Below, piece after piece: positions 1 through 64,000 of a DNA stretch of 64,000 nucleotides. Position numbers and translations under genes: made by a program. The notes below the pieces were generated by a model, which was given only the letters and a program-made list of their open reading frames with translations, had not been told where the DNA came from and searched no databases. The stretch spans positions 186,001 to 250,000 of the forward strand of contig JAKADM010000002.1 in the NCBI GenBank assembly GCA_021820525.1, written 5' to 3'. Origin of the DNA: Thermoplasmata archaeon (GTDB lineage Archaea; Thermoplasmatota; Thermoplasmata; Thermoplasmatales; Thermoplasmataceae). Numbering within the stretch: position 1 is the first letter of the stretch; each line of letters begins with the position of its first letter.

Positions 1-730
1 CAGCTATTCCCTCTTCCACTACCTTCAGGGCCTCACCGATCATGGGAATCAGTATTCTATTGACAACAAACCCCGGGGCCTCCTTTGCCCTTATGGGAAC
101 AAGATTTTCCCTGTTATTCCTCTTTCCCTTGAAAAATTCATACACTGAATCCACAATTTTTCCATCGGTTTGAAGGGCAGGCACAATTTCCACAAGAGGC
201 ATCAGATAGGGCGGATTGAAGAAATGTATTACGAGGACTCTTTCCGGATGCCTGTAATGGGATGCCATCTCTGTTATATTCAGGGAAGACGTATTTGATG
301 CCATAACAGCATCATCCCTGAGATAGTTTGATATCTCCTCAAAGAGGTCATTCTTGACCTTCTGTTCTTCAAAAACAGCTTCTATTACAAGATCCACATC
401 CCTGAAATCCTCATATGTATCCGTAACCTTCAATCTCTGGATTATTTTTTCCACATCGGGTGGCTCCGGAAAGGAGGATCTTATCTTTGCCTTCTGTTCA
501 TCGGAAAGGCTTACCCCAAACTTTTCTACCCTTTTGATCTCCCTCTCAGGAAGATTCCTGACATATTTTTCCATTTCCTGAAGATATTTGGTGGCATTCT
601 GCTTACCTTTCTGAGCAAGTTCCATTGTTCTGTCCTTAATCACGACCTCGAGTCCATTGAGGATCATCACCTCAGCTATGGCTGATCCCATGGCTCCGGA
701 TCCAACAATACCAATCTTTTTAAACTCCAT
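1..730 (-). CDS. 3-hydroxyacyl-CoA dehydrogenase, NAD-binding (C-terminus truncated by window edge)
   Basis: Reverse-strand reading MEFKKIGIVGSGAMGSAIAEVMILNGLEVVIKD...ASNTSSLNITEMA...RVLVIHFFNPPYLMPLVEIVP; Rossmann GxGxMG motif and HFFNP motif. Confidence 0.9.
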   Translation of the reverse strand, partial: MEFKKIGIVGSGAMGSAIAEVMILNGLEVVIKDRTMELAQKGKQNATKYLQEMEKYVRNLPEREIKRVEKFGVSLSDEQKAKIRSSFPEPPDVEKIIQRLKVTDTYEDFRDVDLVIEAVFEEQKVKNDLFEEISNYLRDDAVMASNTSSLNITEMASHYRHPERVLVIHFFNPPYLMPLVEIVPALQTDGKIVDSVYEFFKGKRNNRENLVPIRAKEAPGFVVNRILIPMIGEALKVVEEGIA

Positions 731-893
731 GGATTAATATGTTATCACTGTAATTATGATTTTGCATCTTTAAATTGTGTGAAAATTTAAGGTATAAGGA
801 TATAAAGTATCAGCCCCACCCATTTATATCCATTCCTATATAAATGAAATTTTTTACGGTAAAATATATGAGATATTATTTCTATTGAGATGA

Positions 894-1469
894 ATGGAAA
901 GCTTTAACGACAAAAAACTCGGAGCTCTATTTATTCTGTTAGGTTCGCTGGAATTTTATTTATTTACAAATATTGCGGAATTCGTGCAGCCAGTTTACAG
1001 TGTTTCACATAATTCCATAAGCCATCTTGGAATTGCAACAGATCCGTTCATATTCAATGGGGCAATCATCGTTCTTGGCATTCTGGAAGTAACAGGGGCA
1101 TACTTTTTCCGAAAGTACAGTCTTCCTTTCTCCATATTCATGCTTCTTGGTGGAATAGGATCAGCGGGTGTGGGTGTTTTTAACGAGCACTATGGCCTGA
1201 TCCATCTTTTCTTTGCCCTTCTGGCTTTTCTGTTTGGCTCCGGGGCATCATACATAATACTCGTGAAGGAAAGGAAGGTTGTAACTTTTATATGGGCCAT
1301 TCTTGGAACAATTTCCATTCTTGCCCTGATATTTTTCAGCATAGGAATTGTTGGCAAGGATCCCTTCTTCTATTTTGGCCTTGGAGAAGGAGGTATGGAA
1401 AGGTTGATCATGATTCCTGAAATACTGTGGGCCATAGGATTCACATCCTCAATCCTGTTTGAGAAATAA
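894..1469 (+). CDS. DUF998-like multi-pass membrane protein
   Basis: 191 aa, about 6 hydrophobic segments; SISHLG motif near the N-terminus as in DUF998-type proteins. Confidence 0.65.
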   Translation: MESFNDKKLGALFILLGSLEFYLFTNIAEFVQPVYSVSHNSISHLGIATDPFIFNGAIIVLGILEVTGAYFFRKYSLPFSIFMLLGGIGSAGVGVFNEHYGLIHLFFALLAFLFGSGASYIILVKERKVVTFIWAILGTISILALIFFSIGIVGKDPFFYFGLGEGGMERLIMIPEILWAIGFTSSILFEK

Positions 1470-1692
1470 CCCATCATATTTTTTGTAACCTTTCTATTTT
1501 TCCGGTTTTTTGAAATTCACTGGCAGGATTAAAATCATAGACATGTTACAGGGTTAATTTCTCTTTTCATTGAAAATTTAAAGCATTCATGTTCAGGGTG
1601 ACAGCGGAACATGAAGGGATATAATATAAAATATTTATCTGGAACCAGCTTATAATATATGGAATATGCGTATTTACAGGCGTTTCAAAAGA

Positions 1693-1764
1693 GCCACTGG
1701 AGGGATTTGAACCCCCGACCTGCTGATTACAAGTCAGCTGCTCTACCACCTGAGCTACAGTGGC
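1693..1764 (-). tRNA. tRNA-Thr (anticodon TGT)
   Basis: Reverse complement gccactgtagctcaggtggtagagcagctgacttgtaatcagcaggtcgggggttcaaatccctccagtggc folds as a cloverleaf; 7-bp acceptor stem, TTCAAAT T-loop, anticodon loop CTTGTAA. Confidence 0.93.
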
Positions 1765-1829
1765 ACTAAAGGGTTAATCATTCTTATTAGAAATACTTTA
1801 AGACTGATGGTTTGAAATTCTTCAAATTT

Positions 1830-2228
1830 CTATAAAAAGATCGCAAAAACATAGTTAAGTATTATCCCAGATACTATGAATAAGAGTCCAATTCCAGCAT
1901 ATATGGATGTCATTATTAGCTGTTCCCTGTTAATATTTGTTATGTCATCCTCTCTCAGGCGTGCCCCCGTTATAAAAATGCCCTCAAGATATTTATTTGC
2001 GCCGAAATCGTAGAATGCCCCAAAAAATATGATCACCACACCAAGAAGGACAAGAGCGAGAGGGAATACATTGGCATCTGCATATTTTCCTGTAAAGAAA
2101 AAAATGGATGAGGCAAGGAGAAGGGAAAGCAGAAGGACAAAAAGAGGAAGAGCAAGAAGAAATCTTACCCTCCTTATTTCCGATCTTCGCTGTTCCTCCG
2201 GGCCATTCCGAAGAGAAAGGTCTTTCAT
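1830..2228 (-). CDS. small membrane protein, last gene of the peptide ABC transporter operon
   Basis: 132 aa, 3 predicted TM segments, 6 bp downstream of the ABC ATPase gene. Confidence 0.6.
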   Translation of the reverse strand: MKDLSLRNGPEEQRRSEIRRVRFLLALPLFVLLLSLLLASSIFFFTGKYADANVFPLALVLLGVVIIFFGAFYDFGANKYLEGIFITGARLREDDITNINREQLIMTSIYAGIGLLFIVSGIILNYVFAIFL

Positions 2229-2234
2229 TCCCTT

Positions 2235-4841
2235 TCACTTCTCTTCTGCCAGATCTCCTTCTTCAAGGTTTTCCTCATCTGCCATAATCCCGTTCAGTGT
2301 GAGCTCCTCCTGCCTGAAGTGGCACATATAGTATCTATCTCCCACTTTTTGCATTGGTGGGTCCTCCTCGATGCACAACTCTTTCCTGAAGACACATCTT
2401 CCGTAAAATCTGCATCCTTTCTTTGGGTTTATGGCATTCCCTATTTCCCCAACAATCCTGAGGTTTTTGTTAACCCACGTTGGATCAACGCTGGGAACAG
2501 CCGAAATTAAAGCCTTGGTGTACGGATGCAGGGGATTTTTCACAACATCTTCAGATTTTCCGAATTCAAGGATCTGTCCAAGATACATGACAATTATGTA
2601 GTCTGAAACATATCTTGCAGATGCAATATCGTGGGATATGTATAGAACAGATATGCCCCTGGTTTCTTTGAGTTCAATTAGCAGATTCATGATGTTTGCC
2701 CTTATGGAAACATCCAGCATTGATATGGGCTCATCGGCAACTAAAAATGAAGGACTCAGGGTAATTGCCCTTGCAATGGAAACCCTCTGCCTCTCGCCTC
2801 CAGAAAGCTCATGGGGGAATCTTTCTGCGTATTTCTCCGGCGGCCTCAGATTGGCTGTGGAGAGGGCATTCATAACTTCCCTTTCCACATTGAAATCTTC
2901 CTCGATTCCAGGATTTGAAGATCTCCTTCTTGATTTTATCTCCTCTTTCTGGATTGAAAGGGGTTCGGCAACAATATCGAATATGGACATCTTAGGGTTA
3001 ATGGAATCAAACGGGTCCTGAAATATGAGCTGAGCCTCCTTTCTGAAGATCTTATAATCAGAGCTGTAACGGCTCACCTTGCTGAGCTCAATCTCCATTT
3101 TCTCCTTATTTTCCTTTATGATATTGAATTTTATTTCACCTTTCGTTGGAGGTATGGAATCCACCAGCAATCTTCCAAGAGTGGTTTTTCCCGAGCCGCT
3201 CTCACCCACCACTCCAAGTATGCTGCTCCTTGGTATGGAAATGTTCACATCGTCCACGGCGTGAACAACAGGTTTGTTCGCTCCTCCAAACAGGTTTGTG
3301 GAAATTGTGGAATGCACGGTAAAAAACTTTGTAAGGTTTGAGGTTTCTATAAGATTTTCCTGCTCCATATTTTGCCCGGATGAGTCGCTTATACCTGATT
3401 CTCCCATAAACGATGAATAGGCATTCTCATCTATGGAATCAAAGTGGCAAAGGGAATAATGGTCACTGTCAAGTTTTTTAATCTCAGGTTTTGTTTCAAA
3501 GCATACCTTTTGGGCCATGAAGCATCTTTCTGCAAAGTAGCAGCCCTTAGGCGGGTCGATCATATCAGGCACAGATCCAGGTATCCCCTTTATTCTTGTC
3601 CTGGTCTGTTCAAGAGATGGATAGCTTTTCATCAGAGCATACGTATATGGGTTTTTTGGTTTCAGGAATATATCCTTCGGTTCCCCATATTCCATAATTC
3701 TGCCTGCATACATCACGGCGACAAAATTTGCCAGCTGGGATACAACACCCACATCGTGAGAAATCACAATCATTGATTTTATTGTCTTGTTTTCCTTCAG
3801 ATTTTTCAATTCCTTTATGATTTTTGCCTGTGTTATGACATCAAGGCCTGTTGTGGGTTCATCTGCAATCACGATCCTTGGATGCAGGGCGAGAGCCATT
3901 GCTATGATTCCCCTCTGTCTCATTCCCCCACTGAGCTCATGGGGATAGGAATCAAGGAATTTTCTGCTAAATCCTGCCAGTCTGCAGCTTTCCTCGATCC
4001 TGTTTTTTTCCAGTAGCTTTCTCTTTTCCTTATCGCTCATATTGGGAAGTTTTGTCTTAAGATCCTGAAGCAAATTGTTAAAAATCTCCTCTTTTAGGCT
4101 GTCCAGATCCTTTATATCTCCAGTTTCCCTGTATTCCTGCACAGCTCTTTTATATGCCTCATCTCTGATTCTTTCATAAGTCCCATTCTTTTCCATGTAT
4201 TCCTGTTTTTGCTTCTCCCCCATGTCCCTGAGGTTCGATTTGTATTCCTCAACAAGACTCTTAAAAATTTCTTCAGTCCTGCTATCTACCTGCCTCTTTT
4301 CGCTTTCTGAAATTTCCTGGAGAGCTAATTCGTACGCTTCTGCTCTCAGATTTTCCTCATCAATGTAGTCCTTCTCTGAAAATTTTGAAAGGTCTGCGAA
4401 GGTGCCATGAATCTCGAAAACCTCACTTATCTGGTTCCTTATGGTATGCACAGGATTGAACGCATTCATTGCACCCTGGAATATCATTGATATCTCCTTC
4501 CATCTGATTTCAGAAAGCCTCTGATCCAAGTCCCTTCTGTATTTCTTTTTCAGCTTTTTGGATTTGGGATATTCCTTAGAATTGAGGATTTCCCTGTCGA
4601 GATAATTTATTTCCCCTTCGACTATGGAATTTTCCGCAAGGAGTCCAAGGAGCGCCAACGCCGTTGTTGATTTACCAGATCCGCTTTCACCGATTATTCC
4701 AAGAATCTCGCCCTCATTAAGTACGAGATTGATGTCGTCAAGAGCTTTCACGTTTCCATCTAGGGTTCTGAATGTAACATTAAGGTTCTTTATTTCCACG
4801 AGTCTGTTTCTGCTCATTATGTCTATCTGTTCTGTTTCCAT
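2235..4841 (-). CDS. fused dipeptide/oligopeptide ABC transporter ATP-binding protein (DppD-DppF tandem ATPase)
   Basis: Two ABC domains: Walker A GESGSGKST and GESGSGKTT, signatures LSGGMRQR and LSGGERQR, two Cys-rich oligo_HPY-type C-terminal motifs (CYFAERCFMAQKVC, CRFYGRCVFRKELC). Confidence 0.92.
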   Translation of the reverse strand: METEQIDIMSRNRLVEIKNLNVTFRTLDGNVKALDDINLVLNEGEILGIIGESGSGKSTTALALLGLLAENSIVEGEINYLDREILNSKEYPKSKKLKKKYRRDLDQRLSEIRWKEISMIFQGAMNAFNPVHTIRNQISEVFEIHGTFADLSKFSEKDYIDEENLRAEAYELALQEISESEKRQVDSRTEEIFKSLVEEYKSNLRDMGEKQKQEYMEKNGTYERIRDEAYKRAVQEYRETGDIKDLDSLKEEIFNNLLQDLKTKLPNMSDKEKRKLLEKNRIEESCRLAGFSRKFLDSYPHELSGGMRQRGIIAMALALHPRIVIADEPTTGLDVITQAKIIKELKNLKENKTIKSMIVISHDVGVVSQLANFVAVMYAGRIMEYGEPKDIFLKPKNPYTYALMKSYPSLEQTRTRIKGIPGSVPDMIDPPKGCYFAERCFMAQKVCFETKPEIKKLDSDHYSLCHFDSIDENAYSSFMGESGISDSSGQNMEQENLIETSNLTKFFTVHSTISTNLFGGANKPVVHAVDDVNISIPRSSILGVVGESGSGKTTLGRLLVDSIPPTKGEIKFNIIKENKEKMEIELSKVSRYSSDYKIFRKEAQLIFQDPFDSINPKMSIFDIVAEPLSIQKEEIKSRRRSSNPGIEEDFNVEREVMNALSTANLRPPEKYAERFPHELSGGERQRVSIARAITLSPSFLVADEPISMLDVSIRANIMNLLIELKETRGISVLYISHDIASARYVSDYIIVMYLGQILEFGKSEDVVKNPLHPYTKALISAVPSVDPTWVNKNLRIVGEIGNAINPKKGCRFYGRCVFRKELCIEEDPPMQKVGDRYYMCHFRQEELTLNGIMADEENLEEGDLAEEK

Positions 4842-4843
4842 TT

Positions 4844-7114
4844 TTATCTCCTCCTCAACCTCGGATTAACTACCTCATCCATTCCTCTCGACACAAATAT
4901 CAGGGAGAAGATAAATGCGCTAAGGGCTATGGCTGGCGGAATTATCCACTGTGGCTCACTTATGAGATAGAACTCATCCTTGAGCACAGCATTGAGCATT
5001 CCTCCCCATGTTGCTGTATTTAAGGGTGCCAGGCCCAGGAACTCAAGACCAGAAACTGCCCCCACACCTCCGCTAATGGAAAGTGCCAGCAAATAAAGAA
5101 GAAGGGGGCCAATATTGGGCAGTATGTGCCTTCTCATTATGGATGAAGTTTTGGAACCGAACAGTTTAGATGCTTCCACAAAGGACCTGGAAGATACGCT
5201 CCTGACAACTCCAATGAGCGTGAATGCCGCAAAGGGCCAGCCCGTAAGGCTTACTATCAAAATCAGGTCAATGAAGTTTGCATTTCCCGGCAGGACTGAT
5301 GACAGTGCTATAAGCAATGCGAGGGCTGGAACAAGGAAAAGGGCAAGAGAAAGTGTCTCAATTATCTGCCCTCCAATGCCTCCCTTGTAGCCCACATACA
5401 TGGCCACAGCCAGTGAAATAACTATTGAGAAAAAGCCTATACTTATTCCGAACAGCCAGTCATTATAGAAGCTCTGTAGAAATCTTGCCCACAGATCAGC
5501 CTTTGTATAGAATGTAGTTCCGAATGGGAAGGATTGCCCCGTAGGAGTTTTGATCATAGGCGGCAGTGGAGCATAGGAGGATGCGGTCGATCCTATTATG
5601 TACAGATAATTGGCATTGGTAACAAAGGCTATGGCACCCTGTCCTGTGTTGCTGTTTGAAAAGTAAAGAACCGGAGAAACATTTGTTGGTGTTGGTGAAA
5701 CTGTGTAACTCCAGAGAAAAGCGTTGGCACTTGAGTTAGCACTATCATTGAAGGATAGGGCAATTCCCTTTTGGGCAACAAAAATAAGGGAATTTGTGAC
5801 AGCATCATAGACACCGTGGCTTATAATTGCCCCAGAGGTGGCTGAAGAAAATGGCACACTATAATATACATATTCGTGAAGAGTGCTGTTATAAGATAGT
5901 ATCATTATGCTATTGGCCGACATCCCCAGTATATCTGAGGGCAATCCATTTGTTCCCAATGTTGTAGAAATGGAATCTGCAGGATAGGGGAACCTGTATA
6001 TCAGAGAAGAATTCCCTGTCCCTAAATTCATTGAGTAAACCTCAGATTTGTTCACAAGCACATAGGCCGAATTATTTTTTGCTACTGATACCTGGTAGAA
6101 CGAAGGTATTACCACACCATTCTGTACATCTAAACTCTTAAACCTGTCATTCCACATCATTGTACCGTTAAATGGAGAATAGGCAACAACCGATGTATCA
6201 TTATATATAAGAACCCTTGAAACATTGACAGCCTGACTTTGATAAAGCAATTTTCCGTAATATTCTACACCGGATACTTTAGACATGTTAATTTTTACAG
6301 ATATCTCTTTTTGATATGGATATATGGAAAACCCATTCAGATATGTACCCGTAGAGTTCTTTGTTACTGCAAACATTTCTCCGTTAGTGTATCCTGGCGC
6401 CTGATTATAACAATATTGAGGCATGGGTGTGCTTGGAGCTTTATCAAAGGAGATTGCATTACTGACAACATTTCCCTCCAGCGTTCCATTTAGTTTAACA
6501 TTATAAAGATATTGAAACTGAGGAGTATTAAGTTGTGCTGTTCTATATTCCAGCTCACCCACTGTAATTGAGTTATTGGAATATGGCATAATTATGAACC
6601 TGTGGATTACAACATCGAATCCTTGAGATCTTGTTAACTCTGCTCCATTTATCAGATCAAAGACCGAAGGTTGATACATGATCTCTGAATTATCTTTAAA
6701 ATTAGAATTGTATAGCAATCCTAAAGATCCCAATGGTGTGTGAGGGTCCCCAAGTCCCACATAGTATAATGAACCATTTTTATTTGCCAGATATATGGCA
6801 CCAACATACCCTTCACCCTCAACCGATGATGCAAGAGGTGTATAGAAGCCCGAATCCTTAAGGTGCGTTGAATTGGTAAGATTTACAACTGCGATTGGGG
6901 TAGCAAGCGTGGAATCTATGGCAGGTGCCGCTGCGTAATATCCCACGTTACCCCCGATATAGGGTGCCAGCATTGTAACTATGGCGAAGGCTAGAAGTAT
7001 ATAAAATCCAGCCCGTCCATATTTACTCCTGTAAAAGATGGTGAACTGCCTGTACAGCCTCTTCCAGTAAACAGGGGGGTTAATCAGAGCATATTTATTT
7101 TTTTTATCTGTCAT
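4844..7114 (-). CDS. peptide ABC transporter permease (DppC/OppC type) with large extracytoplasmic insert
   Basis: C-terminal BPD_transp_1 core with EAA-like loop (EASKLFGSKTSSIMRRHILPNIGPLLL); N-terminal TM; about 480 aa beta-rich insert between TM1 and the core. Confidence 0.88.
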   Translation of the reverse strand: MTDKKNKYALINPPVYWKRLYRQFTIFYRSKYGRAGFYILLAFAIVTMLAPYIGGNVGYYAAAPAIDSTLATPIAVVNLTNSTHLKDSGFYTPLASSVEGEGYVGAIYLANKNGSLYYVGLGDPHTPLGSLGLLYNSNFKDNSEIMYQPSVFDLINGAELTRSQGFDVVIHRFIIMPYSNNSITVGELEYRTAQLNTPQFQYLYNVKLNGTLEGNVVSNAISFDKAPSTPMPQYCYNQAPGYTNGEMFAVTKNSTGTYLNGFSIYPYQKEISVKINMSKVSGVEYYGKLLYQSQAVNVSRVLIYNDTSVVAYSPFNGTMMWNDRFKSLDVQNGVVIPSFYQVSVAKNNSAYVLVNKSEVYSMNLGTGNSSLIYRFPYPADSISTTLGTNGLPSDILGMSANSIMILSYNSTLHEYVYYSVPFSSATSGAIISHGVYDAVTNSLIFVAQKGIALSFNDSANSSANAFLWSYTVSPTPTNVSPVLYFSNSNTGQGAIAFVTNANYLYIIGSTASSYAPLPPMIKTPTGQSFPFGTTFYTKADLWARFLQSFYNDWLFGISIGFFSIVISLAVAMYVGYKGGIGGQIIETLSLALFLVPALALLIALSSVLPGNANFIDLILIVSLTGWPFAAFTLIGVVRSVSSRSFVEASKLFGSKTSSIMRRHILPNIGPLLLYLLALSISGGVGAVSGLEFLGLAPLNTATWGGMLNAVLKDEFYLISEPQWIIPPAIALSAFIFSLIFVSRGMDEVVNPRLRRR

Positions 7115-7136
7115 TTTTACACCTTAATCATTAAAT

Positions 7137-8123
7137 TCAAACCTTTATCCTTGGGTCAAGGTATGCGTGTATATAGTCTATCAGGGAATAGGCCAGTATG
7201 GTCAACAGGGCAATTATAAAGGTTGAAGCCTCACTCAGGGGATAGTCTTCGTGAAGGACGGCTTTGTATAGAAGAGGACCCATGCCTGGCCAGTTGAATA
7301 TTATGGCGACAATCAAACTACCGCTCATTAAAAACGCAATCTGAAGTGCCAGCCTTGTCGTTACCGGTATAACTGCAATCCTTGCAGCATGCTTTCTCAA
7401 TATACTTTTCTCTGGAACACCCTTAGCCCTTGCAGTTGTGATGTGGTCTTCACCAAGGGTGGAAACCATAGCAGCCCTCATGGTTATCATATGGCCTGCA
7501 GTTTCTATGAATAGAAGGGAGAAGAATGGAAGGGCCATATCATACAGCAAAACTCCTATAGTATAGGGGGTGGGGGACTCTATGTAGGATAGTGGAATTT
7601 GAGCCTTAATGGGAAACCACCCCAGGGCTACCACAAAATAAAGGAACAGGAAAACACCTATTATAAAGTATGGAATTGAATTCACTATAAGCGAGATTGA
7701 TAGAACTGCGCCCTCTTTTTTTGTACCTCTAATCTTGGAAACCCATATACCGAGAGGTATGCCGAAGGCGAATGAGAGTATGGATGTTGTCCCTATCAAA
7801 ACAAGGGTGTACGGAAGGGCCTGAGCAATCTCAGTGGAAACCAGCTCACCGTGATTAATATAATCTGGACCCCAATTAAATGTGAACATCTGATAAAGAT
7901 AAGTTTCAAAATCAGTCAGAGAATATTTCCCATTCTGCAAACCTAGCTGAGCCAGCCTTGCCTGGTATTCGTGTGGATTCACATAGCCAGTTCTGGAAAC
8001 AGTTATGAAAAGTTCAGCCGGATTGCCTGGCATAAGTCTGAACACAACAAAAATTATGACGGTCATTATGAGAACAAGCGATATATCCTGAATAATCTTC
8101 CTCATTAACAAATATTTATTCAT
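7137..8123 (-). CDS. peptide ABC transporter permease (DppB/OppB type)
   Basis: MPGNPAELF near the N-terminus, EAA loop TTARAKGVPEKSILRKHAARIAVIPV, C-terminal DYIHAYLDPRIKV. Confidence 0.92.
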   Translation of the reverse strand: MNKYLLMRKIIQDISLVLIMTVIIFVVFRLMPGNPAELFITVSRTGYVNPHEYQARLAQLGLQNGKYSLTDFETYLYQMFTFNWGPDYINHGELVSTEIAQALPYTLVLIGTTSILSFAFGIPLGIWVSKIRGTKKEGAVLSISLIVNSIPYFIIGVFLFLYFVVALGWFPIKAQIPLSYIESPTPYTIGVLLYDMALPFFSLLFIETAGHMITMRAAMVSTLGEDHITTARAKGVPEKSILRKHAARIAVIPVTTRLALQIAFLMSGSLIVAIIFNWPGMGPLLYKAVLHEDYPLSEASTFIIALLTILAYSLIDYIHAYLDPRIKV

Positions 8124-8173
8124 CTACACTCTCCCGTTTTAAAAAATAAAAATAAAATATAGTTTAAAAACTT

Positions 8174-11100
8174 TTACGCCTTTTTATTATTCTTTTTGTT
8201 GTTCACCATGTATATGACTGCCCCAGCAACAGCTATTATGACAACTATTGCAGCAATTATGTAATATATGTCATTATTGCTGGTGACTGCTGTTGGTGCT
8301 TTAGTTGGTGTAACAGCTGGTTTTGCAAGACTGAACATTGGCTGTATGGTGTAGTTGTTTATGGTGTTGTTGTTTGAATAGATCATTGCAGTCAGTGTGG
8401 TATTCATCAGTGAGCCTATCAATGTGTATGATGCAAGGTTTGAGTCCACAGTGAAGTTAAACACAGCCATGCCTGATGAGTTTGTCTTTTCAGAGGTTGT
8501 TGAAACTGTTATACCGTCGAAGCTTGACTTCTCCAGCATTACAGTTGCTCCTGCATAGGCATTTCCTCCATAGGTCACTTCAAAGACCAGCTGGCCGCTT
8601 TTAACATAGTTCAATCCATTCACGCTGGTGTTATTGTAATCGAGGTTCTGAACCTTGTAGTTCGCCTGCAGTATGGTTCCGTTCACCACATCAATGGTTA
8701 CGTTTCCAGTTGCAGTTCCAGTCTCAGTTGCGTGTGGCTGTGATGCTGCAACAACAATCTGTACAGTCTCGTTATGGACATAGAAAGTTGCACCTGTTGT
8801 CTGATTGGTGCCAGTAAGCAGTGAACCGATATAGCTTACAACCTTAAACTCCCAAACGGCCTGTCCGTTAGCATTGGTTGTGATCTCATTTGGCGTTATA
8901 TTTACCACACCACCATATGTTGATGAGGAGCCAACGTATAAGGTAACTCCTGCTGCAGGTGAGGTTCCATTCATAACTGTGAATGTTACGTTTCCATAGC
9001 GATCTCCATTGAATGTGTTACCATAGTTCAGTGTTTCGGTTACATTGAGATGGTATTTGTCAACAACCTGGCTCACTGAAGTGTTCTTGTATATTGTGGT
9101 ATATTCCCAGAACCAGTAGAGATAGGTTGCTGCTGAATAGGTTGTGGAGTAGTTTGAAAACTGTTCTGAAAGGGGTATGAGGTCTGTTGCGTATCCTGTG
9201 CTTATTACTGGATCCTGTTCCACTATGAGTGTCTGAAGCTCCTTGGCAACCTGTGAGGCAACGCTAAAGCTGTCTGTGCTTATGGACTTGTTTATCAAAT
9301 TGCAGAACAGCTGCTGAACCTGGCTACCGTTGAGTAACTTTCCATTCACGGTCATTGGTGTGAATGGACCAAGGTAACTCTTGTCTGGGATTCCAACAAC
9401 AGGTGAAAGGTGAGCCTGGCAATCCAGTATTGGGTCTGAAAGGGCTGTGCTCTCTCCTTCTGAGGCTATTTCAAACAGATTATTCTTGTGATAACTCAGT
9501 ATGGTGTTATCCACATTGGACTGAAGTGTTGTGAATGCCTCCTGCTTCAGCACAGTCTTAATTCCCAGCTGATTCCAGTATTCAAATGTCTTTTCAACAG
9601 CGGCAACTCCAGTTGGGTTTTCAGCACCAGTTGTTATTTGAACTGTTAAGGTTACCTGCGTGCCATCATAGAGAAGATTGCCACTGGATGTGTATGTCAT
9701 CCCTGGTATGCTCTCTATAAGGGATTTGGCCTTTGCCATGTTGAAATTGTAGTTTGGTGAACTGGCGTTGAAATAGAGTGTATTACCGGGGTTGATTGGG
9801 CTTGAGGATGGGTAGCCGAGACCATCAAGTATAACCTGATTTATGTAATTATAAGGAACAGAGTAGGACAGAGCCTGCCTGAATGCTGTTATGTTTAATG
9901 GTGCTATGGCAGTATTCAACTCCCAGTAACCATATGCGCTGGACAGTTTCTTGTAAATAAAACTGTTAGGCGTGGACTGTAACTGAGGAAGGAAGTTTGG
10001 CGGCGGGGCGAGAGTCATGGTGTCAATCTGTCCTTTCTGGAATGCGGCAACCTCGGACGAGACGGAGTCGTATATGGGCATGTATATTTCGTAAATCTTT
10101 GGTGTAAACTGTCTCAAACCACTTGATGCGGGAGTATACTGGGTGAAGTAATACGGGTTAACATAGAGTGTCTCGTGCTGGCCCGGTATTATCTGACCCT
10201 GAGGCATTCCGAAATTGTTTGTAACCATGAATGCTCCTGCTCCGACCATGCCAGGAACTGCTCCAGTTATGGGATTCCAGCTTAGGTTCCAGCCGCAATA
10301 ACCGTCTCCAGCTATGGCTGTGTTCTTGAATGGGGAGGCAGGGTTTGATAAGTTTGTCCAGTTAAAGTCACCCTGACCAGATGTGGTGTAATCATGGTGG
10401 ACCCATATGTGATAGGGCAATATATCACAGGCAAGTACATCGGTGAAGAATAGAAGAGTCTTTTGGGTTACAAAGAATTTGACTGATAGATTTCCGTCCG
10501 GTACTACACTTACAACATTTGGGAAGTCACCAAAGTATGCCTTTATCCTGTAGTTCAGAACAACGTCTGCAGACTGGAGGTAGTAGGTTCTCATTACTGT
10601 GGGTTTGTATGATTTGAAGGTGTGGTTTACTGGTGCACCGCCGTAGCAGAATTCTGTGTAGTTTGAGAAGGTATATGTGTCGTTGTTGTCTGTCTTATTC
10701 CAGTCAGTCCATCTTACATATGGTCTGATATTTATTGTGTAAACGTATGAATAATTCTCATAGCTGTTTGTTACGATGTTGTAGGCAGATCCGTTTTGCT
10801 GTGTTACGTTATAACCACTGGCCATCCATGGGACATTTGTTCCATTGGGAAGCGTCTCAAACAGAGCAGTTGCACCCCAAATCTGACAATCTACAAAAGC
10901 ATCACAATATGTGGTTTCATCAAAAGGACTCATTGATCCGGCATTTCCAATTTGCCCAATCTTAAAAGTTCCACCCGTATAGTGGGGTTCGGTTGTTGCA
11001 TTGTCTACCGGATAAAGCCACGGAGTGCCTGTTGACCCGGAAGCACTTTGAGCCAGGGCGTGAACCTTCAGATGAAGGCTATTGGGTTGTGCTTTTAAAA

Positions 11101-11233
11101 TATTAGCACTACTGTTGCTGTTCACAGCAAGCCCGGCTGAGTTCTGCACTATTGCAAATGCGGTTCCCAGCATGAGAAAGCTAAGAAACAGAGCTATTAA
11201 CATCTTCTTTTTGTTCATTGACGCTATATTCAA
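8174..11233 (-). CDS. extracellular solute-binding protein, family 5 (peptide-binding), C-terminal membrane anchor
   Basis: Signal-like N-terminus; FRQALSYSVPYNYINQVILDGLGYPSSSPINPG motif of SBP_bac_5; Ig-like C-terminal domains; terminal TM plus KKNNKK tail. Confidence 0.88.
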   Translation of the reverse strand: MNIASMNKKKMLIALFLSFLMLGTAFAIVQNSAGLAVNSNSSANILKAQPNSLHLKVHALAQSASGSTGTPWLYPVDNATTEPHYTGGTFKIGQIGNAGSMSPFDETTYCDAFVDCQIWGATALFETLPNGTNVPWMASGYNVTQQNGSAYNIVTNSYENYSYVYTINIRPYVRWTDWNKTDNNDTYTFSNYTEFCYGGAPVNHTFKSYKPTVMRTYYLQSADVVLNYRIKAYFGDFPNVVSVVPDGNLSVKFFVTQKTLLFFTDVLACDILPYHIWVHHDYTTSGQGDFNWTNLSNPASPFKNTAIAGDGYCGWNLSWNPITGAVPGMVGAGAFMVTNNFGMPQGQIIPGQHETLYVNPYYFTQYTPASSGLRQFTPKIYEIYMPIYDSVSSEVAAFQKGQIDTMTLAPPPNFLPQLQSTPNSFIYKKLSSAYGYWELNTAIAPLNITAFRQALSYSVPYNYINQVILDGLGYPSSSPINPGNTLYFNASSPNYNFNMAKAKSLIESIPGMTYTSSGNLLYDGTQVTLTVQITTGAENPTGVAAVEKTFEYWNQLGIKTVLKQEAFTTLQSNVDNTILSYHKNNLFEIASEGESTALSDPILDCQAHLSPVVGIPDKSYLGPFTPMTVNGKLLNGSQVQQLFCNLINKSISTDSFSVASQVAKELQTLIVEQDPVISTGYATDLIPLSEQFSNYSTTYSAATYLYWFWEYTTIYKNTSVSQVVDKYHLNVTETLNYGNTFNGDRYGNVTFTVMNGTSPAAGVTLYVGSSSTYGGVVNITPNEITTNANGQAVWEFKVVSYIGSLLTGTNQTTGATFYVHNETVQIVVAASQPHATETGTATGNVTIDVVNGTILQANYKVQNLDYNNTSVNGLNYVKSGQLVFEVTYGGNAYAGATVMLEKSSFDGITVSTTSEKTNSSGMAVFNFTVDSNLASYTLIGSLMNTTLTAMIYSNNNTINNYTIQPMFSLAKPAVTPTKAPTAVTSNNDIYYIIAAIVVIIAVAGAVIYMVNNKKNNKKA

Positions 11234-11463
11234 ATTATAGTATATAAGTGTTTATGACAGGAAGGTAATTATATGTATGTTATAATTTATTATTATAAAG
11301 GCTAAATCACCGCAAAATAACTGATTTTTGAATTTATTGGATTTTCTCATTTGTGTGATAGATATTGTTATGCCATAGGCGATAACTTACAATAGTTAAA
11401 AAATAAGATGGGAAAAGCATCAAATTGTGAGGATAAAATGGTTTATTTTGCAATCCGTAACAG

Positions 11464-11718
11464 TTATCCTGTAAGGCCAAGCACAATTGCAAGTTTTTTC
11501 AGTAAAAATATGATTACCTGCATAATTAATGTCACAATGGAAAACACATAGGCCACATATGCCATCGAACCCTCCCACTGAATAGCTGAACCGAATGCCG
11601 TTAATTCCTTGGTTGTTATGGAATTGTAAATATCAGTATATGTTAGATAGAGCAGGAGGCTGATAATGGCATTTAAGATCAGACCAAAATAGGTTTTATT
11701 AATTTTAACATTGACCAT
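11464..11718 (-). CDS. small two-TM membrane protein
   Basis: 84 aa ORF with 2 hydrophobic segments; no overlapping competitor ORF. Confidence 0.5.
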   Translation of the reverse strand: MVNVKINKTYFGLILNAIISLLLYLTYTDIYNSITTKELTAFGSAIQWEGSMAYVAYVFSIVTLIMQVIIFLLKKLAIVLGLTG

Positions 11719-11843
11719 TCTTTATGCTAAATCAAATTTCTTTAATAATTCTTTCTAAGCTATATCTTCATTCTATTTTCTAAAAGCGGTAAGGACAATT
11801 TAAGTATGAAAAGGTTGTTAAACCACAATTCATTAATGCTTTT

Positions 11844-13514
11844 ATGGTTACTGAAAGAATTATAAGAGCCCCAAGAGGAAAGCAGCTCAATGCCAGAGGC
11901 TGGCAGCAGGAGGCTGCACTCAGGCTATTGATGAACAATCTTGACCCTGAAGTGGCAAAGGACCCACAGAATCTCATTGTTTATGGGGGAAAAGGAAAGG
12001 CTGCAAGATCGTGGAAAGATTTTGATGAAATTGTTGCAATGTTAAAGGAACTTTATTCAGATGAAACACTTCTGATTCAGTCCGGAAAGCCTGTGGGTGC
12101 GTTTAAAACTACAAAGTTTTCACCCAGGGTTCTCATAGTAAATGCCCAGATAGTGCCAAGATGGGCAACAGATGATATTTTCTGGGATCTGGAAAAGAGA
12201 GGACTGACAATGTTTGGACAGATGACTGCAGGCAGCTGGATATATATAGGCTCACAGGGAGTTCTGCAGGGAACTTATGAAACACTGTTTGCACTGGCAA
12301 GGAAAGAGTTCAATCAGCCTGATCTAAGGGGAAAATGGGTTCTCACAGCAGGACTTGGAGAGATGGGTGGAGCACAGCCCCTTGCAATTACAATGAATAA
12401 TGGTGTTGGAATTGTAATCGATGTGGATCAGGAGAAGATAGACAGAAGGTTGAAGGGAAAATACCTTGATATGCAGGCATCCAACATTGATGAGGCACTT
12501 AAGATCAAGGATGATTATATCATAGATGGAAAATCTGTTTCCATTGGAGTCCTGGGAAATGCGGCCACCATTTATGAATACCTTGCAAACAAAGGCATAG
12601 TTCCTGACGTTGTCACAGATCAAACTGCAGCCCATGATCTCAATCTTGGCTACATACCTGAGGGTTATAATATTGAGAGTGCAGCGGAGTTCAGGGAAAG
12701 GGACCCTGAGAAATACCTTTCAGAGGTCAGGAAAAGCATTGTGAAGGAGGTCAGAGCAATCCTTAAGTTCAAGGAAATGGGATCAAAGGTCTTTGATTAT
12801 GGAAACAATCTGAGAACAAGGGCAAAGGAAGCAGGTGAGGAAAGGGCATTTGAGATAAGTGGCTATGTTCCAGCCTATATAAGAGATCTTTTTGCAGTCG
12901 GCTCAGGTCCATTCAGGTGGGTAGCCCTCTCCGGTGAACCGGACGATATTTTCAAAATTGATGATGCAATCAAATATCATCTTGGTTACAATGAGCATTT
13001 GGTCCAGTGGATCAATCTGGCTAAGGAGAAGGTAAAATTCCAGGGCCTTCCCGCAAGGATATGCTACGCCGCCTATGGTGAGAGGGAGAAGATAGGCCAG
13101 ATCATAAACGATCTTGTACACGATGGAGAGGTCTCCGCACCTGTGGCCATAGGCAGGGATCATCATGATACGGGCTCAGTTGCATCTCCATTCAGAGAAA
13201 CCGAAGGAATGAAGGATGGAAGCGATGCAATTGCAGACTGGCCCATATTGAATGCTCTTCTGAATGTGGCCTCTGGTGCAACATGGGTCTCTGTACACCA
13301 TGGTGGAGGAACCGGAATCGGGAATGCCATACATGCAGGATTTGTCCTGGTTGTTGACGGAACCTCAGAGGCTGCAGAAAAAGTCAAAATGGTCCTGAAT
13401 GCCGATCCCGGAATAGGTGTGATAAGGCACGCGGATGCAGGATACGAATCATCAAAGGAACTTATAGGAAAGGGTGTAAAGTTCAAAACTCCTTACTACG
13501 GTGAGGAGGTATGA
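11844..13514 (+). CDS. hutU: urocanate hydratase
   Basis: [62 protein letters not shown], and [16 protein letters not shown]; diagnostic for urocanase. Confidence 0.96.
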
Positions 13515-13558
13515 ACTAATTTTTTTAATAACTGTTAAAAAAATCCTGAACCTATATA

Positions 13559-14686
13559 GTGAACAATTTTAAACCTGTTTATCCATTACAGGTTATGGGA
13601 GTTAAAGGAGTATTGATGGCTGGTGGAAAGGGCACAAGACTCAGGCCAATAACTTATGCCATACCCAAGCCCCTTGTTCCAATAGCGGGATTGCCATGTA
13701 TTGAATATTCACTGAGATCTTTTCATGATGCAAAAATTGATGATGTAATTATAACAACAGGATATAAGTTTGAATCTCTGATCAATGGAATAATTAAGCA
13801 GGAAAGAAAGGGCAATCAGAAAGTGTTATTTTCTGTTGAAAGGGAACCTGCAGGAACCGCAGGAAGCGTGAAGATTATAGAGAATTTCCTTGATGACACA
13901 TTTGTTGTGGGAAGTGGAGATGTTCTGGCAGATTTCGATATAAATGAGGCCTTGAAGGTTCATAAAAAGAGCGGAAAGATCGCAACGATTATCCTCACTG
14001 AAGTGGAAGACCCGACCCAGTTTGGTATAGTTGAAATTTCTGATGGACTGGTAAAAAGATTTCTTGAAAAGCCATCCAGGGATGAGATCTTTTCAAACAA
14101 GGTAAATTCTGGCATTTATATTCTGGAGCCTGAAGTATTGAAGCATGTACCTGAAGGGGTGCCCTACGATTTTGGAAAGGAGCTTTTTCCTAAACTTTTA
14201 AAAGAAGGCGTGGAGATCAATACCTATTCTGGCAACGGAACGTGGCTGGATACGGGAAGACCAAGGGAACTTATTCTTGCCAATCAGCTCATCGTTTCAA
14301 AATATGGAAGGGAGATAAATCAGAACTGCATTAATGGAAAAATAATAATGAAAGAAGAGCCCATCGGAAAAAACTTCAGTGTTGAGGGCAGCAGTTACAT
14401 TGGTGAAAATATAAAGATCGGGGATAAGACAGTTGTGAAGAATTCAACATTATATGACAATGTAACCCTTTATGATGATGTGGTCATTGAAGATTCCATA
14501 ATCTTTGATGGATGTGTCATTGGTAATGGTAGCAGGATCACAAGATCGGTGGTTATGAAAAATACAATTATTGGGGAGAAATGCATTGTGTCAAGCAGTG
14601 CCCTTTCCTCCAATTTAAATCTTCAAAATGGATCAAGAATATACGACGTGAGCCTGTCATCTGAAAATACAAATGGATATGACTGA
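13559..14686 (+). CDS. sugar-phosphate nucleotidyltransferase (mannose-1-P/glucose-1-P type) with C-terminal left-handed beta-helix
   Basis: GVKGVLMAGGKGTRLRPITYAIPKPLVPIAG motif; hexapeptide repeats in the C-terminus; the true start may be the internal Met of MGVKGVLMAGG. Confidence 0.88.
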   Translation: MNNFKPVYPLQVMGVKGVLMAGGKGTRLRPITYAIPKPLVPIAGLPCIEYSLRSFHDAKIDDVIITTGYKFESLINGIIKQERKGNQKVLFSVEREPAGTAGSVKIIENFLDDTFVVGSGDVLADFDINEALKVHKKSGKIATIILTEVEDPTQFGIVEISDGLVKRFLEKPSRDEIFSNKVNSGIYILEPEVLKHVPEGVPYDFGKELFPKLLKEGVEINTYSGNGTWLDTGRPRELILANQLIVSKYGREINQNCINGKIIMKEEPIGKNFSVEGSSYIGENIKIGDKTVVKNSTLYDNVTLYDDVVIEDSIIFDGCVIGNGSRITRSVVMKNTIIGEKCIVSSSALSSNLNLQNGSRIYDVSLSSENTNGYD

Positions 14687-14748
14687 TATTAAATTTTTAA
14701 AAATACCATTCAACAATTTTTAAATTATATGATATGGAAATCTTATAT

Positions 14749-15636
14749 TTAGAGAAATCCAGCTTTCTGGAGAATTAAAAGATCCTCAGTTGTGAGCTGT
14801 TCGCCATTCTTAAATTTCTCAAAGAGGTCGTTTGCCTTATCCTGCAATTCCCCCTCTCTCTCCTTCTTCCTGGTTGCTCTTGTCTTTGCCCTGACTCCAC
14901 CAAGCATCTTTTCTATATCTCTCAATTCATTTTTGGCCTTTATGAACTCTTCGTGCTCTTTCTCTGATTCCTTATTATATTTGATGAACAGTTCGTGGAA
15001 CTCGTCTGCCTTCTTTCTGGTTTCGTCAAGCTCCTGAAGGCCCTTGTTAATCTCTTCTCCAATGGCATTTATCTGTGCAGATATCTGATCAATCTCCTTC
15101 TTTAGCTGATCAACAACCTTTTTCTTCTCATTGACCTTTGAGGAAATTTCTCTTACAGATTCGCTCTCCTTCATTTCACTTTCCATTCTTTCCTTAGATC
15201 TTCTTATTTCATTTGTAAGTTTCCTTATGTCGAGAACAATTTTTTGCTCCTCTTTCTTTTCCAGGGGCTGGGTCTGCTGAACTTTCTCGAGCCTCTGAAG
15301 TTCCCTTTCTTTCCTCTTTAACTCGGCAGGATCTATACCGGTAGACTTGAAATTCTCTCTATTTTTCCTGAGCTCCTTTCTGAGTTCTGAAAATTCCCTG
15401 TAATGGGCCTCCTTTTCATCCCTCATCTTCTGGATTTGCTCAATAAGATGCCCTTTCTCATCTATCTTTTTCATAACAGCTTCTCGCATGCTCTTGGATT
15501 TCTGGTTAAGCTTATCTCTTTCTTCAGCGTAATAATGGCTCTCCTGGGAAAGTTCATCACGCTTTTTTATATGCTCTTCTACCAGATTTCGCAAAAGCTC
15601 TCTTTTTTGTTCAAGGTCAGGAAGAACGTCACTCAT
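14749..15636 (-). CDS. long coiled-coil protein (COG1340-like)
   Basis: 295 aa, almost entirely heptad-rich charged helix; typical archaeal coiled-coil family architecture. Confidence 0.7.
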   Translation of the reverse strand: MSDVLPDLEQKRELLRNLVEEHIKKRDELSQESHYYAEERDKLNQKSKSMREAVMKKIDEKGHLIEQIQKMRDEKEAHYREFSELRKELRKNRENFKSTGIDPAELKRKERELQRLEKVQQTQPLEKKEEQKIVLDIRKLTNEIRRSKERMESEMKESESVREISSKVNEKKKVVDQLKKEIDQISAQINAIGEEINKGLQELDETRKKADEFHELFIKYNKESEKEHEEFIKAKNELRDIEKMLGGVRAKTRATRKKEREGELQDKANDLFEKFKNGEQLTTEDLLILQKAGFL

Positions 15637-15767
15637 AATGATCAGTCATCGCAGTGATTATAACCCTTATTTTTCCTTATGATATATAACTTTCGTATTG
15701 ATTTCGCTGAATTAAAATTTTATTATTGGAAAATCTTCCCAAACACTGTTTTATAAAAAATTTACTT

Positions 15768-16418
15768 TTACTTTTTTGTGGCAAGAGCATTTTCTATATC
15801 AAGGTTGATTTTATCTACATATTCTTCAGGATTGGAGGAATTATAAAGGCTCCTCCCTATTATTATGTAGTCTGAACCATTCAAAATTGCAGAAACGGGA
15901 GATCCGCCCTGCACCCCTATTCCAGGTGAAAATATCTTCAAATTTCCCTTATTTCTTGAGGTTTCTCTCAGCATATCGATATTGTTTCCTCCCACAACTG
16001 CACCATAAATATTCCGTTCCCTTATATCATCCATTATTCTGGGGAAGTTTGGATTGAGATATTTTGATGCTCCGGGGTTGCTCATTGCTGCCACAACTAT
16101 TATTTTTATTTCTCCTGCATTTTCTATTAAAGAATCTATGGAATCCATGCCGGGAAATGCCTGAGCTATTACGGCAAAGGGCTTTTCATTCCTTATCTGC
16201 TCCATTATCAGTTTATCCGTGTTAGGAATGTCTGCAATTTTAAAGTCGCATATTACCCTGGATTCCTTTGACAGTTCAGAAATTATGCTCTTCCCGCAGG
16301 CCAGCACTGTGGGCCAGTTTATTTTTATGGCAAACACATTCTTTCTGATTCTTTCCCACAGGGCAATCAATGAATTTCTGTCTGTAACATCAAGGGAAGC
16401 CACTATTCTGCTTTTCAT
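15768..16418 (-). CDS. pyrF: orotidine 5'-phosphate decarboxylase
   Basis: VICDFKIADIPNT (DxKxxDIxNT), FSPGIGVQGG, and DYIIIGRSLY. Confidence 0.93.
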   Translation of the reverse strand: MKSRIVASLDVTDRNSLIALWERIRKNVFAIKINWPTVLACGKSIISELSKESRVICDFKIADIPNTDKLIMEQIRNEKPFAVIAQAFPGMDSIDSLIENAGEIKIIVVAAMSNPGASKYLNPNFPRIMDDIRERNIYGAVVGGNNIDMLRETSRNKGNLKIFSPGIGVQGGSPVSAILNGSDYIIIGRSLYNSSNPEEYVDKINLDIENALATKK

Positions 16419-16495
16419 TAAAACGCAGATTTTATGGGAGTTATTAATTATATCTGGAAAAGATTTTATGGATTAAATTAAAAAAATTATTTTGA

Positions 16496-17575
16496 TTACT
16501 GAATAAAATCTATGCCATCCTCATCATCACCAAAGATCTTTGAATTGGCCCTGTCCCCAGAGCCAATTATATAGGGGGAATCAACCCCGGTGAAAACAAA
16601 GAAAATCTTAATATTGCTGCCCATCTGTTCCTTATTTTCTATACCGGCAATTATTTCGCAATCCTCATCCATCATTTCGTGGATTTTCGTCAGAGCCCTG
16701 TCAAACTCCTTCATTTTTATGTCTCCACCGATTATCCTCATGAGGCATCCCTTTGCCTTTCTTATGTCAACTTCAATCAGAGGATTGCTGAGTGCCTTTT
16801 CTATTGCAAAATCTATTCTGTTTTCACCGCCTGCAGATTCTCCTATTGCTATATAAGCAGACTTTGATTTGGAAAGAACCTTCCTCAGGTCCTCAAAGTC
16901 AATATTTATGTGGCTTCTTTCATTAATCGTCTTTACAAGTCCGGTTATCTCCTCCATTATGAATCTGTTGGTTATTTCAAAAGACTTTTGCAGATTGTTT
17001 TCTGTCGAAAGGGATTTCAGTTTTTCGTTAGGTATGATTATGATCGTGTCAGAGTTTTCGGCGAGGTATGGAAGCCAGTTCTTTGCATTCATCATCTTGG
17101 CTTCACCCTCTTCCTTAAATGGAAGGGTAACAAATGAGAAAACCATGGCCTTGTTTTCCCTCGCAAGCCTTGCAACAACAGGTGCACTTCCCGTACCTGT
17201 TCCACCTCCCAGTGTTGCAACGAGAAATATTATGTCTGCATTGGATGTGGCTTTCTTCAGAAGCTCCTGTGTGTCCATTGCAGCCTCCTTCCCTTTTTCC
17301 GGATCATTTCCTGCCCCATATCCTCTCGTTACCTTTTCACCTATGAGTATTTTTGCATGGGCGTCCGTCTCAGTCCTGAGATGGGATGCATCTGTGTTTA
17401 TGGCTATTATTCCGACACCCTCCAGTCCACTTCTCTTAAGGCTTGTTACGGTGTTTGAACCTCCACCACCACATCCTATGACTCTTATCTTAATTCTTGC
17501 CTGTTCGGCCATTAATTCCACTTCACTATCTTCCATTGCTGTTTCCAAGTTAGACACCTGTATGACAATTGTCAT
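16496..17575 (-). CDS. ftsZ: cell division GTPase FtsZ
   Basis: GCGGGGSNTV, tubulin signature GGGTGTGSAPVVA, and T7-loop-like region INIDFEDLRKVL. Confidence 0.96.
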   Translation of the reverse strand: MTIVIQVSNLETAMEDSEVELMAEQARIKIRVIGCGGGGSNTVTSLKRSGLEGVGIIAINTDASHLRTETDAHAKILIGEKVTRGYGAGNDPEKGKEAAMDTQELLKKATSNADIIFLVATLGGGTGTGSAPVVARLARENKAMVFSFVTLPFKEEGEAKMMNAKNWLPYLAENSDTIIIIPNEKLKSLSTENNLQKSFEITNRFIMEEITGLVKTINERSHINIDFEDLRKVLSKSKSAYIAIGESAGGENRIDFAIEKALSNPLIEVDIRKAKGCLMRIIGGDIKMKEFDRALTKIHEMMDEDCEIIAGIENKEQMGSNIKIFFVFTGVDSPYIIGSGDRANSKIFGDDEDGIDFIQ

Positions 17576-17697
17576 TGCAGTATTAAAATCTTGTGCTTAT
17601 AAGGTGATAGAATTAAAACATTATATAATAAAAAATCAATATATGATTAGTTTTTACTTAAAGATTTAAGTATTTCTTATTTCATATTCCATTTAAC

Positions 17698-18288
17698 ATG
17701 CTCAATCACACTTCCAGATCTATGATTGATGAAGACATTTCTTCCTTTTTTGAATTAATTATGGATCCGGAGGTTCTTTTTGCCAGTGAATATCGTGTAA
17801 AAAGTATAATTAAAATTTCGGACAACCTTTACACCGTTATTTTTCAATGGAAAAAAGGGCTCCAGTGGAAATTCGAAGTGAAATTCAGGCTAAGAAAATT
17901 GATGAACCAGATAATATATGAAAGCACAGAAGATTCAAGGAATTATATGAAACTCTCTTTTTATGTGGAAGGGAAAAGTGAAGGCAAAAGCGAAATCATA
18001 CTGGAAGGCCTTATGGATTCAGGTTTTATGTTGAGTAAGTTCGGACAGGGTGCATTTCAAAATTTCCTTGACGAATTATTAGCCTCAAGTTTATCAAAGG
18101 AGAGAATCAGGGGAGATGGAGCGAAGAAGGAAGAGGGAGAAAAAAATAACTACACGGGGACAGCCCAGTGTCCGCACTGTGCTTTTTTTGAACCCAAGAG
18201 GCTTTTTTGTTATTCTGAATTTAACGAGATCAAAAATATGGAGGAACCTCTCTGTAAAGGGGAGAAATTTAAACAGATAACCCAATGA
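17698..18288 (+). CDS. hypothetical protein with SRPBCC/DUF3211-like N-terminus and C-terminal four-Cys cluster
   Basis: 196 aa; C-terminal CPHCAFFEPKRLFCYSEFNEIKNMEEPLC; the SRPBCC resemblance is tentative. Confidence 0.6.
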   Translation: MLNHTSRSMIDEDISSFFELIMDPEVLFASEYRVKSIIKISDNLYTVIFQWKKGLQWKFEVKFRLRKLMNQIIYESTEDSRNYMKLSFYVEGKSEGKSEIILEGLMDSGFMLSKFGQGAFQNFLDELLASSLSKERIRGDGAKKEEGEKNNYTGTAQCPHCAFFEPKRLFCYSEFNEIKNMEEPLCKGEKFKQITQ

Positions 18289-18342
18289 TATGAATTCATT
18301 TTGTATTGTCAATATTAATTAGGCATTCATTGTTAAGGTATT

Positions 18343-18840
18343 ATGCTCAAAGATATGCTGATAGGAGAGAATGCCGTAAAGAGAGGCCATTTTGTTCTGA
18401 CATCGGGAAAGGAGTCAGAATATTATGCAGACATAAAGGATGCCTGCGCCAATCCTGAAATCTTAAAAGAAATAGTGCGGCAAATATCAGAAAAGGTAAA
18501 GGGTGAAGGGGTTGCAGGGGTTGAACTGGGTGCAGTTCCCATAGTCGTTTCAGTTGCATATTCACTGTCAATTCCCTATTTTATCATCAGAAAGGAGGCA
18601 AAGCATGGGATGAAAAAGTTAATCATTGGAAATCTCAGGGAAGGAATGAACGTGGATATCATAGAGGATGTTGTAACGACCGGAGGTTCGGTTTTGAGAG
18701 CAGTAAAACTTCTTAGAGAATCTGGCCTGAAGGTAAGCAGAGTCATAACGGTTATTGACAGGGAAGAGGGAGGAAAAGAACTTCTTGAAAAGGAGGGTGT
18801 TGATCTTATATCCCTTCTTAAAATAAAAGACATCCTTTAG
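18343..18840 (+). CDS. pyrE: orotate phosphoribosyltransferase
   Basis: GHFVLTSGKESEYYADIK and PRPP motif VDIIEDVVTTGGS. Confidence 0.95.
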   Translation: MLKDMLIGENAVKRGHFVLTSGKESEYYADIKDACANPEILKEIVRQISEKVKGEGVAGVELGAVPIVVSVAYSLSIPYFIIRKEAKHGMKKLIIGNLREGMNVDIIEDVVTTGGSVLRAVKLLRESGLKVSRVITVIDREEGGKELLEKEGVDLISLLKIKDIL

Positions 18841-19490
18841 GAAAGAACGTCGTCTATGCTGCCAATTTCAATGGCAGTTGTTTTTTCACCCACAAGAATG
18901 CCCTTTGTGTTTGCAATCAGGCTGGCACCTACCATGGGGCTCCCAAAATTTGCAGTTCCTGCACTCACTGGTACCTTGAATATATCCTTAATTATTTCCA
19001 TATCCTCGTCAGAGACCTCGGGATTAACAATCATTCCCTTGTTTGTTGCTATGCTCCCTGAGCCAACTGTGAGGAAAGATCCCATCCTTCCCTTGACTGT
19101 TTCAACTCCAAGGGCATCCTCTATAAGCTTAACATTTTTGTTGCTGAAATCTTCGTGGACCATTGCGCCGTGATCATTGGCAACAATATCATTTCCGACA
19201 GCATTTATTGTATCCTTCAGGAAAAGTACTCTCCTATCTCCAGGATCAAAATCCAGATCTCTTTTCCCGGCGTTTCCACCTATTATGATCCCATGGGAAT
19301 TCATAACAGAAAAGACACCATACATGCCCGATGGATCCATCCTGCTCTGGTGGACTTCAACGCCCAGAACTTCCCTTAATGCGCCCCTTGATTTATCGTC
19401 AAGGTTCACCGGGACTATGGCCATATCCTCCCATGCTCTGCAATAAAGTCCTATGAATTCACTTTCAAAAAAGGATATTTTTCTAATCAT
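18837..19490 (-). CDS. translation initiation factor 6 (aIF6)
   Basis: Pentein-type repeats (GSIATNKGMIVNPEVSDEDMEIIKDIF, ANFGSPMVGASLIANTKGILVG); syntenic with L31e/L39e. Confidence 0.94.
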   Translation of the reverse strand: MIRKISFFESEFIGLYCRAWEDMAIVPVNLDDKSRGALREVLGVEVHQSRMDPSGMYGVFSVMNSHGIIIGGNAGKRDLDFDPGDRRVLFLKDTINAVGNDIVANDHGAMVHEDFSNKNVKLIEDALGVETVKGRMGSFLTVGSGSIATNKGMIVNPEVSDEDMEIIKDIFKVPVSAGTANFGSPMVGASLIANTKGILVGEKTTAIEIGSIDDVLS

Positions 19491-19491
19491 T

Positions 19492-19761
19492 TTACGGCAT
19501 TAATACTTCGGTTTCACCGTTCTGGAGCTTTAAAACTTTGACCTGAATTGTTCCAGGGATGTGCGACTTTCCTCTTTTCCAGACTTCTTCATTTATTTTT
19601 CCGTCGATCCATACCTGTGAAATCTCTGTCTTTGTAAATCTGGACACATGTTCCCTTATTATTCTTATGGCCGTGTCTGCCCTTCTCTTTTTCGAGCTCC
19701 TTAGAGCCTTGTTCAGAGGTATGTTCATCAATATCTCATTGTTTACTTCATCATCTGCCAT
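19492..19761 (-). CDS. 50S ribosomal protein L31e
   Basis: MNIPLNKALRSSKKRRADTAIRIIREHVSRFTK...VWIDGKINEEVWKRG. Confidence 0.94.
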   Translation of the reverse strand: MADDEVNNEILMNIPLNKALRSSKKRRADTAIRIIREHVSRFTKTEISQVWIDGKINEEVWKRGKSHIPGTIQVKVLKLQNGETEVLMP

Positions 19762-19770
19762 TTAAATCAC

Positions 19771-19926
19771 CTAAAGTTTAAGGTTGTTTCTTCTCCAGTT
19801 CCTTCTGTTTGGGTTTTGGGAAACCTTCCGGTCTGTCCTCATTATGACCCAGCCAGGCACCCTTCTGTTTTGAACCGTTCTTTTCATCAATCTAATCTTT
19901 CTTCCTGTTTCCTTATTTCTGCTCAT
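19771..19926 (-). CDS. 50S ribosomal protein L39e (51 aa, absent from supplied ORF track)
   Basis: Manual translation [51 protein letters not shown]; classic L39e. Confidence 0.95.
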
Positions 19927-19928
19927 TT

Positions 19929-20282
19929 TCATCTCCTCTCTATATGTGTTTCTCTTTTGGTTTCTGTCATCCTTGACAGAATCTGCTTAATCTCCTGATC
20001 TGTAATTACCCTGTTTATTCTCCCCATTGTATAGAGCTGAACAAGCTGGTTTTCAACATTGTCAGCTATGTCTGGCCTTACAAGCCTCACATTGGCAAGC
20101 CTTTCTCTGGCCTCAGGATCAAGAATCTGCCTCAATATTTGAAGCTTCCTTGCCCTCTCCGCTTCCTGCTGGGCTCTGGCCTCCTCCTCTTCCATCTGGG
20201 AATCCGACTGAGATCTTTGAAGTTCCTCCATCTTTCTTCGTCTTATCTCCTCAAGTTCTCTGTCCCCATCCACAGGTACCAT
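19929..20282 (-). CDS. DNA-binding protein of the PDCD5/TFAR19 family
   Basis: [41 protein letters not shown]. Confidence 0.92.
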
Positions 20283-20287
20283 CTCCC

Positions 20288-20740
20288 TTACAGATACTTT
20301 TTCAGTTCCGGGTTTTCTTCGGCCAGTTTTTCCATGATCTTTTTCGCAGCCTTATCAAGCATTGCCTGACCCTTTGGAGTTACTGATCTTCCCTTCTCTG
20401 TCTTCTTTATAAGCTGGAGTTCCTCAAGCTTATTGAACATGTGTCTAACTATTGACCTGCTACCTGCTGCAGGATGATAGGGCTTTGATCCCCCATCTTT
20501 CCTCCCGCCATATTCTTCACTAAGCCTCTGAATTCCGATGTTTCCTCTGACATACACCTTTCTCAGGGTTGATGCAAGCCTTCTATAATACCAGTCATTT
20601 TGTGTCCATCCCTTCTCCCTGTGGACACCTGATTTTGTATATAGAGTCCACTCTGGAACCTCTATATTTCCCATCTCCTGAAATTGCAGAGTAAGTTCGT
20701 TTACGAGCAGATCTGCAGGCACTTCCTTAACGTTTACCAT
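20288..20740 (-). CDS. 30S ribosomal protein S19e
   Basis: WTQNDWYYRRLASTLRKVYVRGNIGIQRLSEEYGGRKDGGSKPYHPAAGSRSIVRHMFNKLEE. Confidence 0.95.
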   Translation of the reverse strand: MVNVKEVPADLLVNELTLQFQEMGNIEVPEWTLYTKSGVHREKGWTQNDWYYRRLASTLRKVYVRGNIGIQRLSEEYGGRKDGGSKPYHPAAGSRSIVRHMFNKLEELQLIKKTEKGRSVTPKGQAMLDKAAKKIMEKLAEENPELKKYL

Positions 20741-20800
20741 TTAATACCACTCAGTCAGAGTGCATTTATATACCATTAATAAATTTTCCTTATTTTTCAA

Positions 20801-22336
20801 TTATTTTTTTTCGGAAAGTAATATAAAACCTATTCTTGTTAGAATTAAACTCAGTACAAGAACCATGCCCAAAAAGACAGATGGAAAATCGATGGGTGAT
20901 ATGGCCAGAAAGGCCCCAATAATATATGAAGCAATGGGGGAAAGGGCACCAGAAAGGGCCGAAATGAAAAAGATCACAAGTATACCGAGTGTGCCTCCAA
21001 AGGAATATATGTTGATGTTGACAGCATCAACGGGAATTTTTGAAATCATAAAATAAATTGTCAATATGGACGAAAATAGAAAGGCAAGGGAAGCATCAAT
21101 TGAGATCAGGATAAGATATGGAAGGTCATTCATATTTACCCCTATCATAATGATGGTAACAGGAATTGCAAAAAAGAGGAAAATTATGAGGGAAGAAATG
21201 GTCTTTGACAGGACCAGATCCCTGTTTGATATTCTCCATATTCTCATGTTAATGAAACTCTTTCCCTCCATAACAAGAGACTGTATTGCATAAAATGATA
21301 CAGAAACAGAAGTGAGAACAAATATGGAAACATAGGTGTAAATTGGAGGGAAACTTCCAAATCTCCTGTTTACAAAAACTTCAAGAAGGGCAGGAAGGCT
21401 GAAAAATACCGGTATGAAAAATGTGGATATGTTGTTGAAATCCCTCGTTGCTATTTTCAGGTCTTTCGAAATCAGGGATAAGATTACTCCTCTGTATTTT
21501 ACACTGCTTGATTTTTTCCTTTTTCCATTTCCTGTGCCATGACCTTCAAAAATATTATCCAATATTTTATTGGAAATAAAATAGGATGCATAAAGGGAAA
21601 TGAGCAGATAAAACAATGTCCATGAGAAAGATGCGACCAGTGAATCAAAATTTATATGGGGTTGAAAGGCTATAAATTTCATATTGAGTACTGGAAATAT
21701 GAAGTCTAAGGGATATTTCAGGGCAAAATCAAATATTCCAATATAGGAGGGGTAAAAAATTGTAAGGTCAAAAAGTATGAATACGGACGTGAGTGAAAAA
21801 AGTTTCAGGGCATTGAGGAAACCTGAACCTATGTTGCCTCCTCTTTTGCTTAATCCAGCAAGAATAGACAGGCTGCTTCCGAAGAGAAACCCAAGAAAAA
21901 TACATGAAAGCCCCCAGATCATTTGAAGGATAAAGGTTTCAAAATTTCTGTTAAAATAGAAATAAAGAACGACTGGCGGAATATCAAGAAAAAGGGTATA
22001 AAAACCTGTGTTAAGGAACCAGCCCAGAGGTAAGGTAAAACCGTTTTGGTTTGGAAATAGAAGTTTTGAGGGCTCAAGTATTCCCTGATTTTTCAATCCC
22101 TGTATCCACGAGAAGCTGCCAAAGGAGTTTATGCCAAATTCATAAAGAAATATGGAGAATGAACTTGCAGAGATGGATGATGGATTGTGCGAAACCGTAC
22201 CAAAGGTAAGAATTATGGAGAAGACAAGAAAAAGTGCACCATAAATAACACCAGATCTTCTAACCATGGCCCTCATATAGGATGTTGAAAAACCTCTCCT
22301 CTCAAATTCTTCGTTAAACCTTTTGGATAATTTCAA
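20801..22336 (-). CDS. multi-pass membrane protein, probable ABC-2 type permease
   Basis: 511 aa, about 12 hydrophobic segments, 42 bp downstream of the paired ABC ATPase gene. Confidence 0.7.
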   Translation of the reverse strand: MKLSKRFNEEFERRGFSTSYMRAMVRRSGVIYGALFLVFSIILTFGTVSHNPSSISASSFSIFLYEFGINSFGSFSWIQGLKNQGILEPSKLLFPNQNGFTLPLGWFLNTGFYTLFLDIPPVVLYFYFNRNFETFILQMIWGLSCIFLGFLFGSSLSILAGLSKRGGNIGSGFLNALKLFSLTSVFILFDLTIFYPSYIGIFDFALKYPLDFIFPVLNMKFIAFQPHINFDSLVASFSWTLFYLLISLYASYFISNKILDNIFEGHGTGNGKRKKSSSVKYRGVILSLISKDLKIATRDFNNISTFFIPVFFSLPALLEVFVNRRFGSFPPIYTYVSIFVLTSVSVSFYAIQSLVMEGKSFINMRIWRISNRDLVLSKTISSLIIFLFFAIPVTIIMIGVNMNDLPYLILISIDASLAFLFSSILTIYFMISKIPVDAVNINIYSFGGTLGILVIFFISALSGALSPIASYIIGAFLAISPIDFPSVFLGMVLVLSLILTRIGFILLSEKK

Positions 22337-22377
22337 AGCTCCGTAACGATATTCAATGTTAAGCAGATTTGACCTTT

Positions 22378-23112
22378 CTATGAGTCTTCTGATCGAAATA
22401 GGTAATCACCAACCCTTTTGGCTCTGTCAATTAAATCTCCATTTCCTGTAATATTCAGGAATAGCTTCTCAAGAAAACCGCTTTCCCCATCACCCTGAAG
22501 ATCATCCATATTCCCCTCAAGGACCCTTTTACCCTTATTCAGAATCTGCACCCTCTGGCACACAATTTCAGCTATGTCCAGAAGATGGGTTGAAAATATT
22601 ACGAAGTGCCCTGTGGACGTCATCTCCTTTATAACTTCCTTCACAACAATGATGGATGCAGGGTCAAGACCATTGAGAGATTCATCCAGAATAAGTATTT
22701 GGGGATCAGACGCAAGTGCTGATAATATGGATATTTTCTGTTTTGTTCCAAAGGAGAGTGTGCCTATGGGCTTTCCCATAACTCCTGATATGGAAAGGGC
22801 GTCGGCAATTCTTTCCTTTCTTTTGTAATAATCAGTATCAGAATCCTTTCTGACCTCTGCATAAATATCGCAATATTCGTCGCCGGTTAGTGTTTCATAG
22901 AGTACTGGGACCTCAGGAACATAGGAAATGTCGGTACCACTGAATTTTTTATAGTCTTCCACCTCCTTTCCATCAATCATTATGGATCCTGAATCCATTT
23001 TAACAATTCCGGCCATTATTCTCAGGGCAGTGGTCTTACCTGATCCATTGGGCCCCAGTATGCCCTCCACAACACCCGAATTGAATATTAAGTTTAGATT
23101 ATCAAGAGCCAC
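22378..23112 (-). CDS. ABC transporter ATP-binding protein (ORF as given is N-terminally truncated; see finding)
   Basis: Walker A GPNGSGKTT, signature TLSFGTKQK, Walker B ILILDESLNGLDP. Confidence 0.85.
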   Translation of the reverse strand: MALDNLNLIFNSGVVEGILGPNGSGKTTALRIMAGIVKMDSGSIMIDGKEVEDYKKFSGTDISYVPEVPVLYETLTGDEYCDIYAEVRKDSDTDYYKRKERIADALSISGVMGKPIGTLSFGTKQKISILSALASDPQILILDESLNGLDPASIIVVKEVIKEMTSTGHFVIFSTHLLDIAEIVCQRVQILNKGKRVLEGNMDDLQGDGESGFLEKLFLNITGNGDLIDRAKRVGDYLFRSEDS

Positions 23113-23545
23113 GGTTTTTCCATAACTTTTTGATACATTGTTCAGTTCAATTTTTTCCGTATTTTATTAATAGTTTCCATCCTAAAATAGTTTTTATAAT
23201 TAAATAAGGTCATTTAAGCTTCAATGGTGCTATTCAAATAAGGAATTGGATTCTTTTGCTTTCCATTTCTTCTTTTCGTTTATTCATTTTAAAATTTTCT
23301 CCCTATCTCTCTATTTAATGCCATATAAGGTGGACACAGGGGAGCATGAAAGGTAAAGGTTTTTCCAAAATATGAGGATTAAATTGGAATAACTTTATTG
23401 TAAACATTATGGGATTTAAATTCCATACTATTTGATTTTTGTTTAATGTTCCATGTGGATTAAACATTCCATTCTTACATCTGTATATAGGGAAATTTCC
23501 ATCATTTTCCATCTGATGCAATATTGAAAAATAAGTGTGGTGGAA

Positions 23546-24577
23546 TCAGGTTATGTACAGATGGAAATATGTATGGAATAATAATCCAACGCCATAGGTT
23601 GTTGCTGCAGCCAGAAGGGAAAGAATCGCAGCCCTTGAGGACGATTTCAATATGGATGTATTCAGAGCTATGGCTATCAACCCATTGCTTATGGCCTGAA
23701 CAATTGCAACGAGTGCGACTGCAATTATGAGTGACATGAATCCAAGGGGAAAGAGAAAGGGTGTTATGGGAAATATGGCTCCAAAGACATAGGATAAGCC
23801 CGTTGTAAGTGCTGAATCCTTCGATCTTCCCTCCTGTTTTTTTATTTCCCTTTTTGATGCTCCTTCCGTATCATTTTCCAGCAACATCTGCCTTTTTATT
23901 GTGGATATCCTGAACTCGCTTTCAGAGGCTTTGGAAAGATAGGCGCCAAGGGTCATGCTGATGGTTCCACCGATTCCCACAACAAGGCCGCTCATGGCTA
24001 TGATGAAATTATTATCAATGATTGCAGTTAAACCTGCAATGGCGGCAAGCACTTCAACCAGTCCATCGCTCATTCCATAGATGAAGGATTGGATTCTGTC
24101 CAGAAATTCTTCTCTCCTTTCGCTCATATCGCTAAAAAGGCTCTCATGGCTGATTTCATCTTCAATGATACTGGACAGGCCAGATGAAATATCCTTATCT
24201 TTTACCTTTTTCAGAAAATTTCTGTATTTTATTATTCCCTCGACCTCTCCCCTTTCCATAAGGTTTATGGTGAGATTCAGTCCAATGATTCTTGTAAGGA
24301 GAAGAAGAAAGAACAGTTTTACCCTGTATGGTTTAATATGTTCCTTACTTTTTTCTTCAGCATTCATCTTTGAAGCCCAGTAATTTGCGTGGTAATTCTC
24401 AGTCTCAGAGAGTTTTTTCAAGCTCCTGCTTATTTTTTTATTCCTCAATCTTTCACTTAATCTGAGATAAAACTCTCTATCTGTAATCTCATCCCTGTAA
24501 AATTCCCTGATCATATCTTCTTCCTGATTCGCTTCCATTGGGTATACAATACATTGCTGTAATAAATCTCTATGCAT
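23546..24577 (-). CDS. ferritin-like (rubrerythrin) domain fused to VIT1/CCC1-type Fe/Mn transporter domain
   Basis: N-terminal EEDMIREFYRDEITDREFYLRL...ETENYHANYW and IEDEISHESLF (ferritin-like E/ExxH pattern); C-terminal IYGMSDGLVEVLAAIAGL and SMTLGAYLSKASE (VIT1); start probably the internal Met at 24538. Confidence 0.87.
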   Translation of the reverse strand: MHRDLLQQCIVYPMEANQEEDMIREFYRDEITDREFYLRLSERLRNKKISRSLKKLSETENYHANYWASKMNAEEKSKEHIKPYRVKLFFLLLLTRIIGLNLTINLMERGEVEGIIKYRNFLKKVKDKDISSGLSSIIEDEISHESLFSDMSERREEFLDRIQSFIYGMSDGLVEVLAAIAGLTAIIDNNFIIAMSGLVVGIGGTISMTLGAYLSKASESEFRISTIKRQMLLENDTEGASKREIKKQEGRSKDSALTTGLSYVFGAIFPITPFLFPLGFMSLIIAVALVAIVQAISNGLIAIALNTSILKSSSRAAILSLLAAATTYGVGLLFHTYFHLYIT

Positions 24578-24667
24578 GGGATATATTTACGAGATTCGTA
24601 TTATACTTCCGATTTTCATTGCATAATCTATATATTTACAGAGGTCATATTAAGCCAGGTGGTTTTT

Positions 24668-26029
24668 GTGCAAGAAAGTATTGAAAACAGTTTTAAGAAA
24701 GGAGTAAGTATAAAGGTAACCCCACCGGGTCCAAATGCTAAAAAGATAGTTGAAGATGATACCAGGTATCTTGCCACAAGTACAAAATCCCTCCCAGTGG
24801 TTGCAAGAAGAGCAAGCGGCGTATACATCGAAGATGTTGACGACAATGTGCTCATAGATTTTGCTGCAGGTATAAGTGTAAACAATATGGGTCATATACA
24901 TCCCTATATTACAGAAAAGGTTCAGGAACAGCTCTGGAAGTTGTGGCATTTTGCAGGAACAGATTTCTATTATAAGGAGCAGGTTGATGCTGCAAGGGCA
25001 CTGGAAGAAGTCACACCAGGAAAGTTTGAAAAAAAGGTGTTTTTCACAAACAGTGGAACAGAAAGCAATGAGGCGGCCATAAAGTTTGCAAAGGTAAATA
25101 AGAAGAAGCAGCAGTTCATAAGCTTCATAGGCGGTTTCCATGGTAGATCGCAGGGTTCCCTTTCATTTACGGCATCCAAGGGAATTCAGAAAAAATGGCT
25201 TTTCCCAACCATGCCGGGCGTTGAGCATGTACCTTTTCCAAACCCTTACAGGAACGTATTTGGAATTGATGGCTATGAGCATCCCCAGGAGTTGACCAAT
25301 GCAGTTTTAGACTTTATTGAGAAATATACCTTGAAGATGTACATGCCCCCAGAAAACGTGGCAGCCATAATGGTTGAACCAATTCAGGGAGAGGGCGGAT
25401 ATATTGTGCCACCCATGGACTTCCATAAAAAACTGCTCAAGCTTGCTCATGATAACGATATGCTCTTAATCATGGATGAAGTTCAGGCCGGCTTTGGAAG
25501 GACCGGAAAATGGTTTGCTTCAGAGCATTTTGGTGTCGAGCCTGATATTATACCTCTTGCAAAGGCTATTGCAAATGGTCTCCCAATGGGTGCAGTTGTA
25601 ATAAGGGCAGACATAGATTTCCCTGAGCAGGGATTGCACTCAAATACATATGGAGGAAATGTGCTTGCATCAGTCTCCTGTGTTGCAACAATCGAGGCAA
25701 TGAAGAAGGAGAAGGCCGTGGAGAACTCTGCCAAAGTGGGAAAGCACCTCAGGAAGAGGCTCGAAGAATTAAAGGAAAAATACAACGTGATCGGCGATGT
25801 CAGAGGAATTGGCCTGATGCAGGCTGTGGATTTCGTCAAGGACAGAAGGACAAAGGAGCCAAACGCAAAGTTCAGGGATGCGGTTGAAATGAATGCCTTC
25901 AAGAATGGTGTAATCGTTCTGGGAACAGGAGAGAGCGCCATAAGATTGATTCCACCTCTGATTATTACAGAGGAGCAGATAGATGAGGGTATGGAAGCCT
26001 TCGAGAAGGGAATAAAACAATCAATGTGA
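24668..26029 (+). CDS. class III aminotransferase (4-aminobutyrate aminotransferase-like)
   Basis: GTG start chosen about 28 nt after TATA-like ctatatattta; FFTNSGTESNEAAIKFAK, GFHGRSQGSLSFTASKG, MDEVQAGFGRTGKWFASEHF, and PLAKAIANGLPMGAVV (PLP Lys). Confidence 0.93.
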   Translation: MQESIENSFKKGVSIKVTPPGPNAKKIVEDDTRYLATSTKSLPVVARRASGVYIEDVDDNVLIDFAAGISVNNMGHIHPYITEKVQEQLWKLWHFAGTDFYYKEQVDAARALEEVTPGKFEKKVFFTNSGTESNEAAIKFAKVNKKKQQFISFIGGFHGRSQGSLSFTASKGIQKKWLFPTMPGVEHVPFPNPYRNVFGIDGYEHPQELTNAVLDFIEKYTLKMYMPPENVAAIMVEPIQGEGGYIVPPMDFHKKLLKLAHDNDMLLIMDEVQAGFGRTGKWFASEHFGVEPDIIPLAKAIANGLPMGAVVIRADIDFPEQGLHSNTYGGNVLASVSCVATIEAMKKEKAVENSAKVGKHLRKRLEELKEKYNVIGDVRGIGLMQAVDFVKDRRTKEPNAKFRDAVEMNAFKNGVIVLGTGESAIRLIPPLIITEEQIDEGMEAFEKGIKQSM

Positions 26030-26536
26030 TTCCTTAAGATAGGAAAGAAGATCGTGAAGGGGAAGGCCTGAGTTCCACTTCATGATAAAATTATTATTTT
26101 TGCTAATTTCGATTTCAGGAATGATTGAATAAATGCTTCTGAATCTTCCCTTTGGTTCCGATGGCACCTTAAATATTCTCCACGGGTCTCCCTCGGCATT
26201 TTTAAGCCTGAAACCGTAGGTGAGAAAGAGGCCTGCACTGTTGCATTTTTCAGCCAGTCTCTCGGCCTGTTCCTGATTCTTTCCGGATGATGCTGAAAAG
26301 GCAAGCGTATCATTAATTGAACTCTTAATTTCAATGACAAATGTAATATCAAATCTCACGGCAACAAGGTCAGCGCCCTTTGAACCTGCGGCCCTTGTCA
26401 CATAAAATGGAAATTTTTTAAGATCTTCAAAAGCCTCTTTTCCAAGGTAATCCATCTTCCTTGAAATTCTATCGATCATTTTGGGATTACCGGAAAGTAT
26501 GCCCACAAGTTCCCTTTCATAAATACTTCCGTTCAA
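26021..26536 (-). CDS. hjc: archaeal Holliday junction resolvase, Hjc family
   Basis: YERELVGIL, FYVTRAAGSKGADLVAVRFDITFVIEIKSS (nuclease core RxAxSxGxxDLvA...EiKs). Confidence 0.85.
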   Translation of the reverse strand: MNGSIYERELVGILSGNPKMIDRISRKMDYLGKEAFEDLKKFPFYVTRAAGSKGADLVAVRFDITFVIEIKSSINDTLAFSASSGKNQEQAERLAEKCNSAGLFLTYGFRLKNAEGDPWRIFKVPSEPKGRFRSIYSIIPEIEISKNNNFIMKWNSGLPLHDLLSYLKESH

Positions 26537-26665
26537 AGTTTCTTCACATTACTTTCCTGTACAAATATTTGCCTGATATTTCAAAAATATGCCATGAATA
26601 GATCCCATTCCTGTTATGTTTATAAATTAAATAAATAAATTATACTGATTCTTCCATACAGTTTC

Positions 26666-28543
26666 ATGGATCATGACGATTTTGTCTATTTTCCGGATGC
26701 AGATACTATAAGAAACAGCAATCTCGATTCCCTCAGAAGATTTCTGGATCTGGAAACCATAAGGGATCTATACGATTATGCCGACAGTAACATGGAAGAT
26801 TTTTATGACAGAATAATTTCCCATCTGGGCATATGGTTTTTCAAAAAATATGATTCCGTGAGAGAAAAAACAGAAAGGAAAGAGTTCACAAAATGGTTTC
26901 CGGGTGGGGAGATCAATGTAACTTTCAACTGCGTGGAAAGGTACAGGCAGAGAAAAAAATATGCCTTAAAATGGGAAAATGAGGATGGGATCAGGGGTGG
27001 AATGACCTTTGAGGAGCTTGACGAGAAGACAGGAAAATTATCAGGTTCACTTATGGATCTTGGAATTAAGCCCGGGGATAGGATTGGAATTTACATGCCC
27101 ATGATTCCTGAAGCAGTAATTGCCATGTATTCCATCATGAGGATAGGGGCAGTTGCCGTCCCAATGTTCTCTGGATATGGCAGGGAAAGTGTGGAAATAA
27201 GGGTGAAGGACGCAGATATAAAATATGTTTTCACCGTTGAATCTTACACAAGAAAGGGCAGGGCAATAAGGATGGCCGAGTCAATCAGAGGCATAGATGG
27301 CCTTAATCTGATTGTTTTTGGCGGAATGGAAAATGAATATGATTTCCAGAGTCTTATGGAAGGGGGCCATTATACAAGAAGTGTACACACTAAAAGTGAA
27401 GATCCTGCCATAATGCTTTACACCTCAGGTACAACAGGAAAGCCAAAGGGTACAGTGCATGTGCATGGCGGCACCGTTGTGAATATCGCAAAAGAAGTAT
27501 ATTATTATACAGATGTAAGGGAAGAGGACACACTTTACTGGATAACTGATCTGGGCTGGATGATGGGTCCATGGGAAATAATAGGTGCAAATGCAGTTGG
27601 AGCATGCGTGTTCCTGTATCCCGGTGCGGTGGATTACCCAAATACAGAGAGGGTATGGGACATGGTGGAAAGAAATAACATTACTGTTCTGGGCCTTTCG
27701 CCGACCTTTGTGCGAACGGTAAAATCAAAGGGAGTAACAAGAAAATTTAAGGGGGTTAAGGCTTTTGCGTCCACAGGTGAGCCCTGGGATACAGAATCAT
27801 GGATGTATCTCTTTGAAACACTTGGAAACAGGAAGATTCCCATTTGCAATGTGTCGGGTGGAACAGATATCATAGGCTGTTTTGTTGCATCCACTCCCGT
27901 GATTCCTCTAAAGCCAAAATGCCTTTACAGAGGCCTTGGAATGAACGTTACGGTTCTGGCAGAAGATGGAAGGGAAGTGGTTGATGAGGTTGGGCTTCTC
28001 GCTACAAGAGAACACCTGCCCTCAATGACAAGGGGAATATGGAAAGACGAAAAGAAATATATTGATACATACTGGAGCAAATTTCCAGGATACTGGGTAC
28101 AGGGCGACTGGGCAGTGAGGGATTCCGATGGATATTTCATTCTTCTTGGAAGGTCAGATGATGTAATGAAGGTTGCAGGAAAAAGAGTTGGCCCCGGAGA
28201 GATAGAGGATGCAGCTAACAGTGTCAGGGATGTAGTGGAAAGCGCAAGCTTTGGAATACCTGACGAGATAAAGGGAGAGGCCATAGTGATATTTTATACC
28301 GGGAAAGATGACGATTCCGTCAGAAATAATATAAGCAGGAGAGTGGAGGAAGTTCTTGGTAAATCGTTCAAGCCAAAATATATATTTTGCATAGATGCCC
28401 TTCCAAAAACAAAAAATGGAAAAATCATGAGAAGGCTTTTAAGGTCAGCATTCCTCAATATTTCTGTAGGTGACACAACAGGCCTGGACAGTGGGGAGGT
28501 GCTTGAAAAGGTAAGAGAAATAGGAGAAAAATGTAGAAATTAG
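26666..28543 (+). CDS. acetyl-CoA synthetase-like AMP-forming acyl-CoA synthetase
   Basis: AMP motif YTSGTTGKPKGTVHVHGG, DLGWMMGPWEIIG, GDWAVRDSDGYFILLGRSDDVMKVAGKRVGPGEIE, and KTKNGKIMRR. Confidence 0.93.
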   Translation: MDHDDFVYFPDADTIRNSNLDSLRRFLDLETIRDLYDYADSNMEDFYDRIISHLGIWFFKKYDSVREKTERKEFTKWFPGGEINVTFNCVERYRQRKKYALKWENEDGIRGGMTFEELDEKTGKLSGSLMDLGIKPGDRIGIYMPMIPEAVIAMYSIMRIGAVAVPMFSGYGRESVEIRVKDADIKYVFTVESYTRKGRAIRMAESIRGIDGLNLIVFGGMENEYDFQSLMEGGHYTRSVHTKSEDPAIMLYTSGTTGKPKGTVHVHGGTVVNIAKEVYYYTDVREEDTLYWITDLGWMMGPWEIIGANAVGACVFLYPGAVDYPNTERVWDMVERNNITVLGLSPTFVRTVKSKGVTRKFKGVKAFASTGEPWDTESWMYLFETLGNRKIPICNVSGGTDIIGCFVASTPVIPLKPKCLYRGLGMNVTVLAEDGREVVDEVGLLATREHLPSMTRGIWKDEKKYIDTYWSKFPGYWVQGDWAVRDSDGYFILLGRSDDVMKVAGKRVGPGEIEDAANSVRDVVESASFGIPDEIKGEAIVIFYTGKDDDSVRNNISRRVEEVLGKSFKPKYIFCIDALPKTKNGKIMRRLLRSAFLNISVGDTTGLDSGEVLEKVREIGEKCRN

Positions 28544-28544
28544 A

Positions 28545-29291
28545 TTAATAGGGTTCTCCAGATCCTGTTCCTGGGGACGGACCATTATCTATTTCTCCAA
28601 GCCCTCTTCTCACCATAAGACCAAGATAAAGGAATGCAAGACCTATTACAAGAGTTCCCAGCAGGGATAAAATACCAACGTGGGTTATGGATGTGGAAAC
28701 CAATCCATTTGTTGGTCCGGAAGGGCCGCCTGAAGCTTTGATAGTTGAAATTTCAGCATGAAAGGCTAAAGGTAAAAACAGGATTGTGTTTAAAACGTTC
28801 ATTACTATTCCACCCAGGATAAGGAGTGAAAATATGATTCTTTCTTTTTCCTGGACAATTCCATACCCCATCATCAGGTAGCACAGTCCAAAGGGTATTA
28901 TCTCCATAAGGACAATAAACAGAAGAAGTTCGCCAGAAATTGAATTAAAAAAGGTGGTTGTAGCTGTACTGGAATTACCTGTTGAGGAAACTGAGAAAAG
29001 TGTTGATAACATGACAGCCACAAAGCCAGAAACCAATATTATTATGGACAATACAAAAACAATAATGTCATATGTGAGGAGTCTGTGCTGCAAATCATTC
29101 ATGGCATTCCTCTTGATATAAAGCAGAATAAAGCCAATGAAAACAAGGATAATCGATAAGAATGACAGAATGGGTATTAAAGAAATCAGAAGGGCTATCC
29201 CAATTAAAAAATATGCATTGGATATACTGTCAGATTCGCTTCCTGTGTTCAAAGCTCTATTTTTTACAGAAGATTCATCCATAGAATCCAT
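28545..29291 (-). CDS. DUF973-like archaeal membrane protein
   Basis: 248 aa, about 5-6 TM segments; resemblance to the DUF973 family is from memory. Confidence 0.5.
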   Translation of the reverse strand: MDSMDESSVKNRALNTGSESDSISNAYFLIGIALLISLIPILSFLSIILVFIGFILLYIKRNAMNDLQHRLLTYDIIVFVLSIIILVSGFVAVMLSTLFSVSSTGNSSTATTTFFNSISGELLLFIVLMEIIPFGLCYLMMGYGIVQEKERIIFSLLILGGIVMNVLNTILFLPLAFHAEISTIKASGGPSGPTNGLVSTSITHVGILSLLGTLVIGLAFLYLGLMVRRGLGEIDNGPSPGTGSGEPY

Positions 29292-29354
29292 TTTTTACCG
29301 AATAAGGTTTAATATTAAATACTTACGTTTTAAAAGTTATAATATAAATCATAT

Positions 29355-29927
29355 TTAAAGCATTTCAAGAATCTCCTCTGTTTTCCTTACAATACCAATT
29401 CTCTTAAGCACATAATTCACAGATATGTTATGGCTTTCCTCTGACACATCGCCCATGGCATCCTCTGCAAATATCTGATTATACCCATATTCATAGGCAA
29501 ATCTTGCAGTACTTTCCACACCATATGTGGTTGCAATTCCGCAGAGAACAATTGTATTTATTCCTCTTCTTCTCAGCTGAAGGTCAAGTTCTGTTCCATA
29601 AAATGCTCCCCACTGCCTCTTTCTGATAACAATATCCTTCTCTGACACCTTAAGTTCAGGTACAAACTCTGCCCAGTCTGAAGGAATGTTGCCAGGTCTC
29701 TGCATCTGGCTATCGCTTAAGGGTTTCAGGGCAGTTTCTGGCTCCGGATTTACGTGGACCGGAAACACCATTATATGTTTTTCCCTGAATTTTGAAGCAA
29801 GAAGAGATGCATTTCTTATCACATCATTCGCCCTGTGAGGCTTCGTATCCATTGCAGTTATGCCTTTCTGAAGATCTATTATTACAAGAGCAGTTTTTTC
29901 AGGCACCAGCTTAATTTTTTGTTCCAT
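29355..29927 (-). CDS. isochorismatase-like cysteine hydrolase
   Basis: ALVIIDLQKGI...VIRKRQWGAFYGTELDLQLRRRGINTIVLCGIATTYGVESTARFA (D/K/C triad). Confidence 0.9.
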   Translation of the reverse strand: MEQKIKLVPEKTALVIIDLQKGITAMDTKPHRANDVIRNASLLASKFREKHIMVFPVHVNPEPETALKPLSDSQMQRPGNIPSDWAEFVPELKVSEKDIVIRKRQWGAFYGTELDLQLRRRGINTIVLCGIATTYGVESTARFAYEYGYNQIFAEDAMGDVSEESHNISVNYVLKRIGIVRKTEEILEML

Positions 29928-29963
29928 AAAATGATATGGTGTGTTGGAATTTTAAAATTTTCC

Positions 29964-31271
29964 TTATTTTTCAATGGGATCCAAATTTCCACCTGCAGTT
30001 TCCACAGCCAGAAATATGCCCAGTATCATAATTATTGATCCAATTATGAGAAGTATGAGCCAGGATTCATTGAGGTTGAAATATCCTGAAGATTCAACCA
30101 GATAAATAGCCGCTATGCCAAAACTGGCAGGTATGGCTGCACCGTTATAAACTGTACCCATGGCTGTTGTCCTGTGGGCTTTGCTGAAAATCTCAGACAA
30201 AAATGCAGGAATGTTTGCAAATATGGCCGCCTCAATAAAAGCAATTACAGAGAATGAAAGAAGGGTGTAGAAGAGATTTCCACTTATGGCAAGAAGATAC
30301 ATGGGGTATATGAGTACAATGAATATAATTGCATATATGGCAAGGGACAGTTTTCTCCTGAATATGAAGTAGGCCACAACTCCTCCTATCCAAACCCCAA
30401 ATAGTGAAATCAGGTTTATTTCTGCATTATATGTATCAATTATGGGGTTGTTTGCAAGTGAAGCATAAATGTCACCCAGGAAAGTTGGATAAAAGCTCAG
30501 TGTTACTGTATTCAACAAAAGAAGTCCGGTTAAGAGAAGGAATGCAGAAAATGATGAAAGTGGTTGCTTTAAGATACCTGCTGCAGGAATCTCTTCCTTT
30601 TCGTTGTTCTTTTCCATTTCAATGAAAACTTCACTTTCCTTTGTCATCATTCTGATCAACAGTGCTATGATTCCCGGTATTATGGTGGTGAAAAACATCA
30701 CCCTCCAGACAAGATTGTCATATTCTGCAACACCAAATGTGGATTTGAGGAATGCTACCACAAGCAGTATTATGAAGAAACCCACACCGTATCCGCTCTG
30801 TACAAGTGCACCCACAGGAAGCCTGTATTTCTGTGGTACAGCCTCCATGGAAAGTGTTGCTCCTCCAGAGTATTCAGCCCCTGCAAAGAGACCGACAGCG
30901 AAAAGTATGATATAAAGCAATACCGGGGCAAGATAAGAAACCTGTGAAAATACTGGTAAAAAGCCTATCAAGAAGGAGGAGAGAGAAAATCCCACAATGG
31001 AATAGAGAAGCATTTTTCTCCTTCCAAGCCTGTCTCCAAGATAGTTTCCAAGGATTATTGATCCAACAAGTCTTGCAACTGCACCCACAGCAAGACCAAG
31101 AAATATTAAGATGAGGGAATCATTCTTTGAAAAGCTGGCTGGAAAAAATACACTTGCAAGAATGGTTGCCACAATAACATAGCCAATGGAAACATATCCA
31201 TCCATAACCCATCCTGAAAATGCAGACAATATTTGAAATATGGCCTTTCTGTCAATTTTTGATTCGGACAC
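29964..31271 (-). CDS. MFS transporter
   Basis: GDRLGRRKMLLYSIVGF MFS loop 2-3 motif; 12 TM pattern. Confidence 0.88.
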   Translation of the reverse strand: MSESKIDRKAIFQILSAFSGWVMDGYVSIGYVIVATILASVFFPASFSKNDSLILIFLGLAVGAVARLVGSIILGNYLGDRLGRRKMLLYSIVGFSLSSFLIGFLPVFSQVSYLAPVLLYIILFAVGLFAGAEYSGGATLSMEAVPQKYRLPVGALVQSGYGVGFFIILLVVAFLKSTFGVAEYDNLVWRVMFFTTIIPGIIALLIRMMTKESEVFIEMEKNNEKEEIPAAGILKQPLSSFSAFLLLTGLLLLNTVTLSFYPTFLGDIYASLANNPIIDTYNAEINLISLFGVWIGGVVAYFIFRRKLSLAIYAIIFIVLIYPMYLLAISGNLFYTLLSFSVIAFIEAAIFANIPAFLSEIFSKAHRTTAMGTVYNGAAIPASFGIAAIYLVESSGYFNLNESWLILLIIGSIIMILGIFLAVETAGGNLDPIEK

Positions 31272-31433
31272 CTTTGGTTTAGTTAAATCCTATATATATA
31301 CCTGATTGAGAAATATATGCACCCCTGACATTGTATATCCCTCATTTAATTTATATATTAAATCAACGTCCCTTATATTAGAAACAAAAGATAGCGAGAA
31401 AAATTTAAAAAGATAAAGTAATTAACTATTAAT

Positions 31434-33161
31434 TTGTCGAAGAATAATAATTTTTTAGTAAAAGTAACCGGAGTACTTCAACCCCTGATTTTTTCCCTCA
31501 ACTACCTTAAGGGCAGGAGATGGATAATTTATCTGATTATATTTGCGGCAGCCATTTCCACAGCAACAAGACTGTACGTGCCAATTGTTATTGGACGGAT
31601 AATAGATGACCTTGAAGCGAAATCTTTCAATTCAATCTTACCCGCAGTGCTCTTAATCATGATTCTTGCAGTTGTGTCTGCAATCTCAACATTCATAACA
31701 AATTTTGGGGCACAATACTCAAGCCAGATATATGCCTATAATCTGAGAAAGAGGTTAGTAAACAGTTTGAGCAAAAAAAAGGTTGAGTTTTTCCAGGGCA
31801 ACACCTCGGGAGATCTTCTTTCGAGGACAACCATGGATGTGGATGCCACAAGAAATTTCCTGATGAATACTCTTTCACAGCTCATACCTACAATTATGAT
31901 AATCTTGTTTGCAGTTGCTTATCTTTTCATTCTAAATCCATTCTATTCTCTGTTCTTTCTTTTCACAGTACCTGTTCTCATATACATTGGAATTATTTTC
32001 CAGAGAAAGCAGCGGAAACACTGGATGAATATTAGAAAACAGTACGGTGAGATGACCGAGAGACTTCAGGAGGATATTGCGGGGCAGAGAACAGTGAGAA
32101 CCTATTCCCTTGAAGACAGCCAGATAGAAAAATTCCAGAATATCACAGATTCTTATTTTCAGGAATATATGGATATTGCATATTTGAGGGGATTTTACAA
32201 CAATATTATGCCTTTTATCATCAGTGTGGCAGCCACAGGAGTTATCCTGTATGGGGGCTACACATCCATTATAGCCCATTCTCAGGTGGGAAATCTTGTT
32301 GCAGCCGTGAATATATTCAACCTTGTAACATTTCCTGTGAGTTTTCTCGGCAGACTCATTGTATGGTCAGAAAATGCCAGGGCCGGAATAGGAAGAATAA
32401 ATGAGGTTTTGAACAATCCAAAGGAAGAAGATCTCTCTTCAAACGGAAACTTTCCCGAAAGCAATGACATCGAACTTAGAAATATTAATATAAAGAAGGG
32501 AAAAAGGGAGATAATTAAAAATCTTGACATGAAAATTCCCTCAGGGAGTTTTATATGCATTACGGGAGAAACAGGTTGTGGAAAAAGCAGTATTGTAAAC
32601 CTCATACCAAGGCTTGAGGATCCTCAGGAAGGAGAAGTACTGATTGGAGGGGTCAACGTTAAGGACATCCCTCTGGGCACCCTGAGAAAAAACGTATCCA
32701 TTGTTCCTCAGGAGATAAATATTCTATCTGGAACAATAGAGGAAAATATTATCTTTGGAAGAACAGGAATAACACATGAAGACGTTGTAAATGCTGCAAA
32801 AATAGCGAGAATAGATGATTTTATTAGCACCTTAAAGGATGGATATGATACAATTATAGGAGAAAGGGGTCTCACACTTTCAGGTGGCCAGAGGCAGAGA
32901 ATGGCCATAGCAAGGGCAATTGTAACAATGCCTTCCATACTCATACTGGATGATGTCACATCCAGCGTTGACCCTGAAACGGAGTTGAATATATTCTCCG
33001 AAATAGTCAGCAATGTAAGGGGGATTACGGTCGTCCTGGTATCACTCAGATATTCTGCCATGAAGTATTCTGGTGAAACCTATATAATTAGGGATGGCAG
33101 GGCCGAATTGCTTGAAAATATTGAGAGTCTGGATATTTTTGGATATGGTGATACCCAGTGA
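31434..33161 (+). CDS. ABC exporter half-transporter A (TM + NBD, degenerate catalytic residues)
   Basis: TTG start after AT-rich promoter; Walker A GETGCGKSS, signature LSGGQRQR, Walker B ILILDDVTSS. Confidence 0.92.
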   Translation: MSKNNNFLVKVTGVLQPLIFSLNYLKGRRWIIYLIIFAAAISTATRLYVPIVIGRIIDDLEAKSFNSILPAVLLIMILAVVSAISTFITNFGAQYSSQIYAYNLRKRLVNSLSKKKVEFFQGNTSGDLLSRTTMDVDATRNFLMNTLSQLIPTIMIILFAVAYLFILNPFYSLFFLFTVPVLIYIGIIFQRKQRKHWMNIRKQYGEMTERLQEDIAGQRTVRTYSLEDSQIEKFQNITDSYFQEYMDIAYLRGFYNNIMPFIISVAATGVILYGGYTSIIAHSQVGNLVAAVNIFNLVTFPVSFLGRLIVWSENARAGIGRINEVLNNPKEEDLSSNGNFPESNDIELRNINIKKGKREIIKNLDMKIPSGSFICITGETGCGKSSIVNLIPRLEDPQEGEVLIGGVNVKDIPLGTLRKNVSIVPQEINILSGTIEENIIFGRTGITHEDVVNAAKIARIDDFISTLKDGYDTIIGERGLTLSGGQRQRMAIARAIVTMPSILILDDVTSSVDPETELNIFSEIVSNVRGITVVLVSLRYSAMKYSGETYIIRDGRAELLENIESLDIFGYGDTQ

Positions 33162-34948
33162 CAGAAAGTTATGAAAATGCAGAGGAGAGAGTCATAAGAA
33201 CACTGAAGGGAAGAAAGGCTCTTTTCAGAATGATTAGAGATATAGGGAGAAACAGAAAGAGCCTTGCCATACTGGTAATATCAGTTATGACAACTGCAAT
33301 TGCCGGGACATTTATACCCCTTACCATAGGAGAGGCGGTCAACAGCATAAGTTCAGGAAGTTTGGAGGGGGTCATCCTTTTTGCAGGGGCATTTATAGGT
33401 CTTGCAATCATTCAGTTCATTTCAAATAGATTCAGGGCCATTAGTTCAACAGATGTATCCCAGAGAACAGTAAAGGGGATGAGGGATGAAGCATTTAAGA
33501 GCATTCACAGGGTTCCAGTTTCATTTTTCAGCGTTGTGAAATCTGGATTTCTCATAAGCAGAATAACCAACGATGGGGAAACAATCGGAGATTTCCTCAC
33601 ATTTCAAATTCCACAGGTGGTATCTGGATTTACAACGGTAATACTTTCAATTGCCATAATGCTCTATCTTGATTTCAACCTGACTCTCTATGCTTTGATT
33701 GTCCTTCCATTTCTGTCTATTTTCACCATTTCCCTTCAGGGGAAGGTAAGAGAGAATTATCTGAAAACAAGAAAGACGATTGCTGCAATAACAGGAAATC
33801 TCGCTGAGAATATCAGTTCCATAAGGAGCATAAAGGCGTTCAATGTGGAGAGATATGTTGAGGAAAGGTTCGATAACCTGAACAATGAAAATCTTCGTGC
33901 AAACATAAAGGCTTCAAGGCTCTCCTCCTTTTATGGAGCAGTCGTGAGGGTAATAGAATTTCTCGGAATCGCCATAGTGATTTATGCAGGTTCCATACAG
34001 CTTCAGGCAGGCCTCATTTCAATCGGAATCCTTGTGGCATTCATCTTTTATGTACAGGAATTCTTTGATCCTGTAATACAGCTGTCCCAGTTATACAATG
34101 CCTATCAGTCTTCCATAGTCGGGGCAGGGAGAATATATGGTATTATAGATAGTGAAAAAGAGGAAGTTCCTGAAGGGTCAAAGGACAAGGATGATTTCAC
34201 CACAGGCCTTGCAATGAAAAATGTGGATTTCAGTTATGGCACCGGGGACACTCTTAAGGAAATAAACCTGGAAATAAGGAAAGGCGATAAGATCGGCATC
34301 GTAGGCCATACGGGTGCAGGAAAAACGACCCTGTCAAATCTCATTCTGAAGCTTTATCTTCCGAAGGATGGAGAGATTGATCTTGATCTATTAAATACAA
34401 AACTCATACGAACCAGATCGTACAGGGACATAATAGTTCCCGTTCTGCAGGAACCGTTCCTGTTCAGGGGTTCCATATACGAGAATGTAAGAATTGCGAA
34501 GAAGGATGCGTCCGACGAGGAAATAAGGGAAAAAGCTGAGCAGTTTGGCCTTTCCAGAATATTCTCAAGGCTTCCCGATGGCATGGACACAGATGTTGGA
34601 GAACTGGGCAGGAATCTTTCAGAGGGTCAGAAACAGGCCATAGCCATATTGAGGGCACTCATAAGGGAACCAGACATAATTATAATGGATGAACCAACTT
34701 CCAACATTGATCCCTTTTCGGAGAGGGATATATTTCTTAGCCTTGGAAAATTCGCAAAGGACAGGACACTTATACTCATAACCCACAGGTTTTCTATGAT
34801 TTCACTGGTTGATAGAATAGCGGTTGTGGACGGGGGAAGAATAGTGGAAAACGGAAATTTCAGTGAACTTATGGAGAAAAAAGGGATGTTCTATAATATG
34901 TATAATATCCTGTATGGAAAAAATGATACTGGGGCTGCGGAGGCATAA
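33158..34948 (+). CDS. ABC exporter half-transporter B (TM + NBD)
   Basis: 4-bp overlap with gene A; Walker A GHTGAGKTT, Walker B IIIMDEPTS, H-loop ITHRFS, degenerate signature LSEGQ. Confidence 0.92.
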   Translation: MTESYENAEERVIRTLKGRKALFRMIRDIGRNRKSLAILVISVMTTAIAGTFIPLTIGEAVNSISSGSLEGVILFAGAFIGLAIIQFISNRFRAISSTDVSQRTVKGMRDEAFKSIHRVPVSFFSVVKSGFLISRITNDGETIGDFLTFQIPQVVSGFTTVILSIAIMLYLDFNLTLYALIVLPFLSIFTISLQGKVRENYLKTRKTIAAITGNLAENISSIRSIKAFNVERYVEERFDNLNNENLRANIKASRLSSFYGAVVRVIEFLGIAIVIYAGSIQLQAGLISIGILVAFIFYVQEFFDPVIQLSQLYNAYQSSIVGAGRIYGIIDSEKEEVPEGSKDKDDFTTGLAMKNVDFSYGTGDTLKEINLEIRKGDKIGIVGHTGAGKTTLSNLILKLYLPKDGEIDLDLLNTKLIRTRSYRDIIVPVLQEPFLFRGSIYENVRIAKKDASDEEIREKAEQFGLSRIFSRLPDGMDTDVGELGRNLSEGQKQAIAILRALIREPDIIIMDEPTSNIDPFSERDIFLSLGKFAKDRTLILITHRFSMISLVDRIAVVDGGRIVENGNFSELMEKKGMFYNMYNILYGKNDTGAAEA

Positions 34949-34984
34949 ATAATAAGTTTTAGTTTTCAATTATAGATTTTAACT

Positions 34985-36349
34985 TTATTCCACACAGCAG
35001 GAGCCCATGGAAGGATCTCTGTATCTTGACTGAGCACAGATTTTAATGGATTCTGAAAAGGTTGGAAATACATGAGGCATATCGATTATATCCTGCAGTT
35101 TTTTTCTTTCATTGACTATAAATGATATTTCTCCGGAAAACTCTTCAGCGTGGTAAGCAATTACCTCTATTCCCCTTGCCCTTTCTTCTTCATCCAGATA
35201 AATGGATATCTTTCCCTCAGTTCTCCCCACAATCCTGCTCTTGCTCACATTTGAAATTGGTATCTCTACAACATCATCTGTCCTTATTCCGCAAAAGACA
35301 TAGGCCGGATCTGTAAATACTGCAAGGGGGTATCTTTCTCTCACATATTCTTTATTCCCATCACCATAAAGGCTATTTGCAGCAATGGAGCCCATGGAGG
35401 CTGATGCAGTTTCCAGCTGTGGGCTCTCATAAACGCAATCTCCTGCAGCATAGATCCTTGGGTTTGATGTCTGGAGGTGGCTGTCCACAAGGATTCCATC
35501 CTTTTTATGCACAACACCCCCATCTTCAAGCCCAATATCTGAAATGTTTGGAATCCTTCCTGTAGCAACCATCATCTTTTCTCCGGTTATTTCTTTTCCA
35601 TCTTCCAGTTTAATTCTGATTATTCCATCCCTTTCTTCATATTTTCCCACGGAACTATTTTTTACAATTCTGATTCCATCCTTGATAAGGATATCTTCCA
35701 TAATCTTTGAAAATTCAGGGGAGGCTTTTTTCAATATTCGATCAGACCTTGAAATAAGTGTTACGGAACATCCAAGCCTTGAAAGGGCCTGGCCTATCTC
35801 CACTGCAATGGAGCCTGAACCCCAGATCACCATGCTTTCAGGTATTTCATCAAGGTCCCAAATTGTGTCGCTTGTGACCACATTTCCATCGTTCTGAACG
35901 TTTTCAGGAACATATGGTTTCGAACCTGTGCTTATGATTGCATTGTAAAATTCGATTCTATTGCCCGCCACTTCGACCTCATTCTTCGAAATAAATCTTG
36001 CCCTTCCCTGGAATACTTCTATGTTTTCATAGCTTTTGAGAACATCGGAATACTTGCTTTTTTGTTCATTTTTTATGATTTCTCTTATGTATGGAAATAT
36101 GCTATCCTTTTCAACCTCTGGATAAACACCCCGAATCAATTTACTCTGAGGTTTCTTCATGTTATGAACCTGTTCTGCTATGGAAAGAAGAATCTTTGAG
36201 GGAACACAGCCGACATTCACGCACGTGCCCCCAATAGGACCTGTACCTATTAAGGCAATTCTGGCGCTGTTAAAGGTCAGCTCAGAGGCCCTTATGGCAG
36301 ATGCAAATCCGGCAGCACCCCAACCTAATATTGCCAGATCATATTTCAT
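34985..36349 (-). CDS. merA: mercuric reductase-like pyridine nucleotide-disulfide oxidoreductase
   Basis: GGTCVNVGCVPSK redox-active pair, GSIAVEIGQALSRLG NAD-binding, IYAAGDCV, and C-terminal vicinal Cys pair ...GSCCVE as in MerA. Confidence 0.88.
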   Translation of the reverse strand: MKYDLAILGWGAAGFASAIRASELTFNSARIALIGTGPIGGTCVNVGCVPSKILLSIAEQVHNMKKPQSKLIRGVYPEVEKDSIFPYIREIIKNEQKSKYSDVLKSYENIEVFQGRARFISKNEVEVAGNRIEFYNAIISTGSKPYVPENVQNDGNVVTSDTIWDLDEIPESMVIWGSGSIAVEIGQALSRLGCSVTLISRSDRILKKASPEFSKIMEDILIKDGIRIVKNSSVGKYEERDGIIRIKLEDGKEITGEKMMVATGRIPNISDIGLEDGGVVHKKDGILVDSHLQTSNPRIYAAGDCVYESPQLETASASMGSIAANSLYGDGNKEYVRERYPLAVFTDPAYVFCGIRTDDVVEIPISNVSKSRIVGRTEGKISIYLDEEERARGIEVIAYHAEEFSGEISFIVNERKKLQDIIDMPHVFPTFSESIKICAQSRYRDPSMGSCCVE

Positions 36350-36581
36350 TTATATCCCTTACCTGGGCCCTGTAGTGGCCCTTTTCTGAAAATATGGGCA
36401 TTTTAGGTATTTCAGAAGGTTGAATCTTTGAATCATCTATGACAACCTCCCCTGTACCCTCAGGATATTTAATATCGACCCTAATTACCGCTGGATTTTC
36501 TTTCAAATTCCTTTCAATTGTCAGCTTGCAATCTTCACAACTCATTCCGAACACTCTTAAATCAACCTTTTTTGTACTCAT
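36339..36581 (-). CDS. stand-alone heavy-metal-associated (HMA) domain protein
   Basis: VFGMSCEDCKLTIERNL (GMxCxxC); overlaps the start of merA by 11 bp. Confidence 0.87.
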   Translation of the reverse strand: MSTKKVDLRVFGMSCEDCKLTIERNLKENPAVIRVDIKYPEGTGEVVIDDSKIQPSEIPKMPIFSEKGHYRAQVRDINEI

Positions 36582-36695
36582 AACATCCCTATGGGAACAG
36601 ATTTAATAAAGGAAAAAGTAAAAAACATTATACCTTGTATGGAATGACATAAAATTTTTAATAAAATATAATAAGGCAATATCTCATTATACATT

Positions 36696-37610
36696 ATGGA
36701 TTCAAAGAAAGTTGTTGTTGCTGGAGTAACGGGCGCCATAGGTTCTGCCCTTTCAAACGAATTAATAAGGAAAGGATATGATGTTTACGGTGTTGCAAGA
36801 GATAAAGACAGGGCAATGGAAATGGTTAAGGGGCTAAAGTCCTGCATAAGGTGGGACATAAACAGGCCAGATGAGCTCGCATCTGTAGCTGAAGGGGCAT
36901 TTGCTGTTATAAATATGACCGGTGCACCTCTTTTAACAAAATGGAAGGGTGATTATGAAAAGGAGATAGTTTCCAGCAGGGTTGACGGTACAAGATATGT
37001 TGTGGAGGCTATTAAAAATACGGAAAACAGGCCAGAGGTTCTCATAAACGCTTCAGCGGCAGGATATTACGGATATGACAGCAAGGTTGCCGCAACTGAA
37101 AAATCACCTCCGGGAAAGGATTTCTGGGGAAACCTGGTCAGTACATGGGAACAGGCTGCCATGGAGGCTGAAAAGATTGGAGTAAGGACGGTGCTAATAA
37201 GAACAACGCTGGTGCTGATGAAAAATGAAGGTGCACTGAAAGTTCTTGTACCCTATTTTAAGAAGGGCCTTGGGGGATACGTTTCTCCGGGGGACCAGAT
37301 ATTCCCATGGGTCCACATAGATGATGAAATAGGGATAATAATAAGGGCTATGGAGAACGAAAAGTTCCACGGACCGGTAAATTGTGTGGATGGGAATCTG
37401 TCATCAAAGGAATTTTCGGCTCAGATAGGAAAGGCAATGGGAAAAGGTTCAAGGCTTCCCATACCAAAGTTTATCATAAGAGGAATGTTTGGAAAAGCCT
37501 CTGATCTTGTACTTCAAAGTCAGTTAATTAAAAGCGAAAGGATGGAAGAACTGGGTTATGAATTAAAATATGAAAAGATCGGCGATGCACTTAAAAACCT
37601 GCTGTCATAA
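36696..37610 (+). CDS. NAD-dependent epimerase, TIGR01777/SDR39U-like
   Basis: VVVAGVTGAIGSALSNELIRKGYDVYGVARD; INASAAGYYG; C-terminal FGKASDLVLQSQLIKSERMEELGY (DUF1731-like). Confidence 0.9.
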   Translation: MDSKKVVVAGVTGAIGSALSNELIRKGYDVYGVARDKDRAMEMVKGLKSCIRWDINRPDELASVAEGAFAVINMTGAPLLTKWKGDYEKEIVSSRVDGTRYVVEAIKNTENRPEVLINASAAGYYGYDSKVAATEKSPPGKDFWGNLVSTWEQAAMEAEKIGVRTVLIRTTLVLMKNEGALKVLVPYFKKGLGGYVSPGDQIFPWVHIDDEIGIIIRAMENEKFHGPVNCVDGNLSSKEFSAQIGKAMGKGSRLPIPKFIIRGMFGKASDLVLQSQLIKSERMEELGYELKYEKIGDALKNLLS

Positions 37611-37657
37611 ACAGGTTTCCAATTTTTAATCAACAATAGTTATGTCTTTGAATGTAA

Positions 37658-38038
37658 TTGGTGATAATCATGATAAAAGACCCCCGGGTTTTTTGGAAAG
37701 AGCAGATATCAAAAGCTCTCATTTCAGGGAAAGTTATTATAAATAAGGTCGATAGTGAAGGTGATCAGATTCCTCCACCGGGCGATTCGGGCCTTTTTAA
37801 GAGGTCTGTAGGTGAGCTGAGAGGCCAGATGTCAGATTGGAGGGCATCCATAGAGGGCTCAACCAGGGGCATACATGTTGTTGAGTTCAGGGATCACTAT
37901 GAAATACACGTTGACAGATACGATCCGTATAAGAAACCCGTGGAACATCTTCTTTACGATAGCCCTGTATATGGTGCAATTTTAACCGGCGTGTCCATAG
38001 TGGCATTATCATTTCTAAAAAGAATGATGGGTAAATAA
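37658..38038 (+). CDS. hypothetical protein with C-terminal hydrophobic segment
   Basis: 126 aa ORF between epimerase and MFS genes; stop overlaps the next start (taATG). Confidence 0.7.
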   Translation: MVIIMIKDPRVFWKEQISKALISGKVIINKVDSEGDQIPPPGDSGLFKRSVGELRGQMSDWRASIEGSTRGIHVVEFRDHYEIHVDRYDPYKKPVEHLLYDSPVYGAILTGVSIVALSFLKRMMGK

Positions 38039-39195
38039 TGGAGAGATCCAGAGAAGAGTTTAAGATCATTCTTGTTGCCGTGGTCCTGGCATTTATAATA
38101 AGAATGACAAACAATATGGTCAATACCACGGCACCTCTTCTTGCAAGATATGTATATGGCCTCAGTGGATATGAGGTTGGCTTAACAGGTACAGTCATAT
38201 ACCTTTTCACCCTTTTTTCCACAGCTTTTGTCAATCCAAAATTGCAGGGGCAGGGTAAGAAGAAAATATTCATTATTTCAATGATTCTTTCATCCCTTTC
38301 CCTTGTTGGTCTCTATTTTCAAAACATATACCTTTTCTGGGCCTTTCTTGCAGTTTTTGGATTTTTCACAGGTTTTCTTTTCACAAATCTTCTTACATCC
38401 ATATCCGCCAATGTGGAAGGGGTTTCAAGAGAAAGGGGTCTGGCTGCCTATTCCATGGCCCTTTCCATGTCTCTTCTCATAGGACCCATAATTGAAAGAT
38501 TCTCCCTGCCAAAAATAGGCTATGAAAATGTTTTTCTTGAATTTTTGCCTGTCATGATTGCAGGCTCAATAATTTCTCTTTTCATCAAGGCGCCGAATAT
38601 AGTTGAAAAGAAAGATGTTAAGGGTGCCATAAACACACCGGGCTTCCTTGCCGCCATACTTTCCATAACCGCATATAATGTTCCCTTTGCAGCCTTTACT
38701 GTATTCATGGATATATACACAAAGGAAACATTCCATGTGAGTTCATCCTTTGCCTATTATGTGTTCATATTCTTCTTTGCCGCATCCCTTCTCACAAGAA
38801 TATACATGCAGATAAGGCCGTTCAAACATTTGAGAATTCCATTGACCATATTCATTCTCATTACGGTTATTGCATTCCTTGTCATAGGCTTTGTAAATAA
38901 TATATATGTGTATTTTGCCATAATCGCCATAATGGGCATACCCCATGGAGGCATTTTTCCAATTGCAACAATTCTCATCTCAAGGGGGACGCCCAGAGAA
39001 AGACTTAACGCTGCAAATTCTTACTTTACATCATACAATAACATACTCTTCCTGGCAGTACCGCCTTTGTTTGGCTATGTTTCCACCCTTATAAGTTACA
39101 ATGCGGCATTTATTATTCTCTCCATTGTTTCATTGATAAGCCTGATCTTGATTTACGTGAAATTTTCAAAAAACAGAACCGTCTTTTACAAATGA
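38038..39195 (+). CDS. MFS transporter
   Basis: 12 hydrophobic segments; MVNTTAPLLARYVYGLSGYEVGLTG. Confidence 0.85.
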   Translation: MERSREEFKIILVAVVLAFIIRMTNNMVNTTAPLLARYVYGLSGYEVGLTGTVIYLFTLFSTAFVNPKLQGQGKKKIFIISMILSSLSLVGLYFQNIYLFWAFLAVFGFFTGFLFTNLLTSISANVEGVSRERGLAAYSMALSMSLLIGPIIERFSLPKIGYENVFLEFLPVMIAGSIISLFIKAPNIVEKKDVKGAINTPGFLAAILSITAYNVPFAAFTVFMDIYTKETFHVSSSFAYYVFIFFFAASLLTRIYMQIRPFKHLRIPLTIFILITVIAFLVIGFVNNIYVYFAIIAIMGIPHGGIFPIATILISRGTPRERLNAANSYFTSYNNILFLAVPPLFGYVSTLISYNAAFIILSIVSLISLILIYVKFSKNRTVFYK

Positions 39196-39260
39196 CCAAA
39201 ATGTACAGAATGTTTACATTGTATGGAAAAAGTACAACTAATATGCTTTAATCACAGGTC

Positions 39261-40028
39261 ATGGAAATTTTAATTTATGCCCTGATTGGAATCATAACAG
39301 GAATACTTACAGGAATAACTGGCAGCAGTGGGGTTGTCATTGTTGTTCCTGCCCTTTCCTTCATGGGCCACACCTTTCAGCAATCTGTGGGCACCAGCCT
39401 TCTCGTTGATGTAATAACAACCATATCGGTGACATATGCCTATTTCAGAAAGGGAAACGTTGCCATTCCTTTAGGACTCAGCCTAGGCACAGGGGCAATT
39501 ATAGGTGCACAGATAGGTTCATTTATTGCCCTCTCCATACCTGAAAAGCCCCTTGAGATATTCTTTGCCATTTTCACTCTTTTAATGGCCTACCGCGCAT
39601 ACAGATCAAGAAACAGGAAAGCCATACCAAAGGAACAATCAGACAATTCAAAGAGAAGTTCATTATGGTACATATTTGCAGCCATTCTCTCCGTTCTCGT
39701 GGGCATAATTACGGGAACTCTGGGTGCAAGCGGTGGAATAATGTTCATTGCAGTAATGATGATCCTTTTCAAAGGCATGGACGTGAAGAAGATGGTTGGA
39801 ACTGCGACACTCGCCATGTTCCTCTCGGCAAGCAGTGGTGCAGCCGCCTATGCAATCTCAGGCGTAATCGATCTGGAGGCTGCAATCATAATAGGCTCCA
39901 TTGCATTGATTTCAGGATATTTCTTTGGCAGAAAAGCAAATGAACTGAATCCCAGAATAATATACCTGTTTCTTTCTTCAGTATTTGTAATTGTGGGGAT
40001 AAGTGAATTTCTAAGGGCAATTTACTGA
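39261..40028 (+). CDS. TauE/SafE family sulfite/anion exporter
   Basis: Repeated GxxxGxxTGxxGxSGGxxxVP-type motifs (GIITGILTGITGSSGVVIVVPAL; VGIITGTLGASGGIMFIAVM). Confidence 0.9.
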   Translation: MEILIYALIGIITGILTGITGSSGVVIVVPALSFMGHTFQQSVGTSLLVDVITTISVTYAYFRKGNVAIPLGLSLGTGAIIGAQIGSFIALSIPEKPLEIFFAIFTLLMAYRAYRSRNRKAIPKEQSDNSKRSSLWYIFAAILSVLVGIITGTLGASGGIMFIAVMMILFKGMDVKKMVGTATLAMFLSASSGAAAYAISGVIDLEAAIIIGSIALISGYFFGRKANELNPRIIYLFLSSVFVIVGISEFLRAIY

Positions 40029-40396
40029 GCAGTTTCCTGATTTTCCATCATTCTGAATATTTCTTCATATTTTTTCTCTATCTCTTCTTCCTCTTTCACA
40101 TTTTTTGAAAACTCATCTATCTTGTTCTTCCTGAGTTTCCACTGGTTAACCCTCCAAACCTTTCCCTTTGGAAGCGTTATCTCTTCCCTCTGTGTTTTCA
40201 GAAATCCATTCTCCTCAAGATCGTAAAAAGCATCTCTCTCGGGTGAAGAGAGAACGTTGTCAAGCACATAGTCTTCATATCCAAAGAACGCCAGAAGAAA
40301 ATCGCCAAGTTCTATGACGTCTGCCTTGCTTACCCCCTTGCTCCCATACACATTCTGGAGAGCCTTTATTAAAACATTTCTTTTGAGGACGCTCAT
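40022..40396 (-). CDS. hypothetical protein, HTH-like (DUF6015-like)
   Basis: 124 aa; helical; SKADVIELGDFLLAFFGYEDYVLDNVL. Confidence 0.6.
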   Translation of the reverse strand: MSVLKRNVLIKALQNVYGSKGVSKADVIELGDFLLAFFGYEDYVLDNVLSSPERDAFYDLEENGFLKTQREEITLPKGKVWRVNQWKLRKNKIDEFSKNVKEEEEIEKKYEEIFRMMENQETAQ

Positions 40397-40544
40397 TTGA
40401 ATCTGGTGAGTATCACATCTTCTTAATTAAATTTCCCTCTATTGAGTTAAATATTTATATTTAGTCAAAGGAATCAGTAATTATTGAATAAACATGATTT
40501 TTCATTATTTTAAATAAATTGGGAAAGTGTGTTATTATCTATCA

Positions 40545-42245
40545 TCACTCCTCATCTTCCTCATCCTCCTCCTTTATTTCTCTAAGGGGTCTTGTTGTAA
40601 ATTCCACACCTCCAAGGTTATTTTCTCTCTTTCCATACTCCATCTCCCTCAATTCCTTCCTCCTTATCTTGCCTGAAATTGTTTTAACACTGTCAAGGGA
40701 ATCCACAAACTGTATTTTTCTGGGATGTTTGTATGGCCCTGTCTTTTCAGCCACAAATCTGCTTATTTCATCTGCAAGTTTCTGGGATGGCTCAAACCCT
40801 TTCTTCAGAACAATAAAGCATTTGACAACAGCACCTCTTACGGGATCGGGGGATGCAACCGCTGCAGATTCTACAACAGAACCATGTTCCATGATGGCAC
40901 TTTCCACCTCAAAGGGGCCTATCCTGTATCCCGAACTCTTGATGACATCATCGGTCCTCCCAACATACCAGAAATAGCCATCTCTGTCTCTCATGGCCCT
41001 GTCACCTGTAAAGTACAGACCCTTTCTGAACACCTCTCCGTTCTTTTCGCTGTCATTCATATACCCGACCATCAGGGGTATGGGCCTTTGAGGTTCAGTC
41101 TCTACAGCAAGGTTTCCCTCTTCATTATCCTTAAGGGAATTTCCATCATCGTCAACTATCCTTACCCTGAAAAAGGGAGATGGTTTACCCATGGAACCTG
41201 GCCTGATCTGCGTGCCTGGAAAATTTCCGACCATGAGCACAGTTTCCGTCTGTCCGTAGCCATCCCTTATGGTCACTCCGGTCTTTTCCCTGAATCTTTC
41301 TATTATTTCAGGATTTAGGGGTTCTCCGGCACTCACTGCACTTTTAAGTGTTTTAAAACTGTATTTTGAAAGGTCCTGGATTATGAACATTCTCCATATG
41401 GTGGGCGATGCGCACATGGATGATATGCCCAGTTCATCCACAAGTTTGAGATGCTCTTCTGGGTCAAATCTGCCTTCATAATGGAATGCAACTGTTGCTG
41501 CCCCCACATCCCATGGTGCAAAGATTGAGCTCCACGCATGTTTTGCCCATCCCGGGGAGCTTATATTCCAGTGGATTCCGCCCTTATCCATTCCGATCCA
41601 CATGGCTGTGCTGTAGTGACCTATGGGGTAACTGGAATGGGTGTGCAGCGCCATTTTAGGGTATCCTGTGGTACCACTTGTAAAATAAAGGATTGCAGGA
41701 TCATCGGATCTTGTTTTTTCATGGGTTTCAAGCGCTTTAAAATCCCTGAGGTTATCCTCATTTATGTTTGACCATCCGGGTGCCTTCCCCCATCCGCATA
41801 TTTTTAGTTTTATACTTTCCTGTACCTTTTCAAATTTCCTGTAATTCAGATCATCTGTTATTACACCTGAAACAGATGCCTTTTCTGTTCTATATTTAAC
41901 ATCATCCTCCGTCATGGAGGTCGCAGTGGGAACAATTAATGCTCCTATTCTGATTAAGGCCACAACAGAAATCCACATCATGGGAACATTTCCCAGCATT
42001 ATCATGATTCTGTCGCCCTTATTTATTCCGGATTCCTTCATATGAAAGGCCAGTCTTTTGGAAAGATCGGATATTTCCCTGAATGAGAAATCCCTCCTTT
42101 TTCCATTATAATAAAAGATCAGGGCTTTCCTGTCACCCTCTTTTTCTGCAAGATAATCTATCCAGTCAGCTGACCAGTTATAATATTCAGGCAGTTTAAA
42201 CCCATTCAGATCAATATTGGGAAATTTTTCATAAAGTTCCTTCAT
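40545..42245 (-). CDS. medium-chain acyl-CoA synthetase-like AMP-forming ligase
   Basis: LYFTSGTTGYPKMALHTHSSYP; DGYGQTETVLMVGNFPG; FTGDRAMRDRDGYFWYVGRTDDVIKSSGYRIGPFEVES. Confidence 0.92.
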   Translation of the reverse strand: MKELYEKFPNIDLNGFKLPEYYNWSADWIDYLAEKEGDRKALIFYYNGKRRDFSFREISDLSKRLAFHMKESGINKGDRIMIMLGNVPMMWISVVALIRIGALIVPTATSMTEDDVKYRTEKASVSGVITDDLNYRKFEKVQESIKLKICGWGKAPGWSNINEDNLRDFKALETHEKTRSDDPAILYFTSGTTGYPKMALHTHSSYPIGHYSTAMWIGMDKGGIHWNISSPGWAKHAWSSIFAPWDVGAATVAFHYEGRFDPEEHLKLVDELGISSMCASPTIWRMFIIQDLSKYSFKTLKSAVSAGEPLNPEIIERFREKTGVTIRDGYGQTETVLMVGNFPGTQIRPGSMGKPSPFFRVRIVDDDGNSLKDNEEGNLAVETEPQRPIPLMVGYMNDSEKNGEVFRKGLYFTGDRAMRDRDGYFWYVGRTDDVIKSSGYRIGPFEVESAIMEHGSVVESAAVASPDPVRGAVVKCFIVLKKGFEPSQKLADEISRFVAEKTGPYKHPRKIQFVDSLDSVKTISGKIRRKELREMEYGKRENNLGGVEFTTRPLREIKEEDEEDEE

Positions 42246-42386
42246 AGATTAACTATGCAAATAATATTATTTAATTTTCACCCATAATGCTGTAATTTAT
42301 CATATGTTCATAAAATTGAATCAGGAATAAAATGTTATGATTATTATCTGGTAAGGATTAGAAAAAGGATTGAAAAATAGTTTAGA

Positions 42387-43325
42387 TTATTTCTTCGTCC
42401 TGTTCCACTTTTTAAACTCTGTAGAATTTTTCCAGTCTTCGTTAAACTTTTCCATGAATACCTTTTTGTCCCTTCCCTTTTTCACAATCAGTCCAACTTC
42501 CCTGTTTTTCATTAAACTTGTGGAGGTAAAGTTCTGGGACCCGATGAATGCAATCTTCTTATTATGTATCATCTTTGCGTGCATATATCTTATATTTGCA
42601 TCCATAATTCTTATCTGTACTCCTCTTTTTTCAAGTTCCTCCCCATTTTTCACATCATTTTCGGAAATGCTTGAGGGAAGTATCATTTTCAATTTTTTCC
42701 CCTTTGATGAAAGAATTTCAAGAAGTATCTTATCATCCCCAATCTCCTCAGTTTCTATGAACAGTTTCTTGCTTGCCCTTAAAAGGTCAAATATTCTGTT
42801 CTGGGAATCTGGGGAAACTATGAGGTATTTCCTGTCATGATCACCTGCTCTCTTCCCTTCCCAGTCAGAATTAAATATGTTCATCAAAGATTTGTGAATC
42901 TTTCTTTCATCTCCTCTCACAAAATATTCCCTGTTTTTTTTGAATGCCGCATCGGTAAGATTCATTGTCCCAATTATGTATTCCTTCTCGTTCAGCATAT
43001 ATTTGGCATGGTCAAACACATTGTCCCCTTCAAACCTTTCGGGTGCAATGTTTACCTGTGCACCTGTCCTTCTAAGGTTTTCCAGGCTTTCACTTCCAGA
43101 ACCATCATAGGGATGGCCATCAATAATTATCCTTACAGGTATTTTCCTTGAGACAACATTGGATATGGCAGTCATAATATCGGGGTCGTCTATAAGATAG
43201 GAATTGATATGCAGTTCTTTCTGGGTGTTTCTTATGAATTCAAGCAATGGCTCCTTTCCTGAATCAGGTTCTGAGTAGATTATCACGTTTACACCATACT
43301 GCTTATTTATTAAAGTTTTTTCCAT
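42387..43325 (-). CDS. phospholipase D-like nuclease/transferase with two HKD motifs
   Basis: DHAKYMLNEKEYIIGTMNLTDAAFKKNRE and MHAKMIHNKKIAFIGSQNFTSTSLMKNRE. Confidence 0.88.
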   Translation of the reverse strand: MEKTLINKQYGVNVIIYSEPDSGKEPLLEFIRNTQKELHINSYLIDDPDIMTAISNVVSRKIPVRIIIDGHPYDGSGSESLENLRRTGAQVNIAPERFEGDNVFDHAKYMLNEKEYIIGTMNLTDAAFKKNREYFVRGDERKIHKSLMNIFNSDWEGKRAGDHDRKYLIVSPDSQNRIFDLLRASKKLFIETEEIGDDKILLEILSSKGKKLKMILPSSISENDVKNGEELEKRGVQIRIMDANIRYMHAKMIHNKKIAFIGSQNFTSTSLMKNREVGLIVKKGRDKKVFMEKFNEDWKNSTEFKKWNRTKK

Positions 43326-43336
43326 AGGCCTTCAGC

Positions 43337-43975
43337 ATGGAAGCTGATTACAGCTCAGACCTCTGGATGAGGGTTGAAAATCTCATAAATTCAGATTTCA
43401 GCAGAGAGATAGAGAAAAAGGAAAGGGAGTTCAGACGCTTCAAGAACGAATCTGCCGAAAATATATTCTTTGAGCTGTGCTTCTGCATACTTACAGCAAA
43501 CACCTCTGCGGTGCTTGGAGTGAAAATGCAGGAAAATCTGGGCCTGGAACCATTTATAAAATATGGAAGGGAGGATCTGCGCAATTCACTTAAGAATGCA
43601 AAATACAGGTTCTACAATACAAGATCAGAATATATTGTGAGCAACAGATGGATCATTGACGAACTCCCGGTTTTGCTAAACCATCCCGACAGCTGGTCTG
43701 CACGGGAGTTTCTTGTTGAGCACTGTAAGGGCATAGGCTACAAGGAGGCCTCCCATTTTCTAAGGAATTGTGGTGTTTTCGATTTTGCCATTCTGGATAT
43801 ACACATTGTTCGACTGCTTGATCCCGCAATGGCAAAGTCTGGAAAGCCACTGACAAGAAGAAAGTATTATGAATATGAAAAGATAATCAGAAAAAAGGCA
43901 GAGGAGTATGGCATTGAGCCAGGCATACTTGATCTTTACATGTGGAAGATTGCCAGCGGCCAGCTCATAAAATAG
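43337..43975 (+). CDS. archaeal 8-oxoguanine DNA glycosylase/AP lyase (Ogg2-like)
   Basis: Helix-hairpin-helix GIGYKEASHFLRNCGVFDFAILDIHIVRLL with Lys/Asp catalytic pattern. Confidence 0.9.
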   Translation: MEADYSSDLWMRVENLINSDFSREIEKKEREFRRFKNESAENIFFELCFCILTANTSAVLGVKMQENLGLEPFIKYGREDLRNSLKNAKYRFYNTRSEYIVSNRWIIDELPVLLNHPDSWSAREFLVEHCKGIGYKEASHFLRNCGVFDFAILDIHIVRLLDPAMAKSGKPLTRRKYYEYEKIIRKKAEEYGIEPGILDLYMWKIASGQLIK

Positions 43976-43995
43976 AATACAAAATAGGAGGGCTA

Positions 43996-44487
43996 TTATG
44001 GATTGAATCCTCTCTTTTTTGCAAACTTTATGGTGTTTTTTCCGATTTCTGTGAGTTCACCATGTCGTCCAATTAAACCCATGTGAAGTATCCTTTCGTC
44101 ACTTTCTTCCAGATTCACGGGTTTATTCAACCTTATATAGAGCCTCTCAAGGCAGTTTTCGCCCAAAATTTTGAGGTATGCCCTGCAGTCTACCATTTTT
44201 AGCAGGATCTCACCCTGCCTTGTTATTCTGTAATATGTGTGATGTTTGTGGACCTCGGCACTTTTCTTCAGTTTTGCAGAGGTTCTCTTAATTGACGTGT
44301 TTCCATATATTTCCAGAAGGCCAAGGCTCTCCAGTTTTTTTAAATACTCTGCAACTACAAGTTTGTCTATTTCTGTATATCTCATTATATTTTTTGCATA
44401 ATCTACCTTTGCAATTTCCATATGCCTGAGGATTTTTATGTTATTTATGTCCTCAAGCATATCTTTCAGCACATCCTCTTCGTTCAT
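43996..44487 (-). CDS. winged-helix transcriptional regulator (DUF2250-like)
   Basis: DKLVVAEYLKKLESLGLLEIYGNTSIKRTSAKLKKSAEVHKHHTYYRITRQGEILLK. Confidence 0.75.
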   Translation of the reverse strand: MNEEDVLKDMLEDINNIKILRHMEIAKVDYAKNIMRYTEIDKLVVAEYLKKLESLGLLEIYGNTSIKRTSAKLKKSAEVHKHHTYYRITRQGEILLKMVDCRAYLKILGENCLERLYIRLNKPVNLEESDERILHMGLIGRHGELTEIGKNTIKFAKKRGFNP

Positions 44488-44492
44488 AGGGT

Positions 44493-47195
44493 TTAATTCC
44501 TCATCCTCCTCATTACGTACTGAAGAATTCCTCCGTTCAGGTAATAGGACACTTCCACAGGGGTATCGAGCCTCACAGTTACCTTTGCCTTTCCTGCAGT
44601 ACCATCTTCCTTTTTGAATGATATCTCTGCCTCAGACTGTGGTTTGAGTTTTTCAGGAAGGGTTATTTCAATGGGGCTGAAGGGATCCATATGGATTGAT
44701 TTGAAATCCTCTCCCTCCTTGAACTGGAGTGGCAAAACGCCCATTCCAATGAGATTGCTTCTGTGTATTCTTTCATAGCTCCTTGCAATTATGGCCTTTA
44801 CTCCCAGAAGATAGGGTCCCTTTGCAGCCCAGTCTCTTGAAGATCCTGTACCATATTCCTTCCCAGCAATAACAACAGACCCTGACTTTTTGGCATTTTC
44901 CATGGCTACATCAAATATCCATTTCTTCTCCCCATTCTTCTCCTTAAGAGTGTATGGACCCTCTTCCTGAACAAGCAAATTCTTAATTCTGTTGTTACCA
45001 AAGGTGCCTCTCATCATTACCTCATGATTTCCTCTTCTTGAACCGAAGGAATTGAAATCCTCAGGTTTAACCCCATGATCAAGGAGATATTTACCTGCAG
45101 GGCTTGATTTAGATATGGTTCCTGCAGGAGAAATATGGTCTGTTGTAACTGAATCTCCAAATACAGCCAGAATGCCGGTGTCCCTTATGCGGCTGTTGTA
45201 TTCTGGCACCTTTTCTGTAAAGGCATCAAAGAATGGAGGATTCCTTATGTATGTGCTCTTTTCATCCCACTGGTACAGGCTTCCTCCAGGTACCTTCAAC
45301 TCATTCCATAGCTGGCTGAATCTGTTTAAATCTGAATAGTTTTTCACGTAGAGGTCTTTCTTTATGTATTTTGATATGACACCTTCGATCTCCTCATTTG
45401 AAGGCCATATATCCTTGAGGAAAACCTTCTTTCCATCCTTTGACACTCCTATGGGTTCCTTTTCCATATCCAGATCTATCCTGCCTGCAATGGCAAATGC
45501 CACCACAAGGGGTGGGGACATCAGGTAGTTGGCTTTCACATTTCTGTGAATTCTGGCCTCAAAGTTCCTGTTTCCTGAGAGTACTGCAACGGTGTAAAGA
45601 TTGTTTTCCACAATGGCATTCTCAATCTCACTTTTAAGTGGCCCGGAATTTCCAATGCAGGTTGTGCATCCGAAACCGACGAGATCAAAACCAAGTTTGT
45701 CCAGATATTCCTGCAATCCGCTGTCCTCAAGATATTGGGAAACAACCCTTGAACCGGGTGCAAGGCTTGTCTTTACCTTCGGGTTGATTCTCAGGCCAAG
45801 TTCAACTGCCTTCTTTGCAAGCAGTCCTGCCCCAACCATAACCTTGGGGTTGGATGTATTGGTACAGCTGGTGATTGCCGCAATCACCACATCACCATCT
45901 CTTATAGTTTCCTCCTTTCCATCAAGCTTTATGACAGAGGATTTAAGCGATACCTGCACAGGTGAATTTCTACCCTCCTGGAATTTTTCGCCGTTTTCCT
46001 CCATGAATTTGAGGAAGCTCTTTCCTGAATCTCTCAGGGCAACCTTCTGCTGAGGAAGCTTGGGCCCTGCAACCGTGGGCTCAATGGATGAAAGGTCAAA
46101 ATCAATAAGTTCACTGTAGTCAAGGCCTTTGGGTATGCCAAACATGCCCTGTTTCTGGAAATATTCCTTCACAAGATTTACATGTTCCTCCGATCTGCCA
46201 GTAAGCCTGAGATAATTAAGGGTCTCCTCATCAACAGGGAATAGGGCACATGTGGCCCCATACTCAGGGCACATATTGGACAGGGTTGCCCTGTCCGTCA
46301 GGGAAAGTTCTGAAACGCCATCGCCAAAAAATTCAACAAACTTGCCCACAACATTGCTCTTCCTCAATAACTCTGTAAGTGTGAGAACCATATCTGTGGC
46401 AGTGACACCTTCCTTCGGTTTTCCATGAATGTTCACTCCCACTACCTTTGGCACCTGGAATGTTACAGGCTGCCCAAGCATGGCTGCCTCTGCCTCAATC
46501 CCTCCAACACCCCATCCCAGCACTCCAAGGCCGTTTATCATTGTTGTATGGGAATCTGTTCCCACAAGGGAATCAAAGTAGGCATGGTTCTTTCCATCCT
46601 TTTTTGCTGTATGGACAACCCTGGCCAGATACTCAAGATTTACCTGATGTACTATACCGGTGGAGGGCGGGACAATTCTCAGATTCTTCATGGATTCCTG
46701 TGCCCATTTCAGGAATCTGTATCTTTCCACATTTCTTTGAAACTCCTTCTCAGAGTTAAGTTTAAGTGAATCAGTTGTTCCATAATAATCAACCTGCACT
46801 GAATGGTCTATCACAAGGTCCACAGGAACTCTTGGCTCAATCTCTTCTGGATCCCTTCCCATTTTTTTGAATACATCTCTCATGGATGCAAGATCAACAA
46901 TTGCAGGTACACCTGTAAAATCCTGCATCAGAACTCTTGACACTGTAAGCGGTACTTCAAAATCATTTTCCATATTTGATGTCCAGTTTAGAAGATTCTT
47001 GAGATCATCCTCCCTCACAGTTTCCCCATCAAGGTTCCTTGCCAGGCTCTCAATCATTATTCTAATGGATACAGGCATTTTTTCTATATTCTTATTCAAC
47101 TCTGAAATTTTTTTCAGGGATGTATAAACATATTCTTCGTTCCCAACTTTTATCCTATCTTCAAAATCTGTCGCTCTCATAAAACAGGATTGCAT
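44493..47195 (-). CDS. acnA: aconitate hydratase
   Basis: DSLVGTDSHTTMINGLGVLGWGVGGIEAEAAMLGQP; AAITSCTNTSNP; FGCTTCIGNSGPL; GKEYGTGSSRDWAAKGP. Confidence 0.97.
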   Translation of the reverse strand: MQSCFMRATDFEDRIKVGNEEYVYTSLKKISELNKNIEKMPVSIRIMIESLARNLDGETVREDDLKNLLNWTSNMENDFEVPLTVSRVLMQDFTGVPAIVDLASMRDVFKKMGRDPEEIEPRVPVDLVIDHSVQVDYYGTTDSLKLNSEKEFQRNVERYRFLKWAQESMKNLRIVPPSTGIVHQVNLEYLARVVHTAKKDGKNHAYFDSLVGTDSHTTMINGLGVLGWGVGGIEAEAAMLGQPVTFQVPKVVGVNIHGKPKEGVTATDMVLTLTELLRKSNVVGKFVEFFGDGVSELSLTDRATLSNMCPEYGATCALFPVDEETLNYLRLTGRSEEHVNLVKEYFQKQGMFGIPKGLDYSELIDFDLSSIEPTVAGPKLPQQKVALRDSGKSFLKFMEENGEKFQEGRNSPVQVSLKSSVIKLDGKEETIRDGDVVIAAITSCTNTSNPKVMVGAGLLAKKAVELGLRINPKVKTSLAPGSRVVSQYLEDSGLQEYLDKLGFDLVGFGCTTCIGNSGPLKSEIENAIVENNLYTVAVLSGNRNFEARIHRNVKANYLMSPPLVVAFAIAGRIDLDMEKEPIGVSKDGKKVFLKDIWPSNEEIEGVISKYIKKDLYVKNYSDLNRFSQLWNELKVPGGSLYQWDEKSTYIRNPPFFDAFTEKVPEYNSRIRDTGILAVFGDSVTTDHISPAGTISKSSPAGKYLLDHGVKPEDFNSFGSRRGNHEVMMRGTFGNNRIKNLLVQEEGPYTLKEKNGEKKWIFDVAMENAKKSGSVVIAGKEYGTGSSRDWAAKGPYLLGVKAIIARSYERIHRSNLIGMGVLPLQFKEGEDFKSIHMDPFSPIEITLPEKLKPQSEAEISFKKEDGTAGKAKVTVRLDTPVEVSYYLNGGILQYVMRRMRN

Positions 47196-47342
47196 ATTAT
47201 TTTATAAATATTGAAAACTATTTTTTCCGTTTATAAACTCACAATTATGATTTGCAGGTCAAAATGGGATCTTCAATATCAGTTTCAAAAAAACACAGAA
47301 ATCATTTCAGAACATTATCTTTTGAATATTTCCGGAAAGTTA

Positions 47343-48068
47343 TCATTTATCATATAATCCATCAAGTTCATTGAAACTGCTTATAATTTTGAAATTCCTG
47401 GACTTTTTGTAATCATTGCCATCCCTATTAACAAGAATTACGTTAATATTCGATTCGAATGCAGCCATAAGTTCCTCCTCAACATCGGAGAGAAACAATA
47501 CGTTTTCCCCATTTTTTCCTGTAGCATCTAATATTTTGCTGTAACTATCAGGGTTTTTCTTATCTCCCATAGATGTATCAAAGAATCCACTGATATATGG
47601 GGTAAGATCACCCCATTCAGTGTGTGAAAATAGAAGCTTTTGAGATTGAATACTTCCAGATGAATATATAAAAATATCCTTTCCCTTTTCATTCCACTGG
47701 ATCATTTTTTCACAGGCATCTTTGTAAACCTTAGCCAGTAGGGTTCCGTTTTCAAATCCTTTCTTCCAGATCATACCCTCCAGTTCCTTGAAAGGTCCAA
47801 ACTTGCTGTCTCTATCAACAAGTTTGCAAATAACCTCACTCATGTATTCCACACTTTTATTTCCTGCGGAATCTCTATTCTTAAGAAAATTTCCAGTACC
47901 GGCATATTCATCAATTATTTTATCCGTTAAACTGGCAATATATGGATCATGGTTCTCATTTAAGAAATGCCCAACATGATCCTTTACGTACCGGAACATG
48001 TCTGAATGGACGAATTCAAAGGGAACTGTTGTACCCTCTATGTCAAGTATGATGGTCTCAATTTCCAT
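47343..48068 (-). CDS. mtnC: enolase-phosphatase E1
   Basis: ILDIEGTTVPFEFVHSDMFRYVKDHV; IYSSGSIQSQKLLFSHTEWGDLTPYISGFFDTSMGDKK. Confidence 0.93.
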   Translation of the reverse strand: MEIETIILDIEGTTVPFEFVHSDMFRYVKDHVGHFLNENHDPYIASLTDKIIDEYAGTGNFLKNRDSAGNKSVEYMSEVICKLVDRDSKFGPFKELEGMIWKKGFENGTLLAKVYKDACEKMIQWNEKGKDIFIYSSGSIQSQKLLFSHTEWGDLTPYISGFFDTSMGDKKNPDSYSKILDATGKNGENVLFLSDVEEELMAAFESNINVILVNRDGNDYKKSRNFKIISSFNELDGLYDK

Positions 48069-48085
48069 TTTAACACTTCATCAGG

Positions 48086-48646
48086 TTAATGTTCATTATG
48101 TCTTATGAATGATGGTCCAAAGCATACAGGAATAAAGTTTCTGTCCTCTCCAGAATTAGTATAATTTGGGATCCATCCAGCCTTATTCTGAAAGAGTCTT
48201 ATGGCAACTATTCGTCTCTCCCCGCAAAGGTCAAACCAGTGCCTTGTTCCTGCAGGCACACTTATGAGATCTCCTCTTTCAACCTCAATGGAAAACACCT
48301 CTCCTCTTTCAGGATGGATGAAAAATATCCCTCTGCCCTCAAGGGTAAACCTAACCTCATCCTCGCTGTGTGTATGTTCCTTTCTAAATTTGGCAAGCAT
48401 CTCTTCAAGACCTGGAGTGGAAGGATTCATATTGATAACATCGGCAGTTGTATATCCTCCCATTTTTTTTAATTTTTCAATCTCTTCCCTGAATGAATCC
48501 AGAATTTTCTCCTGATCTATTTCATTATTTTCAATTTTCCCCGTATCCCATCTTTCATATGTTATTCCATTTTCTTTCAGAAACTTCTTGCATCTCTCAG
48601 GATCATCTATTTTTATTCCAATTTTTTCAATATTTATTATTGCCAT
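48086..48646 (-). CDS. mtnD: acireductone dioxygenase
   Basis: HTHSEDEVRFTLEGRGIFFIH...RGDLISVPAGTRHWFDL (cupin metal ligands). Confidence 0.93.
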   Translation of the reverse strand: MAIINIEKIGIKIDDPERCKKFLKENGITYERWDTGKIENNEIDQEKILDSFREEIEKLKKMGGYTTADVINMNPSTPGLEEMLAKFRKEHTHSEDEVRFTLEGRGIFFIHPERGEVFSIEVERGDLISVPAGTRHWFDLCGERRIVAIRLFQNKAGWIPNYTNSGEDRNFIPVCFGPSFIRHNEH

Positions 48647-48654
48647 TTCAACAC

Positions 48655-49329
48655 CTACCTTATATTTGCGGATTGCAATAGTAACGTTCTGTATTTTACC
48701 TCAAAAAGAAATTCCAGGGCTTCCGCATGTCTCCTGGCCTCATCTACTGTTTTTCCCCAGGTATAGAGGCCGTGTCCGCTGAGAAGAAATCCGTGGACAT
48801 TGATGAATTTCTCAAGCCCCTTAATAATATCTCCAGAAAGCCTCTCCATGTCTTGTGAATTGTTAAAAACTGGAATTTTCTCCTCCATAAGGTGTGTGCT
48901 GTTTCCAGAGAGGGCCTTAAGCATTTCATACCCTTCAATGGAAACATAACCATTTTCCGCATATATTTCAGAGAGTACTGTACCAAACACTGAGTGTGTA
49001 TGTATCACAGAAGAGGCCCCGTATTTCTTAATTATGGATATGTGAAGAAGGGTTTCTGCGGAGGGCTTCAGATTTCCTGAAACTGCCTTCCCACTGGCAT
49101 CAACATTTATGAAGCTGGCAACATTGAGGTTACCCTTATCCACCCCACTGCAGCTTATCTGGAGAAGAAACGGTTCGTCTCTCAGAACAGTGCTTATGTT
49201 TCCACCTGTAGCGGGAAGAAACCCCTTTCCATTGAGTATGGATGCAGTATGTATCATTTCCTGTGCGTTTTGCATAAACTTCCCCATTTCATCATGATAA
49301 ACATCTATCCTTTCCCCAAACACTGTCAT
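48655..49329 (-). CDS. mtnB: methylthioribulose-1-phosphate dehydratase
   Basis: Class II aldolase fold: LPATGGNISTVL; SSVIHTHSVFGTVLSE; FLLSGHGLYTWGKTVDEARRHAEALEFLFEV. Confidence 0.93.
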   Translation of the reverse strand: MTVFGERIDVYHDEMGKFMQNAQEMIHTASILNGKGFLPATGGNISTVLRDEPFLLQISCSGVDKGNLNVASFINVDASGKAVSGNLKPSAETLLHISIIKKYGASSVIHTHSVFGTVLSEIYAENGYVSIEGYEMLKALSGNSTHLMEEKIPVFNNSQDMERLSGDIIKGLEKFINVHGFLLSGHGLYTWGKTVDEARRHAEALEFLFEVKYRTLLLQSANIR

Positions 49330-49553
49330 TTTGATTTAGTATTATTTTATAATCAAAATTTTTCTGTAGTTTATAATACCATAAAATATTAGTATAAAAT
49401 GATGAAATACCTCTTCAAGACAGTTTAAATTATTACCTGCAATGTTTTTTCATTACCGAACGTTCCACTTAAGGAAGAATAAAAAAATTTCCAGGAATAT
49501 GAAGAGTTAAAAGGAATCATATGTTTATATGGAAATAAGCAATAATCAACAAT

Positions 49554-49976
49554 ATGGTACCTCTGGAAATAGAAAGGCCGTGGATAAAGCAAGGTTTGGG
49601 CAGGAGGACCTTTGCCGGAGTTATGCTTGTAACTTTCATCACATTTCTTCTCATAGTGGCACTTAATGGCGTGGGTGGTCAAACTGTGAATGTGCAGCAG
49701 ATCAACATAAAATTCAGTAATTCACAGGAGCCTTCCTTTTCCTCTCCCTATGGAAAGTTTACCTACTCAGGGTCATCCAGTGTACTGATAGATGTCCATA
49801 TTAAGATAACAAACAACGCCCATTTCGCCATAACCCAGGTTCATGCAGGCAGCCCTTTCAATGCAAGATTAACATCACAGGTAAACATAGATGGAAACGG
49901 TGATTATTCAATTCCTGTTTGTGTTACAATGCCTTCACAGAACTATGCCGGTTCCCTGAACTTAACATTTCAATAA
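49554..49976 (+). CDS. secreted/membrane-anchored small beta-rich protein
   Basis: N-terminal TM (FAGVMLVTFITFLLIVALNGVGG) then Ser/Asn-rich beta domain. Confidence 0.65.
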   Translation: MVPLEIERPWIKQGLGRRTFAGVMLVTFITFLLIVALNGVGGQTVNVQQINIKFSNSQEPSFSSPYGKFTYSGSSSVLIDVHIKITNNAHFAITQVHAGSPFNARLTSQVNIDGNGDYSIPVCVTMPSQNYAGSLNLTFQ

Positions 49977-50081
49977 AATAGCCATTTGAATCAATGTTAT
50001 TCATTGGTACCTTAAGGTTACCACCGGGTGTAGTCTGAAATCAGAGAAAAAATTTTTAAGGTTTTAAAATATGAATCAGAA

Positions 50082-51356
50082 ATGAAAAAACTGACAGGGC
50101 TAAGTTACATTTTTCTTCTTATTGGCCTTTTTGCATTGATCGCCTCAACACTTTATATCCCTCCATCAGTTCCACAAAAAACCTCTCCTATCAGTGGCAT
50201 TTCTCAGAGGGCTGATAAGATCATCAGAATGAATGAGGATAACGCAACAAAATATTTCTGGGACTGTGCCAACCCAGTTAACGGACTCATAAGGGACCAT
50301 TCCCAGGCCAGTTCCCCATCATCCATATCAGCAGTTGGCTTTGGCTTCACATCACTCATAATAGGATATGAAAATGGCCTCTTTACAAAAAATGACGTTT
50401 ATGATAGAATCTGGACAGCTCTAAATTATTTTAACAACACCACAAATATGCATGGTTTTTACTATCACTTTATAAATATGTATAATAGTTCTCCAGCCTA
50501 TAACAGTGGCTTTTCCTCCATAGATACAACTCTTTTCATATCCGGAGCATTGTTTGCAGGACAGTTTTTCCAGAACACTTCCCTGCAGAGGCTTTCAGAC
50601 AGGCTTTATGAAAGAATCAACTGGCAGTGGATGACGAACAACACCACTCTTCTCAATATGTGTTACTATCCACAATCAGGTTTCTCCCACTATTACTGGA
50701 CAGATTACAGTGAAGCACTCCTGATGTATATCCTTGCACTGGGTTCGCCAACCCACCCACTTCCTGGTTCAGACTGGTCAGCATGGATTTCCACATGGAG
50801 GACCAACGGTCAGGGCCCTTTGAAGCACTGGGCGTCCTCAGATGAAAGCATGTTCACCTATCTTTATGCTCAGGCGTATATAAATTTCAAAAATCTCAGC
50901 TTCAATTACGTTGGCAACTTATGGAACAATTCAAGGAAAGCAATTCTTTACGATATATCCTTTGCTCAAGCCAACACGGAGTACGAGACATTTGACCAGG
51001 GCTTCTGGGGTATTTCAGCAAGCAACGGACCCAACGGATACAGGGCATACGGTGCAATTAATGGGGGTACAGACGGGACGGTTGCGCCATATGCCATGAT
51101 CGGGGCACTTCCCTTTGTGCCGAACCAGTCAAAACTGGCCATAATAAAAATGTGGGATATGAAAAACCAGACCTTTGGCACATATGGTTTTGTTGATGCA
51201 TTTAATATTGAGGATAACTGGTTTTCCCCTGTATATATAGGAATAGATGTTGGAATTGAAGTTCTAATGACCCAGGATTATATCAATGGCTTTGTGTGGA
51301 ACTATTTTATGAAAATATCTTATGTTGAAAATGCCCTCTATCTTCTGGGCGTTTGA
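50082..51356 (+). CDS. membrane-anchored glycoamylase-like / GH144-like (COG5368) glycosidase
   Basis: N-terminal TM; family-like segments FWDCANPVNGLIRDHSQASSPSSISAVGFGFTSLIIGYENG, GFYYHFINM, SSIDTTLFISGALFAGQFF, LMYILALGSPTHPLPGSDWSAW, WGISASNGPNGYRAYGAINGGTDGTVAPYAMIGALPFVP, GFVDAFNIEDNWFSPVYIGIDVG. Confidence 0.85.
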   Translation: MKKLTGLSYIFLLIGLFALIASTLYIPPSVPQKTSPISGISQRADKIIRMNEDNATKYFWDCANPVNGLIRDHSQASSPSSISAVGFGFTSLIIGYENGLFTKNDVYDRIWTALNYFNNTTNMHGFYYHFINMYNSSPAYNSGFSSIDTTLFISGALFAGQFFQNTSLQRLSDRLYERINWQWMTNNTTLLNMCYYPQSGFSHYYWTDYSEALLMYILALGSPTHPLPGSDWSAWISTWRTNGQGPLKHWASSDESMFTYLYAQAYINFKNLSFNYVGNLWNNSRKAILYDISFAQANTEYETFDQGFWGISASNGPNGYRAYGAINGGTDGTVAPYAMIGALPFVPNQSKLAIIKMWDMKNQTFGTYGFVDAFNIEDNWFSPVYIGIDVGIEVLMTQDYINGFVWNYFMKISYVENALYLLGV

Positions 51357-51373
51357 AAATATTTTCAGAGAAT

Positions 51374-51715
51374 TCAATGAAAACTCTTTAAAATCAGATA
51401 TTTGTTTAACAGTTTCTTGATTTTCTCATCGACCTTCTCCTTCTCAAGCCTGCCCATCATTTGAAGGTCTGAAAGGAGAGCTGAAATCTTTATGACGTTC
51501 GCGTGAATTTTCATGTATTCTTCATAGGACGAATAGTTTATGGACGCAATCTTTCCCTGGATGAAAGTTTTATCCCTCAGATTTTCCACATAGTTAGAAT
51601 ATTCCGATTCAAGTTCCTCTATGGTTTCCCTGTATTCCTCAAAGTTATTCTCTATCTCCTTAACTTCATCTACCGTGAGAGGGCAGATTCTTCTTATGTT
51701 ATCAAGATCCCTCAA
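51374..51715 (-). CDS. small coiled-coil protein
   Basis: 113 aa helical ORF; 4-bp overlap with upstream coiled-coil ORF. Confidence 0.55.
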   Translation of the reverse strand: MRDLDNIRRICPLTVDEVKEIENNFEEYRETIEELESEYSNYVENLRDKTFIQGKIASINYSSYEEYMKIHANVIKISALLSDLQMMGRLEKEKVDEKIKKLLNKYLILKSFH

Positions 51716-51903
51716 TATTTCATCTCTTCCAGATAGTCTATAATTTCAACACTTGTCTCATAATCTTTTTTCTCCTCTTCCAGAATACTCTTGTTCGCCG
51801 TAACCACGGATGTTAAATTTTCTATTTCAAGTTTCAGATCTTCATTCATCTCTGCGTAATTTCTTATGGTTTCCCTTAACTTCCTCAAAATTGCGTCATT
51901 CAT
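51712..51903 (-). CDS. small coiled-coil protein
   Basis: 63 aa helical ORF overlapping the downstream ORF by 4 bp. Confidence 0.55.
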   Translation of the reverse strand: MNDAILRKLRETIRNYAEMNEDLKLEIENLTSVVTANKSILEEEKKDYETSVEIIDYLEEMKY

Positions 51904-52068
51904 ACTTAGCTATGGAATTTCCTTAATTAATATGTTCCTTCGGTTCAAAAATTTTAAATAAGAATCACTTGAAACTCTTTTAAAATTAACATTTCCATGA
52001 ATCTGTCTGCTGTTATGGCCATTGTTTATTGACAGAAATATTTCCATATATTCATGCCTTTTCTATGT

Positions 52069-52527
52069 TCAATAAATAATTGAACCTCCTGAATAGTGGA
52101 GTTCGTAAATAATATCATCATTTTCACTTATGTTTTCATAGCCCATGAAATATTCAAACTCGCCGGAAAATTCATTTGTATAGGTAAATGTGCCGTCTGT
52201 GAACATTTTGGGGCCCCTATAAGGCGCCTCCCTGTCTACGAGATAGAGGCATTTTTTGAGAAAGGCATAAACTCTATCTTCCCTGCCATCTTCGTCAAGC
52301 AATCCGCCTGAATATACCATTCCCCAGACTGCCCGTTCATTTTCAAAGACCGTCTCTATTCCTGAAAAGGTTCTATTTCCAAACCATATGTCTCTGTACG
52401 AAAGGGAACCTTTTTTTGAGGAGTATTCTCTGGAACCTCGGATCTGTGGCTTTTCTTCTCTGTTTCCTCCCGCATAACCGTTCCTCTTTGATTCCACTAT
52501 AAATTCCACAAGTTCATCCTGATTCAT
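52069..52527 (-). CDS. DUF5680-like protein
   Basis: FIVESKRNGYAGG...SLSYRDIWFGNRTFSGIETVFENERAVWGMVYSGG. Confidence 0.75.
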   Translation of the reverse strand: MNQDELVEFIVESKRNGYAGGNREEKPQIRGSREYSSKKGSLSYRDIWFGNRTFSGIETVFENERAVWGMVYSGGLLDEDGREDRVYAFLKKCLYLVDREAPYRGPKMFTDGTFTYTNEFSGEFEYFMGYENISENDDIIYELHYSGGSIIY

Positions 52528-52591
52528 TTCCAGTCATTTTGATTTGGCATAAATATTTTGAATTAACTTTTAAAAAATTGATGGTGGTTAA

Positions 52592-54598
52592 TTACCACAG
52601 ACCGACTTTCCTTATTTTATTTATATAAGTTCCGGAAATTTTAAAGACTCTTTCAAAATTTTCATTGGCAACGGCAGGCACGGAAGCCCTTATTCTTGAT
52701 GGGGAATGGGGATTGCTTGAAACTAACCACCTGAGAAACTCCTCCCTGTCCTTTTCTCTCCAGCTCTGGGCCCATCCTATGAAGAACCTCTGTTCCGGTG
52801 TAAACCCGTCTATGGGTTTCCTCATTTCGGGGTTTCTCTCAAGTCTCCTCTCAAGGGCCTCCAAAGCAATACTCACCCCTCCCAGATCGGCAATATTTTC
52901 GCCCAATGTGAGATCACCATTTATATACAGTCCCGGCAAAACTTCCTGTTCACTGTAAAGCTTGGAGACTTCCTTTGCTTTTCGGTTGAACTCCTCCTCA
53001 TCCTCTTCAGTCCACCATTCTTTCAGGTTTCCATCTGCATCGAATTTTCTCCCCTCATCATCAAATCCATGGGTTATTTCATGGGCGATGGTTCCTCCTG
53101 TTGCCCCATAATTAACGGCATCATCAAGGTCAGGATCAAAGAACGGAGGCTGAAGGATTCCCGCCGGAAAAACAATTTCATTGTCTGTGGGTGAAAAGTA
53201 TGCATTTACTGTTGGGGGTGTCATTTCCCAGAGTTCCCTGTCAACCTTCTTTCCAATTCTTTCAATCATCCTTTCACTTTCAAACACATTGGATCTTAAA
53301 ACATTTCCCAGATAATCATCGGGCGAAATCTGAAGGGTTGAATAATCTATGAACTTTGATGGATAGCCAACCTTTGCCCTGAATTTAGAGAATTTTTCAA
53401 GCGCCCTGGCTTTTGTCTCCTCTCCCATCCAGCTGAGTTTTTTGAGTCTTTCCGTGAACACCTCCCTGATGTCGTTGATCATTTCGTTCATTTTTGTCCT
53501 GTATCTCTCATCAAAATGTTCTCTTACATAGATCTTTCCAAGGGCCTCTCCCATTTCATAATCAAGCAGTCTAACTGCTCTTTTCCATCTTGTCTCAGGC
53601 TGGGATTGACCGAACAGTTTCCTGTGGAAGAAGTCGAAGTTTTCCTCCTCCATCTCCCTGTGGAGAAATGGGGCAGATGACATGAGGACGTTCCATTTCA
53701 GATAGATTTTCCAGTCCTCTATGGAATATTTCTCAATCATTTTTTCCAGATTATGGAAGAAAATGGGCTGGCCCACAATTACATAATCTGTATTGGTTAC
53801 TCCCATCCCCTTCAGGTACGTCGTAATCTCAATCCCGGGGAATTTTTCACTCAGTTCGGAAATCATAAATTTATTGTAGTTCCTTTCAGGGTCCCTCAGT
53901 TCAACCGGTGTGAAGCTCGACATGGCCATTTCCATCTCCATTGTAAATATCTTTTCGGACAGTTCTGCTGCTCTTTTCTCCTCCTCACCGGCAAGAGTGA
54001 ACATTTTTTTCATATGTTCCCTGAACATCTTTCTTATATTCTCAAAGGTATCCTGTGTGTAATATTCCCTGCTTGGAAGGGAAAGGCCACCCTGCGTGAG
54101 GTAGAATGCATATGTGTCACTTTTTTTCATGTCCCCATATGATTCATAGGAAAACATTGCCTCCATCCCCATTTTATGCATTTGTGCAATGACTTGCATC
54201 AGTTTATCCTTACTTTGTAATTCATAAACGATTTTAAGAACATCTTCAGCAGGCTTCATTTTCAATTTCTCGATCAAATCCGTATTCATGGCAGAGATGT
54301 AAAAATCTCCAATCTTCCTTTCTTCAGTTCCTTCCTGCAATTTTTCATCAAAGGCGCATCTCTCAAGTATCTTTCCAAGAACATATCTGTTATATTCAAT
54401 CAGTTCGCTTGTTGCCCCCCATTCCACCTTGTCCTCAGGTATTTCATTGATTTTATCCCAGTTGCCGCATGAATAGGAGTAGAAATCATCTTCCGGTTTA
54501 ACGGTTGTGTCCATATATTCTATTGAAAATTTTGGTTTAGCCGGTGCCTTTTCATCACTTATTTTTTCAACATGCTTTAGGAGTTCCAGTCTTTCCAT
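52592..54598 (-). CDS. M13 family (neprilysin/PepO-like) zinc metallopeptidase
   Basis: Zn motif GTIAHEITHGFDDEGRKFDADGNLKEWW, ENIADLGG, NAYFSPTDNEIVFPAGILQPPFFD. Confidence 0.95.
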   Translation of the reverse strand: MERLELLKHVEKISDEKAPAKPKFSIEYMDTTVKPEDDFYSYSCGNWDKINEIPEDKVEWGATSELIEYNRYVLGKILERCAFDEKLQEGTEERKIGDFYISAMNTDLIEKLKMKPAEDVLKIVYELQSKDKLMQVIAQMHKMGMEAMFSYESYGDMKKSDTYAFYLTQGGLSLPSREYYTQDTFENIRKMFREHMKKMFTLAGEEEKRAAELSEKIFTMEMEMAMSSFTPVELRDPERNYNKFMISELSEKFPGIEITTYLKGMGVTNTDYVIVGQPIFFHNLEKMIEKYSIEDWKIYLKWNVLMSSAPFLHREMEEENFDFFHRKLFGQSQPETRWKRAVRLLDYEMGEALGKIYVREHFDERYRTKMNEMINDIREVFTERLKKLSWMGEETKARALEKFSKFRAKVGYPSKFIDYSTLQISPDDYLGNVLRSNVFESERMIERIGKKVDRELWEMTPPTVNAYFSPTDNEIVFPAGILQPPFFDPDLDDAVNYGATGGTIAHEITHGFDDEGRKFDADGNLKEWWTEEDEEEFNRKAKEVSKLYSEQEVLPGLYINGDLTLGENIADLGGVSIALEALERRLERNPEMRKPIDGFTPEQRFFIGWAQSWREKDREEFLRWLVSSNPHSPSRIRASVPAVANENFERVFKISGTYINKIRKVGLW

Positions 54599-54753
54599 TT
54601 CACGTTATGGTTGTTTTAAATTATATATTTTTCTACATTCCATAAACGCCCGTGGATTATTGTAATGGTGCTCCAATTATTCCATTAATATTCATTTATA
54701 AATTTTATTTAAAAAGTGCAATACAAATTTGAAGGCTGTACTAAAAAATATGA

Positions 54754-54858
54754 TCAGTCAAAGCCACATCCGCACTGTATTGCTTCAACTTCCTCTTCAT
54801 ACTCGCATCCACAGGATTCGCACCTGTATCTCCTCATTTCCTCGCAGGCTATTTCCAT
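54754..54858 (-). CDS. 34-aa zinc-ribbon-like microprotein (absent from supplied ORF track)
   Basis: Manual translation MEIACEEMRRYRCESCGCEYEEEVEAIQCGCGFD*; CxxCxC...CxC. Confidence 0.55.
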   Translation of the reverse strand: MEIACEEMRRYRCESCGCEYEEEVEAIQCGCGFD

Positions 54859-54923
54859 AATTTGTTCATAAACTTATCCCATATAAAAGTTGCCGTAGCA
54901 AATTTCGACAATAAGTAATGATA

Positions 54924-55022
54924 TTATACATCTGTTTTTCTATCCGTAGGAAGGAGTGTAAGACTATTTCTGGTAAGAATGATGTTTTCCTCACCTTTGT
55001 TTCGTATTTCCGATTCCGTCAT
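54924..55022 (-). CDS. possible 32-aa microprotein
   Basis: Manual translation MTESEIRNKGEENIILTRNSLTLLPTDRKTDV*; AT-rich TATA-like catttaaatatt about 20-30 nt upstream; no homology evidence. Confidence 0.2.
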   Translation of the reverse strand: MTESEIRNKGEENIILTRNSLTLLPTDRKTDV

Positions 55023-55395
55023 TTTTCTCTTTAATATTTAAATGAATTTTTTAATCTATTGATATAAATACATAAAACTGACACTGTTATGCCTTAAAAT
55101 CGTCATATGACTAACATTTTATCCATTATTCCTTAAATTGCCTTAGCTTTGGGAGTATTTCATATATTTCCTGTTTTATCAGACTTAAAAAATTAAATAG
55201 CACTTAAAGGAAACGAAATGTGGAATCTTTTTTGAAAAGAGCTGTGTCAAAGAAAATTATTCTGATCGGTATGATCAACGTTAAAAATAGAATCTGCAAG
55301 GGTTTGACCTAAAAGATTTTTTTTATAACCTTGGGTTGGATGTTTTAAGGAGTTTTCACACGTTAAATATATATATACAATTAATATGTTACATT

Positions 55396-56130
55396 GTGCA
55401 AAATATACTTAAGAAGGAAATCAATCTTCTAAATCTTGATATCAGCTTTGAAGATTTTTGTTCTGGACTTGCAAGAATACCATTTATTGGTTCTATAACG
55501 TCAATGATTCTTGTTTGTTCCTTTTTGACTGGTAATGAGAGTATGGAAAAACAAAATGGTACTGATAGCATGATAAATAGCATCTCTCCATTTCAACAAA
55601 TGGAGATAGGTGGAAGCGGCGGCACATACTGTTCCAGGACAACTTATTACGGAGGTTTTTCTTTTTCGTGCTGTATACATGCCAACCCAATATTCAGCGC
55701 AAAAGGCAAAAATGTTATGGAGCATCTTTGTTTAGAAGTATCCCAGCAGGTACTTGTATCCAGGGCTAACGGTTTTCAGTCTTTTTATGTTTTACCTGCA
55801 AAAAATTCAACAGAGATAGGAGTATGTCCGAATATATTTTTGTATTGCAAACCATACTCTTATGGGGTATTTAAAGAGACTGAGGGCGTTGTATACGAAC
55901 CGATATCCCTAAGTTGTCAGGGTTGTGAATTTACATGGAACCCATCTTTTTCAGTATCTCAAACATTTTTTGGTACTCCCACGATTACTTTCAATTTTCT
56001 TTTACAGGTCATAATTCAGCATGACGGGGGCAATGTAAAAATTTATGAATGGGAATCCTTAAATGGAAAAATAGGTATAGATTGGGCAGAAGTGGTGATG
56101 GGTATAATTTCAATTCCAGTCCCATCATAA
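55396..56130 (+). CDS. cysteine-rich exported protein with N-terminal hydrophobic segment (novel)
   Basis: GTG start lies about 25-30 nt after TATA ttaaatatatatata (supplied ORF starts at 55336); hydrophobic ARIPFIGSITSMILVCSFL followed by an 8-Cys domain. Confidence 0.7.
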   Translation: MQNILKKEINLLNLDISFEDFCSGLARIPFIGSITSMILVCSFLTGNESMEKQNGTDSMINSISPFQQMEIGGSGGTYCSRTTYYGGFSFSCCIHANPIFSAKGKNVMEHLCLEVSQQVLVSRANGFQSFYVLPAKNSTEIGVCPNIFLYCKPYSYGVFKETEGVVYEPISLSCQGCEFTWNPSFSVSQTFFGTPTITFNFLLQVIIQHDGGNVKIYEWESLNGKIGIDWAEVVMGIISIPVPS

Positions 56131-56150
56131 TAATTTAAGGGAGAATTCCT

Positions 56151-57023
56151 ATGAAAGTTAAGAAATTTCTGGCTATAAGCATATCACTTCTGACAATAGT
56201 TTCTGGTGTTTTGCTTTTCTATCCAATTATCCATGAGGAATACAGGAGAGATTCCCTGAACAGCAATCCTCTCAATCCTGGAACGGTTTTTAAATACTCT
56301 TTCTATGCATATGCTATTTATACAAAGCAACTTTACCAGACCCATCAACAGTTTACCTGTACCGATACTTCAAATGGAACCCTGACAATTGAAGTCAATC
56401 CAAACTCAACAATCTCTGTAAGTGTTACAGAGACGTCAGTGGTTCCGGGGCATATGGGGAATTATGGATTTAAAGGATATCTTAGTTCAAACAATTGTCT
56501 CATAAAATACTTTCTCAATAATGTTTCGCTTTCATCACCATTCATCCAGATAAATAGCCTTGTGGGAAAGGTATCCAGTTCACAGCACATATTTTGTTAT
56601 CATCGTGATAGATGGGGACAGGGATTATGCTCAGATTGCTGGACTTTGCCAACAGATTTGAACATAATAAATATTCATACCTGCGGAATGAATACAAGCG
56701 AAACATCATACAGTGATAATTTTCCAAACAGACTCTGTTATGACCAGTCAGGAGGAGGTTATAATATACTCACCTATGCCTCCTTAAATGGAAATTTCAG
56801 TCTTGCAAAAACTCTGTTTCCAAATTCTGACGTTTTTCTGGCACAGGGTCTGTCAATCAATCTTTTGAAAACCAATGCAGGTCTCCACCCTCTTGTAAAA
56901 GAATACTATATAAGCATTTATGCATCCTATGTCTTATTCATTTGGGTATTATCAGCACCGGTAATTTATTCCGTAATATACTCGGCAAGAAAAAGGTCAA
57001 ATGGCAGGAGAGGCTTGAAATAG
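56151..57023 (+). CDS. Cys-rich extracytoplasmic domain flanked by N- and C-terminal TM segments
   Basis: TM LAISISLLTIVSGVLLFYPII; 7 Cys in ectodomain; C-terminal TM YASYVLFIWVLSAPVIYSVIY. Confidence 0.75.
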   Translation: MKVKKFLAISISLLTIVSGVLLFYPIIHEEYRRDSLNSNPLNPGTVFKYSFYAYAIYTKQLYQTHQQFTCTDTSNGTLTIEVNPNSTISVSVTETSVVPGHMGNYGFKGYLSSNNCLIKYFLNNVSLSSPFIQINSLVGKVSSSQHIFCYHRDRWGQGLCSDCWTLPTDLNIINIHTCGMNTSETSYSDNFPNRLCYDQSGGGYNILTYASLNGNFSLAKTLFPNSDVFLAQGLSINLLKTNAGLHPLVKEYYISIYASYVLFIWVLSAPVIYSVIYSARKRSNGRRGLK

Positions 57024-57911
57024 ATGTTCATAGAAATTTCAGGAGTGAGGGTACAGTATGCCCAAAATGAATCTCTGTGCAATATAAACCTGCAAATTCC
57101 TGAAGGAATTACGGTCATCATAGGCAGGAATGGTGCTGGAAAGAGCAGTCTAATATCTGTACTTGAAGGCCTGGTGAGAATTGATCGAAGGGAAAATGTT
57201 AGATTTTCAGGGATCCCAGTTTACAAAAAGCCCCATCTGGTCTTCAAGGACGTGGCTTCTATTCCTGAGAAGCCCTTTCCTTTGCTTGGCCCCACAGTGA
57301 AAGACTGGATCAGAATGTATTCTGTTATCAGGGAAATATCTTTTGAAAGAATGAAATTTCTCCTGAACTATTTTGACCTGAACTATTTACTGAGGCAAAA
57401 AAGTAAATTTTTAAGCATGGGAGAAACTCAGCTGGTGGCCGTAATTCTGTGTCTTGCATCAAAGGCCAGATACTTTATTCTTGATGAGCCAAATGCCAAT
57501 TTAGACAGAGAGAATCGCATAAAGCTTTCCAACGTCATAGAAAAAATGAGAGATGAAATGGGAGCATCATTTCTCATAACATCTCACATACTTGATGAAA
57601 TCCTATCCATCGCAGATTCCATAATCATGTTCAGTCGTGACAAAATTTCCAATCCGATGCCAAATGAAATAAAAAAGAAATTTCTAATCCTTAAATCCCT
57701 TGACCCTGAGAGACTTGAGGAAAAAATAAAGGGAAAGATAAAGTATGGAATTCAGGGCAGAGATATAATGATCAGAGACGGGAAACTTGGGGCATTAATG
57801 GCATTGCTTGATGAGGATATTATGGAGCAGATAATCAGCATAAATGCCTATCCAGAATTTATTGAAGGTGAATTTAAAAATGACTCTGAGGAAGAGCATA
57901 AGCACGATTGA
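57024..57911 (+). CDS. ABC transporter ATP-binding protein
   Basis: Walker A IIGRNGAGKSS, signature-like FLSMGETQ, Walker B YFILDEPNANLD, H-loop ITSHILDE. Confidence 0.92.
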   Translation: MFIEISGVRVQYAQNESLCNINLQIPEGITVIIGRNGAGKSSLISVLEGLVRIDRRENVRFSGIPVYKKPHLVFKDVASIPEKPFPLLGPTVKDWIRMYSVIREISFERMKFLLNYFDLNYLLRQKSKFLSMGETQLVAVILCLASKARYFILDEPNANLDRENRIKLSNVIEKMRDEMGASFLITSHILDEILSIADSIIMFSRDKISNPMPNEIKKKFLILKSLDPERLEEKIKGKIKYGIQGRDIMIRDGKLGALMALLDEDIMEQIISINAYPEFIEGEFKNDSEEEHKHD

Positions 57912-58566
57912 ATTTTTGACGAACCGTTTTCAAATCAGGGAACTCACTCTCATACTTTCTCTTTTCTTCATCATATTCGAGGTTTCCTCCGTATTCGGAG
58001 AAAATCATTCCCCAATTCTGTATATATTTATCCTCATACCTTCAACCACCTTGCCCTTTTATGCCTCTCTGTCATCTTTTTCCTTTGGTCAGCGAATAGA
58101 AACAGGTTACATTGGTTTCATCTTTACAATGCCAGTAAGGAGACAGATAATGCTGAGCGCAATGGCTCTCTTTGAAATTCTGATCGTTCCAACCTACATA
58201 TGGGCAGCTGGTTTTCTCATAATTTATCTTAATTCATTCGTTTTTCCCCTTAATCTCGTGATTTACGGATGGCTCCTTTTAGTGTCATGGTTTGCGTTCA
58301 CGATATCTCTTGGGAGGCTTTATGGGGCCGTATCAAGAAATGGTTTAATTTCCTTTGTACTCACCTTTGGTACAATTCTGGCTATTTTCAATATTGATGG
58401 AAACAAAGAATTAAGTAGATTCATTCTCCTTTTTATTTCCAATAAATTCTTTATATTGTCTTCACAGCACATATTCTTGCTGTTCATCTCACTTGCAGTT
58501 TCAGCTGTCCTTATAGCTGTATCCAATTTTATAACACTTCACTCAGACCTGAAGAGTGGCAGGTGA
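57880..58566 (+). CDS. ABC-2 type permease-like membrane protein
   Basis: Probable ATG at 57880 (supplied ORF 57844); 6 hydrophobic segments; overlaps the ATPase gene. Confidence 0.8.
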   Translation: MTLRKSISTIEFLTNRFQIRELTLILSLFFIIFEVSSVFGENHSPILYIFILIPSTTLPFYASLSSFSFGQRIETGYIGFIFTMPVRRQIMLSAMALFEILIVPTYIWAAGFLIIYLNSFVFPLNLVIYGWLLLVSWFAFTISLGRLYGAVSRNGLISFVLTFGTILAIFNIDGNKELSRFILLFISNKFFILSSQHIFLLFISLAVSAVLIAVSNFITLHSDLKSGR

Positions 58567-59164
58567 GGAAATGTTCCATTTCAAAAAATCAATCCTCATT
58601 ATGATTGCCCTTGGTATTATTCTCATATCAGTGTTTAATTACTCAGGATCGGTTTCCGGAAACATTTCAATGAAAGAAAATGTTTCCGGGGAGTTTTGTA
58701 ATTATAACATCAGCTCTAGCGATTACGTTTCAATTTCATTTATTTCATATGGCTATTCTGCCACTGCCTCAATTTATAACCCATTTTTTCAGGAAAATGT
58801 TAAAAATACATCGGCCTACATTGTTCAGGATTTTGCCCTTTTGAAGAGGGTTTCAAACGGTTCATATGTGCCAGTCAGCCAGATTTATCTCAACATGACA
58901 GGTATATCCATATGCTCTACCGAACTGAATCTAACACCTGGATCATACAAACTGGAAATGTCTATGATTTTTGATTTCACAAACATTTCCAAACTTGTCA
59001 ATTTTACTAACGAATCAAACTTACACAGTTATGTGGTTCTCAGGCTGGGATTTTCAGCGGTGCTATTCTACCTTTCAGTATTCGATGTTTCAGGTCTTAT
59101 GCTACTCATTGCAATGGCATATGTGTGGCATAGGAGAGATCTGAAACATGATATTTTTAAATAA
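58556..59164 (+). CDS. membrane protein with extracytoplasmic beta-rich domain and C-terminal TM
   Basis: Overlaps permease; N-terminal TM SILIMIALGIILISVFNYSG; C-terminal TM AVLFYLSVFDVSGLMLLIAMAYVW. Confidence 0.75.
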   Translation: MAGEEMFHFKKSILIMIALGIILISVFNYSGSVSGNISMKENVSGEFCNYNISSSDYVSISFISYGYSATASIYNPFFQENVKNTSAYIVQDFALLKRVSNGSYVPVSQIYLNMTGISICSTELNLTPGSYKLEMSMIFDFTNISKLVNFTNESNLHSYVVLRLGFSAVLFYLSVFDVSGLMLLIAMAYVWHRRDLKHDIFK

Positions 59165-59328
59165 TGATTCTGTGGCTGCGTTTTCATGGTTTAATTCATA
59201 TCCATTTTTTAATTTTACATTCCAAATTGGTTTCAGGGTATTTTATATGATGTAACTTGGCTAAAATTGTTATGCTCTTTTCCACACATGAATGGAGATC
59301 TCAATCGATGGGCAGTTTTAAGGAACAG

Positions 59329-60439
59329 GACATAATAGTCTTTCATACCTGAAACTATAGTCTATTACTAAAATTGTTATACTTTTATCATTTACATTCA
59401 AATGGCCAAAACGGAAATGTATCCCATCGAAAGAAAGATGGGAGATGATAATCTGAACAGGCTGATCAGGAGCCTTGAAAGAAGCACACAGGACCTGAAT
59501 AGGCTTTTCTTCATCAGGTACGATATGATGATGATTCTGTTGAATCAGCATCAAGAAAGATCGGCGTAACAAAGATGATGGGGTATCTCTGGCAGAAGAG
59601 ATGGAAACATGACGGATACAGGGGGCTGATACAGAGATATGCAAGGAAGGGGCCATCAAAGATGTCCCCCCGTCCAGCTGAAGGAACTGAAGGAGAAACT
59701 GCATGAAGGGCATTTCAAAATATCACAGGTAAAAGATATGATAAGGGATGATTATGGAATTCAGTACGCGATGAAGCAGGTATGGGTCATACTGAAGAAG
59801 ATGGGCATGAAGCATGCAAAACCATATCCCCATGATAAGAGAAGACCAGGGAATGGTGAGGATATTCTAAAAAAACTCAGGCAAAGTATCCATAAAGGAA
59901 TCCGTTATTGGATTCCTTTATGAGTCTGAGCCGCAGACAACAGTCAACACTGTAAGGTTTTGGTCTTACATGAAGCCTTAGATAATCGGGGTAATTCCAA
60001 AAACATGGCAAATACATTGGGTTTCTATTCACTCAATGGAAAGAGAGCGTTGTTGATTTTCAGGATCATTCAAGGAAGGAAAACGTCATAGTTTTCATAA
60101 ATAAGATAAGGGAAAAGAATCCTGAAAAGGTAATAATCATAATACTGGACAAATTTAGATCACATCTTTCAAAATTGGTTGTTGAAACTGCAGTAATGCT
60201 GAATATCAAAATGATATTCCTTCCCCTGTGTATTCTCCTGATCTCAATCCTGTAGAATTCATATGGAAGAGTGTCAGGAGATCTGTATCCATTGCTCCAA
60301 TAGATTGAGAAGGCGATCTGAAAGACAGGATAAGGAAGGGTTTTGTGAGTCTCTCAGGAAAACTGACATTTGCAAAAAGATAGGCAGAGAAATTCATGGA
60401 TACAAGTATAATAGTGCAGGTAATTGACTATAATATGTC
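59329..60439 (+). mobile_element. decayed IS630-like insertion sequence
   Basis: Imperfect terminal inverted repeat gacataatagtc (left) / gactataatatgtc (right); internal transposase fragments; size about 1.1 kb. Confidence 0.7.
59402..60381 (+). pseudogene. IS630-like transposase, multiple frameshifts
   Basis: HTH part MAKTEMYPIERKMGDDNLNRLIRSLER... and KKMGMKHAKPYPHDKRRP; DDE part IIIILDKFRSHLSK...NIKMIFLP / YSPDLNPVEFIWKSVRRSV split across frames. Confidence 0.8.
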
Positions 60440-60459
60440 TCAAACCAAATATATTTTCT

Positions 60460-61395
60460 TTATCTGAATATTAATGAAATTTCACTGTTCAAAAAGCTTT
60501 CAAATCTTGTCAAAACAATGAAACTATTGCATAGTGTCTCAATTTCTTCGATGCAAACGTCCATTTCTGACATAGAATCATAATATAGTAAAATGTTGAA
60601 ATAAGAACTACTATCATAATATAGAAGGAAATTCTCAGACAATTTTGGTAAGTTTAGAACATCATGGAGTTTTACTTCATCCTTCAAGTCATCTTTTAAA
60701 ATAACAACCACAAATAAACCAAATCCTTTTACTAAAGACTGATTTAGTAAGGGATAGGTACTGAAATACCTTCTCCTGGTGAGGTCGTCCAGTTTGCGTG
60801 TTACGGTTCTTACGGGTTTTCCTGAATTTTCCGCAATGTCTTTAATTTTTACCTCAAACATATTTCGGTAGCTTATATAATCCATAATTCTCCTAACATT
60901 CAGATCCATCGATGGTAATGTCGAATATTGTTCCTTACTTACCAAAACTTCCCTGCTGCTAAGATCAGAAAAGTCAAGGAGGATTTTAAGTTGTTTTGTT
61001 ATAATTTCTGGAGAGGAATCAATAAGGTTAACGGTTAAAAGCCAGTCAGTTGAGTTTGAAAGTTTCATCTTTCCTGAAACGTGATAAACATAACCTTTAT
61101 GGGCCATCTCCACAAAATAAATACGGAATAATTTGGAAATTGTCTGCCCTATTTCATCGCTGTCAAGACCTTTGATTTCAACAGTCTGGCGTCTGGCAAT
61201 TAATGGAGAAGGAAGAAAAATCAAATTCTTGATGTAACCACTTGAAAATAGGCTTCCATAGTTGCGGTATACAGTAGCAGGATTTAGATTTAAATTCTTA
61301 GAGATATTGTACGGTGTCGGCCTTGATGAAAACTTTTGTACGTTATGTCCTGGCCAGTTTAATGAACGGAATATCAACTTGATAGTCTTATCCAT
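60460..61395 (-). CDS. transcriptional regulator with two winged-HTH/AsnC-like halves
   Basis: NISKNLNLNPATVYRNYGSLFSSGYI (HTH 1) and VKIKDIAENSGKPVRTVTRKLDDLTRRRYFSTYP (HTH 2). Confidence 0.75.
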   Translation of the reverse strand: MDKTIKLIFRSLNWPGHNVQKFSSRPTPYNISKNLNLNPATVYRNYGSLFSSGYIKNLIFLPSPLIARRQTVEIKGLDSDEIGQTISKLFRIYFVEMAHKGYVYHVSGKMKLSNSTDWLLTVNLIDSSPEIITKQLKILLDFSDLSSREVLVSKEQYSTLPSMDLNVRRIMDYISYRNMFEVKIKDIAENSGKPVRTVTRKLDDLTRRRYFSTYPLLNQSLVKGFGLFVVVILKDDLKDEVKLHDVLNLPKLSENFLLYYDSSSYFNILLYYDSMSEMDVCIEEIETLCNSFIVLTRFESFLNSEISLIFR

Positions 61396-61514
61396 TTATA
61401 TATATTCAAAAGGTCATATTTAATTTTTTCCTTACATTTTACTATTGTCTACAAAAATAAACTCTAAAATAATTCCAAGTTTATTCTCATTTCGTTTAAA
61501 CCGGAGGTATAAAC

Positions 61515-61922
61515 TTGTCTGCAATTAAAAAAATTGTGAAAATAGCAAAGAAAGATGGTTTAATTGCCAAATGGTCTGATTCGGGTGTTAAGTTCGACAT
61601 ACATATGACACAGGACCCCAGAGCAGGTGATACTTATGTTATTACCCAGGATAGCATTAAGGGAAAAGTTAAGGATAAGTACCTGGATCCAAATTTGCTG
61701 TACAAATCAGTAAAAGCCAATATATTACTTAAACTACATCAAAAAAATCTTGTTTTATTATTCAACTCAGAGGGCAAAGCCCTGGCGATCAAGAAAATTG
61801 TAAACATTAATCTTGGAATCTACCAAAAACGTCAAATTAATAAATTCTTAACTATGAATGAGCCTGCATTCGTCAATCTTTTTAGAGAGATGCAACAGAT
61901 GAGCCCTAATTTAACTGGGTGA
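61515..61922 (+). CDS. hypothetical protein
   Basis: TTG start preceded by GGAGGT (61503-61508); co-directional with next two genes. Confidence 0.6.
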   Translation: MSAIKKIVKIAKKDGLIAKWSDSGVKFDIHMTQDPRAGDTYVITQDSIKGKVKDKYLDPNLLYKSVKANILLKLHQKNLVLLFNSEGKALAIKKIVNINLGIYQKRQINKFLTMNEPAFVNLFREMQQMSPNLTG

Positions 61923-61928
61923 TTCAAA

Positions 61929-62369
61929 ATGGAACCTGAAAGTCTGGAATATTCCTTTGGAAATAATAAGATGATAATCGACGGGCATAATTGTTTGGTT
62001 ACTGTTATTTCTCAAGGGATCAAGAACGAATATGCGTTTTCATCAATTTATGGATTGAAAATGATGAAAAGTAAAACCTATGTAAGATTCATCTATTTTA
62101 CCGTAGTTTTTGGTTTTATTGGAATAGGATTATCTATTAATGGAATTTTGCAACTTCCTGCAGGGATTGGAGAAAGCTCAGCAGGAGTCTTTTTTGTTTT
62201 ATTATCCATATTTTGTTTCTGGTATGGTGTTCTTCCAAGGTACTCGGTGAATATAATGAATTCAAGTGGTGACCTGGTTGAGATAAAAGCAAAGAGAACA
62301 GAGGAACTCGAGGCCTTTATAAGGCAGGCAAATAGGGTCATTTCTTTAAAGGTCTCCAGCCAAAGGTAG
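61929..62369 (+). CDS. hypothetical two-TM membrane protein
   Basis: 146 aa, 2 central TM segments (FIYFTVVFGFIGIGLSI; SSAGVFFVLLSIFCFWYGVL). Confidence 0.65.
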   Translation: MEPESLEYSFGNNKMIIDGHNCLVTVISQGIKNEYAFSSIYGLKMMKSKTYVRFIYFTVVFGFIGIGLSINGILQLPAGIGESSAGVFFVLLSIFCFWYGVLPRYSVNIMNSSGDLVEIKAKRTEELEAFIRQANRVISLKVSSQR

Positions 62370-62387
62370 ATTTAAAAGGTGAAGTAT

Positions 62388-64000
62388 ATGGTGGTAAAGA
62401 AAGGAAATATTTTGGAATTAAGAGTTTCAAATGGTAGTTTGTTAATGATGTTGGTAGTTGGTCTTATGGTCATCATTCTTCTTTCAACTTCATTTTCTCC
62501 GGTTGCTCTCAGTTCAGAAAATTCTAATGGAGGAATAAAAGCCCTATTTCAAGATTCATCTCCAAGCCCTCAAATTATACATTCCGGGACTTCACCGGAG
62601 GGAATAATTTTGGACAATTCAAACGGTTTAATTTATGTCGCCAACTGGGGTTCCTGCAACATTACAGTTGTGAATTCAAAAAATAACACTGTTGTTGGGA
62701 GCATAAATAATCTACCGTCAAAACCAAGAGTATTAGCAATTGATACAATTACAAACCAGCTACTTGTAACCGATGTAGGGGTACCAGCAGACGGAATTTC
62801 CGGGCAGTTTCTTACGGTAATTGCACTTTCAAACAACACAGTAGTACAAAACATAGACCTTGGTGGTTCTCCATGGGGAGTTGCCTTTGATCCTCATAAC
62901 GGGATGGTTTATGTTTCAGACGTAAATGAGGGATTAATTATTTTACAATCGTATTACAATTCAGTCACGGGCGAGTATAATTTCAAGTCAATAGATACAA
63001 TCAATGTAGGCTTCTGGCCTGAAAATGTTTTATATGATCCAGTTAATTATAACATCTATGTTGCAGTCACTGGTCCTGGTCCATCTCCTGGAGCCACAAA
63101 CTATATCGCAGTGATAAACACAACCAACCAATCCGTTATGGCAGATGTTCCTGTAACAGGAAACCCAGAGTCTCTTGCCTTTGATAGCCAGAACAATTAT
63201 GTTTACGCTGGAGTTTTTGAGGATGAGATATATGTAATTAATGGAACAGACAATAAGGTTATAAGGTCAGTCAATTCCGGGACAGGCTTTTTTCTGGAAT
63301 ATATCCCTGATGGAAATTATATTCTGACTGATAATAATTCCACAGTTGAAGTCCTCAATGCCAGCAATGCAGAAGTTATACGTCAAATAGGTGGAGTGTC
63401 TGGGGCTTCTGGATCGCTTTATGATCAGATGAATGGTCTTATATACATAGCAAGTTCAAACAACAACGAAGTAGTATATGTGGAAGGGTTCAGTGTTGAA
63501 AGATACGAGGTAAACTTTAAAGAAAACGGTTTGCCATCAGGAACAGTGTGGTATGTTAATCTTTCAAATGGGCAGTCACTGTCATCAAATACATCTACCA
63601 TAACATTCTACGAGCAAAACGGTTCATACCTGTATACAGTGTCCACATCAGACAAGGTATATGCACCAGCAGCATACTCAGGTTCATTCAATGTAGATGG
63701 AAATGCAGTTTCTGAGTCAATTACATTCTCGAGAGTCATATATAAAGTTATATTCACAGAATCGGGTTTGCCCTCTGGAACAATGTGGAATGTAACAATA
63801 GACGGGAAAATAATTTCCTCTATAAATAGCACCATAACATTTTCTAACAGTAATGAAACATATTCCTATATGGTAGGTAATGTATCAGGATATGTAATAA
63901 CGAATTACACAGTATCAATGAAATCTAACCCATACACCATATACATTAATACAACTTTCTTTCCGGTGAACCATAAAACTTCAGTCATAAGCAGTTTTGA
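62388..64000 (+). CDS. secreted YVTN-type beta-propeller protein with C-terminal repeat modules (C-terminus beyond window)
   Basis: ORF opens at ATG 62388 and stays open to the window edge (not in ORF track); N-terminal TM, then propeller repeats (SPEGIILDNSNGLIYVANWGSCNITVVNSKNNTVVGSI...), then two ESGLPSGTxW modules. Confidence 0.85.
   Translation, partial: MVVKKGNILELRVSNGSLLMMLVVGLMVIILLSTSFSPVALSSENSNGGIKALFQDSSPSPQIIHSGTSPEGIILDNSNGLIYVANWGSCNITVVNSKNNTVVGSINNLPSKPRVLAIDTITNQLLVTDVGVPADGISGQFLTVIALSNNTVVQNIDLGGSPWGVAFDPHNGMVYVSDVNEGLIILQSYYNSVTGEYNFKSIDTINVGFWPENVLYDPVNYNIYVAVTGPGPSPGATNYIAVINTTNQSVMADVPVTGNPESLAFDSQNNYVYAGVFEDEIYVINGTDNKVIRSVNSGTGFFLEYIPDGNYILTDNNSTVEVLNASNAEVIRQIGGVSGASGSLYDQMNGLIYIASSNNNEVVYVEGFSVERYEVNFKENGLPSGTVWYVNLSNGQSLSSNTSTITFYEQNGSYLYTVSTSDKVYAPAAYSGSFNVDGNAVSESITFSRVIYKVIFTESGLPSGTMWNVTIDGKIISSINSTITFSNSNETYSYMVGNVSGYVITNYTVSMKSNPYTIYINTTFFPVNHKTSVISSF

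Follow-up and report, generated by a model that had tools for sequence, protein, structure and literature searches.

A compact five-gene locus

What might five tightly packed genes, of which only an ABC transporter ATPase resembles a known family, do for a member of the acidophilic, wall-less Thermoplasmatales? An earlier note on the window, the 64,000-nucleotide stretch of DNA analysed here, had drawn attention to five co-directional genes behind a TATA element and read them as a Cys-rich product with a dedicated ABC transporter and accessory membrane proteins. Five + strand ORFs were indeed present at 55396-59164, with gaps of 20, 0, -32 and +4 nt (g4 overlaps g3 by 32 nt), as was the TATA-like element ahead of them:

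55363..55377, + strand: TATA-box-like promoter element ttaaatatatatata, read from the sequence, ~20 nt before the g1 start
55396..56130, + strand: gene 1 (g1), 244 aa from GTG, with leader, hydrophobic segment, Gly-rich linker and 8-Cys variable domain
55396..55527, + strand: g1 leader (aa 1-24) and hydrophobic segment (about aa 25-44), from alignment A10 and the leader profile
55609..55623, + strand: g1 Gly-rich linker GGSGG, from alignments of homologues
56151..57023, + strand: gene 2 (g2), 290 aa, bitopic, with a beta-rich ectodomain between two TM helices in the AlphaFold2 model
57024..57911, + strand: gene 3 (g3), ABC ATPase, from PF00005 (4e-16) and motifs
57880..58566, + strand: gene 4 (g4), ABC permease of 228 aa with 6 TM, from hydropathy and position
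58571..59164, + strand: gene 5 (g5), 197 aa, bitopic, with one TM at each end

Of 16 homologous loci inspected by eye, about 13 likewise had a TATA-like run ~20-35 nt ahead of the g1 start. The start of g1 is here corrected, most likely to the GTG at 55396, which aligns with the ATG at which the orthologue in L028 begins and gives a product of equal length (244 aa). Since this start falls ~20 nt behind the TATA box, the g1 transcript is probably leaderless.

Products of the locus

Across loci, g1 products measured 194-270 aa and carried an N-terminal hydrophobic segment, and profile comparison indicated homology of g1 across three clades (hhalign probability 97 and 96). D20 of the leader was near-invariant (alignment A10, 16 rows), and the leader profile, for which matches weaker than about E 1e-3 were treated as noise, recovered g1 genes plus one other protein, in L201. 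Alignments identified the GGSGG of the window g1 as the counterpart of a ...P-x-M-I-x-PPGGGGG... linker in most homologues, a possible processing or flexible site. The 8 Cys of the window g1 ectodomain, including CC and CQGC, and the 7 Cys of g2 were as previously described, but Cys-richness did not hold up as the defining trait of the product: homologues range from 0 to 10 Cys in g1 and from 0 to 8 in g2, which shows that the trait is not conserved, and a Cys-rich disulfide product was rejected as a hallmark of the system. AlphaFold2 modelling of the window g1 (21 homologues) reached a pLDDT of 40, from which we read only a helical N-terminal region and a strand tendency.

Genes 2 and 5 share a bitopic topology, as had been noted, with one TM at each end, and showed no detectable homology to one another (hhalign 14% probability). 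The AlphaFold2 model of g2 (pLDDT 81.9, pTM 0.77) placed helices at 3-34 and 250-289 and strands within 46-241. Foldseek searches of this model against the PDB and viral models returned nothing at E <= 1e-3; the top non-significant matches of the ectodomain included LolA3, DUF1329, MucB and lipovitellin, with listed TM-scores mostly <0.3, and we regard the recurring LolA-like matches to the modelled fold as a weak hint. One of 23 g2 members matched Ank_5 at E 0.0034, short of the cut-off, and this was rejected as chance.

The ATPase encoded by g3 carries the Walker A (GRNGAGKSS), signature (LSMGE), Walker B (FILDEP) and H-loop (TSH) motifs, all the elements by which an ABC exporter ATPase is recognized, and matched PF00005 at E 4e-16 (60 bits against a cut-off of 25). 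Its best NCBIfam model was TIGR03740, the lantibiotic protection ABC ATPase, at 85 bits, far under the cut-off of 310, whilst the ATPase of paralogue L004 had TIGR03864 as its best model instead. The earlier impression that genes 1, 2 and 5 belong to no recognized family was upheld and extends to g4, which likewise had no Pfam or NCBIfam match. Searches of Pfam, NCBIfam, PADLOC and the PDB gave no match to the window g1, which matched no Pfam or NCBIfam model where curated halocin and lactococcin 972 models were concerned, and Pfam searches of 21 g1 homologues produced single-member, chance-level matches only. PADLOC anti-phage models gave generic ATPase matches and none for g1, g2, g4 or g5, profiles of g1 (A5), g2 and h2 (see below) retrieved nothing useful when run against PDB sequences, and g2 was not found on viral contigs or plasmids.

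Distribution and co-inheritance

About 20 complete loci, one of them a paralogue from the window's own genome, carried all five genes in this order, and the pairwise distances of the genes were concordant (r 0.87-0.95, Mantel p 0.0005). Because the order recurs and the distances agree, the arrangement goes beyond chance, supporting the five genes as one co-inherited cassette. The co-occurrence in other Thermoplasmata that the earlier note had proposed to look for was conserved. Two outcomes that it said would count against its reading did not arise: the neighbourhood is not scrambled in relatives, and the searches showed no homology to any characterised system. Homologues of g2 occurred in 32 of the 117 sampled Thermoplasmatales genomes; sets of 400 genomes from the class and 390 from the phylum gave none outside the order, a restriction that would be expected if close relatives are the targets of a weapon. 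One cassette (L040) lies in G009, the complete genome from the window's genus, which probably belongs to the cultivated Cuniculiplasma divulgatum. Within the order, cassettes are patchy and repeated: genome G024 holds four with g2-g5, the site beside the M13 peptidase is empty of a cassette in G010, and the g2 tree groups cassettes across genera.

Loss of gene 1 and retention of its partners

At eight loci, spread over different branches of the g2 tree although perhaps not all independent losses, g2-g5 were intact and g1 was broken or absent. In L038 a transposase lies inside g1, in L035 an in-frame stop interrupts it, L047 retains g1 fragments, L041, L042 and L080 lack the gene, and L045 and L079 carry single g1 frameshifts that lie in draft MAGs and could be sequencing errors. 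Wherever a locus was missing exactly one gene, that gene was g1. The g2-g5 genes of L041 and L042 showed omega values of 0.10-0.40 against other loci.

Searches of the 117 genomes with g1 profiles revealed no credible g1 away from g2; a frame of 1820 aa in G105 did match (E 1e-6), which we regard as spurious. Three further loci (L046, L085 and L032) contained g2 without g1. A decaying cassette (G087, L203) had an intact g1 beside a broken g2 and a truncated ATPase, and L088 and L092 kept g1 and g2 with the ABC genes missing, which together suggest that the pump is not always needed.

Compared with the orthologue L028, the window g1 had an omega of 0.71-0.77 (~0.75), whereas its partners had 0.2-0.5 and the peptidase next to the cassette 0.12-0.19, with a nonsynonymous excess in g1 (p=1.6e-4). 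The pair L045/L077 gave a g1 omega of 0.15 and the nearly identical pair L202/L087 0.58 vs 0.5; fast g1 evolution thus holds in the window lineage and is not general.

Proposed function and competing explanations

We propose, from sequence and its comparison, that the cassette encodes a secreted antagonistic, archaeocin-like protein together with a g2-g5 self-immunity or resistance module, rather than a dedicated exporter, and give this reading a probability of about 0.5. The evolutionary behaviour of the cassette fits an antagonistic/immunity system. An archaeocin locus would have an exported product with linked immunity genes; here g1 has a leader and a hydrophobic segment, and membrane and ABC genes are linked to it. 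No homology to any toxin was found. An immunity role for g2-g5 is inferred from their retention without g1, and for enterocins immunity transporters have been described that occur as orphans (PMC10598978).

Under this proposal, g1 would be made from its own promoter as a secreted or surface antagonistic protein. Its leader and hydrophobic segment would take it into or across the membrane, and it would then be released, or displayed on the surface or on vesicles. Its variable extracellular domain would act, presumably as a toxin, on other Thermoplasmatales cells, which likewise have no wall; an S-layer is missing from Cuniculiplasma and from most of the order (PMC5155288, PMC12448462), and their membrane is therefore exposed. 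The proposed immunity protein g2 may assemble with g5 and the g3-g4 pump into a membrane complex that would shield the producer by capturing g1 protein on the outer side of the membrane and driving it out again, g1 being the putative pump substrate.

A module dedicated to biogenesis or export, with g1 as a non-toxic protein of the surface or of adhesion that g2-g5 export, fold or anchor, would also place g1 first in a conserved order, could use the common g1 leader as a recognition signal and would account for the correlation of g1 distances with those of g2-g5 (r 0.87-0.92). We nevertheless consider it rather unlikely, and with it the earlier suggestion of an ABC transporter dedicated to gene 1, because g2-g5 remain intact, and under purifying selection where tested, at loci with a broken or absent g1. 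Moreover, L088 and L092 retain g1 though they lack ABC genes, and the N-terminal hydrophobic segment offers g1 a possible general secretion route.

That g2-g5 can stand alone, with g2 and g5 facing outward, would also suit a pump that confers resistance to foreign peptides or membrane-active compounds and has g1 as an accessory extracellular sensor or decoy, and the lantibiotic protection model, best for the window ATPase yet at 85 of 310 bits, points the same way. However, this similarity was not seen in paralogue L004, no g1 was detected apart from g2, g1 evolves faster than the other members in the window pair, which is not typical of a sensor, and the cassette encodes no regulator; we judge such a pump improbable. 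Several of the non-significant g2 fold matches are lipid- or hydrophobic-ligand-binding half-barrels, as would be expected if g2 and g5 were carriers in a transporter of lipids or envelope components and g1 a structural surface component. With no match at E 1e-3, TM-scores in the range given above, and the cassette missing from most genomes of the order, which is unexpected for an envelope housekeeping function, this explanation appears very improbable.

Relation to known systems

LanFEG transporters have two permease genes, whereas each cassette has one permease ORF and two bitopic ectodomain proteins in place of a lipoprotein; the likeness lies in the TIGR03740 match, below its cut-off. Lactococcin 972-type loci of bacteria combine a secreted bacteriocin with a linked membrane protein and an ABC ATPase, but g1, g2, g4 and g5 match no Pfam or NCBIfam family of that system. 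Enterococci have in Mr10/AS-48 EFGH an ABC immunity module of several components that is also found as an orphan lacking its bacteriocin (PMC10598978), comparable with the eight loci lacking an intact g1 by analogy of behaviour, not homology; it is bacterial, its bacteriocins are small leaderless or circular peptides, and g2, g4 and g5 are without a family match. Among archaea, the sulfolobicins (SulA/SulB) are 20-22 kDa protein antimicrobials that are membrane- and vesicle-associated and target close relatives (PMC5733018), which g1 resembles, by description only, in size and hydrophobic segment. The paper that names their genes, sulA, sulB and sulC, mentions no ABC cassette (PMC3718332). Sulfolobicins need two secreted proteins, whereas each cassette here has one such protein.

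A second Thermoplasmatales cassette family, h1-h4 (L047:13439-16485 and relatives), encodes a leader-TM-ectodomain protein, a bitopic protein, an ABC ATPase and a permease in the same order as g1-g4. Here h2 was remotely homologous to g2 (hhalign 96.6%, E 6e-10), h1 had no convincing relation to g1 (hhalign 37%) and no g5 was detected. The leader-bearing protein of L201 (7217-8425) has an NlpC/P60-like enzyme domain and lies beside an orphan g2. Together with the h1-h4 family, it hints at a larger modular class. A modular, polymorphic antagonism system of wall-less archaea, in which a conserved leader and membrane segment would deliver interchangeable extracellular effector domains (beta-rich in g1, seemingly unrelated in h1, NlpC/P60-like in L201), each with a bitopic immunity protein of a single remote g2/h2 superfamily and an optional ABC pump, is a speculative extension that we doubt at present.

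Implications for the Thermoplasmatales

Some of the cassette proteins may already be listed as candidates in the survey of archaeal toxins and antimicrobial peptides by Makarova et al. (2019, mBio 10:e00715-19). In the literature we found no bacteriocin for Thermoplasmatales, and the E-plasma genome yielded none when checked by database search, although its authors still suspected that bacteriocins could matter (PMC10354927). If the antagonism-and-immunity reading is true, the Thermoplasmatales would gain a widespread and diversified system of this kind, and the previously unannotated protein families g1, g2, g4, g5, h1 and h2 would be defined. It would also provide archaeal examples of immune non-producers and open archaeal warfare to testing in cultures of Cuniculiplasma-like organisms, which have no S-layer and hence exposed membranes.

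Organization and conservation of the cassette

In the window, from a draft genome nearest to Cuniculiplasma, the five co-directional, tightly packed genes described in the earlier note were recovered with intergenic gaps of 20, 0, -32 and +4 nt:

55363-55377, TATA-like run about 20 nt before the GTG at 55396
55396-59164, plus strand, five-gene cassette (genes 1 to 5)

GTG 55396 is the preferred start of gene 1, giving a 244-aa product equal in length to that of its orthologue at locus L028 (ATG start), and because only ~20 nt separate it from the TATA-like run, the transcript is probably leaderless. Gene 1 comprises a polar leader, a single hydrophobic segment, a Gly-rich linker and a domain with 8 Cys. 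The gene 2 product (92% identical to that of KMA_Bin18) is predicted to carry a transmembrane helix at both ends and a beta-rich ectodomain (AlphaFold2 pLDDT 81.9, pTM 0.77), gene 3 has a full set of ABC ATPase motifs and gene 4 encodes a 6-TM permease. Gene 5 encodes a second bitopic protein, sharing its topology with gene 2 as first noticed, with no relationship between the two by profile comparison. Transposase-like remnants (HTH_33 match, below cut-off) lie immediately 3' of the cassette (59318-59923), and a separate ABC ATPase outside the cassette family adjoins a 511-aa large membrane protein at 20801-23112 on the minus strand.

Co-occurring homologues, which the earlier note had proposed seeking in other Thermoplasmata, were found in the same order (gene 1, gene 2, ATPase, permease, gene 5) in ~20 complete loci, and the distances of the five proteins were strongly concordant across 18 cassettes compared. 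Gene 2 matched 15/61 genomes of relatives and, by profile, 32/117 genomes of the order Thermoplasmatales; sampling of the class (400 genomes) and the phylum (390 genomes) gave no matches outside the order. Genes 1, 2 and 5 do fall outside known families, as suspected: these and gene 4 had no family in Pfam, NCBIfam or PADLOC, and PDB profile searches with genes 1 and 2 returned nothing useful. The description of genes 1 and 2 as Cys-rich fits the window copies (8 and 7 Cys) and is not general among homologues, which contain 0 to 10 (gene 1) and 0 to 8 (gene 2) Cys; even the orthologue with 75% identity to the window gene 1 has its Cys at different positions. Cys richness is a local feature. 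Gene 1 homologues fall into three clades connected through profile comparison. They share a leader in which one Asp (D20) is nearly invariant, the hydrophobic segment and, at the C terminus, a tail of hydrophobic or aromatic character; most also have the Gly-rich linker.

Mobility and related cassettes

One genome (G024) holds four complete cassettes, and the window's own genome a second (G000:C16, L004:5172-8951), adjoining electron-transfer-flavoprotein-like genes. The gene 2 tree mixes genera: L004 groups with L078 from another genus, and L041, from the window's genus, falls among other genera. The window cassette adjoins an M13 peptidase gene; the sequence on the left of this gene is also found in G010, which has no cassette at that site.

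A second cassette family (L047:13439-16485 in G027; L190-L198, L200) encodes a leader-TM-ectodomain protein, a bitopic protein, an ABC ATPase and a permease, a layout matching genes 1 to 4 with no gene 5. Its bitopic protein, with relatives in 10/117 genomes of the order, mostly with matching neighbours, is a remote homologue of gene 2 (hhalign 96.6%, E 6e-10); homology between its leader-bearing protein and gene 1 was not convincing by profile comparison. At L190, a transposase interrupts the permease gene of this family. In G083, an orphan gene 2 beside an IS element is directly followed by a 402-aa protein (L201:7217-8425) with a gene 1-like leader and a weak NlpC/P60-like match. This protein, itself excluded from the leader profile, was its only non-gene 1 match (6145 locus ORFs, E 0.001); as a single example with a weak score, it is a possible alternative effector, a lead and not a result. 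G089 has two arrays (L095:6182-9523 and L096:5726-9003), each of three surface proteins that look related (about 530, 290 and 270 aa). Their N-termini are almost identical, which suggests a variable surface family of paralogues.

Loss and evolutionary rate of gene 1

Six-frame reading of each locus, by which gene integrity was judged, revealed eight loci with genes 2 to 5 intact and no intact gene 1.

Loci with genes 2 to 5 intact and their gene 1 state
L038: gene 1 contains a transposase ORF
L035: in-frame stop within the gene 1 hydrophobic segment, complete genome
L045, L079: gene 1 frameshifts
L047: gene 1 in fragments
L041, L042, L080: gene 1 absent

In every locus with a single-gene loss, the missing gene was gene 1. 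As gene 1 makes up ~19% of cassette coding length, eight out of eight by chance has a naive probability of ~2e-6, a figure that assumes independence, and gene 1 losses may not be fully independent; draft-genome frameshifts may also be errors. The losses are scattered over the gene 2 tree, and genes 2 to 5 of L041 and L042 show omega of 0.10-0.40 against other loci. Gene 1 profiles detected no credible gene 1 away from gene 2 in 117 genomes; gene 2 without gene 1 does occur. At L083, in a G006 site orthologous to that of L004, only the gene 1 leader is left, adjoining a frameshifted gene 2; G032 has a stop in gene 1 (L199, other contig) and an interrupted gene 3 (L044); and L032 retains an intact gene 2, a gene 1 remnant and nothing else of the cassette. 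Gene 1 is therefore not always first to decay, since a decaying cassette in G087 (L203:4711-6471) has an intact gene 1, a stop-broken gene 2 and a truncated ATPase. Further exceptions are L088 and L092, with genes 1 and 2 present and the ABC genes missing.

When the window is compared with L028, gene 1 shows 75% identity and omega 0.71-0.77, compared with 91-93% and 0.2-0.5 for genes 2 to 5, a nonsynonymous excess in gene 1 (Fisher p=1.6e-4); omega for the neighbouring M13 peptidase is 0.12-0.19. The high gene 1 value may reflect diversification or relaxed constraint, and fast change is not universal, as omega is only 0.15 for gene 1 of the pair L045/L077.

Proposed function

Were genes 2 to 5 the exporter of gene 1, they should decay once gene 1 is lost, whereas they are intact in the eight loci above; persistence as orphans is also the behaviour of enterococcal immunity transporters (PMC10598978). 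Genes 2 to 5 may alternatively act on a substrate other than gene 1. The reading with the best support is that of a weapon-and-shield unit, in which gene 1 would encode an exported antagonistic protein and genes 2 to 5 would protect the producer. We infer toxicity of the gene 1 protein from patterns of loss, rate and distribution. Such a unit accounts for gene 1 alone being dispensable, the persistence of genes 2 to 5 without it, fast gene 1 change in one lineage, the patchy, multiple cassettes and their confinement to an order in which most members have no S-layer (PMC5155288, PMC12448462).

By sequence, the cassette was assigned to no family tested; the top NCBIfam match of the window ATPase was a lantibiotic-protection ATPase model, yet far below cut-off. 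In a relative's genome study, antiSMASH and BACTIBASE gave no bacteriocin hits (PMC10354927), and some of the protein families may already be listed in the archaeal-toxin survey of Makarova et al. 2019. Likened by description, sulfolobicins resemble the gene 1 product in size and predicted localisation (PMC5733018), and the functional class of the cassette would be that of an archaeocin-type locus.
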